Positions 1 through 52,885 of a DNA stretch of 52,885 bases are shown piece by piece. Positions within the stretch are counted from its first letter, which is position 1. Every line of letters starts with the position of its first letter. Source of the stretch: an uncultured Bacteroidales bacterium (lineage in GTDB: Bacteria > Bacteroidota > Bacteroidia > Bacteroidales > Muribaculaceae); the NCBI GenBank assembly GCA_902787185.1, contig CADAFP010000046.1, positions 1-52,885 of the forward strand, in the 5' to 3' direction. The notes under the pieces were generated by a model. The model was not told the DNA's origin. It ran no database searches and worked only from the letters and a program-made list of their open reading frames with translations. Position numbers and translations under genes: made by a program.

Positions 1-1
1 T

Positions 2-319
2 GCCGAGATGACCATCTTCTTCGGCTCGTTCCAGCACACCGACACCTTCCACCGCGTGCTCACCATCATGGCAACCACGTCGATTGTCGTGACGGCGGTT
101 TACATCCTGCGCGTTGTCGCCAAGCTGCTCTTTGGCGAGGTACAGGATGAGCACCACCGCACGTTGACCGATGCCAGCTGGGAGGAGCGCCTCTCGACGG
201 CCACGCTGATTTTTGCCGTGGCTGCCATCGGCTGCTTCCCCAACTTCTTTATTAACATCATCAGCAGCAGCTTTGACCCCGTTGTCAAGGCGTTGCAGGC
301 TGCTCTGCCCATAATCTGA
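2..319 (+). CDS. nuoM: NADH-quinone oxidoreductase subunit M (C-terminal part)
   Basis: This is the 3' end of a gene cut by the left edge of the window; the frame is open from base 2. NuoM is one of the antiporter-like proton-pumping membrane subunits of respiratory complex I. The visible 105 or so residues contain two hydrophobic stretches (around TIMATTSIVVTAVYILRVVA and TATLIFAVAAIGCFPNFF) with a charged loop between them, as in the last helices of NuoM. The assignment rests mainly on position: nuoN follows in the same direction after 41 bases, the normal order nuoM-nuoN at the end of nuo operons. NuoL would be the main alternative, but it lies further upstream in that order. Confidence 0.85.
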   Translation, partial: AEMTIFFGSFQHTDTFHRVLTIMATTSIVVTAVYILRVVAKLLFGEVQDEHHRTLTDASWEERLSTATLIFAVAAIGCFPNFFINIISSSFDPVVKALQAALPII

Positions 320-360
320 TGAAAGTGTTTAACCTGATAATAAAAGCATAAGATAGAGAT

Positions 361-1839
361 ATGTATTTCAATCTGGATTATTCACAAATCTTGTTGATGC
401 CGCAGGAAATTGGCCTGCTGGTGGTTTTCGTGCTTGTTTTCTTGTACGACACTTTCATGCCTGAGCGCACCCAGCGTTATACGGCCGTGTTCTCGGTCAT
501 CATGATGGCGCTCTACACGATATACTGCTTCTGCATGCCCGTTGTGACAGGTGAAGCCTTCGGCGGCATGTTCGAGTCCAACGCTGCCACCTGGGTGATG
601 AAGAACATCCTCAACGTGGGCGTCGTGCTGGTGCTCCTGCAGGCCGTGAAGTGGACCGACAGCGACTTTGTGAGCGTTCGCCGCGGCGAGTTCTACGAGT
701 TGACGCTGTTGACCCTCTTCGGCATGTTCCTCATGATTTCGGCACGTCATTTCCTGCTGTTCGTCATTGGTCTCGAGACCGCGTCGTTGCCCATCGCTGC
801 CCTCGCAGCCTTTGAGAAGCGTCACTACGAGTCGCATGAGGCAGCAGCCAAGTACATCTTCACGGCCATCTTCTCGTCGGCGATTTTCCTGTTGGGAATC
901 TCCTTCGTCTATGGCATGAGTGGCACGCTCTACTTCAAGGACATCGCCACAGCGATCATCGGCAACCATTCGCCGCTGCTGATTGCAGCCCTGGCCTTCG
1001 TCATCGCCGGTGTGGGCTTCAAGCTCTCGCTTGTGCCCTTCCACCAGTGGACCGCCGACGTCTATCAGGGCGCTCCCACTGCTGTGACCAGCTATCTGTC
1101 GGTTATCAGCAAGGGTGCCGCAGCCTTCTCGTTCCTGGTGATTCTGGTGCAGGTGTTTGGCGCCGCCTATTCCCAAGTGTGGGAGTGGATGCTCTATGCC
1201 GTCATCGTGCTGACCATCACCATCGGCAACCTGTTCGCCATGCGTCAGCGCAACCTCAAGCGCTTCCTGGCGTTCTCGTCGATTTCCCAGGCTGGTTACA
1301 TCATGCTCGGCGTCATTGCCGCCAACGTGATGGGTATGTCCTCGATGATCTACTACGTGCTGGTGTATATCGTCAGCAACCTCGCCGCCTTTGGCGTGAT
1401 TGCCGCTATCGAGCGCCAGACCGGCCGCGTCACCATGGATGACTACAATGGCCTGTTCAAGACCAATCCCTGGCTCGCCTTCACCATGATGCTTGCCATG
1501 TTCTCGCTGGGTGGTATTCCCTTCTTTGCGGGATTCTTCAGCAAGTTCTTCATCTTTGTCGGTGCCTGCAAGACGGGTTCGGTCGCCATCTACGTGCTCG
1601 TGTTCATCGCCCTGGTCAACACCATTATCTCGTTGTACTACTACCTGCTGGTGGTAAAGGCGATGTTCCTGCGTCAAGACGACTGCGTGATTCCCAGGAT
1701 CACCAGTCACTGGACCGAGCGCGCAGGCCTCATCCTGTGTGTGCTGGGCATCATCTTCATTGGACTCATCAGCTGCATCTACACCTACATTTATGGCTCT
1801 GTGGATGCCATCAATTCGATGTTTGCAGCGATACAGTGA
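361..1839 (+). CDS. nuoN: NADH-quinone oxidoreductase subunit N
   Basis: This encodes a 492-residue, almost wholly hydrophobic protein, the usual length of NuoN, an antiporter-like subunit of complex I that takes part in proton pumping across the inner membrane. About 14 membrane segments can be picked out. The conserved antiporter-family features are visible, including GLETASLPIAAL near residue 140 with the key glutamate, the region VGFKLSLVPFHQWTADVYQG near 220 with the conserved lysine and histidine, and the later lysine in QRNLKRFLAFSSISQAGY. The start at 361 follows nuoM by 41 bases. It is the last gene of the nuo operon here, followed by a repeat block and a hairpin. Confidence 0.95.
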   Translation: MYFNLDYSQILLMPQEIGLLVVFVLVFLYDTFMPERTQRYTAVFSVIMMALYTIYCFCMPVVTGEAFGGMFESNAATWVMKNILNVGVVLVLLQAVKWTDSDFVSVRRGEFYELTLLTLFGMFLMISARHFLLFVIGLETASLPIAALAAFEKRHYESHEAAAKYIFTAIFSSAIFLLGISFVYGMSGTLYFKDIATAIIGNHSPLLIAALAFVIAGVGFKLSLVPFHQWTADVYQGAPTAVTSYLSVISKGAAAFSFLVILVQVFGAAYSQVWEWMLYAVIVLTITIGNLFAMRQRNLKRFLAFSSISQAGYIMLGVIAANVMGMSSMIYYVLVYIVSNLAAFGVIAAIERQTGRVTMDDYNGLFKTNPWLAFTMMLAMFSLGGIPFFAGFFSKFFIFVGACKTGSVAIYVLVFIALVNTIISLYYYLLVVKAMFLRQDDCVIPRITSHWTERAGLILCVLGIIFIGLISCIYTYIYGSVDAINSMFAAIQ

Positions 1840-1841
1840 AT

Positions 1842-1928
1842 TTAGGCATTAGGTTTTAGGCATTAGGGGGCATCCGCACACTTGATTGCTAACACCTAAC
1901 ACCTAAAGGCTACCACCTAATGCCTAAA
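1842..1928. repeat. Intergenic TTAGGCATTAGG / CACCTAACACCTAA repeat block
   Basis: Directly after nuoN, copies of TTAGGCATTAGG and TTTTAGGCATTAGG run on one side and copies of CACCTAACACCTAA, then ACCTAATGCCTAAAA, on the other, so the block can fold back on itself. Its centre contains GGCATCCGCAC, the complement of a word that occurs twice at 35460-35520. Related blocks lie after the genes ending at 26734 and 43515. Confidence 0.75.
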
Positions 1929-1999
1929 AGAAGAAAGAAACGCAACTTCTGATATCATTTAGCATAACCAAGAAGAGGAAGATTTGTTTCATGTTATTT

Positions 2000-2033
2000 G
2001 GGGGAACGCAGTGGCAATCCACAGTGTTCCCCC
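2000..2033. terminator. Strong hairpin between convergent genes
   Basis: GGGGGAAC at 2000-2007 pairs with GTTCCCCC at 2026-2033, and GTGG pairs with CCAC inside around a CAAT loop. It lies between nuoN on the plus strand and the minus-strand gene ending at 2081, so it probably ends transcription from one or both sides. There is no long T run, so this is a structural inference. Confidence 0.55.
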
Positions 2034-2080
2034 TCAATTATGACCTATACGCCTCAATTTGCTCCCTTGGGGTTTTCTCC

Positions 2081-2782
2081 TCACTTGCTTGAACCCACTG
2101 GGGGCTTGAGCAGTGTGATTTTGGGCGGCGTGACGGGGTAGGGGTACATGGGGCGTCCGGCGGCGCGGGCCTCGGCACGCTCCTTGGCCACCAGGCGGCA
2201 GTGGGTTTCCCACTCGGCGCGGGCCTGGGCGTGCTCGCTGCGGTCGATGGCGGCGGCGCGTTCCCTCATGAAATCACGCCGCAATGCCGTGACGATGACC
2301 ATGGGGTCGATGGCGCCGTAGAAGTGGCCATAGCAGCCCGCCTTGAGCCGATGCAGGAATAGCATCACCTCGGTCACCTTCAGGTAGCTGAACTCGGTGG
2401 CGATGATGCGCGCCAGCTGCTCCATCTGCCGCTTGTCGAGTTTCTCCTTGACGCCGCAGTACTCACACAGGTCGTAGAGCTGGGGCAGCATCCAGATGGT
2501 TGCCGCCTCGTCATGGTAGGCGCGGCGCAGCGTCAGCAGGGTAGGGGCGGTGCCAAAGTAGGCCCTGTCCACATGTTGGGCGCAGGCGTGCTGCAGGTCG
2601 GGGTTCATCACCCTCATGAACGACTCGAGATCAGAATGGGACCTCAGCAGGTTGTACACCCTGTGCTGCAAGTTCGGCGATAGAACGACACACTTCTTGG
2701 TATCGGGATTGGCGCTCTGACTCACGGCGAGCGACAGGGTCGGCAATATACTGCCAGCGGTTGTTACTGTGGTTGGTTTCAT
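2081..2782 (-). CDS. Hypothetical protein, DUF6633-like
   Basis: A 233-residue basic protein without signal peptide or membrane segment. It resembles a family of Bacteroidales accessory proteins that I recall as DUF6633; the recognisable core is the middle, with short helices around DEAATIWMLPQLYDLCEYCG, KRQMEQLARIIATEFSYLKV and MLFLHRLKAGCYGHFYG. The last 45 residues are rich in Arg, Ala and Glu, then Pro. The ATG at 2782 follows an A-rich stretch on the minus strand, usual for Bacteroidetes starts. The gene overlaps the preceding minus-strand gene by about 150 bases in another frame. The function is unknown; the pairing suggests an element-borne module, possibly linked to replication or gene regulation. 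Confidence 0.6.
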   Translation of the reverse strand: MKPTTVTTAGSILPTLSLAVSQSANPDTKKCVVLSPNLQHRVYNLLRSHSDLESFMRVMNPDLQHACAQHVDRAYFGTAPTLLTLRRAYHDEAATIWMLPQLYDLCEYCGVKEKLDKRQMEQLARIIATEFSYLKVTEVMLFLHRLKAGCYGHFYGAIDPMVIVTALRRDFMRERAAAIDRSEHAQARAEWETHCRLVAKERAEARAAGRPMYPYPVTPPKITLLKPPVGSSK

Positions 2783-3191
2783 TTTTTTGATTGTTTTTTA
2801 TTGAATTATTTTTTTTGTATTTTTCTTCTATAGGGGGTGTGGGGGGAAGGTCTTCTTTTTTGCTTTTTTTTGCCGTAACCGACTCTGAACCCATCGTGCT
2901 TGATGGCGGGGTTGGTTTTTCGGCATCCTGGACCGAGCGCTTGCGTGGACGGCCACCCTTGGCACCGTTGGCACGGTTGACGGCGCGACGCTTCATGCTC
3001 GAGCCGATGGGCGAGCTCAGCAGGGCGAAAGCCAGCCGCAGTCCCGACGTGTTCAGGTGCTGCGAGGCATCCCCGCCGGTCATGAGCGCCGTGAGGGCGC
3101 TGAACAGGCTTGCCAGCTCATCGGGCTGGAGCGAGGTCTGTACGAGTGCCATCAGGTCGGTGTTGACGGCTATGTTGAGTGTCGATTTCAT
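2631..3191 (-). CDS. Hypothetical protein with NGAKGGRPRK basic motif
   Basis: From the ATG at 3191 this encodes a 186-residue soluble protein; an earlier in-frame start at 3239 lies in A-rich leader sequence and is less likely. Residues 1 to about 70 are helical (DELASLFSALTALMTGG, GLRLAFALLSS). Then comes a basic patch with NGAKGGRPRKR, a signature seen in small phage- and element-associated Bacteroidetes proteins (I recall DUF6291-like or replication-initiation-like families). Residues 120-150 are low complexity, rich in Lys and Asn, and coincide with the A-rich ribosome-binding region of the next gene. The C-terminal 40 residues overlap the next gene in another frame. Its role is not known. 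Confidence 0.55.
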   Translation of the reverse strand: MKSTLNIAVNTDLMALVQTSLQPDELASLFSALTALMTGGDASQHLNTSGLRLAFALLSSPIGSSMKRRAVNRANGAKGGRPRKRSVQDAEKPTPPSSTMGSESVTAKKSKKEDLPPTPPIEEKYKKNNSIKNNQKNETNHSNNRWQYIADPVARRESERQSRYQEVCRSIAELAAQGVQPAEVPF

Positions 3192-3397
3192 GGTTTTGTT
3201 TTGGTTTTTATTCGGTTTTTGATGTTTGTTGTGCTGCAAAGGTAGAATGCGACTCTACTCCTTGTCCATGTCAAAAAGCACAGTCACCCAAAAAAAACAT
3301 CAACCGAAAAGAGGAAGACAACAAAGACAAATGGCATCGGCGCACTGCCCTGCGGGGCTAATGCGAATTCCGCTAATTTGACGTATTACACGAATTT

Positions 3398-3419
3398 TTT
3401 TGGGAACGATATAGCAGTT
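3398..3419 (+). repeat. Dispersed repeat GGGAACGATATAGCAG, copy 1
   Basis: The word TTTTGGGAACGATATAGCAG followed by TT recurs on the opposite strand at 12094-12115 and, in a diverged form, at 45560-45580. All three copies are intergenic. Confidence 0.7.
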
Positions 3420-3595
3420 GACCCTGCGATGGAATGTGGCACATACAACCGTGCTATCGCACGGGAAATTAGAAGAAAATCATCGATGTTTCCCCAGACT
3501 CTAATGTAACAAAAGACAAGAGGGTGGCTCATGAGTTCGTCATGGGACCACCCTAAATTTGTCGGTAAACTCTGGTGCGAAAAAGAGGGGTTTTT

Positions 3596-3627
3596 CTTGT
3601 TTCTTCCGATTATTTGTTATATTTTTG
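3596..3627 (+). promoter_or_regulatory. Bacteroidetes-type promoter for the LRR gene
   Basis: The -7 box TATTTTTG lies at 3620-3627 and fits TAnnTTTG. A partial -33 element, CTTG, ends 20 bases upstream. Transcription would start near 3634, giving a leader of about 58 bases before the ATG at 3692. Confidence 0.55.
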
Positions 3628-3691
3628 CCAAAAATCCTTAGATGCTAACGTTTATTTATTGCTTATTATTCATTTTTAAAATGTTGACGAT

Positions 3692-6319
3692 ATGAAAAAG
3701 CCGCTACTTATCTTACTCACCGTGCTCATGGCTACGCTGGCCGCCCATGCCGACGTGAGCATCAACAGCACCAACTTCCCTGACGCGAACTTCCGCTCCT
3801 ATCTGTTGTCGGAGTATCCCAGCGGTGTCATCACCACCGCTCAGCTCAACGCCCGCACCACGTTGGAGGTCAACAGCAAAGGCATTTCTGACATGAAGGG
3901 TGTAGAGTACTTCACCGAGTTGACCAGGCTCAGTTGCTACGGTAACAACATCACCACGATTAACGTGAGCAGCAACCGCAAATTGACCTATCTCAACCTA
4001 TATAACAACAAGTTGACCTCGATCAATGTGAGCAATAACGACGCGCTCGAGCAGTTGTACCTCCATCGCAACCAGCTCCAGACAATCAGTGTGACTTATC
4101 ACACGGCACTGAGGACGCTGTGGGTACAAAACAACCCCAATCTGACATACGTGAGTTGTTACGACAACGTGTTGACCAATCTGGATGTGTCTAACTGTAC
4201 GTTGCTGGGGACGCTCCTGTGCTACGAGAATCCTAATCTCTCCTACGTCAATGGCTTGGAAACCTGCACCGCCATCAATCACCTGGATGTTGAGGACTGC
4301 GCCTTCACCGACCTGAACGCCGTGGCCAACATGCCCAACCTGCAGAAACTGTATGCCCGCAACAACAGGCTGACGACGCTTGATGTCTCGAATCACCACC
4401 AGCTGGCATACCTCAGGGTGCTGGGTAACACTCAGTTGACAAAACTCTATTGCAATGACTGCGCGTTAACCTCATTGATCGTGACCAACTGCCCGGCATT
4501 GACCGAGTTCAAGTGCTATAACAACAATAATCTTCAGACGATTACCGGCTTGGCTGACTGCACTGCTCTGGAGGACTTCTCATGCTATTGCTGTGACCTG
4601 AGCGAACTGAACGGTCTGAGCAACCTGGACAATCTGACCCGTGTCGTTTGCTCGGCCAACAAGATTACCTCGCTCACGCTTAACAACAAGGGCAGCATGG
4701 TACAGCTTTGGGTGGATGATAACGCGTTGCTCACCAGTCTGAATTGTTATAACAACAACAATTTGAGCAATTTCAATGTTACCGGTTGCACTAAGTTGTT
4801 TGAACTCAATTGCAGTAACAACCCGAAGCTGGAAGACATCAGCGGCCTGTGGAGTTGCACGATGCTGCTTTCTTTAGACTGCAGTCGATGCAAGCTCACG
4901 TTCTTGGACGTGAGAGACCTGACCGCCCTGCAAACCTTGATTTGCCATAGGAATAACTTGACGACGCTTAACGTGACAGGCTGCACTGCTCTTTCCACTT
5001 TGTTCTGCTATTATAATTATAACCTTGCAGAGATTACCGGCGTTGAAAGTTGTACCGCAATGACCGATCTTGACTGCGATGGCTGTCCGATTACCAGCCT
5101 TGATGTGAGTGCCATGACTAACCTGGGGAGTCTTAACTGCGCATCAACCCACCTCCAGACCCTCACGGTTACAGGCAAGAGCAACTTGACAAGCCTCGAA
5201 GTCGCATTCAACGAGATGCTCACCGAATTGCGTTGCAACAATAACGAATTGACCCTTCTTGACGTGACGGGATGTACCGCTCTTGCACTACTGTATTGCG
5301 AACATAACCAATTGACCAGTCTCGACGTGTCGGATTGCACCCCGTTGGAAGACCTTGATTGCGAAGATAATTATTTGTCCAGCTTGACGTTGGGCAATCT
5401 GCCCGAATTATATTACTTCAATTGCAGCCAAAACCAATTGACTGAATTGGACATCAGCGGATGTCCTGACCTTTTGGTTGTTTGGTGCAAATATAACCAA
5501 TTGACCTCGCTGGACTTAAGTAACTGCACCGATGAATTGCTTTCGCTTGACTGCAGTTATAACCAAATCTCAAGTCTTGATGTTGGCAGGTTTACCAATC
5601 TCTATCAAGCTAATTGCAGATGCAACAAGATTACAAGTCTGGATGTTGCTAACCACACTAATCTCAAGGATCTATGGTGCGAGGAGAACAACTTGACAAG
5701 CCTCGATGCCAGTGGTTGTTCCTCTCTACAGAGATTGCGTGTTGACTACAACCAACTGACAAGCCTGAATGTGAGCGGATGCCCCTCGCTGTGGCTACTG
5801 TCTATTTATTTTAATCAGATCAGAGGCAGCAAGATGCAAGCGCTTGTTGATGGCTTGCCCACGGTCACAACCTATGATAAGGGTGATTTATATGCCTGTG
5901 TCCCCGAATTTGGGGGTGATCCCGAAGGTAACGTCATCACAGTATCCCAGGTCAATCAAGCCGTCGCCAAAAAATGGAATGTTCTCTATTGGGATAATGA
6001 GAGTTATGACTGGGCACCCTATGCAGGCAGCGCCTTCTTGCTGGGTGATGTGAATGGCGATAACAATGTGGGCATCGCCGACGTGACTGCCCTGGTTGAC
6101 TACATCCTCACGGGCGATGCCTCAAATATCAACCTCGAGGCATCTGACGTGGATGGCGACACCAACGTGGGCATCGCCGACGTGACTGCCCTGGTTGACT
6201 ACATCCTCACGGGCTCGCTGGGCAAGATGATGAAACCAGGCATTGAACGCTCAGGGGCAGCATCCCAGCTGGAGTTTGCTCTGGAGAAGCCCGTCCTCGA
6301 GAAACCCCGCAGAAAATAG
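3692..6319 (+). CDS. Secreted leucine-rich repeat protein with dockerin-like domain
   Basis: An 875-residue exported protein. Residues 1-20 are a typical signal peptide ending at AHA. From about residue 55 to 755 it consists of more than 25 short leucine-rich repeats of the form CxxNxLTSLDVSNCTxL, rich in Asn and Cys, as in Bacteroidales surface LRR proteins thought to bind host or other proteins. Residues 785-842 carry two dockerin-type calcium-binding loops (GDVNGDNNVGIADVTALVDY and DVDGDTNVGIADV), each loop followed by one helix. A 30-residue charged tail follows, with no T9SS sorting signal. The start has a good promoter upstream. The function is inferred only from domains; no cohesin partner is in the window. 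Confidence 0.85.
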   Translation: MKKPLLILLTVLMATLAAHADVSINSTNFPDANFRSYLLSEYPSGVITTAQLNARTTLEVNSKGISDMKGVEYFTELTRLSCYGNNITTINVSSNRKLTYLNLYNNKLTSINVSNNDALEQLYLHRNQLQTISVTYHTALRTLWVQNNPNLTYVSCYDNVLTNLDVSNCTLLGTLLCYENPNLSYVNGLETCTAINHLDVEDCAFTDLNAVANMPNLQKLYARNNRLTTLDVSNHHQLAYLRVLGNTQLTKLYCNDCALTSLIVTNCPALTEFKCYNNNNLQTITGLADCTALEDFSCYCCDLSELNGLSNLDNLTRVVCSANKITSLTLNNKGSMVQLWVDDNALLTSLNCYNNNNLSNFNVTGCTKLFELNCSNNPKLEDISGLWSCTMLLSLDCSRCKLTFLDVRDLTALQTLICHRNNLTTLNVTGCTALSTLFCYYNYNLAEITGVESCTAMTDLDCDGCPITSLDVSAMTNLGSLNCASTHLQTLTVTGKSNLTSLEVAFNEMLTELRCNNNELTLLDVTGCTALALLYCEHNQLTSLDVSDCTPLEDLDCEDNYLSSLTLGNLPELYYFNCSQNQLTELDISGCPDLLVVWCKYNQLTSLDLSNCTDELLSLDCSYNQISSLDVGRFTNLYQANCRCNKITSLDVANHTNLKDLWCEENNLTSLDASGCSSLQRLRVDYNQLTSLNVSGCPSLWLLSIYFNQIRGSKMQALVDGLPTVTTYDKGDLYACVPEFGGDPEGNVITVSQVNQAVAKKWNVLYWDNESYDWAPYAGSAFLLGDVNGDNNVGIADVTALVDYILTGDASNINLEASDVDGDTNVGIADVTALVDYILTGSLGKMMKPGIERSGAASQLEFALEKPVLEKPRRK
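6068..6214 (+). repeat. Two identical 48-base direct repeats coding the dockerin loops
   Basis: Bases 6068-6115 and 6167-6214 are identical and code for VGIADVTALVDYILTG. Identity at silent sites as well suggests recent duplication or gene conversion between the two calcium-binding halves. Confidence 0.9.
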
Positions 6320-6329
6320 GGACGGTTCT
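6319..6329 (+). repeat. GGGACGGTTCT element, copy 1
   Basis: The word GGGACGGTTCT begins on the last base of the stop codon of the LRR gene. It recurs at 8451-8461, 10585-10595, 20553-20563 and 27780-27790, and in reverse at 20597-20607 and 20685-20695, always directly after or between genes. Similar words accompany REP-type repeats in other bacteria. Confidence 0.8.
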
Positions 6330-6365
6330 CCTGATGACAGGACTATAGGCCTTTTCCCGTGGCCA

Positions 6366-6395
6366 TGTGGAGACGAAAAATTTTGCGTCTCCACA
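6366..6395. repeat. GAGACG palindrome, copy 1
   Basis: TGTGGAGACG pairs with CGTCTCCACA across an AAAAATTTTG centre. It lies just upstream of a promoter box and after the LRR gene, so it may end transcription. The same element, more perfectly palindromic, is at 8501-8530. Confidence 0.75.
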
Positions 6396-6416
6396 ATTTT
6401 TTTGATATTTTTTCAG

Positions 6417-6424
6417 TAATTTTG
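6417..6424 (+). promoter_or_regulatory. -7 promoter box TAATTTTG
   Basis: TAATTTTG fits the Bacteroidetes -7 consensus TAnnTTTG. It lies 150 bases before the ATG at 6574, leaving a long AT-rich leader. An identical box is at the same place in the second duplicated unit. Confidence 0.55.
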
Positions 6425-6573
6425 CCATAAAATATAGGCTTTTATTTTTGAATAGGCTCATTACAGTTGTGAAGTGTTCTCATCTTCAAGAGTTTGTGTT
6501 TTTTTTGATGGTTGATGAGTATAATTATATTGTTGAGACTATAATTTTTATTACGTTTTAAATTCAGGTATTT

Positions 6574-8442
6574 ATGAATAGATTATTATTTTTATTGTTG
6601 AGTGCCGCCATTGCGGTACCTGTCACGGCGGGGATTACCCGTGCCTACAATCATGCCTTGAGGACGGCTCAAGCAATCACTTGGGACTTTGAGGATGAGA
6701 ATCAGTTCAAAGAGTTCAATTGCATCGACAACGATGATGATGGTTTCAACTGGTACTATCACAACAACGATGGCTTGGCCACGGGTAGAATGGTGACTCA
6801 TAGTGGCGATGGCCTTGTTTGCTCAGCGAGTTTTGACCTCATTGAATTTGACAACCTCACTCCCGACAATTGGCTGATTTCTCCCGAGGTTACCTTGGGT
6901 GGTACTTTGGTCTTCTACGCCATGGGCCAGGGTGAATATGAATTTGCCGAGAAGTTTGGTGTGTATGTATGTGTTGGCACCCCTACAGGTGTGGCCGACT
7001 TCGTTCAGGTCGCTGGTGATTTCACCACTGCTGGCAGTTATCGTGAGTATGAAATTGATTTGAGCGCTTATCAGGGTCAGGTTGGTCACTTCGCTATTGT
7101 TCACCACAACACCTTTAGCGAGTTCATCCTTAACATCGATGACATCACCCTCGATACTGGTCTCCGACCTCATCCCTTTACTCCTGTTGTGACGGTTACC
7201 TCTATTCCTTCCATCGTCAGCGTGGCTTGGAACACTGGCGTTGGCGCTGATAATTGGCACCTGCGCTACCGTCCCTGGGTTGACACCACAGGCAACCCCA
7301 TTGACTGCAACTTTAACGATGCCGACTATGACCTGGAAAAGGCCGGGTGGACTATGCGTGATGCTGATGGAGACGGAAAGTGTTGGCGCTTGGGCAATAC
7401 AGATAATAACCCGGCTAACCGTTATCTGTATTCACAGTCATATGATTGGGACGCTCATGAAGCGCTCACTCCCGATAACTACCTGATCTCACCTGAAATC
7501 AAATTGCAAGGCTTTCTCAGGTTCACCTATTGGGGCGATGGTATTCAAGAACCTGGTAAAGATACATTCATGGTTTATGCTCAGATCGGTGAAGAGATGC
7601 ATCCCCTGGCCACCGAAGACTATGTGCCTACTTTTGAATACGAAACTGAAACGATTGACTTGAGCCAGTTTGGTGGTCAAGTGGGCCACATTGTCTTCCG
7701 CCACTACAACTGCCATGACGAGGATGCCCTGTTTCTGGATGATATCTTCATTGGTGATCCTGGCGCCGAGATTGCCGTACTTGCCGAGTGGACCGAGGTC
7801 AATGGCTTGACTGAGCCCAAATATACCATCCATGATTTGGCTCCCGGCACCCGGTACGAGCTTCAGGTCATGGCATACAACGAGTTTTTTCAGTCTGACT
7901 GGTGCAAGATTATTGATTTCATGACTCCTGAAGGGGGTGTTGAGGACTATGAGCTTGGTGATGTCAACTATGACTTCAAGGTGGACATCGCTGATGTCAG
8001 CGATCTTATCGATTACCTGCTGGGCGATCGCATCGTCTTTGAACCACAGGCCGATACCTATGACGACGACAGGATCGACATCGCTGATGTGACTGCCCTG
8101 GCCGACTACCTGCTGCACGGCACCTGGCCTGTTGTGGAGCCCGTTTTCACCGTTGTCGGTACCGCCAACCTGTTTGAAAGCGACTGGGACCTCAACAACG
8201 AGCGCAACAACATGACTAAGGGCGCTGACGGCATCTACCGTCTGAACAAGGCCGGTTATTTCCAGCAAGGCACCGAAATCAAATTCAAGGTTGTTCGCAA
8301 TCACTCCTATATCCACTCATGGCCCGCCGAAGAAAGGGTCATCGGCATCTACGAGACAGGAGCCTTCAGCATCGACATCACCTTCAATCCCGATGCCCCC
8401 GACAATCAGAAGATTGGCGTCGATATGAACAAGGTGTTCTGA
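6574..8442 (+). CDS. Secreted adhesin-like protein with dockerin and X25-like domains (copy 1)
   Basis: A 622-residue exported protein. Residues 1-19 form the signal peptide. Residues 33-195 and about 235-395 are two choice-of-anchor or cleaved-adhesin type jelly-roll domains, each with the typical WDFEDEN or FNDADYDLEKAGW opening, PDNWLISPE or PDNYLISPE, and a GQVGH block before a final DDI. Residues 396-450 are fibronectin III-like (TRYELQVMAYN). Residues 462-515 are a dockerin pair (GDVNYDFKVDIADV, DTYDDDRIDIADV). Residues 522-622 resemble the X25 or starch-binding-like domain of pullulanases (VVGTANLFESDWDL). It lacks a T9SS tail. It is the upstream copy of a tandem pair; a surface or secreted binding role is likely, the ligand unknown. 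Confidence 0.85.
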   Translation: MNRLLFLLLSAAIAVPVTAGITRAYNHALRTAQAITWDFEDENQFKEFNCIDNDDDGFNWYYHNNDGLATGRMVTHSGDGLVCSASFDLIEFDNLTPDNWLISPEVTLGGTLVFYAMGQGEYEFAEKFGVYVCVGTPTGVADFVQVAGDFTTAGSYREYEIDLSAYQGQVGHFAIVHHNTFSEFILNIDDITLDTGLRPHPFTPVVTVTSIPSIVSVAWNTGVGADNWHLRYRPWVDTTGNPIDCNFNDADYDLEKAGWTMRDADGDGKCWRLGNTDNNPANRYLYSQSYDWDAHEALTPDNYLISPEIKLQGFLRFTYWGDGIQEPGKDTFMVYAQIGEEMHPLATEDYVPTFEYETETIDLSQFGGQVGHIVFRHYNCHDEDALFLDDIFIGDPGAEIAVLAEWTEVNGLTEPKYTIHDLAPGTRYELQVMAYNEFFQSDWCKIIDFMTPEGGVEDYELGDVNYDFKVDIADVSDLIDYLLGDRIVFEPQADTYDDDRIDIADVTALADYLLHGTWPVVEPVFTVVGTANLFESDWDLNNERNNMTKGADGIYRLNKAGYFQQGTEIKFKVVRNHSYIHSWPAEERVIGIYETGAFSIDITFNPDAPDNQKIGVDMNKVF

Positions 8443-8500
8443 GCGAAAAAGGGACGGTTCTACTTTTGATGACAGGACAATAGGCCTTTTTCAGTGGCCA

Positions 8501-8530
8501 TGTGGAGACGCAAAATTTTGCGTCTCTACA
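8501..8530. repeat. GAGACG palindrome, copy 2
   Basis: GAGACGCAAAATTTTGCG continues to a perfect palindrome ending GTCTC. Similar GAGACG palindromes are widespread intergenic repeats in Bacteroidetes and cyanobacteria, as far as I recall. Confidence 0.8.
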
Positions 8531-8551
8531 TTTTTTTTGATATTTTTTCAG

Positions 8552-8559
8552 TAATTTTG
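8552..8559 (+). promoter_or_regulatory. -7 promoter box TAATTTTG
   Basis: This is the equivalent of the box at 6417 in the second duplicated unit, 140 bases before the ATG at 8699. Confidence 0.55.
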
Positions 8560-8698
8560 CCTAATGATAAAGGCCCTCATCTTTAAATAGGCGCGTTGCT
8601 GCTTTGAAACGTTCTTATTTTCAATCATTTGATGGTTTTTTTATGGTTGCTGATTTCAGATTTCGTTTTAATTTTATAATTTTTAAATTCAGGTATTT

Positions 8699-10576
8699 AT
8701 GAATAGATTATTATTTTTATTGTTGAGTGCCGCCATTGCGGTACCTGTCACGGCAGGGATTACCCGTGCTTCCAATCATGCCCTGAGGACGGCTCAGGCA
8801 ATCACTTGGGACTTTGAGGATGAAAATCAGCTCAATGACTTCAATCTCATCGACAACGATGGTGATGGCTTCAATTGGGAACATAACACCAACACGTGGA
8901 ATGATGTTAAAACTCATAGTGGGGATGGCGTCATTTCTTCAACGAGTTTTGATGAGGAGTACTATAATCCCCTCAGGCCCGACAACTGGCTGATTTCTCC
9001 CGAGGTCACCCTGGGTGGTACTTTAGTCTTCTACGCTGTAGATCAAGGTAAATATCAATCTGTAGAGAGGTTTGGTGTGTATGTATGCGTTGGCACCCCT
9101 GATGGCGTGGAAGATTTCGTTCAGGTTGCTGGTGATTTCACCCCTGCTAACGATTATCGTATGTTTGAAGTTGATTTGAGGGCTTATCAGGGCCAGGTTG
9201 GTCACTTCGCCATTGTTCATCACAACTCCTATTTCGGGGCCATGATGAGCATCGATGACATCACCCTCGATATTGGCCTGCTGCCACATCCCGTTACTCC
9301 CGCTGTGACGGTTACCCCTATTCCTACCATCGTCAGCGTGGATTGGACCGCTGGCCTTGGTGCCGATAATTGGAGCCTGCGTTACCGTCCCTGGGTTGAC
9401 ACCACCGGCAACCCCATTGACTGCAACTTTAACGATGCCAACTATGACCTGGAAAAGGCCGGGTGGACTATGCGTGATGCTGATGGAGACGGAAGGTGTT
9501 GGCGCATGGGCAATTCCGATGATAACCCGGCTGACCGTTATGTGTATTCAGAGTCTTATAATTGGCTGGATTATCAACCGCTCAATCCCGATAACTACCT
9601 GATTTCACCTGAAATCAAATTGCAGGGCTTTCTCCGGTTCACCTTCTGGGGCGATGTCATGACCAACCATTATGGCAATATCATACCTTATAAAGAGAAA
9701 TTCATGGTTTATGCCCAAATCGGTGAAGAGATGCATCCCCTGGCATCCGAATACTATGAGACTTATCTGGAGCGCGAAACAGAAACGATTGACTTGAGCC
9801 AGTTTGGTGGTCAAGTGGGCCACATTGTCTTCCGCCACTACAACTCCACTGGCAGGTCTATCTTGTATCTGGATGATATCTTCATTGGTGATCCTAATGC
9901 CGAGATCGTCTTACCTGCCGAGTGGACCGAGTTCAATGGTTTGACCGAGCCCAGATACACCTTCCGTGATCTGGCCCCCGACACCAGATACGAGCTTCAG
10001 GTCATGGCATACAACGAGTTCTTCCAGTCTGAATGGTGCAAGATTATTGGTTTCAAGACTATGGGAGAAAGCGTCGAGGACTTTGAGCTTGGTGATGTCA
10101 ACTATGACTTCAAGGTGGACATCGCTGATGTCAGCGATCTTATCGATTACCTGCTGGGTAATGGCTGCGTATTTGAACCACAGGGCGATACCTATGACGA
10201 CGATAAAATCGACATCGCTGATGTGACGGCTCTGGCCGACTATCTGCTGAGCGGCAACTGGCCTGTTGTGGAGCCCGTTTACACCGTTGTCGGTACCGCC
10301 AACCTGTTTGAAAGCGACTGGGATCTCAACAACGAGCGCAACAACATGACTAAGGGTGCTGACGGCATCTACCGTCTGAACAAGGCCGGTTATTTCCAGC
10401 AAGGCACCGAAATCAAGTTCAAGGTTGTTCGCAATCACTCTTATCTCCACTCATGGCCCGCCGAAGAAAGGGTCATTGGCATCTACGAGACTGGTGCCTT
10501 CAGCATCGACATCACCTTCAATCCCGATGCCCCCGACAATCAGAAGATTGGCGTCGATATGAACAAGGTGTTCTGA
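8699..10576 (+). CDS. Secreted adhesin-like protein with dockerin and X25-like domains (copy 2)
   Basis: A 625-residue paralogue of the preceding protein with the same architecture: signal peptide, two jelly-roll domains, a fibronectin III-like segment, a dockerin pair starting at residue 465, and an X25-like C-terminal domain. Signal peptide and C-terminal 100 residues are almost identical to copy 1, whereas the two adhesin domains differ at many positions; for example an extra loop, NHYGNIIPYKE, lies in the second adhesin domain. This pattern suggests that the ends are kept alike by recombination while the exposed binding faces vary. The dockerin has N in place of D in one loop (LGNGCVFEP), outside the calcium positions. 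Confidence 0.85.
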   Translation: MNRLLFLLLSAAIAVPVTAGITRASNHALRTAQAITWDFEDENQLNDFNLIDNDGDGFNWEHNTNTWNDVKTHSGDGVISSTSFDEEYYNPLRPDNWLISPEVTLGGTLVFYAVDQGKYQSVERFGVYVCVGTPDGVEDFVQVAGDFTPANDYRMFEVDLRAYQGQVGHFAIVHHNSYFGAMMSIDDITLDIGLLPHPVTPAVTVTPIPTIVSVDWTAGLGADNWSLRYRPWVDTTGNPIDCNFNDANYDLEKAGWTMRDADGDGRCWRMGNSDDNPADRYVYSESYNWLDYQPLNPDNYLISPEIKLQGFLRFTFWGDVMTNHYGNIIPYKEKFMVYAQIGEEMHPLASEYYETYLERETETIDLSQFGGQVGHIVFRHYNSTGRSILYLDDIFIGDPNAEIVLPAEWTEFNGLTEPRYTFRDLAPDTRYELQVMAYNEFFQSEWCKIIGFKTMGESVEDFELGDVNYDFKVDIADVSDLIDYLLGNGCVFEPQGDTYDDDKIDIADVTALADYLLSGNWPVVEPVYTVVGTANLFESDWDLNNERNNMTKGADGIYRLNKAGYFQQGTEIKFKVVRNHSYLHSWPAEERVIGIYETGAFSIDITFNPDAPDNQKIGVDMNKVF

Positions 10577-10838
10577 GAAAACCAGGGACGGTTCTATAGA
10601 CGACATCATCAATCACGGTATAGGCAGGGGTGAAGCGAGGCATAGCCGAGTGGAACCCCTGCTTGGTGTGAGGCTGGAAATTCGCATTGACAACCCGCAT
10701 GTGCGGGGAAGTGGGTGCCCTGTCGGGTAAAAATTGAAACAAATCGTGAACAAATCAAAGACAAATCAGATTTGTTGAGATTTGTATAAAATATAAAATG
10801 CGTATATTTGCCACGACTTTCAGCAAATCAAGCATATC
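10577..10838. other. Spacer with GC-rich hairpins
   Basis: After the third GGGACGGTTCT copy at 10585-10595 there is a hairpin GCAGGGGT at 10624-10631 pairing with ACCCCTGC at 10655-10662, then CCCGCATGTGCGGG at 10694-10707. GC content is far above the AT-rich sequence that follows. The stretch resembles mosaic intergenic repeat material; an RNA gene is possible but not supported by a clear promoter and terminator pair. Confidence 0.5.
10803..10810 (+). promoter_or_regulatory. -7 promoter box TATATTTG
   Basis: TATATTTG fits TAnnTTTG and lies 28 bases before the ATG at 10839, a normal distance for a short leader. Confidence 0.6.
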
Positions 10839-11147
10839 ATGGCAGATATTACAATTCAATTTCCCGAATCAGATTATAATTCAATTCTGCGACAGGCTGT
10901 CGCAGTTTTGCCGTGGGGACATACGCTTAAACTGATGCAGAAGTTCGGAAACGATGATGAGGCGATTCTCTATTACGCTAAGGAAACCACAGCTAAACCA
11001 ATCGGTGTAGCCGATTATCAGCTGATTATTCCACAGGAAGAATTGAAACGCGTCGTTGCTGATGAACTTGAATCGTTCAGCAAAGAGTTGCCTCACCGAA
11101 CTGGATTCTCCTTGTTGGACAGCGAATACAGCAATGAAGAGAATTAA
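10839..11147 (+). pseudogene. Shrunken DUF1016 (YhcG-type nuclease) remnant
   Basis: The 102-residue product looks like two separate pieces of the DUF1016 / PDDEXK nuclease family joined together. Residues 15-48 (ILRQAVAVLPWGHTLKLMQK, ILYYAKET) match the N-terminal DUF1016 helical domain with its PWGH signature, and residues 51-79 (KPIGVADYQL, PQEELKRVV) match the extreme C-terminus of the same family. The whole nuclease core that normally lies between, about 200 residues, is missing. The frame is intact, and a promoter box lies just upstream, so a short product may still be made, either as a remnant or as a small regulator. It precedes a thioredoxin-like gene by 28 bases. Confidence 0.65.
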
Positions 11148-11175
11148 CTATATAAAATATTAATAATCTACTGAA

Positions 11176-11952
11176 ATGAAACCACTTAGATTTGCAATAA
11201 TCGCCCTGCTTGCTTTATCATCTCTCATGGCAATAGCGCAAGAGCAAAGAACAGATACAATTATCCCAAAGTTCTTAATCAATGGCTATTTTTTTCGTGA
11301 GATGCCAGAACTCCCAGGTAATGCTATTCCAAGTTATTCACGGCTGAAAGATTCAGAAGGAAACAAGATACTTGCCATTGGACTTGATGTCGATTTACCC
11401 GAGTCTGTCACAAGTCAGGCAATACCCGTAGAACAAGTGCACAATGCCAATCAGTTCCTGAATGGTGCCAATATGATGTCGACGATGCTGGAATTGGCTC
11501 AAGCAGGCGTTAAGGAAGACGGCACTTTCTACTCTCCTAAGGCAGGTGAGCCATTCCCTCCATTTAATGAAATAGATTTAGAAGGACACAGATGGACCAA
11601 CGACAGTGTCAAAGGTCATGTGATGGTGATTAACCTGTGGTATTCAGGTTGTGGACCCTGCCGTGCCGAAATGCCTGAACTATCAACGTGGAAGGAACAG
11701 TTCCCTGATGTCATGTTTTTCTCTGCCACCTACCATGACGCCGAGGTCGTCCAGAAAATAACCGAAAAACACCACTTCACGTGGACACACCTCGTTGAAG
11801 CCAAGGATATGATGTCATGGATTGGGACCGAAGGCTTTCCCTTTACAGTGGTTGTCGATAAAATGGGAATTGTCCGCTATGCCGTTCATGGCACAAGCCA
11901 GGAAATACGTGCCGAAATTATCGCAAAAATAAAAGAAGCTGAAGGAATTTGA
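11176..11952 (+). CDS. TlpA-like thioredoxin-fold protein, exported
   Basis: A 258-residue protein with a signal peptide (residues 1-21, ending SSLMAIAQ). Residues 22-115 are a Bacteroidales-type N-terminal extension. Residues 118-258 form a TlpA/AhpC-type thioredoxin fold: GEPFPPFNEIDLEG, then VINLWYSGCGPCRAEMPELS with the redox pair CGPC, and the cis-proline site at GFPFTVVVD. Such proteins act in the periplasm in thiol reduction, for example in cytochrome or lipoprotein maturation. Its own substrate cannot be told. It starts 28 bases after the DUF1016 remnant and may share its promoter. Codon use is more AT-rich than in the flanking genes, which hints at transfer together with the preceding gene. 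Confidence 0.85.
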   Translation: MKPLRFAIIALLALSSLMAIAQEQRTDTIIPKFLINGYFFREMPELPGNAIPSYSRLKDSEGNKILAIGLDVDLPESVTSQAIPVEQVHNANQFLNGANMMSTMLELAQAGVKEDGTFYSPKAGEPFPPFNEIDLEGHRWTNDSVKGHVMVINLWYSGCGPCRAEMPELSTWKEQFPDVMFFSATYHDAEVVQKITEKHHFTWTHLVEAKDMMSWIGTEGFPFTVVVDKMGIVRYAVHGTSQEIRAEIIAKIKEAEGI

Positions 11953-11984
11953 AATACTACATTTGTTGTCTTGTACGCATTGAG

Positions 11985-12020
11985 GCGGTTACCGAACTTT
12001 CATAGCACGATAACCGCTTT
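11985..12020 (+). terminator. Intrinsic terminator after the TlpA-like gene
   Basis: GCGGTTA at 11985-11991 pairs with TAACCGC at 12011-12017, followed by a short T run. It is 32 bases after the stop codon. Confidence 0.65.
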
Positions 12021-12093
12021 TAAATTTGGGAAATGGTATAGACGTTGGCCCATTGATTTTTAAAATTATCATTAGCCTCGCAGGGGAGGGCCA

Positions 12094-12115
12094 AACTGCT
12101 ATATCGTTCCCAAAA
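12094..12115 (-). repeat. Dispersed repeat GGGAACGATATAGCAG, copy 2
   Basis: On the minus strand this reads the same as 3398-3419 and is followed by a similar CCCTGCGA-type stretch, so the shared element extends about 35 bases. Confidence 0.7.
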
Positions 12116-12152
12116 TTTGTTCGGATTTGGCTATGGTCTTATGAAAAATGTG

Positions 12153-12160
12153 TATCTTTG
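12153..12160 (+). promoter_or_regulatory. -7 promoter box TATCTTTG
   Basis: TATCTTTG fits TAnnTTTG and lies 35 bases before the ATG at 12196. Confidence 0.6.
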
Positions 12161-12195
12161 CCAATTAGAACATAATTGAAAAAAATCTTAATGAT

Positions 12196-14139
12196 ATGAA
12201 AAAAATCATCCTGGTAATATCCTTTTTGTGCTTGTGGGCGCTGGGCGCGGGTGCGGTCGGTGTGAAGCAGGGTAGTGTGAAAACGCTGGTTGACAGCTGC
12301 GGCTTTTTTCCGCAGATGAGTCCCGACGGGCAGTGGCTGCTGTTCTCGACGACCGAAGGGTCTCACTTGATTTTGAAGAACCTGTCAACGGGCGACCACC
12401 GCGTCGTCTCATCGACGGGTATGCCGGGCTTTGACGCCATCTTTGGCCCCGACGGCAAGGTGTATTACCTCACGCAGGAGCGTAAGAAGGGCAACCTGCT
12501 GTACCGCACGGGCCACTGCTACGACCCCTCGACGGGCAAGGATGAGATTGTGCTCAAGGGCCAGCATGGTCAGGTGCAGCCGCTGCGCGCAGCCGCTGGC
12601 GTGGTGATCAACGGTGAGCGTCAGATTTACAGCAGCGCCAAGAAGGTGGGCGCCTGGGCCTATACCCGCGGCACCACGCTCTATCTGGTGGATGCCAACG
12701 GCGTGAGCCGGGCCTTGCAGCCCATTGACGACAGCAACGGCTACCTGTGGGCGTCGCTCTCTCCCGATGGCACAAAGGTGATGTTTGAGGCGGCATCCCA
12801 CGGTGTGGTGGTGTGTGACCTCAACGGCAGCGTGATTGCCGAGTTGGGCGAGTTCCTGATGCCCAGCTGGTACAACAACGATTACATCATCGCGATGAGC
12901 AATGCGGGCAACACGCGCACCAACGAAAGCCGCATCTGGCTCATTTCCATCGACGGCTCGGTGTTCAAACCCATCTCTCCCAGGGAGGAGCGTGCCGTGC
13001 AGCCCATGACTGCTGGCGGCAAGGTGGTCTATACCGTGCAGTATAGCGGCGAGGTCAAGCAGCTCGAGTTGGACATCGAGCCCGCTAAGGCCATGCCCGC
13101 GGCACCCGGCAAGGGCAAAGTGGAAAAGTCGCCCAACCCCGGCAGCAAGAAGGACTTGCCTCGTGTGTTCATCAACCCCGGCCACGGCGGACATGACGAT
13201 GACGACCGCCACATCCCCACATGGGTTATCAGTGCCCGTGACACCCTCCACTACTATGAGTCTAACTCCAACCTGACCAAAGCGCTGGCGCTGGAAGAGA
13301 TTCTGCATAACAAGGGCTACGAGACCGTGCTGTCGCGCAAGACCAACAAGACCGAGGATGACCTGGACTTGTTTGAAATCGTCGCCCTGGCATCCAACAG
13401 CGGCGCGGACATCTTCCTGGCCTTGCACAGCAACGCCACCGGCACCGAGAACCGCGTGAATTTCCCGCTGGCCCTGTACCGCGGTTGGGACGACAAGGAC
13501 GTTGTCGAGGGCAGCCACGCGCTGAGCGACATGATCATGCACTTTGCCAAGATGAACGAGCTCACCGTGTGGAGCCACAAGGAGCGTAGCCGCGGCGACT
13601 GGTCGTTCTATCCCGAGTGGGGCTACAAGGTGGGACTGGGCGTGCTGCGGTACAACAAGCTGCCGGCAACGCTCATCGAGGGCTCCTTCCATGACTATCT
13701 GCCCGAGCGCGAACGCCTGTTCTGTGACAACTACTGCTGGCTGGAGGCATGGAACTATTCACAGGGTCTGGATGAGTATTTCCACTATTACGGGAAGTTC
13801 AAGAACGGCGTCCTTGCTGGTGTGATCCGTTGGGAAGACATCCTGCGCCAGGACGATGACATGCGCCTGTACGGAGACGACGAGCTCAAGCCGCTGAACG
13901 GAGCGTTGCTTCGCCTGTACACCGACCGCGGTGTGATGACGCGTGCCTATACCCTTGATAACCGCGACAACGGCGTGTTTGTGTTCTCTAACCTGCCTCC
14001 CATGAAGTATAAGCTCGAGGTTTACTACGGTGACGAGGAACTGTACATCACCACCAAGGTGAAGACCAAGAAGAATGAGACCGTGTATAAGAACCTGATG
14101 ATGCGTAAGGACATGAAGCCTAAAAAGAAGAAGAAATAG
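12196..14139 (+). CDS. Beta-propeller / N-acetylmuramoyl-L-alanine amidase fusion protein
   Basis: A 647-residue exported protein. Residues 1-20 are a signal peptide. Residues 25-300 form a TolB-like (PD40) propeller with repeats such as FPQMSPDGQWLLFST and LWASLSPDGTKVMFE. Residues 322-525 are an amidase_3 domain, a zinc enzyme that cuts the bond between MurNAc and the stem peptide: FINPGHGGHDDDD (first zinc histidine), the glutamate of YYESNSNL, LALHSNATGT (third ligand) and the catalytic glutamate in LIEGSFHDY. Residues 535-640 look like a carboxypeptidase-regulatory beta domain, and the tail is lysine-rich. The next two genes encode the same propeller and amidase domains separately. Confidence 0.88.
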   Translation: MKKIILVISFLCLWALGAGAVGVKQGSVKTLVDSCGFFPQMSPDGQWLLFSTTEGSHLILKNLSTGDHRVVSSTGMPGFDAIFGPDGKVYYLTQERKKGNLLYRTGHCYDPSTGKDEIVLKGQHGQVQPLRAAAGVVINGERQIYSSAKKVGAWAYTRGTTLYLVDANGVSRALQPIDDSNGYLWASLSPDGTKVMFEAASHGVVVCDLNGSVIAELGEFLMPSWYNNDYIIAMSNAGNTRTNESRIWLISIDGSVFKPISPREERAVQPMTAGGKVVYTVQYSGEVKQLELDIEPAKAMPAAPGKGKVEKSPNPGSKKDLPRVFINPGHGGHDDDDRHIPTWVISARDTLHYYESNSNLTKALALEEILHNKGYETVLSRKTNKTEDDLDLFEIVALASNSGADIFLALHSNATGTENRVNFPLALYRGWDDKDVVEGSHALSDMIMHFAKMNELTVWSHKERSRGDWSFYPEWGYKVGLGVLRYNKLPATLIEGSFHDYLPERERLFCDNYCWLEAWNYSQGLDEYFHYYGKFKNGVLAGVIRWEDILRQDDDMRLYGDDELKPLNGALLRLYTDRGVMTRAYTLDNRDNGVFVFSNLPPMKYKLEVYYGDEELYITTKVKTKKNETVYKNLMMRKDMKPKKKKK

Positions 14140-14300
14140 TTTAGTCCTTAGTCCTTAGTTTTTAGTTTCTAGTCCCTAGTCCCTAGTTTCTAGTTGGCAT
14201 GCGCCAACATCTGACTCCTAACGGCCACGCCAAGGCGAGGCCCTACACTCCTGATTTCTCATTCCTCATTCCTAATTTCTAACTCCTGATTTCTAATTCA
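14140..14300. repeat. Intergenic AGTCCTTAGT / TTTCTAATTCCT repeat block
   Basis: Tandem copies of 7-9 base units such as AGTCCTTAGT, AGTCCCTAGT and AGTTTCTAGT are followed by the palindrome GTTGGCATGCGCCAAC, then ACGGCCACGCCAAGGCGAGG (14221-14240, which reads on into CCCTA), then copies of CCTGATTTCTAATTC. The middle word recurs, reversed, at 34408-34432. No gene lies here. Confidence 0.75.
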
Positions 14301-14315
14301 AAAAAACTAAGAAAT

Positions 14316-15215
14316 ATGAAAAAGAGACTGTCATTTATGATGTTGCTGGCGCTGGCGGCATGGCTGTCACCAGTGCTCGCCCAAGAGGTTGAGGTGACCT
14401 CGCTCTCGCGTCTGCTCGAGGGCGTCGAGGGACCCGCCTATTATCCTGTTCTCAACAGCGCGGGAGACCGCCTGCTGTTCTCGACCGAGAATGGGGCATT
14501 GAAGCTCTATGACTTCACCGACAATGTGACCACCACGGTTACACGCGACTTCGTGGCAGGCAATGACGCCTGTTTTGGAGGTGACGGCAAGGTATATTTT
14601 GTTACTCAGCAGTCGGCGGAGAATCATCTGGTGTACCGCACCGGACAATGCTACGACGTCGCATCGCGTGCGGTGACCCGCCTCACCGAGTCCCATCACG
14701 GCACGGTCAAGGCTGTTGCCACCACCCGTGGCGGCATGGTCAAGGCTTTGGGCAAAGCCGACCGCGACATGACCTCGAGCGGCAGCGGAGCGTGGACCGA
14801 GGACAGCCATGTGCACGTGATTGTTGACGGCAAGGAACGTGTGTTCTCGCCTGTGGACTCATGGGCTGGTTACCTGTGGGCATCGCTCTCGCCCGACGGA
14901 CAGCGTGTCGCCTTCTTTGCCGCGGGCAAGGGCATCGTGGTCATCGACCTGCGGGGACAGGTGGTCGCCATGCTGGGCAACTACGAGATGCCGTGCTGGT
15001 ATGACAACGACTACCTGGTGGCTCAGCATGCCACCGACGACGGCCACCAGTTCACCTCGTCCCAAATCATGCTGCTTAAGGCCGACGGCACCTGGCAGGC
15101 CCAGTTGAACTCGCCTGAGTCGATGGCGATGCACCCCACGTGTGGCGGCGGCAAAATCGTCTATACGACCATCGACGGCCTGCTCTATGAGATGCATATC
15201 AACATTTACCGATAA
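14316..15215 (+). CDS. TolB-like beta-propeller protein, exported
   Basis: A 299-residue protein with a signal peptide ending near VLAQ (residue 22), followed by a propeller domain that parallels the N-terminal half of the protein encoded at 12196: YPVLNSAGDRLLFSTENG, LVYRTGQCYD, YLWASLSPDGQRVAFFA and CGGGKIVYTT align with equivalents there. It ends where the fusion protein passes into its amidase domain. The next gene begins 15 bases on, so the two are probably co-transcribed and their products may act together. PD40 propellers commonly hold partners in the periplasm, but no enzymatic role is visible. Confidence 0.82.
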   Translation: MKKRLSFMMLLALAAWLSPVLAQEVEVTSLSRLLEGVEGPAYYPVLNSAGDRLLFSTENGALKLYDFTDNVTTTVTRDFVAGNDACFGGDGKVYFVTQQSAENHLVYRTGQCYDVASRAVTRLTESHHGTVKAVATTRGGMVKALGKADRDMTSSGSGAWTEDSHVHVIVDGKERVFSPVDSWAGYLWASLSPDGQRVAFFAAGKGIVVIDLRGQVVAMLGNYEMPCWYDNDYLVAQHATDDGHQFTSSQIMLLKADGTWQAQLNSPESMAMHPTCGGGKIVYTTIDGLLYEMHINIYR

Positions 15216-15230
15216 AACCGCTGAAAAGTC

Positions 15231-17660
15231 ATGAAAAAGATTTTTGTACATTTCTGGATGATGGCATTGATGGCGGTTTGCGCCATCGGCAATGCTAACG
15301 CTCAGCAGCCTCACGTGTATATCAACCCGGGCCACGGCGGCTATGACAGTGATGACCGCAATATGGTCATCTACCCGTTCAGCGTGGGCGACAGCGCGGG
15401 TTCGTGGGAATCCAAGTCCAACCTGCGTAAAGGTCTCGCCCTTGAGGAAATCCTGAAGAAAAAAGGCTACAAGACCAGCATCTCGCGCCGCACCAACACC
15501 ACCAACGACGACCTGGCGCTCTCGACCATCGTCGCCCTGTGCAACCAGAGCGGTGCCGACGTGTTCTATTCCATCCACAGCAACGCCACGGGCACCAGCG
15601 CGGTGAACAACTTCCCGATGGTGTTCTACCGCGGCTACACCGGCAGCCCCCAAATCGCCAATGCTGACGTGCTCGCTGCCGACCTGGAGCCTTACCTGTA
15701 TGCCAACACCAGCACGGTGTGGACCCACAACTACCAAATCTGGGGCGACTGGTCGTTCCGTCCTGAGTGGGGCACCCAAGGCTATGGCGTGTTGCGCGGC
15801 AACCGTGCCGTCGCTAACCTGAGCGAAGGCTCCTTCCACGACTACATCCCTGAGGCCTACCGCCTGCTCAGCCCCTATTATTGCTGGATGGAGGGATGGA
15901 ACATCTCGCTGGGCGCCGACAAGTATTTTGACCGTTTGGATAACTTCGGGCAGGGTGTTGTCACGGGCAACGTGCGTGATGACCGCATTAAGCGATTGCA
16001 GGAGAATCCCCAGCCCTTCATCGTCTATGGCGATGATGGCCTGATGCCTATCCACAACGCCACCGTGCGCCTGCTCGACCAGGATGGTAACGAGGTGCAG
16101 CGCTGCCAGACCGACACCCTGCGCAACGGCATCTATCTGTTCAAGTATGTGGAGCCGGGGACCTATACCGTCGAGGTGAGCGAGCCGTCCCACTTCAGCC
16201 AGAGTGAGACCGTCACGGTAAGCGCCAATGCGCCGACCTATCAGAACTTCTACCTCAAGCGCGTCCGCGACACGCCCCCCGTGGTGGTTGACTACAGCCC
16301 CGTGTGGCACGAGGGTGACCCTGCCGTGAAGTGCAGCGAGCAGATTGTGCTCTCATTCAACTGGGACATGGACAGTGTGACCACCTGCGACGCCTTTACC
16401 CTCGACCCGCCTGTCGAGGGCACCTTCCGTTGGGAAGATTCCTACTACCGTCTCGTGTTCACGCCGGTAGATGCCTTTGACGTGAACACCCTGTACACGC
16501 TCACGCTCAAGCGCAGCGCCGAGCATGGCGGCGGCACTCCGATGCAGGAAGACTTCGTGATGCAGTTCTATACCCAGCCGCGCAACCACCTTGGCGGGGT
16601 GAACGTGTTCCCCTATGAGGGCGCTCCTGTCCATTTCAAGTCACCCGTTGTGGAGTTGCGTGTGGACTCGTTGCTCGATACCTATAACCTGTTCCAGAAA
16701 CTGCGCGTGCTCGACAGCGAGGGCAACGAGTTGGCATGGAACAAGCGTGGCATCAAGTACAACAAGCGTGGTGACGATTACGGCTTTGTGCGCCTGCCGC
16801 TGGTTAGGGACTTTGAGGTGGGTAAGGATTACCGTCTCATTCTCGACATGGATATCGCCGACACTGCCGGCATCCACCTGCCCGCAGCGCTTGACATCAA
16901 CTTCACCGCTGTTGACGCTGGTGCCGACAAGCCTGGCATGCAGGTTGTCGAGGGCTTTGAAAAAAAGGAGTATTACTTGAATTGTGGCCATGCCGGCAGC
17001 GCTACACAATGCCCATCGGCACAATTGTCCTTTGTAAACGACAGGTTGTTCGGTAATGCATCTATGCAACTCGATTATGACTTTAAGACATATGATCCAA
17101 ATTATTACTTCTTCCTTTCATACAATCCCGACTGGGGTCTGGAAGATGATCAATGGGAAAAGCCTTTCTATCCCGGGCAGACATTGGGACTCCATGTTTG
17201 TGGCGATATGTCCTACACCAAGATGACCGCTGAGTTCCGTACGAACGGCGACTGGGTAAAGATTCCGATATGTACGGTTGACTTCCATGGCTGGCGTTAT
17301 GTAGAGGTTGATTTGAGCAGCTTGCCCGAGAGTGGCGGAAAATTGCGTCATATATTTTTTGAGCGCATCAGCAACGTGATGGGACAGACTGGTACCATCA
17401 AGCTGGATAACCTGCTCAGGGGTAAGGCCAGCGGCCTCGACGAGGTGCGCCTTGCCAACATGGAGGTGCGGCACAACGGTGACTACATCGTCGTGAGCGC
17501 CGACACCTGGGTGCAGGGCGTGGAACTGATTGACATGAATGGCCGCACCGTCAAGGTCGCCGGCGGCAACTGCCTCAACGTGGCCGACGTGGCCCGTGGC
17601 GTCTACCTCGTGCGCGTCCATATCAACGGCCGCAGCGTTACCCACAAGGTGAAACTCTAG
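15231..17660 (+). CDS. Multidomain N-acetylmuramoyl-L-alanine amidase with T9SS sorting domain
   Basis: An 809-residue exported protein. Residues 1-25 are a signal peptide. Residues 27-235 are an amidase_3 domain with YINPGHGGYDSDDR, the glutamate in SWESKSNL, SIHSNATGT and SEGSFHDYIPE, so all zinc and catalytic positions are present. Residues 255-342 are a SpaA/carboxypeptidase-regulatory-like domain, 346-450 and 455-565 are Ig-like domains (the first of Big_5 type), 570-735 a jelly-roll-like segment, and 740-809 a type A T9SS sorting domain (GVELIDMNGRTVKV, GVYLVRVHINGRSVTHKVKL). It is therefore likely secreted across the outer membrane and kept at the surface. It would hydrolyse peptidoglycan outside the cell or at the envelope. 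Confidence 0.88.
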   Translation: MKKIFVHFWMMALMAVCAIGNANAQQPHVYINPGHGGYDSDDRNMVIYPFSVGDSAGSWESKSNLRKGLALEEILKKKGYKTSISRRTNTTNDDLALSTIVALCNQSGADVFYSIHSNATGTSAVNNFPMVFYRGYTGSPQIANADVLAADLEPYLYANTSTVWTHNYQIWGDWSFRPEWGTQGYGVLRGNRAVANLSEGSFHDYIPEAYRLLSPYYCWMEGWNISLGADKYFDRLDNFGQGVVTGNVRDDRIKRLQENPQPFIVYGDDGLMPIHNATVRLLDQDGNEVQRCQTDTLRNGIYLFKYVEPGTYTVEVSEPSHFSQSETVTVSANAPTYQNFYLKRVRDTPPVVVDYSPVWHEGDPAVKCSEQIVLSFNWDMDSVTTCDAFTLDPPVEGTFRWEDSYYRLVFTPVDAFDVNTLYTLTLKRSAEHGGGTPMQEDFVMQFYTQPRNHLGGVNVFPYEGAPVHFKSPVVELRVDSLLDTYNLFQKLRVLDSEGNELAWNKRGIKYNKRGDDYGFVRLPLVRDFEVGKDYRLILDMDIADTAGIHLPAALDINFTAVDAGADKPGMQVVEGFEKKEYYLNCGHAGSATQCPSAQLSFVNDRLFGNASMQLDYDFKTYDPNYYFFLSYNPDWGLEDDQWEKPFYPGQTLGLHVCGDMSYTKMTAEFRTNGDWVKIPICTVDFHGWRYVEVDLSSLPESGGKLRHIFFERISNVMGQTGTIKLDNLLRGKASGLDEVRLANMEVRHNGDYIVVSADTWVQGVELIDMNGRTVKVAGGNCLNVADVARGVYLVRVHINGRSVTHKVKL

Positions 17661-17695
17661 CAGTGACATTAACATTAAAAAAATATCAAGTGATT

Positions 17696-19717
17696 ATGAA
17701 TAGTAAATTATTAGTAAGAGCATTGGCCCTGGTGGCCTGCCTGCTGTGTGCAATGAGCGGTCAGGCACGAGATCTCGCCTATGCGGTATATACGTCCGAA
17801 GACTCCACGCTGACGTTCTACTATGACGGCAATGACGCCAGTTGGTATGGCGTTTCCATGCCGCTGTATCCCAATGACAACTGGGATGACCCCGACTGGT
17901 ACAAATTCCGCTATTATACTGCTGTTGTCAGGGTGGTGTTTGACCCCTCATTCGCCAACTGGACTCCCACGACTACCCAAAAGTGGTTTTGCAACATGAC
18001 GAAGCTCAGGACGATCGAAGGCATCGAATACCTGAACACGTCGCATGTGACCACCATGCTCTCGATGTTCTATGACTGCGTGAATCTTGAGAGCATTGAT
18101 CTGAGCCATTTCAATACCGACAACGTGACCAACATGGCTTGCCTGTTCTATCGGTGTTCCAAGTTGACCGACATCGATGTGAGCAATTTCAATACCTCCA
18201 ATGTGACCAACATGAATGGCATGTTCAGTAAATGTTACGGCCTGACGAGTCTTGACCTGAGCAATTTCGACACCAGCAATGTGTTGTCTATGAGTAGCAT
18301 GTTCAGTGACTGCGATGGCCTGACGAGCCTCGACTTGAGCAATTTCAACACCGAGAAGGTGGAGGACATGGCTTGGATATTCAGTTTCTGCGATAATCTG
18401 GAGTCCGTTGACATCAGCAGTTTCAGCACGTCTAACGTGACCAACATGGGCTATATGTTCTATCATTCCAATAAATTGGATAACGTGGATGTGCGTCATT
18501 TCGATACCAGCAATGTGACCAAGATGGAGTACATGTTTGGCTACAGCCCTTGCACCACCCTTGACGTGAGCAACTTCGACACCGGTAATGTCATCAACAT
18601 GTATTGCATGTTCTATCAATGCAAAGGTTTGACGGGCCTTGACCTGACTCACTTCAACACCTCTAATGTGGTCAATATGGCGAGGATGTTCTGGGGTTGC
18701 GAGAGTTTGACAGAACTTGACTTGAGCCATTTCGACACCGGTAATGTGAAAAGGATGGACAATATGTTCACCAGTTGCACGGGCCTGACGAGTCTCGACC
18801 TGAGCAATTTCGACACCCACAGCCTCACCAACATGGAATCCATGTTCTCCAGTTGCTCGGGTTTGACCGACCTTGATGTGAGCAGTTTCAATACCGCGCT
18901 GGTGGACTCGATGCGTAGCCTGTTCGCGGGCTGCAGCAGTCTGAGGAGCCTTGACTTGAGAAGTTTTGACACGGGCAATGTGGTCACCATGGATGGCATG
19001 TTCAGCAATTGCTCCAGCCTGACGAGCCTTGACTTGAGCAGTTTCACCAATCCCAAAGTAAAATCATTGGAGGGCCTGTTCAGGAACTGTTCCTCTCTTG
19101 TGAGCGTAGACATATCCAATTTTGATACTCGAAATGTGCAACAGATGCGCGAGATGTTCCAGGGGTGCAGCAGTCTGGCCAGTGTTGATTTGAGCAACTT
19201 CAACACAGAGAAGACCTATGGGCTGTATGGTATGTTCAAGAATTGCAGCAGCCTGACGAGCCTCGACCTGAGCAGTTTCAACACCGCGTCGTTCACCTAC
19301 CTGTCCAGCATGTTTGAAAACTGCAGCAATCTGGTCACTATCACGGTGGCCGATGACTGGGATGTCACGCACGTCAACAGTGACTCCTATTATTCGCGGG
19401 ATATGTTCTACCACTGCTACAATCTGGTGGGCGGTCAGGGCACTAAATACAACTCAAGCCATACTGACAAGACTTATGCCCGCATCGACGGCGGCACGGA
19501 CAATCCGGGCTACCTGTCGGCAGTGGTGATCCTTGGTGATGTCGACGGCAACGGCAGCGTGGGCATCGCCGACGTGACGGCTCTTATCGACTATATCCTC
19601 GGGGGCGATGGCACAGGACTCAACCTTGCCGCTGCCGACGTGAATGGCGACGGCACGGTGGGTATCGCCGACGTGACCACAATCGTCGATATGATATTGG
19701 TCGAGGATACAGAGTGA
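17696..19717 (+). CDS. BspA-type (DUF285) leucine-rich surface protein with dockerin-like domain
   Basis: A 673-residue exported protein; I take the ATG at 17696, because the signal peptide (MNSKLLVRALALVACLLCAM) begins there. Residues 100-570 are more than 18 repeats of about 24 residues of the form SLDLSNFDTSNVTNMxxMFxxC, the DUF285 type found in BspA-like adhesins. Residues 614-672 form a dockerin pair (GDVDGNGSVGIADVTALIDY, DVNGDGTVGIADVTTIVDM). It starts 35 bases after the amidase gene, in the same direction. Such proteins are often surface-exposed and linked to binding host matrix or other microbes; the partner here is unknown. Confidence 0.87.
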   Translation: MNSKLLVRALALVACLLCAMSGQARDLAYAVYTSEDSTLTFYYDGNDASWYGVSMPLYPNDNWDDPDWYKFRYYTAVVRVVFDPSFANWTPTTTQKWFCNMTKLRTIEGIEYLNTSHVTTMLSMFYDCVNLESIDLSHFNTDNVTNMACLFYRCSKLTDIDVSNFNTSNVTNMNGMFSKCYGLTSLDLSNFDTSNVLSMSSMFSDCDGLTSLDLSNFNTEKVEDMAWIFSFCDNLESVDISSFSTSNVTNMGYMFYHSNKLDNVDVRHFDTSNVTKMEYMFGYSPCTTLDVSNFDTGNVINMYCMFYQCKGLTGLDLTHFNTSNVVNMARMFWGCESLTELDLSHFDTGNVKRMDNMFTSCTGLTSLDLSNFDTHSLTNMESMFSSCSGLTDLDVSSFNTALVDSMRSLFAGCSSLRSLDLRSFDTGNVVTMDGMFSNCSSLTSLDLSSFTNPKVKSLEGLFRNCSSLVSVDISNFDTRNVQQMREMFQGCSSLASVDLSNFNTEKTYGLYGMFKNCSSLTSLDLSSFNTASFTYLSSMFENCSNLVTITVADDWDVTHVNSDSYYSRDMFYHCYNLVGGQGTKYNSSHTDKTYARIDGGTDNPGYLSAVVILGDVDGNGSVGIADVTALIDYILGGDGTGLNLAAADVNGDGTVGIADVTTIVDMILVEDTE

Positions 19718-19749
19718 AGCAAGAACGTTGAAAATCGGGGCAAAAAAGT

Positions 19750-19780
19750 ACAAGAAACTGACAAAATGTCAGTTTCTTGT
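19750..19780 (+). terminator. Perfect 13-bp hairpin after the BspA-like gene
   Basis: ACAAGAAACTGAC at 19750-19762 pairs perfectly with GTCAGTTTCTTGT at 19768-19780 around an AAAAT loop. A short T-rich stretch follows. Confidence 0.7.
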
Positions 19781-19954
19781 TTAAAATAGTTTAAAAACCT
19801 GACACGGTGGCTTGAGTTTTTAACGGTGGTTAAACTTTGGAGCTTTGGTATCGGTTTTGCTGAATACAGGAGTGCCGGCGATGCGCAAGCAGGGCCGGCA
19901 CAAGACAGAAACATTTAAAGACTCATAAAACAAAATAATTAGGAGGTAATGACT

Positions 19955-20404
19955 ATGTATTTTCCTGTAATTCGTAACAACCGCAACAACTGGTTAGACA
20001 GTGCATTTAACGACCTGTTTGATATGGATTGGACCCCGCGTCACTTGAGCACAGCACCCGCTGTCAACGTCAAGGAGAGCGATACCGCTTTCACCATGGA
20101 GGTCGCCGCTCCAGGTCTGAAGAAGGAGTTCTGCAAGGTGAACATCAACAACGAGGGTAACCTGGTTGTGAAGATTGAGAATAAGGCCGAGCACGAGGAC
20201 AAGTCCTGCGAGGAGGGCAAGAAATGCCACTATGTGCGCCGCGAGTTCTCCTATACCGACTATGAGCAGACTTATATTCTGCCCGACGAGGTCGATAAGG
20301 AGGCCATCAGCGCCAAGGTCGAGGACGGTATCCTGACCATCGACCTGCCCAAGATCGCTCCTCAGCCCGAGAAGAAGATGGACCGCACCATCGAGATCGG
20401 CTAA
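19955..20404 (+). CDS. Small heat-shock protein (Hsp20/alpha-crystallin)
   Basis: A soluble ATP-independent chaperone of about 149 residues that binds unfolding proteins in the cytoplasm. The alpha-crystallin domain spans residues 30-140: VNVKESDTAFTMEVAAPGLK, LVVKIENK, and the closing VEDGILTIDLPK with the typical A-x-x-x-n-GvL element, then an IEIG tail. An AGGAGG Shine-Dalgarno sequence at 19941-19946 is 8 bases before the ATG at 19955 but only 2 bases before the ATG at 19949, so the second ATG is the likelier start. A strong canonical Shine-Dalgarno is unusual in this window and fits a highly translated stress gene. A terminator follows at 20431. Confidence 0.92.
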   Translation: MYFPVIRNNRNNWLDSAFNDLFDMDWTPRHLSTAPAVNVKESDTAFTMEVAAPGLKKEFCKVNINNEGNLVVKIENKAEHEDKSCEEGKKCHYVRREFSYTDYEQTYILPDEVDKEAISAKVEDGILTIDLPKIAPQPEKKMDRTIEIG

Positions 20405-20430
20405 CCGGACAACCCGCTTCGTTTATCATT

Positions 20431-20473
20431 AAAAAAGGCACTTGTGGCATTGCGCCGCAGGTGCCTTTTTTTT
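20431..20473 (+). terminator. Terminator after the Hsp20 gene
   Basis: AAAAAAGGCAC pairs with GTGCCTTTTTT around a GC-rich loop with its own small stem. A run of eight Ts ends it. Confidence 0.85.
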
Positions 20474-20552
20474 GCGTCATGCTTGTATGACCACAAGATA
20501 AAGGCTTTCGATATTACACGTTACACCAGTGAGAGCACGGGTGCCATCAGCT

Positions 20553-20777
20553 GGGACGGTTCTAATGATGCGGTAAGCGAAGCGGCGCTATCAGTTAGAA
20601 CCGTCCCAATGATGCACCGCCCGTGTGATTACCCTCACTTCTCTGCTTTGCGGGGATGCGGTAAGCGAAGCGGCGCTATCAGTTAGAACCGTCCCAATGA
20701 TGCACCGCCCCTGCCGCTGTCACCATAACCTGAAAATCCCACAAGTGTGATTACCCTCACTTCTCTGCTTTGCGGGG
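20553..20777. repeat. Tandem 88-base repeat with GGGACGGTTCT inverted repeats
   Basis: Unit 1 is 20567-20654 and unit 2 is 20655-20777. Both read GATGCGGTAAGCGAAGCGG, then a TTAGAACCGTCCC word, GATGCACCGCCC and GTGTGATTACCCTCACTTC; unit 2 has 34 or so extra bases in the middle. GGGACGGTTCTAA at 20553-20565 pairs perfectly with TTAGAACCGTCCC at 20595-20607, so the left end forms a 13-bp stem. No gene is credible here. Confidence 0.85.
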
Positions 20778-20890
20778 CGCCAAACGGCTGAATGGATACT
20801 TTTTTAGTCAATATGTGTTTTTAAATGTTAATAATTGTTTGAATCGTGGAATTTTATTGATGATTCGGGCGCTTTCATCTGAATTTGGCA

Positions 20891-20898
20891 TAACTTTG
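20891..20898 (+). promoter_or_regulatory. -7 promoter box TAACTTTG
   Basis: TAACTTTG fits TAnnTTTG and lies 76 bases before the ATG at 20974. Bases 20778-20890 show nothing else of note. Confidence 0.55.
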
Positions 20899-20973
20899 TG
20901 GCCGAAAAAAGCAGCGAGATGCTGGTTTTAAAGGAAAGTTAACAGAATTCTATATTTATTAACCAGGTTGGGA

Positions 20974-21831
20974 ATGACTAAAGGTCAAAATATCACCCTT
21001 ATTGCCGATAGCAGCACGACGCGCACCGAGTGGGCGCTTGTTGAGGATGGTGAGGTGCTTGAGAGCGCTTACACCTCGGGACTGAACCCGTTTTTCATGA
21101 CGCGTCGCGAAATCAGCCACAGCATCCGTCTGGAGTTGCCGCCTGAGTTCTTCAAGCGCCGTTGGAGCCATGTCTATTTCTATGGCGCAGGCTGTTCGGG
21201 CCCCGAGAAGAACAAGATCATCGAGGGTTCCCTTGTGGCGCAGTTCAAGACGCCGGTCACTGTGATGAGCGACCTGCTGGGCGCTGCGCGTGGCCTGTTG
21301 GTGCGCGAACAGGGACTGGCGTGCATCCTGGGCACCGGCAGCAACTCGTGCCTCTATGACGGCAAGGAAATCGTCAAGAATGTGCCTGCCCTGGGCTTCA
21401 TCTTGGGCGATGAGGGCAGTGGCGCCGCCTTGGGCCGCGTGTTCTTGGGCGACGTCCTTAAGGGCTTGGCGCCCCATGACCTGACCGAAGCATTCTTTGA
21501 CAAATACAAGGTGACGCGCGCCGAGGTGCTTGACGCAGTGCTCAACAACCCCGCCGCCACGCGCAACCTGCGCGCTTATTCATTCTTCTTGAGCGAGCAC
21601 TTGGACAGTCAATACGTCCACGACCTGATTGTGGGCGAGTTCATGCGTTTCTTCGAGCGCAACGTGTCGCAGTATGACTATAAGACCTATCCCGTGAATT
21701 TCGTCGGCCCCATCGCTACGACCTACAGCGAGATTCTGCTCGAGGTCGCCAACCAGTTTGGCGCCACCGTCCGCAAAATCCTCCTCAGCTCCATGCCAGG
21801 CCTCATCGCCTACCACAGCGCGGAATCCTAA
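20974..21831 (+). CDS. BadF/BadG-type sugar kinase paralogue
   Basis: A 285-residue protein of the ASKHA (acetate/sugar kinase, hsc70, actin) fold, the BadF/BadG group that includes N-acetylglucosamine and MurNAc kinases. I prefer the ATG at 20974 to an upstream TTG. Conserved parts are FYGAGCSGPEK, SDLLGAARGL, LACILGTGSNS and FILGDEGSGAALGR. The phosphate-1 loop, usually D-x-G-S-T-K-T, reads ADSSTTRTEW and so lacks its glycine, which may weaken ATP binding. It is a clear paralogue of the kinase at 33549 and lies upstream of the same salvage locus, so a role with GlcNAc or MurNAc, catalytic or regulatory, is likely. Confidence 0.82.
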   Translation: MTKGQNITLIADSSTTRTEWALVEDGEVLESAYTSGLNPFFMTRREISHSIRLELPPEFFKRRWSHVYFYGAGCSGPEKNKIIEGSLVAQFKTPVTVMSDLLGAARGLLVREQGLACILGTGSNSCLYDGKEIVKNVPALGFILGDEGSGAALGRVFLGDVLKGLAPHDLTEAFFDKYKVTRAEVLDAVLNNPAATRNLRAYSFFLSEHLDSQYVHDLIVGEFMRFFERNVSQYDYKTYPVNFVGPIATTYSEILLEVANQFGATVRKILLSSMPGLIAYHSAES

Positions 21832-22068
21832 TCATATCAGACTCACAACGTGACCTCGATGATGGCAATGGAGGCATCAGCCGATGCCGACAATGCTGTC
21901 ACCGTCATGATCGTTGTGCCCCGATGTGTCGCAGCTGGGCGTCGTTGCGCCCGTTCGCTTAAACGTTCAAGCCTGTGACGGACTCATCAAATGTGGCGAG
22001 GTTTTTCTTTAAAAAATGTAGTTAAATTATAAAAGATGTTGTAAAGAGGGGCATTAGGGGTGTTTCGT
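21832..22068. other. Spacer, nothing recognised
   Basis: This stretch has no convincing reading frame, hairpin terminator or RNA gene. Its first 140 bases are GC-rich and its end AT-rich, next to the following promoter. Confidence 0.5.
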
Positions 22069-22099
22069 TTTGGTTTTTCGTTAGGTTTGAGTACTTTTG
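22069..22099 (+). promoter_or_regulatory. Consensus promoter of the peptidoglycan salvage locus
   Basis: TTTG at 22069-22072, exactly 19 bases, then TACTTTTG at 22092-22099: a full match to the Bacteroidetes TTTG-N19-TAnnTTTG promoter. Transcription would start near 22106, 32 bases before the ATG. Confidence 0.75.
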
Positions 22100-22137
22100 T
22101 TGCATTACAAATAGCCAAAATCAGAAAAAACCAAGAT

Positions 22138-25100
22138 ATGAAAAAGACGTCAAAGATGTTGTTGAGTGTAGCGGCTTGCTTGGCTGTGTTGCCGCCGTTG
22201 CACGCCCAGTCGTTTGCTGACGATCAGATAGCCGCTGTGCAGCGTGTGGTTGCCAGTCAGTTGCCCGAGCACATGGGCGTAGGTGACCTGAAGGTGCGTA
22301 CGGTCCTGTTCGAGAACGACACGGTCAAGGTGGACGTGAGCGAGAACTTTGGTGATGTGCCTTTCACCCAACAAGGGGTGGAACGCATGCGTGGCGAGAT
22401 ACGCGAGGCGTTGGGCCGTGACTATGCGGACAGCCCTGTCCTCATCACCATCGTGGGCAACGACATCAACAAGTACTTCGCCGACTACGAGCCGGCCTAC
22501 AAGCGCAGTCACGAACCGTTCATCAGCGAGATGGACGCCAACCGTCATTACAAGCACGGCCTGGACGGCAATATCGTGGCGATGTGGCCCAGCCACGGCT
22601 GGTATTTCGAGCCCAAGCTGAACCGTTGGGAGTGGCAGCGCGCCCGCCTGATGCAGACCGTCGAGGACATGTATACCCACAGCTATGTGCTGCCCTTCCT
22701 GATTCCGATGCTGGAAAATGCGGGCGCCTATGTGTGGAATGCCCGTGAACGCGATACCCACAACGTGGGCGTCGTGGTCGACAATGACGGGGGCGAGGCG
22801 CAGCGTGGCTACAGCGAGCACAATGGCAAGCAGAAGTGGCAGACCGGCAACGACGGTAACGGCTTTGCCTACCTGCGCACACAGTACAAAGACTTTGAGA
22901 ACCCCTTCGCCGAAGGCACCTACCGCATGGTCAAGGCCGAGAAAGACAAGAATAAGGTCTCGACCGCATCATGGGATGTCGAGATGCCCGAGGCGGGTGA
23001 GTTTGCCGTGTATATCTCTTACAAGTCGCTGCCCAATAGCGCCCATGACGTGAACTATACCGTCAACAGCCTGAGTGGAGCGCGCCACTTCCGCGTCGAT
23101 CAGTCGATGGCAGGTGGCGTGTGGGTCTATCTGGGCACGTTCCCGCTGGCCAAGGGCATGAACCCCGCAGTGGTCGAGGTGTCCAACCTGAGTGCCAACA
23201 AGGATGCCGTCATCACCGCCGACGCCATCCAAGTGGGTGGCGGCAAGGGCAACATCGTGCGCCGCGTGGCGCTGCCCACCGAGGAGAACCGCCGCATCGC
23301 CGCCGAGCAGGAGAATGAGAAATACCTGGGTAAGGAGGGCGTGCAGTACAGCTACATCGGCAGCGGTGACCACCCGTGGTTCCACCTGGGCTCGCGCTAC
23401 TACCTGCAGTGGGCCGGTTTCCCCGACAGCGTCTATTCCACGTCCCACGGCATCAACGATTATGTTGATGACTACCGCAGCCGTGGCGAGTGGGTCAACT
23501 ACCTTGCCGGAGGCAGCGACGTGTTGCCCGACCGTGGCGGCCTGAGGGTGCCTGTTGACCTCTCGTTCTGCCTGCACACCGATGCCGGCTCCACGCCCGA
23601 CGATGAGATTGTGGGCACGCTGCTCATCTACTGCACCAACAGCGGCGGCAAGAAGTTCGGCAAGTATGCCAACGGCACGCCGCGCGAACTCTCTCGACGC
23701 TATTGCAACCTGCTCTCGACCGAGATTGTCAAGGACATCCGCGCCAAGTGGGAACCCAACTGGACGCGCCGCGGCATGTGGGACAAGAGTTACTATGAGG
23801 CGCGTGTGCCCGAGGTGCCCGCCGTGCTCATGGAGCTGCTCTCGCATCAGAATTTCGCCGACATGAAGTATGGTCTTGACCCGATGTTCCGCTTTGATGT
23901 GAGCCGCGCGATCTACAAGGGCATGTTGAAGTTCATCGCCCAGCGCGACCACCGCTCGTATGTCGTGCAGCCGTTGCCCGTCAACAGCTTTGCCATCAGC
24001 AAGACCGACAAGGGCCATTACCTGCTCACCTGGCAACCCACCCACGACAACCTGAGCGATAATGCCGATGCCACGGCCTATATCGTGTGTGAGCGCGTGG
24101 GCCTGGATGGCGCTTTCAAGGAGGTTGCCACCGTCAAGGGGCCGCAGTACAGCGTGCGCATCAGCGACAACAAGATTCACAGTTACCGCATCATCGCCCT
24201 GAACGATGGCGGCCGCAGTTTCCCCAGCGAGACCTTGAGCCTGGGCGAGGCGGCAGGCAGCCAGGGTGACGTGCTGGTGGTCAACGGCTTTACCCGCGTG
24301 AGCGCTCCCGACTGGTTTGACGGACCCGAACGTGCCGGCTTTGATGACAATAAGGACCACGGCGTGCCCTATATCCAGCAGATCAACTACCTGGGCTCCC
24401 AGTATGAGTTCCGCCGCGCCCTGGAGTGGAAGGACGACGACGCGCCAGGTTTCGGCTCCAGCCGCAGCAACTACGAGACCATGAACGTGGCGGGCAATAC
24501 CTTTGACTATCCCGCCGTGCATGGCGAGGCGCTGATGAATACGGGCTATTCCTTCGTGTCGTGCAGTCAGCAGGCCCTGGAGGCAGGTTATGACACCGAC
24601 GGCTACCGCTTGATGGACCTTATCCTGGGCAAGCAGAAGGAGATTAAGACAGGCAGCGGCATGATGCCTAACCGCTTCAAGATATACACATCCGGCCTGA
24701 AGGATGCCCTGCGCAAATTCACCGCAGGGGGCGGCAGCGTGCTGCTGTCGGGTGCCTACGTGGGCAGCGACCTGTGGGATAACGCCGCCGGCAACGATGA
24801 CCCGTCGGGTAAGAAGTTCGTCAAGGACGTGCTGGGCTTCGAAGGCTTGCACGGCAGGGCATCGCTCGATGGCACCGTTGTCGCCACCGACAACCCCGAC
24901 CATTACCTGTCCTCGCCCGGTGCATGGAACTTCACCAGCCAGTTGAATGACAAGATATATGCCGTCGAGTCGCCCGACGCCATTCGCGCCAGCGATGACC
25001 GCGGCTTCACGTGGATGCGCTACGGCGAGAACGGTTTGCCTGCTGCCATCGCCAGCGACCGCGGCAACTACCGCACCGTAGTCGTCGGCTTCCCCCTCGA

Positions 25101-25167
25101 GACGGTGACCACCGTCCAGGAGCGCACCAGCCTGATGAGCCGCATCATGGAATTCCTGAAGCCCTAA
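22138..25167 (+). CDS. Large exported N-acetylmuramoyl-L-alanine amidase with inserted golvesin-like domain
   Basis: A 1009-residue exported protein, of the sort often labelled xanthan lyase or golvesin-domain protein. The ATG at 22138 gives a clean signal peptide (MKKTSKMLLSVAACLAVLPP). An amidase_3-like fold seems split: its first part holds MWPSHGWYFE and the acidic NARERDTHN, and its second part holds FCLHTDAGSTPDDE and VLMELLSHQNFADM. Between them, around residues 245-400, sits a golvesin C-terminal-like beta domain (YRMVKAEKDKNK, GEFAVYISYKSL, VYLGTFPLAKG). Later come a fibronectin III-like domain (about 610-710) and a class I amidotransferase-like segment (about 715-1009). It would release peptides from glycan strands in the periplasm, feeding the salvage genes downstream. 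Confidence 0.82.
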   Translation: MKKTSKMLLSVAACLAVLPPLHAQSFADDQIAAVQRVVASQLPEHMGVGDLKVRTVLFENDTVKVDVSENFGDVPFTQQGVERMRGEIREALGRDYADSPVLITIVGNDINKYFADYEPAYKRSHEPFISEMDANRHYKHGLDGNIVAMWPSHGWYFEPKLNRWEWQRARLMQTVEDMYTHSYVLPFLIPMLENAGAYVWNARERDTHNVGVVVDNDGGEAQRGYSEHNGKQKWQTGNDGNGFAYLRTQYKDFENPFAEGTYRMVKAEKDKNKVSTASWDVEMPEAGEFAVYISYKSLPNSAHDVNYTVNSLSGARHFRVDQSMAGGVWVYLGTFPLAKGMNPAVVEVSNLSANKDAVITADAIQVGGGKGNIVRRVALPTEENRRIAAEQENEKYLGKEGVQYSYIGSGDHPWFHLGSRYYLQWAGFPDSVYSTSHGINDYVDDYRSRGEWVNYLAGGSDVLPDRGGLRVPVDLSFCLHTDAGSTPDDEIVGTLLIYCTNSGGKKFGKYANGTPRELSRRYCNLLSTEIVKDIRAKWEPNWTRRGMWDKSYYEARVPEVPAVLMELLSHQNFADMKYGLDPMFRFDVSRAIYKGMLKFIAQRDHRSYVVQPLPVNSFAISKTDKGHYLLTWQPTHDNLSDNADATAYIVCERVGLDGAFKEVATVKGPQYSVRISDNKIHSYRIIALNDGGRSFPSETLSLGEAAGSQGDVLVVNGFTRVSAPDWFDGPERAGFDDNKDHGVPYIQQINYLGSQYEFRRALEWKDDDAPGFGSSRSNYETMNVAGNTFDYPAVHGEALMNTGYSFVSCSQQALEAGYDTDGYRLMDLILGKQKEIKTGSGMMPNRFKIYTSGLKDALRKFTAGGGSVLLSGAYVGSDLWDNAAGNDDPSGKKFVKDVLGFEGLHGRASLDGTVVATDNPDHYLSSPGAWNFTSQLNDKIYAVESPDAIRASDDRGFTWMRYGENGLPAAIASDRGNYRTVVVGFPLETVTTVQERTSLMSRIMEFLKP

Positions 25168-25204
25168 GGACCTTAAAGACCCTAAGGACCCTAAGGACCT
25201 TAAT
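25168..25204. repeat. 9-base tandem repeats GGACCTTAA
   Basis: GGACCTTAA, AGACCCTAA, GGACCCTAA and GGACCTTAA follow each other right after the amidase stop codon. The same 9-base family is at 29157-29215 and 33473-33520. Confidence 0.85.
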
Positions 25205-25249
25205 AAAACTGAACATTCAATTATCAACAATATAAAAAGACAAGAAATC

Positions 25250-26734
25250 ATGGGAAGAATTAATTGCTTTATTCCGTTTGTCAGCGAGAAGCAGGCGGCA
25301 CAAACCATCGAGAACCTCAAGAATGAGGAATTGGTGAACAAGATCTATCTGCTCGCCACCGTTGACAACCCCAAACCCGTCGAGGGCTGCGAACTGCTGC
25401 CCGTCAATGTGCTCTTCTCGAGTGCCACGATGCGTGAGATAGCCAGTCATGCCGATGCCGACTACGTGCTGCTCTACACCAAGTATGACACGCTGAAGAT
25501 GGGCCCGTTCTCGCTGGAGCGTTTCGCCAAGCTGGGTGACGACACCCAGTCGGGCATGCTCTATGCCGACCACTACAACGTGACCGACAACGGCGCCGAC
25601 AAGGCTCCCGTCATCGACTACCAAATGGGTAGCCTGAGGGATGATTTCGACTTTGGTTCGGTGATGTTCTTCTGCGGCCAGTGCTTCAAGAAGGCGGTGG
25701 AGGCCATGAAGGAGAAATATGAGTTCGCCGGCCTGTATGACCTGCGCCTCAAGTTGTCGCAGTTTGCCGCCATCACCCACATCAACGAGTACCTCTACAG
25801 CGATGTCGAGCTGGACACCCGCAAGAGCGGTGAGAAGATTTTTGACTACGTGGATCCGCGCAACCGCGGCCGTCAGATCGAGATGGAGAAGGCCTGCACC
25901 GAGCACCTCAAGGAAATCGGCGGTTATCTGTCTCCCGTACGCACCGAGAATGGTGAAGAAGTGCCCAACTTCCGCACCATCGAGTTCAATCAGGGCGACT
26001 TTGAGGTCGAGGCAACGGTGATGATTCCCGTGCGCAACCGCATCCGCACCATCCGCGATGCCATCGACTCGGTGCTCAAGCAGAAGTGCAATTTCAAGTT
26101 CAACCTGATGGTGGTGGACAATTTCTCGACCGACGGCACACGTGAGGCCATTGCCGAGTACAATGACCCGCGCCTGATTCACATCATCGCCGACTACTAT
26201 GACATGGGCATCGGCGGTTACTGGAACCTGGCCGCGCACCGCAAGAATGCCGGCAAATTTATCGTGCAGCTCGACAGCGACGACCTGTACAAGGACGAGC
26301 ACACCCTGCAGACGATGGTCGATGCCTTCTACGAGCAAAACGTGGCCATGGTCGTTGGCACCTATCAGATGACCGACATCAACCTCAATCCCATTCCTCC
26401 CGGCATCATCGACCACAGGGAGTGGACGCCCAGCAATGGCCGCAACAACGCCCTGCGCATCAACGGCCTGGGTGCGCCGCGCGCTTTCTATACGCCCGTG
26501 CTGCGTGAGGTGAAAATTCCTAACACGAGCTATGGCGAGGACTATGCACTGGGCTTGAACATCTCGCGTTATTACCAGATTGGCCGCGTTTATGACCCTG
26601 TCTATCTGTGCCGCCGCTGGGATGACAACAGCGATGCCTCGCTCGATGTCGAGAAGATGAACCGTAACAACCTGTACAAGGACCGCATCCGCACCTGGGA
26701 ACTCCAGGCCCGCATCGCCTTGAACAAGAAATAA
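25250..26734 (+). CDS. Glycosyltransferase family 2 protein
   Basis: A 494-residue soluble protein. Residues 1-250 form an N-terminal domain typical of a Bacteroidales family that sits in this locus; it itself looks like a degenerate GT-A fold (CFIPFVSEKQAAQTIENLKN). Residues 255-494 are a clear GT2 domain: VMIPVRNRIRTIRDAIDSVL, MVVDNFSTDGTREAI and the DxD-type IVQLDSDDLYKDEH, with GEDYALGLNISRYY as the acceptor region. GT2 enzymes move a sugar from a nucleotide donor. The acceptor is unknown; conserved placement between amidase and DUF4922 genes suggests cell-envelope sugar work. Repeat blocks lie on either side. Confidence 0.85.
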   Translation: MGRINCFIPFVSEKQAAQTIENLKNEELVNKIYLLATVDNPKPVEGCELLPVNVLFSSATMREIASHADADYVLLYTKYDTLKMGPFSLERFAKLGDDTQSGMLYADHYNVTDNGADKAPVIDYQMGSLRDDFDFGSVMFFCGQCFKKAVEAMKEKYEFAGLYDLRLKLSQFAAITHINEYLYSDVELDTRKSGEKIFDYVDPRNRGRQIEMEKACTEHLKEIGGYLSPVRTENGEEVPNFRTIEFNQGDFEVEATVMIPVRNRIRTIRDAIDSVLKQKCNFKFNLMVVDNFSTDGTREAIAEYNDPRLIHIIADYYDMGIGGYWNLAAHRKNAGKFIVQLDSDDLYKDEHTLQTMVDAFYEQNVAMVVGTYQMTDINLNPIPPGIIDHREWTPSNGRNNALRINGLGAPRAFYTPVLREVKIPNTSYGEDYALGLNISRYYQIGRVYDPVYLCRRWDDNSDASLDVEKMNRNNLYKDRIRTWELQARIALNKK

Positions 26735-26767
26735 GGCATTAGGCATTAGGTTTTAGGCTTTAGGTTA
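26735..26767. repeat. TTAGGCATTAGG repeat block
   Basis: GGCATTAGGCATTAGG, then TTTTAGGCTTTAGG, begins right after the stop codon. It is the same word family as 1842-1928. It is followed by a small palindrome, GCCGTGGCTTTGCCACGGC, at 26773-26791. Confidence 0.8.
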
Positions 26768-26810
26768 GTGTGTGCCGTGGCTTTGCCACGGCTATTCAGG
26801 AGAATTGTCA

Positions 26811-27770
26811 ATGGAATATACTAAGGTAATCGATAGGCTCATTTCCAGGCAAATGCGTGACTGGGACGAGGCGGGGCGCAACTATGCGGCCCTGGCCCGC
26901 GCTACCACACGCACGCTGACACTGGGTGAGTCCACTATTGTGCTGCAGTTCAATCCCGAGCGGCGTCGTTCGTCGGCCGCTGCCATTGATAAAAAGTCGC
27001 TGGCGGGCCGCCAGTGTTTCCTGTGCTCCGAGAACCAACCCGCCAAGCAGAAGGCTGTGCTGTGGGGTGACCATTTCAAGATTCAAGTCAATCCTTATCC
27101 TATCTTCAAGCGTCACCTCACGATTGCCGACCTGCACCATGTGCCCCAGCGCTTGTCAGCAAGGGTGGGGGATATGTTGCTGTTGGCCAAGTCGTTGCCC
27201 GAATTTGTGGTGTTCTACAACGGGCCGCGATGTGGCGCTTCGGCTCCCGACCACGCCCATTTCCAGGCAGGTGCCAAGGGCGAGATGCCGCTGTGCGACG
27301 AGATCGCTCACGCCACGACTCACCTCTTGGTGGATGGCGACGAGGGATTTATCGGCTATGTGGAGACCTTGCAGCGCTTCTTCTTCACGATCGAGACTTC
27401 GACCCAGCGTGCCGCCGAGCGTTATGCCTTGCGGCTGCTGGACCTGTTGCCTGTACCTGATGGTGACGATGAGCCGATGGTGAATGCCCTGTGTTGGTGG
27501 GATTCCAGCAATCGCGCCTGGCGCATGGTCATCTTCCCGCGCAGCAAGCACCGTCCCGCCTGCTACGGTGAGGGCGAGGGCCGTTTGCTCCTCAGCCCCG
27601 GCGCCGTTGATATGGGCGGCCTATGGGCTGTCCCCGAGCGCAAGGACTTTGATGTCCTCACGCCTGAAATGATCCAGTCGTTGTATGACGAGGTGTGCGC
27701 GTCGCGCCAGGATCTGTCATCTGTGATAACCGGTTTCACCCAGCATTGGGAAAACCTGCCACCCTTTTAG
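26811..27770 (+). CDS. DUF4922 protein, HIT-like nucleotidyltransferase
   Basis: A 319-residue cytoplasmic protein. An AGGAGA sequence at 26798-26803 supports the ATG at 26811 over an earlier GTG. It matches the DUF4922 family: a Cys pair in RQCFLCSENQ, NPYPIFKRHLTIADLHHVPQ, and SAPDHAHFQAG, a histidine-triad-like HxHxQ active-site motif as in GDP-galactose phosphorylases and related nucleotidyl transferases. The C-terminal half has NALCWWDSSNRAWRMVIFPR. By analogy it may make or break a nucleotide-sugar or nucleotide-linked compound; the substrate is unknown. It is a regular member of the peptidoglycan salvage locus in Bacteroidales, next to the SpoIID-like gene. Confidence 0.82.
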   Translation: MEYTKVIDRLISRQMRDWDEAGRNYAALARATTRTLTLGESTIVLQFNPERRRSSAAAIDKKSLAGRQCFLCSENQPAKQKAVLWGDHFKIQVNPYPIFKRHLTIADLHHVPQRLSARVGDMLLLAKSLPEFVVFYNGPRCGASAPDHAHFQAGAKGEMPLCDEIAHATTHLLVDGDEGFIGYVETLQRFFFTIETSTQRAAERYALRLLDLLPVPDGDDEPMVNALCWWDSSNRAWRMVIFPRSKHRPACYGEGEGRLLLSPGAVDMGGLWAVPERKDFDVLTPEMIQSLYDEVCASRQDLSSVITGFTQHWENLPPF

Positions 27771-27779
27771 GGTGAAATA

Positions 27780-27790
27780 GGGACGGTTCT
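27780..27790 (+). repeat. GGGACGGTTCT element, copy near the DUF4922 gene
   Basis: GGGACGGTTCT lies 10 bases after the DUF4922 stop codon and 32 bases before the next start. Confidence 0.75.
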
Positions 27791-27821
27791 TTTGATGTAA
27801 TTAATAAAAAAACGAAATAAT

Positions 27822-29156
27822 ATGGACGAGAAACAGATTCCGCAAGTGAGGGTAGGCATCATGAATGAGCCGCAGCTTGATTTTGTCCTCAACGGCGATT
27901 ACCGCGTGAACGGTAACGCTTGTGGCGGTGCCCAGACGGCGCGCTGTGTTGATGGTCAAGTTGAGTGGAACGGCAACCTGTATGATGAACTGCTCTTTGA
28001 GCCTGCCGATGCTGAGAATGCCTCATTTACCCTCAAGGGGGTGACCATCGGCGTGAGTTTCCACTGGAAGCGTCAGGAGGACCAGACGTTCAAGAGTGCC
28101 CTCCACGTTATCGTCGAGAACGGCAAATTGACGCCTGTCAATGTGTTGAGTGTCGAGGATTACCTGCTGAGCGTCATCTCCAGCGAGATGAGCGCCAACG
28201 CCTCATTGGAATTGCTCAAAGCCCATGCAGTCATCTCACGCAGCTGGCTGCTGGCGCAGATACACACCGAGGAGACCGTCAAGCCTACAGAGCGCAACCC
28301 GCATGGCTTGGGCGAGATGATGGATACCCCCGAGGAACTGGTCAAGTGGTGGGACCGCGACGACCATGTGAATTTTGACGTGTGTGCCGACGACCACTGC
28401 CAGCGCTACCAGGGCATCACCCGTGCCTCGACCGAGAAGGTGGAGCAGGCCATCCGTGCCACGTGGGGCCAGGTGCTCATGCATGGCGGCGCGCTGTGCG
28501 ACGCCCGCTTCAGCAAGTCGTGCGGCGGCGTGATGGAGGAGTTTGAGAACTGCTGGGAACCGCATCACCACGACTATTTGGAGGCACGCCGTGACAGCGA
28601 GCAAGAGGAGGACTTCCCCGACCTCACCCGCGAGGACAATGCTGCCGAGTGGATTCTGTCGAGTCCCAGCGCCTTCTGTAACACCACCGACCCCGAAATC
28701 CTGTCGCAGGTGCTCAACGACTATGACCAGGAGACCAAGGACTTCTATCGCTGGAAGGTGGAATATACCCAAGACGAACTCTCACGGCTCATCCATGAGC
28801 GCACGGGTATCGACTACGGCCGCATCCGTGACCTGCAGCCCGTGGAGCGCGGCACCAGTGGCCGCCTGTACCGCCTGCGCATCGTGGGCGAGAAATGCGA
28901 GCGCATCATCGGCAAGGAACTCACCATCCGTTATGCCTTGTCGCCGTCCTGCCTGTACAGCTCGGCCTTTGTGGTCGAGAAGCATGACGAGGGCGAGGAC
29001 GGTTATCCCGCCAAATTTGTCCTGCGTGGGGCAGGGTGGGGCCATGGTGTGGGCCTGTGCCAAATCGGTGCCGCCGTGATGGGTGCCAAGGGCTACGACT
29101 ACAAGCAAATCCTGCTGCACTACTTCGTGGGCGCCAGCATCGAGAAACGCTATTAA
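27822..29156 (+). CDS. SpoIID/LytB domain protein
   Basis: A 444-residue protein with the SpoIID/LytB fold; in spore formers SpoIID is a lytic transglycosylase acting on glycan strands from which peptides have been removed. Visible motifs are VEDYLLSVISSEMSANASLE with the catalytic-type glutamate, LLKAHAVISRSWLLAQ, DARFSKSCGGVMEEFEN and the closing RGAGWGHGVGLCQIGAAVMG. No signal peptide is seen at the N-terminus (MDEKQIPQVRVGIMNE), so its cellular location is uncertain. Its place after an amidase and before AmpG and NamZ fits stepwise breakdown of peptide-free glycan. Confidence 0.88.
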   Translation: MDEKQIPQVRVGIMNEPQLDFVLNGDYRVNGNACGGAQTARCVDGQVEWNGNLYDELLFEPADAENASFTLKGVTIGVSFHWKRQEDQTFKSALHVIVENGKLTPVNVLSVEDYLLSVISSEMSANASLELLKAHAVISRSWLLAQIHTEETVKPTERNPHGLGEMMDTPEELVKWWDRDDHVNFDVCADDHCQRYQGITRASTEKVEQAIRATWGQVLMHGGALCDARFSKSCGGVMEEFENCWEPHHHDYLEARRDSEQEEDFPDLTREDNAAEWILSSPSAFCNTTDPEILSQVLNDYDQETKDFYRWKVEYTQDELSRLIHERTGIDYGRIRDLQPVERGTSGRLYRLRIVGEKCERIIGKELTIRYALSPSCLYSSAFVVEKHDEGEDGYPAKFVLRGAGWGHGVGLCQIGAAVMGAKGYDYKQILLHYFVGASIEKRY

Positions 29157-29215
29157 CGACCCTAACGACCTTAACGACCTTAAGGTCCCTAAGGTCCTTA
29201 AAGTCCTTAAAGACA
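29157..29215. repeat. 9-base tandem repeats CGACCTTAA / GGTCCTTAA
   Basis: CGACCCTAA, CGACCTTAA (twice), GGTCCCTAA, GGTCCTTAA and AGTCCTTAA run in tandem. The first three can pair with the last three, making a stem centred on ACCTTAAGGT in the RNA between the SpoIID-like and ampG genes. Confidence 0.85.
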
Positions 29216-29249
29216 CAAGAAGTTATAACTTAAAAACCAAGATAAAATC

Positions 29250-30599
29250 ATGAAAGAAATAAAGATTGAACCCGAACAGAAAACCCCGTGGTGGTGGGTC
29301 CCGACCCTCTACTTCGCCGAGGGTGTGCCTTATTTTGTGGTCAACAACATCTCGGTGATGATGTTTACCAAGATGGGCGTTCCCAATGGCGATATGTCGT
29401 TTTTCACGACGTTGCTCTATTTCCCGTGGTTCCTCAAGGGCATCTGGAGCCCCATCGTCGATGTGGTGAAGACCAAGCGCTGGTGGATTATCGCCATGCA
29501 GGTGATCATGACCGCCATGCTTATCCTGTTGACCGTGACCCTGCCGCGACCAGAAGCCGCGTCGATAGCTGCTGGCAATACGTCAATCGGCATCTTCTGG
29601 TTCACGCTGGTGCTGTTCATTATCGCGGCATTTGCCTCGGCGACACACGATATCGCCGCCGACGGTTTCTACATGCTGGCGCATAGCCCCAGCAGTCAGG
29701 CGGCGTTCATCGGCATCCGTAGCGTGTTCTACCGCGTGGCCTCGGTCTTCGGTCAGGGCGTGCTGGTGTTCATCGCTGGTGTCGTCGAGAGCAAGACCGG
29801 CAACATCCCCATGTCGTGGCAAGTCACGCTGGGCGTGTCGGCTGCCGTGTTCTTCCTGATTACCCTGTATCATACCTTTGCCCTGCCGCGTTCTGACCAA
29901 GACCGCCCGCGCAACGAGGGCACAGGGTCAGTCGATAATCCCACCCAGAGCAATCTCATCGAGTTGCTCAACTCCTTCGTGACCTTCGTCAAGAAGCCCG
30001 GTGTGCTGCTGGCCATCGCTTTCATGCTGTTGTACCGTCTGCCCGAGGGCTTCCTCATCAAGCTGTGCCAGCCCTTCCTTGTCCACTCGGTTGAGCAGGG
30101 AGGCCTTGGCTTGAGCACCGAGATGGTGGGTACCGTTTATGGAGTGTTTGGTGTGATTGCCCTGCTGCTGGGAGGTATCCTGGGTGGTATCTACTCGTCG
30201 CGCGTAGGCCTCAAGAAGTCGTTGTGGGTGATGGCGGCCTGTATGACGCTGCCGTGCCTGACGTTCGTCTATCTGGCGATTGCGCAGCCCTCCGATGTCG
30301 TGGTGATTACCATTGCCCTGTGCATTGAGCAGTTTGGCTACGGTTTCGGTTTCACCGCCTATATGCTGTACATGATGTACTTCAGCGAGGGCGAATTCAA
30401 GACCTCGCACTACGCCATCTGCACCGCCTTCATGGCGCTGAGCATGATGCTGCCGGGCTTTGTGGCCGGTTATATCCAGGAGGCCATCGGCTATGTGAAC
30501 TTCTTCTGGATGGTCATGGCCTGCTGCTTCGCCACCCTGCTGGTGACCTACTTCGTTGACCGCACCATCGACCCCGACTACGGCAAAAAAACCGACTAA
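29250..30599 (+). CDS. ampG: AmpG-like muropeptide permease (MFS)
   Basis: A 449-residue inner-membrane transporter of the major facilitator superfamily with about 12 hydrophobic segments. It matches AmpG-type permeases that import GlcNAc-anhydroMurNAc (muropeptides) for recycling: the start TPWWWVPTLYFAEGVPYFVV, FTKMGVPNGDMSFFTTLLYF, PWFLKGIWSPIVDVV and the ATHDIAADGFYM segment are typical. The neighbours (amidase, SpoIID, NamZ, MurT, MurK, MurQ) strongly support a role in peptidoglycan sugar uptake. The gene follows a repeat-derived stem in the transcript. Confidence 0.9.
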   Translation: MKEIKIEPEQKTPWWWVPTLYFAEGVPYFVVNNISVMMFTKMGVPNGDMSFFTTLLYFPWFLKGIWSPIVDVVKTKRWWIIAMQVIMTAMLILLTVTLPRPEAASIAAGNTSIGIFWFTLVLFIIAAFASATHDIAADGFYMLAHSPSSQAAFIGIRSVFYRVASVFGQGVLVFIAGVVESKTGNIPMSWQVTLGVSAAVFFLITLYHTFALPRSDQDRPRNEGTGSVDNPTQSNLIELLNSFVTFVKKPGVLLAIAFMLLYRLPEGFLIKLCQPFLVHSVEQGGLGLSTEMVGTVYGVFGVIALLLGGILGGIYSSRVGLKKSLWVMAACMTLPCLTFVYLAIAQPSDVVVITIALCIEQFGYGFGFTAYMLYMMYFSEGEFKTSHYAICTAFMALSMMLPGFVAGYIQEAIGYVNFFWMVMACCFATLLVTYFVDRTIDPDYGKKTD

Positions 30600-30611
30600 C
30601 CCCCTTACTTT

Positions 30612-30652
30612 TTCAATGCGAATTTCACGAATTTGTCGAATTTCACTAATTT
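30612..30652. repeat. AATTTCACGAATTTG repeats, left of the GxxExxY gene
   Basis: TTTCAATGCGAATTTCACG, AATTTGTCGAATTTCAC and TAATTTGTG are imperfect copies of one AATTCGTGAAATT-like unit. Matching units follow the gene at 31058-31098. Confidence 0.75.
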
Positions 30653-30661
30653 GTGTTGATT

Positions 30662-31057
30662 ATGGCGATGCTGATTTATCCAAAAGAATCTTATATCATC
30701 AATGGTTGTTTTCTATCTGTGTACAACCATTTGGGGTGTGGCTTCTTGGAAGCAGTCTATCAAGAAGCGTTGGAGATAGAGTTTAAAGCTGCTGGAATTC
30801 CTTATAAACGTGAGGTTCGTTTGCCGATATATTATAGAGGTGTGTTGTTGCAAAAGGAGTATTATGCTGATTTCATCTGCTATGATAAAATCATCATTGA
30901 ACTGAAAGCCGTATCTGCCATTGCTGATATCCATAAGAGTCAGGTGCTGAATTATTTAAAAGCAACTGGCTATGAGCTGGGTATCATCGCAAATTTTGGC
31001 GCTCCAAGTTTGGAAACCAAACGTGTTTGTAACAGCAATAACTTGTTGTATAAATAA
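30662..31057 (+). CDS. GxxExxY protein
   Basis: A 131-residue protein of the GxxExxY family, with the naming motif in GCGFLEAVYQEALEIE (residues 22-37). It continues with KREVRLPIYYRG, YYADFICYDKIIIELKAV and SQVLNYLKATG, the conserved D, E and K pattern of a PD-(D/E)xK-like fold (D in ADF, ExK in ELK). Relatives occur inside 23S rRNA intervening sequences and as stray intergenic genes; their role is unresolved. I take the ATG at 30662; a GTG at 30653 is possible. The gene is AT-rich compared with ampG and namZ and is framed by AATTCGTGAAATT repeats, so it looks inserted into the salvage locus. Confidence 0.88.
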   Translation: MAMLIYPKESYIINGCFLSVYNHLGCGFLEAVYQEALEIEFKAAGIPYKREVRLPIYYRGVLLQKEYYADFICYDKIIIELKAVSAIADIHKSQVLNYLKATGYELGIIANFGAPSLETKRVCNSNNLLYK

Positions 31058-31098
31058 AGAATTCGTGATATTTGTGAAATTAGCGCAATTCGCGTTAA
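31058..31098. repeat. AATTCGTGATATTTG repeats, right of the GxxExxY gene
   Basis: GAATTCGTGATATTTGTG, AAATTAGCGC and AATTCGCGTT are on this side. The same family fills 35339-35550 and occurs once at 3363-3396. Confidence 0.75.
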
Positions 31099-31110
31099 AA
31101 TGATTATGGA

Positions 31111-32303
31111 ATGATGAAGAAGATAGTATTTGTAGTGTGTATGGTGATGGCGGTGGTGACGGCCGGGGCGGTTGTCAAGCCGGGTGTCGAGGTGCTGCGT
31201 GACGGCGGGTTCGCGCCGTTGCAGGGCAAGCGCGTGGGACTGGTGACCAATCCCAGCGGCATCGACAACAACCTCAAGAGCACTGTTGACATCCTCAACG
31301 AGGCGCCGGGCGTCAAGCTCGTCGCCCTCTTCGGCCCCGAGCACGGCGTGCGCGGCAATGCCCATGCGGGCGATGCTGTGGGCGACGCTGTGGACCCCAT
31401 TACGGGCATCAAGATGTATTCGCTCTTTGGCAAGACGCATGAGCCGACGGCCGAGATGCTCAAGGACATCGACGTGCTGATTTACGACATTCAGGACGTG
31501 GGTTGCCGCAGCTACACCTTCTATGCCACGATGGGCGTGTGTATGCAGGCCTGCGCCAAGTACGGCACCGAATTCATGGTGCTGGACCGTCCTAACCCGC
31601 TGGGCGGCAACAAGGTCGAGGGCAACCTCGTCGAGCCGGGCTATTTCTCGTTTGTGAGCAAGTATGCCATCCCCTATATCTACGGCCTCACCCCCGGCGA
31701 ACTCGCCACTTTCCTCAACGAGGAGGGCATCATCGGACAGGAGTCCAAGACGGGCCGCAAGTGCAAGCTGACGGTCATTCCCATGGAAGGCTGGACGCGC
31801 GACATGAAGTTCAGTGACACGGGTATGCCCTGGGTGGCACCGTCGCCGCAGATTCCGACGCCCGAGAGTGCGTTTTTCTATCCCGTATCGGGCATCCTGG
31901 GCGAACTCTACATCTTCAACACCGGCATCGGCTACACGCTGCCGTTCCAGACGTTTGCCGCATCGTGGATCAACGCCGACTCGCTGGCAATGAACATGAA
32001 CGCGCTGAACCTGCCGGGCATGCAATTCCGGCCCATCAACTACAAGCCCTTCTTCGCCTTGAGCGTGGCGGTGGACAAGTCGCTGCAGGAGGTGCACGGC
32101 GTGCAGACCTACATCACCGACCCCGATGCCGCCAACCTGTGCCTGACGCAGTTCTACTTCCTGCAGGTCATCCACGGTGTGGCAGCAAGGAAGTGCGCGA
32201 ACGCTTCATCAAGCGTTACCGTGTCGAAGATATGGCCGACTACTGGAATAAGGACGCCGACGCCTTCCGCGCCCGCTCCTCGAAGTACTACATTTACCAT
32301 TAA
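31111..32303 (+). pseudogene. namZ: DUF1343 exo-beta-N-acetylmuramidase (NamZ), frameshifted near the end
   Basis: The gene encodes a protein of about 400 residues of the DUF1343 family (GH171), shown in Bacillus and Tannerella to release MurNAc from the ends of glycan chains. There is a signal peptide, then GKRVGLVTNPSGIDNN, ALFGPEHGVRG, DVLIYDIQDVGCRSYTF, LDRPNPLGG and LTPGELATFLN. The frame is intact to IHGV at about 32180, then the family sequence continues one frame over as GSKEVRERFIKRYRVEDMAD and YWNKDADAFRARSSKYY, ending at 32303. Family members have, from memory, some 20-30 more residues at this point, so a small deletion not divisible by three is likely. Either the gene is broken or the assembly is. 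Confidence 0.8.
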
Positions 32304-32314
32304 TTCCGACGATT

Positions 32315-33472
32315 ATGGCAAAAGAAAAACGATTGCTCTCGCTCGATATCCTGCGGGGTATCACTATCGCTGGCATGCTGCTGGTGAACAACCCCGGCAC
32401 GTGGAGCTACATCTATCGCCCGCTGGAGCATGCCGAGTGGATTGGCCTGTCGCCCACCGACTTGGTGTTCCCGTTCTTTGTGTTCTGCATGGGTGTGTCG
32501 ATGGCATTCTCGCTGAAGAAGTTCAATTACAAGCTGTCGGGCCCGCTGATGTGGAAGATTGTGCGTCGCACGGTCATTCTTTTCCTGATTGGATGGGCTG
32601 TGCAGTGGTTCGGGCATCTGGTGCGTGGCCTGTGCAATGGCGACCCCTTCAGCGAGGCGGTGAACAACCTCGACACGCTGCGTTATTTGGGCGTGTTCCA
32701 GCGCTTGGCACTGGTCTATTTCTTCGGGTCGGTGTGCGTTGTGTTGTTCAAGCGCGGCTTGATCCCATGGCTGGTGGGCATCATCCTGGTGGTATATGCC
32801 CTGATTTTGGGTTTGGGACATGGCTATGACTTCTCGCTCCAGAACATCATCGCCCAGATTGACAACAGCATCCTGGGCACCGACCACATGTACCACGAGA
32901 GCGCCTATGGCGAGCAGATTTCGTTTGACCCTGAGGGCATCCTGAGCACCCTGCCGTGCATCGCCCACGTGCTCATCGGTTATCTTGTGGGCCGCATGAT
33001 TCTGAGCGTTCACAACAACACCGAGCGCGTGACCACCATGCTGCTGTGGGGCACGGTGATGCTGCTGGCAGGCTGGCTGCTGCAATATGGCATCCCCTGT
33101 GGCAAGAAGATGTGGTCGTCAACCTTTGTGATGATTACCTGCGGCATGGCGATGTGCATCCAGGCCATGCTCATCCACTTTGTCGATGTCAAGGGCAAAA
33201 AGGGCGCTTGGACGCGGTTCTTTGAGTCGTTTGGCGTCAATCCGCTGGCACTGTATCTGATAGGCACCATCCTGGCCATCCTGTTTGGAGCCATCCCCAT
33301 CGGCCACGATGCCGAGGGCGGCAACATCACGATTCACAGCGCCGTTTACAACTTCTTCAAGTCATTCTGCAACGAGTACACGGCATCGGCACTCTATGCC
33401 ATCGCCTTTGTCCTGCTCAACTGGGTCATCGGCCACGTGCTCTACAAGAAGAAAATTTACATCAAAATCTAA
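32315..33472 (+). CDS. murT: DUF5009 / acyltransferase-like membrane protein, MurT type
   Basis: A 385-residue integral membrane protein with about 10 helices. It starts with RLLSLDILRGITIAGMLLVN, the signature of the heparan-alpha-glucosaminide N-acetyltransferase-like family (COG4299, DUF5009), and carries LSPTDLVFPFFVFCMGVSMA and ILRYLGVFQRLALVYF-like blocks (here LDTLRYLGVFQRLALVYF). In Tannerella forsythia, to my knowledge, the protein of this family next to murK and murQ is the inner-membrane MurNAc transporter MurT; the identical gene order here supports the same role. An acetyltransferase role is the alternative. It begins 11 bases after namZ. Confidence 0.82.
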   Translation: MAKEKRLLSLDILRGITIAGMLLVNNPGTWSYIYRPLEHAEWIGLSPTDLVFPFFVFCMGVSMAFSLKKFNYKLSGPLMWKIVRRTVILFLIGWAVQWFGHLVRGLCNGDPFSEAVNNLDTLRYLGVFQRLALVYFFGSVCVVLFKRGLIPWLVGIILVVYALILGLGHGYDFSLQNIIAQIDNSILGTDHMYHESAYGEQISFDPEGILSTLPCIAHVLIGYLVGRMILSVHNNTERVTTMLLWGTVMLLAGWLLQYGIPCGKKMWSSTFVMITCGMAMCIQAMLIHFVDVKGKKGAWTRFFESFGVNPLALYLIGTILAILFGAIPIGHDAEGGNITIHSAVYNFFKSFCNEYTASALYAIAFVLLNWVIGHVLYKKKIYIKI

Positions 33473-33520
33473 CGTCCTTAACGACCTTAAGGACCTTAAA
33501 GTCCTTAAGGACCCTAAAAC
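33473..33520. repeat. 9-base tandem repeats GGACCTTAA, third block
   Basis: CGTCCTTAA, CGACCTTAA, GGACCTTAA, AGTCCTTAA and GGACCCTAA run in tandem between murT and murK. Confidence 0.85.
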
Positions 33521-33548
33521 AAGAAAATAATACTAAAATTAGAATAAT

Positions 33549-34397
33549 ATGATACTGATTGCTGACTGCGGCTCGACCAAAATCAATTGGACGCTGCTCA
33601 ACGGAAAAGAAAAGGTAGCGCAGATTTTCACTACCGGTATGAACGCTCTCTTGCTCACCGAGGAGGAGATGAAGGAACAAATCAAGCGTGAGCTGATGCC
33701 TCACCTGACCAACTACAAGGTGGACGAAATCCACTACTATGGCGCCGGCATCATCTCGGACGAAATCAAGCAGCAGGTGGTCAACGCACTGCGCGCCAAC
33801 TTGCCCAGCGCGGGCAAAATCGAGGTGGCCAGCGACCTGCTCGCCGCCGCGCGTGCCGTGTGCAGACGTCAGCCTGGCATCGCCTGCATCATGGGCACGG
33901 GCAGCAACTCGTGCTACTACGATGGCGAGAAGGTGGTGATGAACGTGTCGCCCCTGGGCTACATCCTGGGCGACGAGGGCAGTGGTGCCGTGTTGGGCAA
34001 ACTGCTCGTGGGGGATGTGTTGAAGAAACAACTGCCCGAGCACCTGTGCGACAAGTTCATGAAGGAATATAACCTGGACTACACCACCATCATCACGTCG
34101 GTCTATCGCAAGCCTGCCGCCAACCGCTTCCTGGCGCAGTTCGCCCCCTTCTTGGAGCACAACATCGAGGAACCTGCCATCCACAACATCGTGCTGCGCT
34201 CGTTCACCGACTTCTTCACCCGCAACGTTGCCAGCTATCCCAACTATAAGGAACTGCCGTGCAACTTTGTGGGCTCGATTGCCTTCTGCGAGCGGGCGGT
34301 ACTGCAAGAGGCCGCCGAGGCGCTGGGCATCACCATCGGCACCGTCATCAAGGATCCGATGGAGGGCCTGGTGAAATACCACTCTGCCGAGGCGTGA
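33549..34397 (+). CDS. murK: N-acetylmuramate kinase-like BadF/BadG ATPase (MurK type)
   Basis: A 282-residue ASKHA-fold kinase. The phosphate-1 loop is intact (LIADCGSTKINWTLLNGKE), followed by HYYGAGI, ASDLLAAARAVCRR, CIMGTGSNSCYY and YILGDEGSGAVLGK. MurK enzymes phosphorylate MurNAc and GlcNAc at position 6 in the cytoplasm; the product MurNAc-6-phosphate is the substrate of MurQ, encoded by the next gene. Placement between MurT and MurQ matches the murTKQ locus of Tannerella. The closely related paralogue at 20974 differs in the phosphate-1 loop. Confidence 0.88.
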   Translation: MILIADCGSTKINWTLLNGKEKVAQIFTTGMNALLLTEEEMKEQIKRELMPHLTNYKVDEIHYYGAGIISDEIKQQVVNALRANLPSAGKIEVASDLLAAARAVCRRQPGIACIMGTGSNSCYYDGEKVVMNVSPLGYILGDEGSGAVLGKLLVGDVLKKQLPEHLCDKFMKEYNLDYTTIITSVYRKPAANRFLAQFAPFLEHNIEEPAIHNIVLRSFTDFFTRNVASYPNYKELPCNFVGSIAFCERAVLQEAAEALGITIGTVIKDPMEGLVKYHSAEA

Positions 34398-34403
34398 CGG
34401 CTC

Positions 34404-34515
34404 TACGTAGGGCCTCGCCACGGCGTGGACGTGAGTAAACAAGCAGCTAGTAACTAAGGACTAAGGACTAGGGACTAAGGACTAGGGACTAGAAACTAAG
34501 GACTAGAAACTAACA
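34404..34515. repeat. Mosaic repeat block: TAGGGCCTCGCC word and GGACTAAGGACTAG repeats
   Basis: TAGGGCCTCGCCACGGCGTG at 34408-34427 (reading on into GACGT) is the reverse of the word at 14221-14245. Then come tandem GGACTAAGGACTAGGGACTA units up to eight bases before murQ, the reverse of the AGTCCTTAGT units at 14140-14190. So the two blocks are inverted copies of one mosaic. Confidence 0.8.
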
Positions 34516-34522
34516 ATAGATT

Positions 34523-35338
34523 ATGGCATTTGTGAAAATCAGCGAACAAGAGTCGCTATATGATAACCTGGAGCAGAAGTCGGTGCATGAGATTCTCACC
34601 GAAATCAACCAGGAAGACCACAAGGTGGCCGATGCTGTGCAACAGGCGATACCGCAGATTGAGCGGCTCGTCACGGGCATCGTTGAGCGCATGAAGAAGG
34701 GTGGACGCATCTTCTATATGGGGGCGGGCACCAGTGGCCGCCTCGGCGTGCTCGATGCCAGCGAGATACCGCCCACCTTCGGCATGTCGCCCGACTGGAT
34801 CATCGGCATCATTGCTGGCGGGGACACGGCGTTGCGCAATGCTGTCGAGAATGCCGAGGACGACACCCAACAGGGCTGGAAAGACCTCCAGGAGTACAAC
34901 GTTAATCCGCTGGATACGGTCATCGGCATTGCGGCATCGGGCACGACGCCCTATGTCATCGGCGCCCTGCGCGATGCGCGCGCCAACGGCTGTCTCACCG
35001 CTTCCATCACCAGCAATCCCGGTGCACCGGTGAGCGAGGCTGCTGAGATTGCCATCGAGATGATTGTCGGTCCGGAGTATGTCACTGGCTCGTCGCGCAT
35101 GAAGAGCGGCACGGGGCAGAAACTCATCTGCAACATGATCTCGACCAGCGTGATGATTCAGATGGGCCGTGTCAAGGGCAATAAGATGGTCAACATGCAG
35201 CTCACCAATCAGAAGCTCGTGGACCGCGGCACCCGCTGGCTCGTCGATGAGCTGAAGCTCCCCTATGACGACGCCAAGCGCCTGCTCCTGCTCCACGGCT
35301 CGGTAAAAAAGGCCATCGACGCCTACCGCGCTTCATAA
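34523..35338 (+). CDS. murQ: N-acetylmuramic acid 6-phosphate etherase
   Basis: A 271-residue cytoplasmic enzyme that splits the lactyl ether of MurNAc-6-phosphate to give GlcNAc-6-phosphate and lactate. It has the SIS sugar-phosphate fold: YMGAGTSGRLGVLDASEIPP with the catalytic-type glutamate, GIIAGGDTALRNAVENAEDD, ASGTTPYVIGAL, TSNPGAPVSEAAE and YVTGSSRMKSGTGQKLICNM. Length and motifs are normal. It completes the route from imported MurNAc to GlcNAc-6-phosphate after AmpG/MurT, NamZ and MurK. Confidence 0.95.
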   Translation: MAFVKISEQESLYDNLEQKSVHEILTEINQEDHKVADAVQQAIPQIERLVTGIVERMKKGGRIFYMGAGTSGRLGVLDASEIPPTFGMSPDWIIGIIAGGDTALRNAVENAEDDTQQGWKDLQEYNVNPLDTVIGIAASGTTPYVIGALRDARANGCLTASITSNPGAPVSEAAEIAIEMIVGPEYVTGSSRMKSGTGQKLICNMISTSVMIQMGRVKGNKMVNMQLTNQKLVDRGTRWLVDELKLPYDDAKRLLLLHGSVKKAIDAYRAS

Positions 35339-35550
35339 ACTACGAATTACACGAATTAAACAAATTATTTAACAATCTATCACCCAATCAGTTAATTAGT
35401 TTAATTCTTAATTTTGCAGAGACTCTGAGTATCAATTCGTGAAATTAGAAAGAATAAGAGTGCGGATGCCAATTAGTAAAATTAGCGTAATTCGTAGTTT
35501 ATTCAAGAGTGCGGATGCCAAATTAGTTAAATCAGCGAAATTCGTAGTTT
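35339..35550. repeat. AATTCGTGAAATTAG repeat field with GTGCGGATGCC words
   Basis: At least six imperfect AATTCGTGAAATT or AATTAGCGAAATTCG units fill this gap between murQ and the SGNH gene. AGAGTGCGGATGCCAA occurs twice, at about 35457 and 35506, each followed by ATTAG and an AATTCGTAGTTT stretch, giving a direct repeat of roughly 50 bases. GTGCGGATGCC is also found reversed in 1869-1881. Confidence 0.8.
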
Positions 35551-35556
35551 GAAAAT

Positions 35557-36210
35557 ATGAAAAACTTAGCATTAGTAGTTGTGGTGGCGCTGATGGGCCT
35601 CACGGCCATGGCGCAGGCCAACCAGGACCCGTATTATGCACGGCGGGCGACGCTCTTTGAGGAATTGCCCATCGGCAAGAAGGACATTGTCATGCTGGGC
35701 AACAGCCTGACCGATGGCGGCGAGTTCAACGAGTTGCTGAATAACCGCCATGTCAAGAACCGCGGCATCGTGGGCGACATCGTCCAGGGACTGATTGACC
35801 GCATCGACCCCATCATCAAGGGGCAGCCCAAGAAGTTGTTCATCCTGACGGGCGTCAACGACATCTCCCACGACGTGAGTGCCGACAGCATCGCCCGCGC
35901 GATGGAAAAGCTGATTGTCATGGTCAAGCAAGGCTCGCCCAGGACCAAAATCTACCTGCAGAGCCTCTTGCCGTTCAACAACGACGTGCGCGAGTGGAAA
36001 CTGCTCAAGGGGCGTGACCACGTCGTCGTCGAGGCCAATGCCCTGCTCGAGCAAGTCGCACGCCGCCAGGGCGTGACGTGGATCAACCTCTACCCGTTGT
36101 TCGTTGACGACCAGGGCCGCCTGCGCGCCGACCTCACCAACGACGGCCTCCACCTCATGGGCAAGGGTTACCTCATCTGGCGCGACGCCATCAAGCCCTA
36201 TATCAAGTAG
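35557..36210 (+). CDS. SGNH/GDSL hydrolase, exported
   Basis: A 217-residue protein with a signal peptide ending around AMAQ (residue 19). The SGNH blocks are visible: MLGNSLTDGGEF (block I serine), KNRGIVGDIVQG (block II glycine), ILTGVNDISHD (block III Asn) and LTNDGLHLMGKGY (block V Asp and His). Such enzymes remove acyl groups, often acetyl, from sugars. At the end of a peptidoglycan salvage locus, de-O-acetylation of MurNAc or another envelope sugar is a sensible guess but not shown by the sequence. Confidence 0.88.
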   Translation: MKNLALVVVVALMGLTAMAQANQDPYYARRATLFEELPIGKKDIVMLGNSLTDGGEFNELLNNRHVKNRGIVGDIVQGLIDRIDPIIKGQPKKLFILTGVNDISHDVSADSIARAMEKLIVMVKQGSPRTKIYLQSLLPFNNDVREWKLLKGRDHVVVEANALLEQVARRQGVTWINLYPLFVDDQGRLRADLTNDGLHLMGKGYLIWRDAIKPYIK

Positions 36211-36273
36211 GGTAGGCCCCGTTTCAGCATGTCAAGCGGGCGGTGGCTCCGCCCCCGTCAGCCAATTTACAGC

Positions 36274-36299
36274 GCCACGGTTCTGCCGTGGCCTTTTTT
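36274..36299 (+). terminator. Terminator at the end of the salvage locus
   Basis: GCCACGG pairs with CCGTGGC around a short loop, followed by six Ts. It is 64 bases after the SGNH gene. Confidence 0.85.
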
Positions 36300-36343
36300 G
36301 CGCCAATTATCGTGATAAATTTGCACACATCGCCAAAAAGACC

Positions 36344-36351
36344 TAATTTTG
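36344..36351 (+). promoter_or_regulatory. -7 promoter box TAATTTTG
   Basis: TAATTTTG fits TAnnTTTG. The following gene begins 112 bases later, so the leader is fairly long. Confidence 0.5.
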
Positions 36352-36463
36352 CCTTTTAATGTGATGGCCAGCGCCCTGCCAACAAACCGCCAAGCGCAAC
36401 CCATCCACACGACATACAACAGGTAACTCGCTGTAAATGACTTAACCGCTATTTGACTTACTC

Positions 36464-37129
36464 ATGACGGCCTTGAATTTGTTGGAACAGACAATTAAGG
36501 TGAAAAAATACCGAAATTCACTTTTCTCGTCGTGCACGTGGGTGCTCGATGGCGGGTGGCTTGTGGATTGTGGCGACGTGGAGCCGTTGCTGCCGCTACT
36601 GGATGGACAGGGTGTGCGAGGCGTGCTGCTGACGCATGGCCACTTTGACCATATATATGGGCTGAATGACCTGCTGGAGCGTTTCCCAGAGGCGCGTGTC
36701 TATTGCAGCGCTTGGGCTCGGGAACAGTTGCTTAACGCTAAACTCAACATCTCTTTCTACCACGAGACGCCGTTCGTGTTCGATTATCCCGAGCGCATCG
36801 TGGTGGTAGAGGATGGCGCCCAGGTGGACCTGGGTGACGGCAACGCGGTGACCGCTGTGGCGACACCAGGTCACACGCCGGGCTGTATCACTTGGATGAC
36901 CGACGATGCCCTGTTCACGGGCGACGCCTGCATCCCCGGAGTGCGTGTGGTGACCAACCTGCCCCACGGTGACAAGCAGCTGGCTATGCGATCGCTGGAG
37001 CACATCCGCTCACTGGCAGCCGAAGGACGCACCATCTACCCTGGCCACGACGTGGACCCCTCGGTCCTCACCACCAACATCTCCCTCTCCTCCCATCCCA
37101 ACCGCGCCCCCCACGGCGAAATTCTTTAG
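36464..37129 (+). CDS. Metallo-beta-lactamase-fold hydrolase, glyoxalase II-like
   Basis: A 221-residue soluble protein. The metal-binding signature HGHFDHIYG is at about residues 59-66, followed by TPGHTPGCI with the next histidine, LFTGDACIPG with the bridging aspartate, and YPGHDVDPS with the last histidine. This set is that of hydroxyacylglutathione-hydrolase-like enzymes of the metallo-beta-lactamase superfamily. The actual substrate cannot be read from sequence; many Bacteroidales carry such orphan hydrolases. It has its own promoter and is separated from the preceding locus by a terminator. Confidence 0.87.
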   Translation: MTALNLLEQTIKVKKYRNSLFSSCTWVLDGGWLVDCGDVEPLLPLLDGQGVRGVLLTHGHFDHIYGLNDLLERFPEARVYCSAWAREQLLNAKLNISFYHETPFVFDYPERIVVVEDGAQVDLGDGNAVTAVATPGHTPGCITWMTDDALFTGDACIPGVRVVTNLPHGDKQLAMRSLEHIRSLAAEGRTIYPGHDVDPSVLTTNISLSSHPNRAPHGEIL

Positions 37130-37175
37130 TCGGCCGATTAATATAACGGCTAATTTCACGGATTAAACTCTTAAA

Positions 37176-37343
37176 TTGTTGTGGGAGTTGAAAAGGGAGG
37201 GACAGAAGAATTATGTCTTGCCCGTTTTGAAGGACTACTACAGGAATGCTTCGTTGGGTGCGTTTCTTCATCTGTTTGGAAGCTACGTTTATTCTTCTGT
37301 CGTCGGATGGGTATTGCATCGGTTAAGAAAAGCAAGAGTATAG
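37176..37343 (+). CDS. Short reading frame, possible C-terminal gene fragment
   Basis: An open frame with no ATG runs from a stop at 37164 to TAG at 37343. From the TTG at 37176 it encodes 55 residues that look protein-like: LKREGQKNYVLPVLKDYYRN, then ASLGAFLHLFGSYVYSSVVG and WVLHRLRKARV, with one amphipathic or membrane-type helix and a basic end. It may be the 3' remnant of a longer gene cut at its 5' end, since an AATTTCACGGATT repeat unit lies just before it at 37152-37164. I do not recognise the family. Confidence 0.4.
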   Translation: MLWELKREGQKNYVLPVLKDYYRNASLGAFLHLFGSYVYSSVVGWVLHRLRKARV

Positions 37344-37367
37344 CAACAGCGCTTTACAAATAAACGG

Positions 37368-37400
37368 AAAGCCGGGTCTCAGATTTTGAGGCCCGGCTTT
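37368..37400. terminator. Bidirectional terminator
   Basis: AAAGCCGGG at 37368-37376 pairs with CCCGGCTTT at 37392-37400, with CTCA and TGAG extending the stem. A-rich and T-rich flanks on both sides suit the convergent arrangement with the minus-strand gene ending at 37421. Confidence 0.85.
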
Positions 37401-37420
37401 CTGTTTGAATCACGTGGGGA

Positions 37421-38818
37421 TTACCACTGGTTGTTGAGGATGTAGTCGGTGAGGGTGGTGGCGTCGGCCAGGTCGACTTGGCCGTTGAGGTCGCAGTCGG
37501 CGTTGGCGAGATCGATTGAGGTCGTGCCGCCGGAGAGGATGTAGTCGATCAGGTCGGTCACGTCGGCAATCTCGATGGTGCCGTTACCGTTCGTGTCGCC
37601 GCGCAGGCCTTGGGGCTCGATTTCGGGCTCGGCCTCGCCTTCAACCCACATGAATGCGAACAGGTAGCGGTCCTCGACGTTGGCCAGGCGGGTGGCCTCG
37701 CCGGTGGTGATGTCCACCTCATAGAGCGAGGTGTCATACTTGCCGTTGGTCTTCCACTGCTTGTCGTTCAGGGGCATCCAGTTGCCGTAGTCGTTGAATC
37801 CCATGCCGCTGTTGTAGTAGCCCATCCAGTACATCTTGTTGGGGTCGTTCTTGCTGAAGCAGGCGGCCTGGCGCTTCACCTGTGAGCAATAGCCGGTGCT
37901 CATGCGGTTGTCGCTGATGAGGAGTCCGGTCTTGAGGTCGAACTCACAGCAGTGTGCGCCGCTCGGGTTGCCGTCGATGTCATACACCTTGCCGTCGGCC
38001 GAGGGCAGGGCTGCTGTTGCGCCGCCGCTGGTCATGGCGAAGGCGCGGCCCTCGCTGTTGATGGCGAAGGTGACGTAGTTCTCGTAGTACAGGCCCGGGG
38101 TGATCTGGCTGATCTCCATCTTGTCGAGGTCGATGGTGCAGATGGCATAGCCGCTGTCGGTCGAGTCGGCTGCCTCGTCGGCAAAGAAGTCGGGGTCGTT
38201 AAGGATGGAGTCGGGCAGATACTTGTTGGTGATGTGGAACAGGCCATAGACCTTGCCGTCCTTGGGGTTCACGGCCATGCCGGCAGACTCCAGGCAGTCC
38301 CATGCGGGGCGGATCTCAGAGCTGATCAGGTCGCCGGTGGCGGCATTCCACTTGCGCACGGCAAAGCGGGTGGTGTCGTTGACCGAGTTGCCGGGAACCA
38401 CCTGGGCGCCACTGTTGGGGTCCATGTCGGTGCGCGACATCACGGTGGTGAGCACACCATTATAAATAACGGCACCTGAGTTGGCATACATCATGTTGAA
38501 GTTGGTGGCCCACTGTGCCATGGCTTCGTTGGTGATTTGGCCGTTGCTGCTGAAATCGGCTTTATTCACAGCGGGGTCTTTGACGGGCATGGTCAGTGTC
38601 GAGCCGTTCCATTCCATTTTGTACAGGCCTTGCTGCACGATGAAGATGGGCTTGTAGGTGACATAGCTGAAACCCACATACTCGCTATAGGTCCCGTTGG
38701 GATACTCGTCGTCGCGACTGGTTTGATACACGCCGTGCAGGATCACGTTTTGCGCCACGGCACTTACACACATGCTTGCCAGCACAGCAAGCACAATGGT
38801 TCTCATGAATTTAGTCAT
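37421..38818 (-). CDS. Exported propeller-like protein with dockerin-like domain
   Basis: A 465-residue protein with a signal peptide (MRTIVLAVLASMCVSAVAQ, after a short MTKF lead). The body, residues 25-395, has alternating beta patterns such as VYGLFHITNKY, GYAICTIDLDKMEISQIT, YVTFAINSEGRAFAMTSGG and SLYEVDITTGEATRLANV, which suggest a beta-propeller read-out domain. Residues 408-465 are a dockerin pair (GDTNGNGTIEIADVTDLIDY and DCDLNGQVDLADATTLTDY). It is one of five dockerin-bearing proteins in the window. Function unknown; secretion is likely. The minus-strand promoter box at 38919-38926 lies 101 bases upstream. Confidence 0.8.
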   Translation of the reverse strand: MTKFMRTIVLAVLASMCVSAVAQNVILHGVYQTSRDDEYPNGTYSEYVGFSYVTYKPIFIVQQGLYKMEWNGSTLTMPVKDPAVNKADFSSNGQITNEAMAQWATNFNMMYANSGAVIYNGVLTTVMSRTDMDPNSGAQVVPGNSVNDTTRFAVRKWNAATGDLISSEIRPAWDCLESAGMAVNPKDGKVYGLFHITNKYLPDSILNDPDFFADEAADSTDSGYAICTIDLDKMEISQITPGLYYENYVTFAINSEGRAFAMTSGGATAALPSADGKVYDIDGNPSGAHCCEFDLKTGLLISDNRMSTGYCSQVKRQAACFSKNDPNKMYWMGYYNSGMGFNDYGNWMPLNDKQWKTNGKYDTSLYEVDITTGEATRLANVEDRYLFAFMWVEGEAEPEIEPQGLRGDTNGNGTIEIADVTDLIDYILSGGTTSIDLANADCDLNGQVDLADATTLTDYILNNQW

Positions 38819-38918
38819 TAATGTTGATGGTTTTAATAGTTGATAAAATGGTATTGAACATTAGTGTCGTGTGGACAATGTGGAGTGTTTTGCCACGTTT
38901 TGCAAGCAATTTGCGCTG

Positions 38919-38926
38919 CAAAGATA
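38919..38926 (-). promoter_or_regulatory. -7 promoter box TATCTTTG (minus strand)
   Basis: On the minus strand CAAAGATA reads TATCTTTG, a fit to TAnnTTTG, about 100 bases before the start at 38818. Confidence 0.55.
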
Positions 38927-39153
38927 GTATATTTTTTCAAATTGTATGCTAAATTGGCAAAAAATCTTCTCTTTTGCTCTCATGAAAAATGCTTTGCTAT
39001 AGGTGATATAATGACATTTATGTAGTTAATCGTCAGATTGACAACTTGTTGTCTATCTTGTGCAGTCAAAAAAAACAAAATTTTGGGACAAAAAAATAAA
39101 GTTATCCTAATTGATTCCGTTAGTTTTTTATAATTCACGAGCATAGTAATGGC

Positions 39154-39161
39154 TAACTTTG
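39154..39161 (+). promoter_or_regulatory. -7 promoter box TAACTTTG
   Basis: TAACTTTG fits TAnnTTTG and would start a transcript near 39168. It is far from the next gene (ATG at 39428), and a terminator-like hairpin lies between. Confidence 0.55.
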
Positions 39162-39167
39162 CGTGTC

Positions 39168-39283
39168 CAAAAAAAGGACAGCGACCCTCTGAGAATAATT
39201 TCTAACTTACTTGAGAGCTATACCTCCAAAAGTATAATAGAACTCGAGTCAACCGGACGCGAACCCTGGCTCCGGTTTTTTTT
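39168..39283 (+). ncRNA. Candidate small RNA with own promoter and terminator
   Basis: A promoter box at 39154-39161 is followed by about 115 bases with no credible protein, then AACCGGA at 39251-39257 pairing with TCCGGTT at 39271-39277 and a run of eight Ts. Promoter, length and terminator together fit a small RNA. Alternatively this is an attenuating leader of the DUF5106 gene at 39428. I do not recognise an RNA family. The rest of the gap 38819-39427 is AT-rich and shows nothing else. Confidence 0.5.
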
Positions 39284-39427
39284 GTGCCCATACATGACCT
39301 GTGGGCCGTTATGTGTGAAAAAATGTTGTGGAGCCGGACTTTTTGCGGCGTGAGGCGTGCTGTTTGTGGGTTTATTAGTAATTTAGCGGTTTAAAATGTG
39401 GCCCATCAGGGCGCTTAAAGACAAATT

Positions 39428-40324
39428 ATGAAGCATATCCTATTGTTTATCACCGCATTGGCTCTCTATGCCAGCACGACTTCGGCTCAAGTGCAATTGG
39501 CCGACCAGTTGCCGGGCACGCTGTTCGCTTATCCTCAGGCACCCGACACCTGTAGCACGCTCGAGAGCCGCTGCAACTACATCATCACACACTTTTGGGA
39601 TAATTTTGACATTAGCAAGCCCATCACCGACGATGTGGCCTTTGAATCGACTTTCCGCGATTTTGTCGATTTCTTCAGGTATTCCCACCGCAATGTGGTC
39701 ATGGTGACCGTCAGAGACTTCATCAACAAAGCGCAATCCAATGCCGCTAACTTGCAGAAAGTGGGCGAAGTCGCCGAGCGCGCCCTCTATGGCCCCACGG
39801 CAGAGTTCTGGAGCGACGAGGTCTATGTGGCGTTTGCCAAGCCCCTTGCTTCGTCCAAGCAGCTGCCCAAGGCCGTGCGCGAGCACTACGCTCAACAGTT
39901 GGCAGCCATGAACGCTGTGCAGACGGGTATGCCGCTCGACTTTGAGTATGTTGGTGCCGACGGTGCCAAGCACCGCGTCAGCGAGTGTCCCGAAGGCACG
40001 ACGCTGATCGTCCTCTTTATCGACGACAGCACCGACAGTTCGATCGGGCGCCTGCGACTGAGCACCGATGTCATCCTCAACAGCCTGATCGATGAGGGCA
40101 AGGCGGCGGTGTTGTGCATTGGCCTGAACAAGTACAGTGCCGACTGGGCGGCCACGGCCACGGGCTATTCCGACAAGTGGATAGTGGGTTGTGGCGAAAA
40201 CCTGTCCAATCAGCTCGATCTGCGCGTGCTGCCATGCTGCTATTTGCTTGACGGTGAGCACAAGGTGCTGAGCAAAGCCCTCTCGGTCGATGCGTTGATT
40301 TCCTCGTTGAATCCCAATTATTAA
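39428..40324 (+). CDS. DUF5106 protein with thioredoxin-like C-terminus
   Basis: A 298-residue exported protein with a signal peptide ending near TSAQ (residue 20). Residues 22-165 match the Bacteroidales DUF5106 domain (ESRCNYIITHFWDNFDIS, FESTFRDFVDFFRY, LYGPTAEFWSDEVYV). Residues 170-298 look like a thioredoxin fold (TLIVLFIDDSTDSSIGRLR, LPCCYLLDGEHKVLSK) but without a CxxC in the usual place; DDSTDS stands where the redox motif would be. So a redox role is doubtful and a binding role more likely. It is followed after 21 bases by a DoxX-type gene. Confidence 0.78.
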   Translation: MKHILLFITALALYASTTSAQVQLADQLPGTLFAYPQAPDTCSTLESRCNYIITHFWDNFDISKPITDDVAFESTFRDFVDFFRYSHRNVVMVTVRDFINKAQSNAANLQKVGEVAERALYGPTAEFWSDEVYVAFAKPLASSKQLPKAVREHYAQQLAAMNAVQTGMPLDFEYVGADGAKHRVSECPEGTTLIVLFIDDSTDSSIGRLRLSTDVILNSLIDEGKAAVLCIGLNKYSADWAATATGYSDKWIVGCGENLSNQLDLRVLPCCYLLDGEHKVLSKALSVDALISSLNPNY

Positions 40325-40345
40325 TCATGTAATGCCGCTATAGTT

Positions 40346-40834
40346 ATGAGTAATTTTTTCAAGAATCTGTTTCTGTATAGTGTGGGCCACACCTACAGCA
40401 ACCTGTCGCGACTGTTCCTGCGTTTGTTCACGGGAATCATGTTCATGCAGCTCTGCATCAGGCAGTTGCTCAACTTTGACATCATCGTTGATTCCCATCA
40501 GGGATTCATGGGGCTCTCCCCCGAGGCTTCCATCACCATGCTGCTGGTTATCGAGCTGCTGTGTGCGGTGTGCATCATGTTGGGGTTCCTCACTCGTTTT
40601 GCCGTGCTGTTCCCTCTTGGCCTCATGCTTGCCGCCGAGAATGTCATCATGTCGTCGTCGACCGAGTCGGTCACCAATCAGCTGTTCAGTTTCCAGCCTG
40701 GCTATCCGGTGATGTTCATCGGCATCTTTATTTACCTGCTGCTGGCGGGCCCTGGCAAGATATCGTTGGACTACATTATCGCCGCACATTTCACCCAGAC
40801 TCCTACCGAAGAGCAGGTTCTGGATAAGGCCTAA
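40346..40834 (+). CDS. DoxX family membrane protein
   Basis: A 162-residue inner-membrane protein with four hydrophobic helices (around residues 20-40, 58-80, 85-105 and 118-140). It resembles the DoxX/DoxX-like family: LFLRLFTGIMFMQLCIRQLL, LLVIELLCAVCIMLGFLTRF and a GPGKISLDYIIA end. Such proteins are linked to quinone or thiol redox chemistry in some bacteria, but the precise task is not known. It starts 21 bases after the DUF5106 gene and probably shares its transcript. Confidence 0.8.
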   Translation: MSNFFKNLFLYSVGHTYSNLSRLFLRLFTGIMFMQLCIRQLLNFDIIVDSHQGFMGLSPEASITMLLVIELLCAVCIMLGFLTRFAVLFPLGLMLAAENVIMSSSTESVTNQLFSFQPGYPVMFIGIFIYLLLAGPGKISLDYIIAAHFTQTPTEEQVLDKA

Positions 40835-40895
40835 CCCGTCAGGCATCGTCAATCAACATCAGAAGAAAGTAAAACGTTAACACCCTACAGGCTTC

Positions 40896-41960
40896 TTGAA
40901 AACCGCAGTACTTATATCTGGTGGCGTCGATAGCGCCGTGGTGGTCCATCTGCTCAAGGAGCAGGGCGAGGACCTGCACCTGTTCTACATCCGCATCGGC
41001 ATGGACAATGACGAGGGCGACTGCAGCGCCGAGGAGGACATCGAGATGTGTACCCTCATCGCGCACCGTTACGGTCTGCCCCTCGAGGTCGTATCTTTAC
41101 ATGAGGAATATTGGGACCATGTGATGGAATATGCCCTGCGCACCGTCAAAGCGGGCCTCACGCCCAACCCCGACATGATGTGCAACCGCATGATCAAGTT
41201 CGGATTCTTTGAGCAGCGTTGGGGCAAGGACTTTGACCAGACCGCGACGGGCCACTATGCCACGACCGAGGTCATCGACGGCGTGAAATACCTGGCCACG
41301 GCCGTTGACCCCGTTAAGGACCAGACCGATTTCCTCGCCCAGATCACTTACGACCAGTTGCGCCACGTCATCTTCCCCATCGGCAACCTGCCCAAGGAGG
41401 AGGTGCGCCGCATCGCCGAGGCCGCCCACCTGCCCAATGCCCACCGCCGTGACAGCCAGGGCATCTGCTTTCTGGGCCAAATCGACTACAATGACTTCAT
41501 TCGCCGCCATCTGGGAGAGAAACCCGGCCCCATCATCGAGTTGGAGACAGGCCGCAAACTGGGTGAGCACCGCGGCTATTGGTTCCACACCATCGGTCAG
41601 CGCAAGGGCCTCGGCCTGAGCGGCGGCCCCTGGTATGTCGTGCGCAAGAACGTTGACGAGAATGTCATCTATGTGAGCAACGGCTACGGCACGGCCAAGC
41701 AGTATGGCCGCACGTTGAGGCTCGACGAGATGCACTTCATCTCAGGCAATCCCTGGGAGGGACAGGACGGCCCCATGGAGATAATGTTTAAGAACCGCCA
41801 CACGCCACACTTCATCCGCGGCAAGTTCTCACGCATCGGCGACCGCCAGTGGGTCATCGAGAGCGAAGAGGACGTGCAGGGCATCGCCCCAGGCCAGTTT
41901 GCGGTGGTCTATGACGCCCGTGGCCACCTGTGCTACGGCAGCGGCATCATCACCGCCTGA
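40896..41960 (+). CDS. mnmA: tRNA 2-thiouridylase MnmA
   Basis: A 354-residue cytoplasmic enzyme that thiolates the wobble uridine (U34) of Lys, Glu and Gln tRNAs. The PP-loop [12 protein letters not shown] near residue 7 binds [11 protein letters not shown] (about 100) has the first catalytic cysteine, DQTATGHYA follows, and [19 protein letters not shown] (about 190) has the second. The C-terminal beta domains include [20 protein letters not shown] and [10 protein letters not shown]. The only sensible start is a TTG at 40896, since residues KTAVLISGG follow at once and no ATG lies just upstream in frame. Its distance of 61 bases from the DoxX gene suggests a shared transcript. Confidence 0.93.
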
Positions 41961-42035
41961 TTTCCCATCCCCTTGCAATTGACGTTAAATAACTCTAATA
42001 TCCCCCAAGGTGTTGTGCCATCGGGGGAAAAATTG

Positions 42036-42043
42036 TACCTTTG
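42036..42043 (+). promoter_or_regulatory. -7 promoter box TACCTTTG for glyS
   Basis: TACCTTTG fits TAnnTTTG, with TTG 20 bases upstream. The start codon of glyS lies 43 bases on. A hairpin with TCCCCC and GGGGGA at 42001-42028 lies just before, probably the end of the mnmA transcript. Confidence 0.6.
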
Positions 42044-42085
42044 CGGCTTGAAATAAAAAACCAAAACAATATAATAGACAGAACA

Positions 42086-43515
42086 ATGGCAAAACAGGAA
42101 GACGTTTTCAAGAAAATCGTGTCTCATGCCAAGGAATATGGCTTTGTGTTCCCCTCAAGTGAGATTTATGACGGCCTTGGCGCGGTTTATGACTATGCTC
42201 AGAACGGCGTTGAGCTCAAGAACAATATCAAGCGTTACTGGTGGGAGGCGATGACCCTGCTGCACGAGAACATCGTGGGCATCGACTCGAGGACGAGATT
42301 GCCAAGATTGAGGAGAAGATGAACAAGGAGTGTGAGAAGGCCGCCAAGCGCTTTGGCGACAAGTTTGACGAGACGATGTTCCGCCAGACCAATCCCCGCG
42401 TGCTTGAGAACCAGAAGAAACGCGATGAGCTGCATGCCCGCTACGAGAAGGCGATGAACGACAATGACCTCGCCGAGCTCAAGCAGATTATCGTGGACTA
42501 TGAGATTGTGGACCCCGTCAGCGGTACCAAGAACTGGACCGACGTGCGCCAGTTCAACCTCATGTTCAAGACCCAGATGGGCAGCAGCGCCGATGCCACG
42601 ATGGACGTCTATCTGCGTCCCGAGACGGCACAGGGTATCTTTGTGAACTTCCTCAACGTGCAGAAGACCGGCCGCATGCGCATCCCCTTCGGTATCGCTC
42701 AAATCGGTAAGGCCTTCCGCAACGAGATTGTAGCCCGCCAGTTCATCTTCCGTATGCGCGAGTTCGAGCAGATGGAGATGCAATTCTTTGTGCGTCCCGG
42801 CGAGGAGCTGAAGTGGTTCGACTATTGGCGTGAGCAGCGCTTGCGCTGGCACAAGGCCCTTGGCCTGGGTGACGAGAAGTACCGCTTCCACGACCACGAG
42901 AAGCTGGCCCACTATGCCAACGCCGCCACCGACATCGAGTTCAAGATGCCGTTCGGCTTCAAGGAGGTGGAGGGCATCCACAGCCGCACCGACTTCGACT
43001 TGAGCCAGCACGCCAAGTTCTCGGGCAAGAAGATTCAGTACTTCGATGCCGAGCTCAACGAGAGCTACACCCCCTATGTCATCGAGACCTCCATCGGCGT
43101 GGACCGCATGTTCCTCTCGGTGATGTGCTCCAGCTACGAGGAGCAGCAGCTTGAGGGCGGCGACACCCGCGTGGTGCTGCACCTGCCCAAGGCTTTGGCT
43201 CCCATCAAGTGCGCCATCTTGCCCCTCGTGCGCAAGGACGGCATGCCCGAGAAGGCTCACGAGATCATGAATATGTTGAAGTTCGACTTCGCCTGCCACT
43301 ACGAGGACAAGGACACCGTCGGCAAGCGCTACCGCCGCCAGGATGCCATCGGCACCCCCTATTGCATCACCGTCGATGGCCAGACCCTCGAGGACAACAC
43401 CGTCACCCTGCGTGACCGTGACACCATGCAGCAGGAGCGCGTCGCCATCGCTGACCTGCCTGCCATCCTCGCCCGCGAGTGCAGCCTGAACAACGTCCTG
43501 CGCAAACTCATGTGA
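42086..43515 (+). pseudogene. glyS: Glycyl-tRNA synthetase, frameshifted by an apparent internal deletion
   Basis: This is the single-chain (class II, alpha2) glycyl-tRNA synthetase that charges tRNA-Gly. From the ATG at 42086 (MAKQEDVFKKIVSHAKEYGF) the frame runs through VYDYAQNGVELKNNIKRYWW to ENIVGIDS at 42289. The family sequence then resumes two bases out of frame with EDEIAKIEEKMNKECEKAAK and is normal to the end (MGSSADATMDVYLRPETAQG, FGIAQIGKAFRNEI, SIGVDRMFLSVMCSSYE, and the anticodon-binding domain). Family members normally have about 35-45 residues between these points, including a HPTTWKASGHVDAF-type motif. Because the enzyme is essential and no second copy is seen, assembly error is the first suspicion. 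Confidence 0.88.
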
Positions 43516-43598
43516 TTTTCTTAAGGCTTCAGGTCACAGGTATTAGGCTTCAGTGACCTAACACCTAACACCTAACGCCTAACACCTAACGCCTAAAA
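43516..43598. repeat. GGTATTAGGCTTC / CACCTAACGCCTAA repeat block
   Basis: TTAAGGCTTCAGGTCACAGG and GTATTAGGCTTCAG are followed by five tandem units of CCTAACACCTAACGCCTAAC type. The two sides are partly complementary, as at 1842-1928. Confidence 0.8.
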
Positions 43599-43599
43599 T

Positions 43600-44136
43600 A
43601 TGAAGAGATTTTTCTATTGCACGATAATGGCCTTGTTGGCGATCATGATGCTTGACTCCTGCTTGGGCAAGAGCACCTATGACGAGTACAAGGATTGGCG
43701 CGAGTCCAACGACGAGTGGTACGAGAAGCAGAAGACTTCGGGCCAGTACACGCTGTTGACCGCGTCGTGGGATCCATCGGCTACAACGCTCATCCGCTGG
43801 CACAATGACACGTCGCTGACAAAGAACAACCTCAAGCCGTTGCTCACCTCGACCATCGACGTCAAGTACCAGCTCAAGCTGTATAACGACACGGTAGTGG
43901 ATTCCTCCTACGACAACACCGTCCCCCGCGACAGTGTTTACCGCACCACGCTCAACCAGAATGTCGAGGGGTGGATGATTGCCCTCACCCGTATGCACGT
44001 GGGGGACAGCTGCACCGTCATCGTGCCTTATCATCAGGGTTACGGCTCCTCCAAGATGTCTAACGTGCTTGTGCCCTACAGCATGCTCATCTTTGATGTC
44101 AAACTGGTGGACATCTACAAGTACAAGACCAATTAA
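43600..44136 (+). CDS. FKBP-type peptidyl-prolyl isomerase, lipoprotein
   Basis: A 178-residue lipoprotein: MKRFFYCTIMALLAIMMLDS is followed by the lipidated Cys at residue 21. Residues 75-175 form an FKBP fold (VKYQLKLYNDTVVDSSYDN, VEGWMIALTRMHVGDSCTVI, VPYHQGYGSS, YSMLIFDVKLVDI), with the shape of the usual G-W-xx-al-x-x-M-x-x-G signature. It would assist protein folding at proline bonds in the periplasm or at the inner face of the outer membrane. Residues 22-70 are a charged helical linker. It starts right after a repeat block and ends before a strong terminator. Confidence 0.85.
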   Translation: MKRFFYCTIMALLAIMMLDSCLGKSTYDEYKDWRESNDEWYEKQKTSGQYTLLTASWDPSATTLIRWHNDTSLTKNNLKPLLTSTIDVKYQLKLYNDTVVDSSYDNTVPRDSVYRTTLNQNVEGWMIALTRMHVGDSCTVIVPYHQGYGSSKMSNVLVPYSMLIFDVKLVDIYKYKTN

Positions 44137-44153
44137 ACCGTCATATCAACAAA

Positions 44154-44190
44154 GGAATCCCCGCAGGCAGCACCCGCGGGGATTCTTTTT
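44154..44190 (+). terminator. Terminator after the FKBP gene
   Basis: GAATCCCCGC pairs with GCGGGGATTC, followed by five Ts. It is the clearest intrinsic terminator of this part. Confidence 0.9.
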
Positions 44191-44259
44191 GTTATCGGCC
44201 GTAGCGCGACCATTTTAAGAGATATGAGTTTTACAATGCCCTATGTCGGCGCGGCGGCC

Positions 44260-45366
44260 TCACGGCATCTTTCTCAATGACAGCTGGTAGTTGTAGTACA
44301 TCTCGTTGCCGGTGATGTCCTCAACAACCTCGATGAACGGAGGCATCTCGACCTCGTCGCCCTCCTTGATGCCCTCGAGCTCCAGTATCTGCATACCCAG
44401 CTTGGGCTCGATATAGGTGTCAAGCTCGAAGTAATGGTTCTTCCACACGAAGCACTTGCGCATCTTGCTGATGGGGTTGCGGCTGGGGTCGGCAATCTGC
44501 AGCAGGTCCACATACTGCTGGGCGGTGATGCGGCGCTCGGTCTCGATCTGCTTGTTGCGGCTCACCGTCTTCTTGATGGTCTGGAAATAGACATAGCTGC
44601 CCTGCCAGCCACGCTTGCGCACACGCATCTCGGTGCCGGGCTCGCTCAGCAGGTAGGTCTGGGTGATCTCGCTCTCGGTATAGTCGGGGATGTCGCCCGT
44701 GACCTTGACGATGTATTTGCGCTCCTGCTCGATGGGGCAGGGGACACCCAGCACGGTCGAAATCTCGTTGAGCACCTGGCGCAACTTGTCGTCAAAGTCC
44801 ATGTGGTTGCCAATCACACGCAGGTGAGGATGGCCCGTCCAGGCGCTCAGCACCTTGCGGTCCAGTTCGCGGGCCAGCTCCACGTCCTCGCTGCGGAACT
44901 TGTTGTTCTCGTTGGTGTAGAACTGCTCGGCGCCGGCGGCAGCGGTCACCATGTGCAGGATAGCCTCGTAGCGGGCATCACGCAGCTTCACCGTGTTGGT
45001 GCCCATCTCCTCGGTCAACGCCTCCCAAATCTCGGGCGAGACGTAGGCGCTGATGTCCATGGTGCCACGGTCACACACGATGAGCACGGGCTTGCTGCAC
45101 TGGGCGGCCATCTTGGCGAAGTGGTCCTCAAGGGCCAGCTGGATGTTGAGCGTCGATTTCTCGGCCTCAAAGAACAAGGCCTTGTTATGAGTCAGGTAGT
45201 TGATGCCGGCGCTGCTGAACATCGTCGGTACCTCGGGAATCGCAAACACCTGGAATCCCAGCCCGCTGAAGTGCTCGATAATCCTTGCCATGGCCGTGGT
45301 CTTGCCCGCGCAGGGGCCTCCCGTGAGCACAATCTTGGTAATCTTATTGGTGATCTTGTCAGTCAT
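44260..45366 (-). CDS. AAA-type ATPase / CYTH domain fusion protein
   Basis: A 368-residue cytoplasmic protein. Residues 10-195 are a P-loop domain of the AAA_28 / NadR-like kind: KIVLTGGPCAGKTTAMARII is the Walker A region and PVLIVCDRGTMDISAY the Walker B region. Residues 210-365 are a CYTH domain, with its signature ExExK in PIEQERKYIVKV, then TEMRVRKRGWQGSYVYFQTI, KKTVSRNKQIETERRI and IEPKLGMQILELEG. CYTH enzymes act on triphosphate compounds such as thiamine triphosphate or on inorganic triphosphate. The pairing of a nucleotide kinase-like domain with a triphosphatase in one chain is known but its substrate is unclear to me. Confidence 0.85.
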   Translation of the reverse strand: MTDKITNKITKIVLTGGPCAGKTTAMARIIEHFSGLGFQVFAIPEVPTMFSSAGINYLTHNKALFFEAEKSTLNIQLALEDHFAKMAAQCSKPVLIVCDRGTMDISAYVSPEIWEALTEEMGTNTVKLRDARYEAILHMVTAAAGAEQFYTNENNKFRSEDVELARELDRKVLSAWTGHPHLRVIGNHMDFDDKLRQVLNEISTVLGVPCPIEQERKYIVKVTGDIPDYTESEITQTYLLSEPGTEMRVRKRGWQGSYVYFQTIKKTVSRNKQIETERRITAQQYVDLLQIADPSRNPISKMRKCFVWKNHYFELDTYIEPKLGMQILELEGIKEGDEVEMPPFIEVVEDITGNEMYYNYQLSLRKMP

Positions 45367-45559
45367 TTCTCGTTAAATAAGTATAGTTTCACAAAAAAGG
45401 ACGCCAAAAGTACACAAAATATCCCACTCCCACAACCTTTTCCCTTATAAAAGATGTGAAATGCCGGTGTGTCATCAGTCAACGATATTTAGCATAACCG
45501 CCGTTGAGCGGGACATAATCAAATTTTTAAATTAAAAACCCATTGATTATTGTACTTGA

Positions 45560-45580
45560 TTTTGGGAACGCTATAGCTGT
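45560..45580 (+). repeat. Dispersed repeat GGGAACG(C)TATAGC, copy 3
   Basis: TTTTGGGAACGCTATAGC differs by one base from the copies at 3398 and 12094 over its first 18 bases. Confidence 0.6.
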
Positions 45581-45800
45581 GGGCGCATCATTGGCGTTGA
45601 AAAAAAATATTGCTTCGAAGATGGTCACACACACACCTTCAGGCTAAGGAGATGCCGCAGTGAGTGGCCCCTATCAGGGCCAGTTTGTTGGGGTTTGGTA
45701 AAAAACCATCAAATCGGGCAGAAAATCACGGTTTTTGATAAATAGTTTGGTGCTTTGCAATTTTTTTGCTTGATTTCTTGGTATATTTCAATTTGTATAG

Positions 45801-45808
45801 TAATTTTG
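45801..45808 (+). promoter_or_regulatory. -7 promoter box TAATTTTG
   Basis: TAATTTTG fits TAnnTTTG, with a TTCTTG element ending 20 bases upstream. The ATPase gene starts 45 bases later. Confidence 0.6.
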
Positions 45809-45853
45809 CAGCCGAGTTTATTAATATTGTTTTTTTAAAATTTTTTTTATACC

Positions 45854-47002
45854 ATGAAAAACTCAAATAATAATGATTGGTCATGTGACCACGGCAACAA
45901 CTGTCAGCCCGGCAACCTGCTGGAGATGATCTCTAAGCAAGAGCAGCCCAGCTACGATGAGCAGCCCAGCTATAAAAAGCTGCCCAACTACGATGAGCTG
46001 TTGGAGAACGAGTACCAAGAAAGGGTGGGGAAGTTCTTTATTAACCGCAACGGCAACTATCCCGACCCCGAGTACCTCATCGAGATTGGCGGTGTTCCCA
46101 CGGTGCCCAAGAGCAACCTGGTGGCCATCAGTGCCAAGTGGAAAAGCGGCAAGACCTTCTTTTGCGACATCCTTGCTGCCGTCTTCCTGGGTAGCGACCA
46201 TTTCGCCAGTTGCCGCAGCCTTCAGGATTCAGGCAAGGTCCTGTTCTTTGATACCGAGCAGGCCGAGAGCGACACCTTCCGCCTCCAGAAGATTATTGAT
46301 TCGATGACCCCCGAGGAGCGCCACAATGACCTTGGGGTGGCATGCCTGCAGGGAGCGGTTATTGCTGCCGATGAGAACCGCAGCGATGAAGTCTCCCGCT
46401 ATGAACTCATCACCAGCGCCATCGCTCACGAACACCCCGACCTGGTCATCATCGACGGTATCGCCGACCTCATCTACAACTACAACGACGTGTTTGAATC
46501 GACTAACATGGTCAACAAGCTGTCAGCCTTAGCCAACAAGCACAACTGCTGCATCGTCGTGGTCATGCACCAGAACAAGGGGATGAAAGACAAGAACATG
46601 AAGGGGCACATCGGAACCATGCTCTGCCAGAAGTGCAGCGACGTGTTCAATGTCGAGAAGCATGGCACCATCTTTGAGGTGACTCATGCCTATACCAGGC
46701 ACCGCCAGAGCGCGGGCCTGTGCTTCAAACTCGACGCCAATGCCGTTCCCATGGACGCCATCGCCGACCGACAACTGCAAGTCGAGATAGAGCGCCAGCA
46801 GGAAAAATCCAAGCTGCGTGACCAGTTGGCATTGTGTGTGGAGGATGCTGACGCCGACATCAAGAAGAGCGAACTGGTCAAACTCATCAAGGAAAAGCTG
46901 GGGCACAGCCAAGCCCAAGCCTATCGTTTGTTAGAGAAGGCCGAGAGGCTTAATGTGCTGGCTACCAACGACAAGAAGCACTACCACTTGCAGCAGGAAT
47001 AG
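45854..47002 (+). CDS. RepA-like RecA-fold ATPase (AAA_25 type)
   Basis: A 382-residue soluble protein. The N-terminal 60 residues are low complexity with near repeats (QPSYDEQPSYKKLPNYDELL). Residues 75-280 form a RecA/RepA-helicase-like ATPase: VAISAKWKSGKTFFCDILAA is the Walker A region, LFFDTEQAESDTFRLQK follows, and PDLVIIDGIADLI is Walker B, then IVVVMHQNKGMKDK. A C-terminal winged-helix-like part (ADIKKSELVKLIKEKLGHSQ, AYRLLEKAERLNVL) may bind DNA. Such proteins are common in Bacteroidales mobile elements as replication or mobilisation helicases. Directly downstream lies a cluster of heptamer repeats that could be its binding site. Confidence 0.8.
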   Translation: MKNSNNNDWSCDHGNNCQPGNLLEMISKQEQPSYDEQPSYKKLPNYDELLENEYQERVGKFFINRNGNYPDPEYLIEIGGVPTVPKSNLVAISAKWKSGKTFFCDILAAVFLGSDHFASCRSLQDSGKVLFFDTEQAESDTFRLQKIIDSMTPEERHNDLGVACLQGAVIAADENRSDEVSRYELITSAIAHEHPDLVIIDGIADLIYNYNDVFESTNMVNKLSALANKHNCCIVVVMHQNKGMKDKNMKGHIGTMLCQKCSDVFNVEKHGTIFEVTHAYTRHRQSAGLCFKLDANAVPMDAIADRQLQVEIERQQEKSKLRDQLALCVEDADADIKKSELVKLIKEKLGHSQAQAYRLLEKAERLNVLATNDKKHYHLQQE

Positions 47003-47014
47003 TGATTATCATAT

Positions 47015-47270
47015 TTCTCATTTTTCTCATTTCTATATATATATGAGAAGAATGAGAAATATATTTAGATAGATAAGGCATGTCATCGCAAGTATTGACA
47101 TGACTATGATTATCTCATGCTGTCCTGCCTATAACGACGGTAACCGTAAGGTATCTGTTGTTTATCTTTTTCTCATTCTTCTCACTCTTCTCATGTGTGC
47201 GTGATTTTCTCAAATCAGAATCCTCTATTGAGAAAACACGTGCCCATGAGAACTATGAGAAAAATGATAA
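47015..47270. repeat. Iteron-like TTCTCAT heptamers with 9-base period
   Basis: Forward TTCTCAT copies start at 47015 and 47024, answered by ATGAGAA at 47043 and 47052. A second set has TTCTCAT, TTCTCAC and TTCTCAT at 47170, 47179 and 47188 and TTCTCAA at 47207, answered by TTGAGAA at 47228 and ATGAGAA, ATGAGAA and ATGATAA at 47246, 47255 and 47264. Spacing inside each group is exactly 9 bases and the groups nest as inverted repeats. The layout resembles iterons or operators for a multimeric protein, or long hairpins in RNA. Confidence 0.85.
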
Positions 47271-47327
47271 AAAACCGATTTGTCCCTGATTTACCTGTAG
47301 TTTTTATTTTTTTTATTTTTTTTATTG

Positions 47328-47335
47328 TACCTTTG
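47328..47335 (+). promoter_or_regulatory. -7 promoter box TACCTTTG of the structured RNA
   Basis: TACCTTTG fits TAnnTTTG exactly as in the rRNA and glyS promoters of this window. A transcript would begin near 47341 with GGAATCGGG. Confidence 0.65.
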
Positions 47336-47340
47336 TGGGT

Positions 47341-47588
47341 GGAATCGGGGGAGAAATCCCGATGAAGATTTAAGCATTCGCTATTATTTCGCGCATAGCC
47401 AAGAGCCTAGGAAACAATTGGTATAACAAGCACCGAAATAATAAGTGACGGTAGCCTTATGGTTTCTGTTCCAGTTTAAAATAGCGATGCTCACGCAACG
47501 CGTGATGCATCCTGCAAACTGGACAGGGGTACCATTCCTAGGCCGCCTCTTGCTATGCGCAAAAAAGGTGCATCACGTCTTTTTTGCG
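47341..47588 (+). ncRNA. Candidate structured RNA upstream of the methyltransferase gene
   Basis: The RNA would open with a hairpin ATCGGG (47344-47349) / CCCGAT (47358-47363). A long-range stem joins GCGCATAG, CAAGAG and CCTAGGAA (47391-47413) to TTCCTAGG, CTCTTG and CTATGCGC (47535-47560), with TGGTA/TACCA inside. Within it, CTGT-CCAGTTT (47466-47477) pairs with AAACTGG-ACAG (47516-47526), capped by GATGCTCACGC / GCGTGATGCATC. TATTATTTCG (47382) can pair with CGAAATAATA (47434), and GCATTCGCTATT with AATAGCGATGC (47480), as competing folds. CGCAAAAAA / TTTTTTGCG (47558-47588) ends it like a terminator. I recognise no known family; retron, omega-RNA and 6S RNA were considered. Confidence 0.6.
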
Positions 47589-47596
47589 TTTAAGCG

Positions 47597-47634
47597 TGAT
47601 TGATAGTCGATGCAAACCAATTGATTATCAATCA
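47597..47634 (+). promoter_or_regulatory. Inverted repeat over the methyltransferase start
   Basis: TGATTGATA at 47597-47605 is the exact reverse complement of TATCAATCA at 47626-47634, which ends on the first base of the ATG. It could be an operator for a regulator or an RNA hairpin that hides the start codon. Confidence 0.5.
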
Positions 47635-48725
47635 TGGCCAATAAAAACCTGAATGCCGCCAAGACGGCAAAGAAAGACGAGTTTTACACGCAAATGAGCG
47701 ACATCGAGCGGGAGTTGCAGCACTACTGGCAGCACTTTCGTGGAAAAACCATCCTGTGCAACTGCGACGACCCCTACGAGAGCAATTTCTTTAAATACTT
47801 TGCCCTGCGCTTCAACCAGTTGGGGCTAAAGAAACTCATCTGCACCTGCTATAACGGCTCACCTGTGCAAGGCAATGAATTGATGATTGATTGGGGCGAT
47901 TTTACAGAGGAACCCAAGAAAATCGCATATAAGGTTGAGATTACCGAGGTGCGTGACCTGAACGGCGACGGAGCCGTTGACCTGAGCGACGTGCAATACC
48001 TGCTGAAAAACGACAAAAACGTCCTTTCCATCCTCAAAACGGGCGACTTCCGCAGTTCTGAATGTATCGAACTGCTTAAACAAGCCGACATCGTTGTGAC
48101 TAACCCACCATTCTCACTATTTCGTGAATATGTTGCCCAACTCATAGAATATGGAAAGAAATTTCTGATTATCGGCAATGTAAATGCAATATCCAACAAA
48201 AACTTTTTCCCATTGCTATACACTGGAAAAGTATGGAATGGAGTTAATTCCGGTCATACATGGTTTAAAGTTCCGGAATACTACGAAATACCTGATTTCT
48301 ATGATTTGACAGATACTAAAAAACTTCGCTCAAATGGTTATGCGATTAAAGATGGACGGTTATGGAGGAATTTGGGTAATATATGCTGGTTTACTAACCT
48401 TGACAATAAGAAACGACATGAATTCATTGATTTGATTCGTAGTGTCAAACATACTGAGTATTGTGAATATGATAACTACCAAGCTATTGAGGTTGGTAAT
48501 GTTAATGAAATTCCATATGATTATGATGGAATTATGGGCGTGCCAATTACTTTCATGCATAAATACAATCCAGATCAATTTGAATTACTTGGAATTACAG
48601 AAAATGATCCCAAAATGAAAGAGTATTGGAAAGATGGTGCATTAAGATATGATAGACCATATTTGAAAGGTCAAAGAAAACCAGCAAGATTATTAATCCG
48701 CAACAAACATCCTAAGACGCTATGA
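47634..48725 (+). CDS. Adenine-specific DNA methyltransferase, EcoRI family
   Basis: A 363-residue enzyme expected to methylate adenine in a short DNA site using S-adenosylmethionine. Near the N-terminus KKDEFYTQMSDIERELQHYW and LCNCDDPYESNF are typical of the family (I recall PF13651); the catalytic motif NPPF is at residues 157-160 in ADIVVTNPPFSLFREYV. Residues 108-120 (DLNGDGAVDLSDV) look like half of an EF-hand or dockerin loop; this insertion is, to my memory, common in the family. From about 48120 to 48720 the gene turns AT-rich, about one third GC in lines I counted against about half before and after, so the target-recognition half may have been swapped. Its stop overlaps the next start in ATGA. 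Confidence 0.88.
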   Translation: MANKNLNAAKTAKKDEFYTQMSDIERELQHYWQHFRGKTILCNCDDPYESNFFKYFALRFNQLGLKKLICTCYNGSPVQGNELMIDWGDFTEEPKKIAYKVEITEVRDLNGDGAVDLSDVQYLLKNDKNVLSILKTGDFRSSECIELLKQADIVVTNPPFSLFREYVAQLIEYGKKFLIIGNVNAISNKNFFPLLYTGKVWNGVNSGHTWFKVPEYYEIPDFYDLTDTKKLRSNGYAIKDGRLWRNLGNICWFTNLDNKKRHEFIDLIRSVKHTEYCEYDNYQAIEVGNVNEIPYDYDGIMGVPITFMHKYNPDQFELLGITENDPKMKEYWKDGALRYDRPYLKGQRKPARLLIRNKHPKTL

Positions 48726-49846
48726 TGACGATAAAACCAATCAGTGTGACCGTGAGGGAGATTACCCAGGGTTATGTGAATAACGATGAACAGGGCGTGA
48801 GGGGCTATAACGGGTTGTTAGACATCCGTCCGCCCTATCAGCGCGAGTTTATCTATAACGACAAGGAGCAACAAGCTGTCATCAACACGGTGCTGCGCGG
48901 CTATCCGCTCAACGTGATGTATTGGGTGAAGCGCAACGAGGATGCGGAGTGCCCTTATGAGGTGATGGACGGCCAGCAGCGCACGTTGGCACTGTGTGAG
49001 TATGTGGCGGGTAAATTCAGTATTGAGTTCAAGAACTTCTTCAACCAGCCCGAAGATATCCAAAAACGCATCCTGGACTACGAGTTGACGGTATATGTGT
49101 GCGAGGGCGAGCACAGCGAAAAGTTAGAGTGGTTCAAGACCATCAACATCGCGGGCAAACCGCTCAACGAGCAGGAAATCCTCAATGCCATCTATGCGGG
49201 GCCGTTTGTGAGCGATGCCAAGCGGCATTTCTCAAAAACCAACTGCGGTGCCTCTAAACTCGGCAAAGACCTTGTGAACGGAGTGCCTATCCGCCAGGAC
49301 TTCTTGAAAGTTGCGCTGGAGTGGATGGCCGACCACGAGAAGCGAGAGGGCAAGGCACAAAGCCGTGTGGGCTACATGTCACAGCACCAGCACGACCCCA
49401 ACGCCAACAACCTGTGGACCTATTTCCAGAACGTGCTGAATTGGGCGATTACCAACTTTGACATGAAGAAGTTCAAGCGCATCATGAAGGGGTTGGACTG
49501 GGCGCTCTATTACGATAAATTCCATGATAAGACCCTCGACACGGTGGAGATGGCCAAGCAGATTTCAGTATTGATGCGTGACAGCGAAATCCAGCGGCAG
49601 TCGGGAATCATCCCCTACGTGCTCACGGGCGACGAGCGGCACCTTGACCTGCGTGCCTTTCCCGAAGACATCAAACTGGCGGTATGGGAAAAGCAAAAGC
49701 ACATCTGCCCCCTGTGCAACAAGGAGTTTGACTTTGAGTTTATGGAGGGTGATCATATCAAGCCGTGGCGTGAGGGCGGCCGCACCGTTATCGAGAACTG
49801 CCAGATGTTGTGCCGCGACTGCAACCGTCACAAGGGTGCAAAGTGA
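48722..49846 (+). CDS. DUF262 / HNH endonuclease protein
   Basis: A 374-residue protein. Residues 15-150 are a DUF262 (ParB/Srx-like) domain: DIRPPYQREFIYNDKEQQAV, NTVLRGYPLNVMYWVKR and the DGQQR motif in YEVMDGQQRTLALCEYV. DUF262 occurs in GmrS-like type IV restriction subunits and many defence proteins, where it binds or splits nucleotides. Residues 325-374 are an HNH nuclease with two zinc-type Cys pairs: ICPLCNKEF, DHIKPWREGGRTVIENCQML and CRDCNRHKG. The start overlaps the methyltransferase stop by 4 bases, so translation is coupled. Together they fit a restriction-modification or DNA-targeting defence pair, this being the cutting half. It may be methylation-sensitive. Confidence 0.87.
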   Translation: MMTIKPISVTVREITQGYVNNDEQGVRGYNGLLDIRPPYQREFIYNDKEQQAVINTVLRGYPLNVMYWVKRNEDAECPYEVMDGQQRTLALCEYVAGKFSIEFKNFFNQPEDIQKRILDYELTVYVCEGEHSEKLEWFKTINIAGKPLNEQEILNAIYAGPFVSDAKRHFSKTNCGASKLGKDLVNGVPIRQDFLKVALEWMADHEKREGKAQSRVGYMSQHQHDPNANNLWTYFQNVLNWAITNFDMKKFKRIMKGLDWALYYDKFHDKTLDTVEMAKQISVLMRDSEIQRQSGIIPYVLTGDERHLDLRAFPEDIKLAVWEKQKHICPLCNKEFDFEFMEGDHIKPWREGGRTVIENCQMLCRDCNRHKGAK

Positions 49847-49907
49847 CTGCCACAACCATGGCTATGCTATGGAGCGTAATTAAGATGATGGCTGTCTTTG
49901 TTCTTTT

Positions 49908-50552
49908 TTATTCCGAGAGGCGGCGCTTGACGAAGTCGGCGATGAATTGGGCTGTGCCCTCGATGCCCAGCAGGCTCGAGTCGATGCACAGGTCGTAGCT
50001 GTCGGCATGGCCCCACAGCTTGTCGGTGTAGAAGTTGTAGTACTCGGCACGCAGTTTGTTGATTTTGTAACTGCGCTTCTCGGCAGCCTCGCGTGTGTCG
50101 CAGTCACCACGTTCGATGATGCGCTTCACCCGGTTCTCAATCGGGGAGTGCAGGAACACGCTGATGACCTTGCAGTAGTCGCGCAGCACATAGTCGGCAG
50201 TGCGTCCCACGATGACGCATGACTTGCGGTCCACCAGCTCTTTCATCACTTGGCATTGTGCCTTATACACATTGTCCTCGGTCGTCGATGCCTCGCCCAC
50301 AAAGGTGGAGCCGGCCATAGCAAGGTTCAATGGCCACAGGCTGGGGAAAAACTTGGGCGTGCGCTCGTCGGCGGCCTCAAACATCTCGGGGTGGATGCCG
50401 CTCGCCTTCGAGGCTTCGAGCAGCAGCTGCTTGTCAAAGTAGTTGATGTCGAGCAGCTGGGCAACGCGCTGGCCCACCTCCCTGCCGCCGCAGCCAAACT
50501 GGCGTCCGATGGCAATCGCATAATTCTGGTTGTTTTTGGGGTTCTCGTTCAT
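49908..50552 (-). CDS. Cytidylate kinase-like protein
   Basis: A 214-residue cytoplasmic P-loop protein of the cytidylate kinase-like family (I recall PF13189), found in many Bacteroidales beside the true Cmk. The start AIAIGRQFGCGGREVGQRVA holds the nucleotide loop, followed by LDINYFDKQLLLEASKASG. CVIVGRTADYVLRDY and VFLHSPIENRVKRIIER are the usual NMP-binding and lid regions, and DLCIDSSLLGIEGTAQFIAD closes the fold. The substrate is not known. It lies convergent to the DUF262-HNH gene, 61 bases away, and 21 bases after the secreted gene at 50574 on the same strand. Confidence 0.85.
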   Translation of the reverse strand: MNENPKNNQNYAIAIGRQFGCGGREVGQRVAQLLDINYFDKQLLLEASKASGIHPEMFEAADERTPKFFPSLWPLNLAMAGSTFVGEASTTEDNVYKAQCQVMKELVDRKSCVIVGRTADYVLRDYCKVISVFLHSPIENRVKRIIERGDCDTREAAEKRSYKINKLRAEYYNFYTDKLWGHADSYDLCIDSSLLGIEGTAQFIADFVKRRLSE

Positions 50553-50573
50553 TGTGATATCATTGATTGGGTT

Positions 50574-51167
50574 TTAATCCTTGTTGGTGGTGCCGACATT
50601 GTCGGGATTCTCGTTGATGGCCACTGTCAACAGCCGTAGCCCTTTCCCCGGACTCCACGTGCCGATGACGTTGGTGGGGTAGAGGGTCGTCTTGAAGTCC
50701 ACAAACTCAAACTCCTGCACAAACGTCACCTTGCCCTGGCGCTTGAATGTGCGTTCCAGCAGCTGGGCGTTGTCACGGCTGGTGAGCACGACGAAGTGGT
50801 GGCGCTTGTGCTCCAGCGTGCCGTGGTAGATGGTCGCGTCTTTGTGCCCACGCGTGATGATGTCGTCGTTGTGGGCGGCAATGGCGACCTCACCATCTTC
50901 CTTGGGCTCCAGCAGCAGCACAAAGGTGCGGCTCTGGTATTCCTCCTGGACGATGGTATCCATAACCTGGGTGATGGCCTCGACAAGACCTGTGTCGGCC
51001 TTTTTCCCGAACGTCAGCCGCTTCATTTCCACGGTGAGCGTCTTCTCGGGCAGGGCGCCGCGCTGCCCCTGGGTGAGCTGGCGGGTGACAATCACCTCGT
51101 CATCCTTGGCCCACAGGCTGCCGGCGACCAGCATCACGGCCACTAATGTGACAAACAGTCGTTTCAT
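50574..51167 (-). CDS. Hypothetical exported protein
   Basis: A protein of 197 residues with a signal peptide (MKRLFVTLVAVMLVAGSLWA). AGGA lies 8 bases before the ATG at 51167 but only 2 before an ATG at 51173, so the shorter form is preferred. The mature part has strands such as EVIVTRQLTQGQRG, KTLTVEMKRLTFGKKADTG, RTFVLLLEPKEDGEVAIAAH and HHFVVLTSRDNAQLLERTFK and no Cys. I do not recognise a family. It shares a strand and likely a transcript with the cytidylate kinase-like gene and is divergent from the DUF1460 gene. Confidence 0.65.
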   Translation of the reverse strand: MKRLFVTLVAVMLVAGSLWAKDDEVIVTRQLTQGQRGALPEKTLTVEMKRLTFGKKADTGLVEAITQVMDTIVQEEYQSRTFVLLLEPKEDGEVAIAAHNDDIITRGHKDATIYHGTLEHKRHHFVVLTSRDNAQLLERTFKRQGKVTFVQEFEFVDFKTTLYPTNVIGTWSPGKGLRLLTVAINENPDNVGTTNKD

Positions 51168-51322
51168 GTTCATTTTCCTTTCAACCTGCTAAGTTACACT
51201 TTTTTTTAGACAACCAAGCCCGCCCGAGGTTTAAATTTTTCCAAAACGCGGTAATTCTTTTTTATTTTAATAATGTGTATCTAAAAACCGGCGAAGAACC
51301 ACTTGGAACCAATTTTTTGTAC

Positions 51323-51330
51323 TACCTTTG
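51323..51330 (+). promoter_or_regulatory. -7 promoter box TACCTTTG
   Basis: TACCTTTG fits TAnnTTTG and lies 24 bases before the ATG at 51354. It argues against any start for this gene upstream of 51340. Confidence 0.6.
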
Positions 51331-51353
51331 TCATCAATCATCATCACATAGCT

Positions 51354-52238
51354 ATGAAACAGTTATTTTTTCTGATCGCATTACTCTTGTTCGCCTGCTC
51401 TCCCCGACAGGCGTCGCAGCATCAGGCCCAAGCCGCTACGATAACCCAGATGCGTTTCCACTGCAGCGCCGACACCATCCTCATCAACGACCTGCTCAGG
51501 CAGGGTAACGACAGCGGCCTTGCCGATGCCAACGCCCTCGTCGAGTTCTACGCGCGTCGGCTGCTCGGCACCCCTTATGTCGCCCACACCCTTGAGGCCG
51601 ACGAGGAGGTGCTCACGATTAATATCCACGAGCTCGACTGCCTCACGTTTATCGAAACCCTGTATGCCCTCACCCGTGCCACCCTGGCAGGACGTTACTC
51701 GTGGCGCGACTATGCCGACAACATCGAGAACGTGCGCTACCGTGGTGGCGTGATGGGCGATTATTCCTCCCGAATCCACTACATGAGCGAGTGGATCATC
51801 GACAATCACATGCGCGGAAACCTCGTGGAAGTCACGCCCGACTTGCCCCATGCCACCCACATGGTCAAGAACATCGACTACATGACTCACAACCCCGGGC
51901 AGTATCGCCAGCTCAAGAACGACACCGCCATGGTCGAGAAAATACGCAAGCATGAGTTGCGCAACCACCGCTTCCCTTACCTCAAGCGCTCGTGGCTCAA
52001 CGACAAGGCTGTGAAGGCCGCTTTGCGCTCGGGTGACTTCGTCTCGCTGGTCACCAGGGCCGAGGGACTGGACGTTTCACACAATGGAATCATTGTCATC
52101 GATGACAAGGGAGACCCCTATCTGCTCGACGCCTCGATGTCGGGAGGCAAGGTGATGCTTGAGTCCAAGCCCCTGTTTAAGTACCTCGAGCATTCCAAGA
52201 ACAATATCGGCATCCGCGTCTATCGCATGATGCAATAG
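51354..52238 (+). CDS. DUF1460 amidase-like lipoprotein
   Basis: A 294-residue protein. The N-terminus MKQLFFLIALLLFACSPRQ has a lipobox with Cys at residue 15. The body matches DUF1460, an NlpC/P60-related fold thought to act as an N-acetylmuramoyl-L-alanine amidase or murein peptidase: LLGTPYVAHTLE, then INIHELDCLTFIETLYALTR with the likely catalytic Cys, YRGGVMGDYSSRIHYMSEWI, and GLDVSHNGIIVIDDKGDPYL with the likely catalytic His. It would act on cell-wall peptides in the periplasm, adding to the cell-wall theme of the window. A terminator follows at 52267. Confidence 0.85.
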   Translation: MKQLFFLIALLLFACSPRQASQHQAQAATITQMRFHCSADTILINDLLRQGNDSGLADANALVEFYARRLLGTPYVAHTLEADEEVLTINIHELDCLTFIETLYALTRATLAGRYSWRDYADNIENVRYRGGVMGDYSSRIHYMSEWIIDNHMRGNLVEVTPDLPHATHMVKNIDYMTHNPGQYRQLKNDTAMVEKIRKHELRNHRFPYLKRSWLNDKAVKAALRSGDFVSLVTRAEGLDVSHNGIIVIDDKGDPYLLDASMSGGKVMLESKPLFKYLEHSKNNIGIRVYRMMQ

Positions 52239-52266
52239 CACCATCATCCCTTATCATGAGGTCGGG

Positions 52267-52302
52267 TAATGCAAGGTTTAGCCTTGCATTATCTTTTTTT
52301 TT
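52267..52302 (+). terminator. Terminator after the DUF1460 gene
   Basis: TAATGCAAGG at 52267-52276 pairs with CCTTGCATTA at 52282-52291 around TTTAG, followed by a long T run. Confidence 0.9.
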
Positions 52303-52339
52303 CTGCTTTTTTTTCATTTTTCAGTGCCTTTTTTGAGCC

Positions 52340-52380
52340 CCTCTCAGGTGCCCTTTCAAACCCGCCTTGAGAGGCATTTT
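52340..52380. terminator. Second hairpin before the rRNA promoter
   Basis: CCTCTCAGG at 52340-52348 pairs with CCTTGAGAGG at 52365-52374, with a following T run. It may insulate the rRNA operon from upstream transcription. Confidence 0.55.
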
Positions 52381-52522
52381 TTCGCCTTTTTCACCAGTTG
52401 AGGAAAAAAAGATGCTTTTTTTTGAAAAATTTTTTCTTGCGATAATTCGCTTTAAATCAATATAATATGTTGTTTTTGGCGAAAAATGTTAATAACTTGG
52501 ATGAAAAAAAGTTGCTAAAAAA

Positions 52523-52553
52523 TTTGCCAGTTTCAAAAATGGAAGTACCTTTG
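52523..52553 (+). promoter_or_regulatory. rRNA operon promoter
   Basis: TTTG at 52523-52526, 19 bases, then TACCTTTG at 52546-52553 is a perfect Bacteroidetes promoter. An A/T-rich stretch (52400-52520) upstream could act as an UP-like element. Transcription should start near 52560, about 245 bases before mature 16S. Confidence 0.8.
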
Positions 52554-52563
52554 CACCGCTTTT

Positions 52564-52600
52564 CGCCACTGGTGTGGCGCTAAACAATAGCTCTTTGACA
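52564..52600 (+). promoter_or_regulatory. rRNA leader hairpin and boxA-like antitermination site
   Basis: CGCCAC and GTGGCG (52564-52579) make a hairpin in the leader, followed by AGCTCTTTGACA at 52589-52600, which resembles the boxA element that loads the Nus factors in rRNA leaders. Confidence 0.6.
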
Positions 52601-52803
52601 TGTTTGCAGCAACGAGTAGTACAAGAGAACAAGGGACAATGTAATAGTTGTTCCCGTCGATTCCAAGTCGTTTAAAACGATGTACAACAGGCAGTAAGAT
52701 ACGAGATTCAACCTGAAACGAGGCCAGGGATTCAAAACTGGAAATTCGGTCGAGTGTTGCGTTTTCATTTTAAATTTCTGCAAAGAAAAGAAACGATAAT
52801 ACA

Positions 52804-52885
52804 ACAACGAAGAGTTTGATCCTGGCTCAGGATGAACGCTAGCGACAGGCTTAACACATGCAAGTCGAGGGGCAGCGCGAGGGTA
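52804..52885 (+). rRNA. rrs: 16S ribosomal RNA, 5' end
   Basis: The conserved AGAGTTTGATCCTGGCTCAG primer region starts at 52811, followed by GATGAACGCTAGCGACAGGC and TTAACACATGCAAGTCGAGG. Aligned with the E. coli numbering the mature end is near 52804; the gene continues beyond the right edge. The AGCGACAGGC and GAGGGGCAGC words suggest Muribaculaceae rather than Prevotella or Bacteroides. Confidence 0.97.

Follow-up and report, generated by a model that had tools for sequence, protein, structure and literature searches.

A structured leader-RNA class in front of restriction-modification and surface genes of Bacteroidales

In a 52,885-nucleotide contig of an uncultured Bacteroidales bacterium (CADAFP010000046.1; the whole stretch is called the window here), a methyltransferase gene and a nuclease gene are preceded by DNA that an earlier note took for a structured RNA, either switching read-through into the two genes or working with their proteins. 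What is this RNA, how far does it reach, and does it belong to the restriction system at all? Computational analysis demonstrates the RNA and its helices, places it directly before a start codon and shows it again ahead of many genes for defence and for the cell surface; the RNA probably controls how much protein the downstream genes make. The reading favoured here, with slightly better than even confidence, is that the window holds one copy of a large family of Bacteroidales leader RNAs, acting in cis as a translational switch in which a closing helix, P0, competes with a hairpin at the start codon.

Extent and fold of the RNA

The region 47341–47588 is predicted to fold at -91.9 kcal/mol, compared with a mean of -64.2 kcal/mol for shuffled sequences (z -5.92), and none of 200 shuffles equalled it. 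This fold and the lack of an Rfam 15 match bear out the suggestion of a structured RNA without earlier description. The stems first named are found in the window sequence, as are two competing pairings, of TATTATTTCG with CGAAATAATA and of GCATTCGCTATT with a middle strand, AATAGCGATGC; both partners can be seen in most of the listed sequences of class A, the window's type among the two classes of RNA that occupy the same place in 76 loci of methyltransferase relatives. The idea of mutually exclusive pairings is supported. Best supported of all is a further pairing of the 5' element, its third, with GATAGTCGATGC immediately ahead of the ATG. The right-hand boundary had been placed at 47588, which is too short because conserved structure continues to the start codon at 47634. 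The final CGCAAAAAA/TTTTTTGCG hairpin is present; it is no ordinary GC-rich terminator, and its A/U run is variable in relatives.

P0 joins the 5' element to a strand 5' of the ATG, closing the RNA domain. Helices P1, P2, P3, P6 and P7 all lie inside it, and a pseudoknot crosses P2 and P3 (Table 1).

Table 1. Features of the RNA and of the operon behind it, in window coordinates
Feature	Position	Strand	Basis
Promoter box TACCTTTG	47328–47335	+	Sequence; box upstream in 67/74 leaders
5' hairpin ATCGGG/CCCGAT	47344–47363	+	Fold and class A comparison; in a subset of class A only
P0 5' strand GCATTCGCTATTA, nearly invariant 5' element	47374–47386	+	Leader comparison
TATTATTTCG, alternative partner of 47434–47443	47382–47391	+	Sequence, relatives
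P1 5' strand	47392–47398	+	Covariation, score 134.0 (null maximum 63.7)
P2 5' strand CCTAGGAA	47406–47413	+	Covariation, score 111.6
P3 5' strand TGGTA	47419–47423	+	Covariation, score 107.2
CGAAATAATA, alternative partner of 5' element	47434–47443	+	Sequence, relatives
P6 5' strand CCAGTTT	47471–47477 (3' strand 47516–47522)	+	Covariation, score 78.6; 63% paired, gappy region
P7 hairpin GATGC.CACGC/GCGTG.GCATC	47486–47511	+	Sequence; 5' arm can also pair with 5' element
Pseudoknot 5' strand AGGGG	47525–47529 (partner 47546–47550)	+	Covariation, score 69.6; 94% paired
P3 3' strand TACCA	47530–47534	+	Covariation
P2 3' strand TTCCTAGG	47535–47542	+	Covariation
Pseudoknot 3' strand CCTCT	47546–47550	+	Covariation
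P1 3' strand	47553–47559	+	Covariation
Terminal hairpin CGCAAAAAAGG..CTTTTTTGCG	47558–47588	+	Fold; bases in common with P1; variable in relatives
P0 3' strand TGATAGTCGATGC	47601–47613	+	Duplex of -23.5 kcal/mol with 5' element; partner swaps
Start-codon hairpin GATTGATAGTC/GATTATCAATC	47598–47633	+	-20.6 kcal/mol, z -7.6; 5' arm in common with P0
EcoRI-type adenine methyltransferase gene	47634–48725	+	PF13651, E 1.3e-136
GmrSD_N and HNH nuclease gene	48722–49846	+	PF03235, PF01844; PADLOC REase_II

Homologues show covariation at the inner helices and the pseudoknot beyond a tree-aware null, in which substitutions were redistributed along a FastTree tree with branch and column rates kept. Support comes from helix-level scores; the single-pair signal is thin, with two pairs at E < 0.05 in class A and three in class B. 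In class A (38 sequences) the five-pair runs of P1, P2, P3, P6 and the pseudoknot lie above all 100 simulations. Three class B helices (25 sequences) score 119.6, 101.2 and 52.1 against a null maximum of 49.3; one of them crosses P1. Two non-complementary column runs (32% and 45% paired) likewise reach E 0.01, so the null is imperfect. P0 and the start-codon hairpin scarcely vary within a class and are outside this scoring.

The same core can be followed across the family. An alignment of 74 RNAs from in front of many different genes, made with MAFFT without structure and set against 60 null simulations (maximum 107.0), put the P1/P2 region at 442.9, 431.1 and 259.6 and a pseudoknot-type GGGT/ACCT pairing, the counterpart of AGGGG/CCTCT in the window, at 115.6. 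In the proposed pairs G-U far exceeds A-C (279:42 within classes, 155:34 family-wide), and a sense-strand RNA is therefore indicated; a structure in the DNA rather than the RNA was downgraded on this excess.

Relatives of the RNA and the genes behind them

A DNA search found the RNA in 27 of 397 genomes of the window's family. The methyltransferase gene lies behind it in 26 of the 30 loci listed (L008–L037); L018 and L032 are cut by contig ends, while L019 and L036 have other genes. In L019 a class A copy precedes an acyltransferase gene. In L036 the core is well kept and the next gene is about 310 nt away; this class A copy, in genome G187, has no gene close behind and lies about 10 kb from a second copy on the same contig. 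Four more matches (L117–L120) all have the methyltransferase behind the RNA. Model R2 detects class A in 32 of 101 genomes of the window's genus, where the methyltransferase follows in 29 of the 30 loci listed; two exceptions are known, and the thirtieth locus (L236) lies at a contig end and shows the first residues of the methyltransferase followed by a changed frame. Plasmid and phage collections gave no match, and the one methyltransferase locus from IMG/VR (L114) lacks the 5' element in a motif search. That search finds the element in 76 of 91 distinct leaders; the 15 others include distant methyltransferases, cut contigs and a class B leader with a late start (L099).

Class B is diverged from class A but related to it, as a single iterated profile picks up the two. 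Since model R1, described below, misses class A except for L060, and R2 detects R1-type RNAs weakly, it is nhmmer and shared anatomy that connect the classes.

The placing of the RNA as leader of the methyltransferase–nuclease operon is supported. The promoter box TACCTTTG, which we take to be of the Bacteroidetes -7 type, was confirmed, and TAnnTTTG is conserved upstream in relatives. In the 110 nt ahead of the 5' element it occurs in 45 of 49 class A or class A-like leaders and 22 of 25 class B leaders (3.2 and 1.3 expected from shuffling), or 67 of 74 against 4.5 expected, a count that depends on the stretch scanned, a shorter one giving 0 of 32. Between the 5' element and the gene it is found in none of 76 leaders (7.9 expected). 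With a box upstream and none inside, the RNA seems to open the operon's own transcript as its 5' leader. Scanned within 70 nt, 10 of 40 loci from across the order have the box.

The family extends well beyond the methyltransferase. With a class B query, 7 of the family's 397 genomes gave a match: one methyltransferase-type locus and six from other genera, in which, among those read, the RNA precedes a PAP2 phosphatase gene. R1, a covariance model built from class B and PAP2-type leaders, has hits at E <= 0.01 in 108 of 393 genomes of the order, and weak matches in 12 of 296 genomes of a phylum sample. Copies per genome are lower bounds, as at most 5 (order), 7 (phylum) and 19 (genus, R2) candidates were scored. 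Weak R1 matches outside the order, in the same taxonomic class (L198–L212), carry the core motif before secreted and other genes.

Seventy R1 loci were read and 41 were taken into a list of downstream genes, a split made with the downstream proteins already known. Left out were 24 loci that are mostly AT-rich, weak-scoring or have another 5' element, and that by eye stand mostly before secreted or unknown proteins, together with near duplicates (L138, L141, L149, L160) and a contig-end locus (L133). PADLOC defence models (E <= 1e-5) match 27 of 40 of the listed proteins (L155 excluded; 10/10, 8/10, 5/10 and 4/10 by batch), compared with 0 of 10 other genes, all from this window; as the leaders used to train R1 came from EcoRI-type methyltransferase and PAP2 genes, the model's best hits may lean to such neighbours. 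The matches include type I, IIG, II (N6 and C5) and III methyltransferases, a DarT protein and an HKD-Snf2 helicase. Among those that no model matched are several unknowns, a dynamin-like GTPase (L177), an acyltransferase (L144), an MBOAT protein (L137) and a PAP2 enzyme (L156).

A second, AT-rich group has the same core with GCGTTAGCTTTTATTC or GTTTTTGCTTAT at its 5' end and lies mostly before secreted proteins (L178, L179, L184, L188, L189, L191, L192, L194, L197 and others). In this group the stretch preceding the U run has its complement in a strand lower down.

How the RNA may act

The downstream proteins have no common domain. This makes a cis-acting leader more probable than an RNA that partners the restriction proteins, and a dedicated RNA–protein machine is unlikely; cis control by the leader is likely. 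Covariation and a fixed place before a gene, as expected of a structured cis-regulatory leader, are both found, the place and the promoter being read from sequence.

The elements of P0 differ between the classes. The 5' element is GCATTCGCTATTA in class A and GCGTTTGCTGTTA in class B, and its 3' partner is GATAGTCGATGC in the window and GATAAGCAATACGC in class B. Over 75 leaders the duplex averages -21.0 kcal/mol for a leader's own pair and -12.4 and -13.9 kcal/mol for swaps between A and B. In a mixed set of 39 leaders the values are -18.5 (own) and -14.3 kcal/mol (swapped), with none of 10,000 partner permutations as good; the elements are so conserved that the own partner is the single best in only 5 of the 39. 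The truncated L089 was left out of these counts, and L099, missed by the motif search, was found by the profile. In the 40 order-level loci P0 reaches -17.1 kcal/mol, compared with -10.6 for shuffled partners.

In class A a hairpin ending at the ATG is present in 48 of 48 leaders (median -13.4 kcal/mol, median z -3.65), and its 5' arm is the P0 3' strand, so that P0 and the hairpin cannot coexist. The layout is the same in class B, with a weak hairpin (z -0.5), and in 22 of 25 leaders the last stem takes in the ATG. Among the 40 order-level members the hairpin is hardly stronger than in shuffles (-6.3 against -5.1), a set that includes L129 and L137, whose assumed start codons look wrong because they fall within the RNA. 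Alternative structures at the start codon are thus clear in class A, weak in class B and no rule in the order-level set; as a general mechanism the start-codon hairpin was downgraded on its near-shuffle level there. Against the favoured reading also stand L036, which has no standard target nearby, and L019, which has a different one.

For the window's class, a start-codon switch is likely on this comparison of leaders. Transcription would start immediately downstream of 47335, and a pseudoknotted domain of ~240 nt would lie in the ~290 nt at the head of the operon mRNA, closed by P0, whose 3' strand ends 20 nt before the methyltransferase ATG. We infer that the RNA acts in cis on the gene behind it. 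When P0 forms, its 3' strand would be barred from the start-codon hairpin and translation could begin; when the 5' element is paired inside the domain instead, the P0 3' strand would be free to form the hairpin ending at the ATG, and translation would be blocked. The balance might be tipped by a metabolite or a protein, by a phage signal or by how fast transcription runs.

More tentatively, the copies may form a multicopy RNA class that reads a common signal and sets an RNA-controlled defence regulon in Bacteroidales. The signal might then be an infecting phage, arrival in a new host or a DNA-modification cofactor, and the leaders might adjust restriction-modification and other anti-phage genes together with surface-modifying acyltransferases and phosphatases. 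If true, phage defence in Bacteroidales, major bacteria of the gut and rumen, would have a common layer of RNA control, because the leader is found ahead of restriction systems of types I, II, IIG and III and also of surface genes whose products may alter phage receptors. The covariance model finds candidate defence operons, and the proposed switch is concrete enough to probe.

The main rival, close to the read-through switch of the earlier note, is a transcription attenuator, in which a U-rich 3' hairpin would end transcription unless an alternative fold formed, hiding of the start codon being secondary. The terminal hairpin and P1 have bases in common, a hairpin and U run lie at a similar place in many relatives, and a family-wide GTGG/CCAC pairing (a P4-type hairpin arm with the strand that leads into the U run) shows 99% complementarity, at E 0.55. 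In the window, however, the U run lies within the stem with no GC-rich stem ahead of it, and such runs vary; an attenuator is rather unlikely. Start-codon hiding fits the window's class better than a read-through switch, and is not evident in every relative.

Alternatively, the domain could be cut out or terminated and act away from its gene, either as a small RNA or together with a shared RNA-binding protein. Several copies per genome, a closed and stable domain and the L036 core, kept without a close target gene, would suit such a trans-acting RNA; it is nevertheless unlikely, as the longer reading frame behind the RNA is on the same strand in 68 of 68 loci (by a crude test of frame length), and the median distance between RNA start and start codon is 229 nt over the 40 order-level loci.

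That the RNA is a partner or guide of the methyltransferase–nuclease pair is quite improbable. The 29 of 30 linkage in the window's genus speaks for it, and RNA distance weakly tracks the nuclease (rho 0.30 over 57 loci; partial 0.13, 0 of 500 permutations), as it does the N-terminal half of the methyltransferase (rho 0.28). The same RNA core, however, stands before many unrelated genes whose proteins have no common domains, and RNA distance is unrelated to the variable half of the methyltransferase (rho 0.03, 57 loci), so that the RNA carries no target specificity; the earlier suggestion that it is tied to this restriction system and works with its proteins is not supported. A guide RNA was rejected on the same lack of correlation and because no stretch is hypervariable among close copies, by eye. 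A DNA element, such as a recombination site gathering defence genes, is barely plausible: one element does precede many different defence genes, with several matches near contig ends, but the excess of G-U over A-C on the sense strand and the conserved promoter box upstream argue against it.

Known systems and the restriction locus

No Rfam 15 family reaches its gathering score over the window RNA, weak matches lying far below, and a scan of 40 relative loci gave no match over the RNA; membership of an Rfam 15 family was rejected on both. Two hits fell elsewhere, at L192:1793–1940 and L067:5665–5778, the latter a SAM-I/IV riboswitch above gathering score, on the minus strand near a class B operon. 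The RNA is thus a structured leader class new to Rfam, with its best-scoring members mostly before defence genes. It resembles riboswitches and other structured mRNA leaders in being a large conserved 5' leader with a pseudoknot, with mutually exclusive helices at the start codon and with several kinds of gene behind it; it differs in lacking an Rfam 15 match and in its neighbours, which are mostly restriction-modification, other defence and surface genes. HEARO or omega RNA before IscB is likewise a structured RNA directly before a gene, and the HNH nuclease of the window is weakly IscB-like. The HEARO model, presumably part of the Rfam library scanned, gave no match in the window, and the neighbours of the RNA family differ, with no common HNH nuclease. 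A retron would have a reverse transcriptase beside its RNA, and none was found among the five neighbouring proteins scanned.

Restriction-modification operons are controlled by C proteins, antisense transcripts and methyltransferase autoregulation, and host safety, in which the methyltransferase is made before the nuclease, is known mainly from protein regulators. Expression of a methyltransferase and a nuclease is at stake here too, but under a conserved leader common to several restriction types. Nothing of this kind was found in the open-licence literature searched. FopS of Bacteroides, in the parts of its description consulted, is also a multicopy RNA family, of Bacteroidaceae; it is a small RNA acting in trans to repress mRNAs of SusC-like transporters, whereas the window RNA is a leader of the next gene (PMC11697453). 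None of the Bacteroidetes motifs with Rfam numbers in the consulted part of a 2010 survey matched the window RNA; its Bacteroides-2 and GUCCY-hairpin motifs carry no Rfam number there and so fall outside this comparison (PMC2864571).

Behind the RNA, an EcoRI-type methylase and a nuclease make up a predicted type II restriction-modification system. Across EcoRI-type operons the C-terminal half of the methyltransferase is hypervariable, in contrast to the conserved N-terminal half and the nuclease, which is conserved throughout (77 and 67 sequences); as type I systems do, the nuclease may therefore rely on the methyltransferase for its DNA target. Residues ~105–127 of the window methyltransferase, DLNGDGAVDLSDVQYLL, within the conserved N-terminal half, make up a dockerin/EF-hand-like stretch. 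Ahead of the RNA lies a gene for an AAA_25 (RepA-like) ATPase (45854–47002), perhaps part of an integrated element. Upstream of the promoter there are TTCTCAT/ATGAGAA repeats (47010–47260) and a palindrome, ACGGTAACCGT (47137–47147). The window ends, at 52804–52885, in the start of a 16S rRNA gene.
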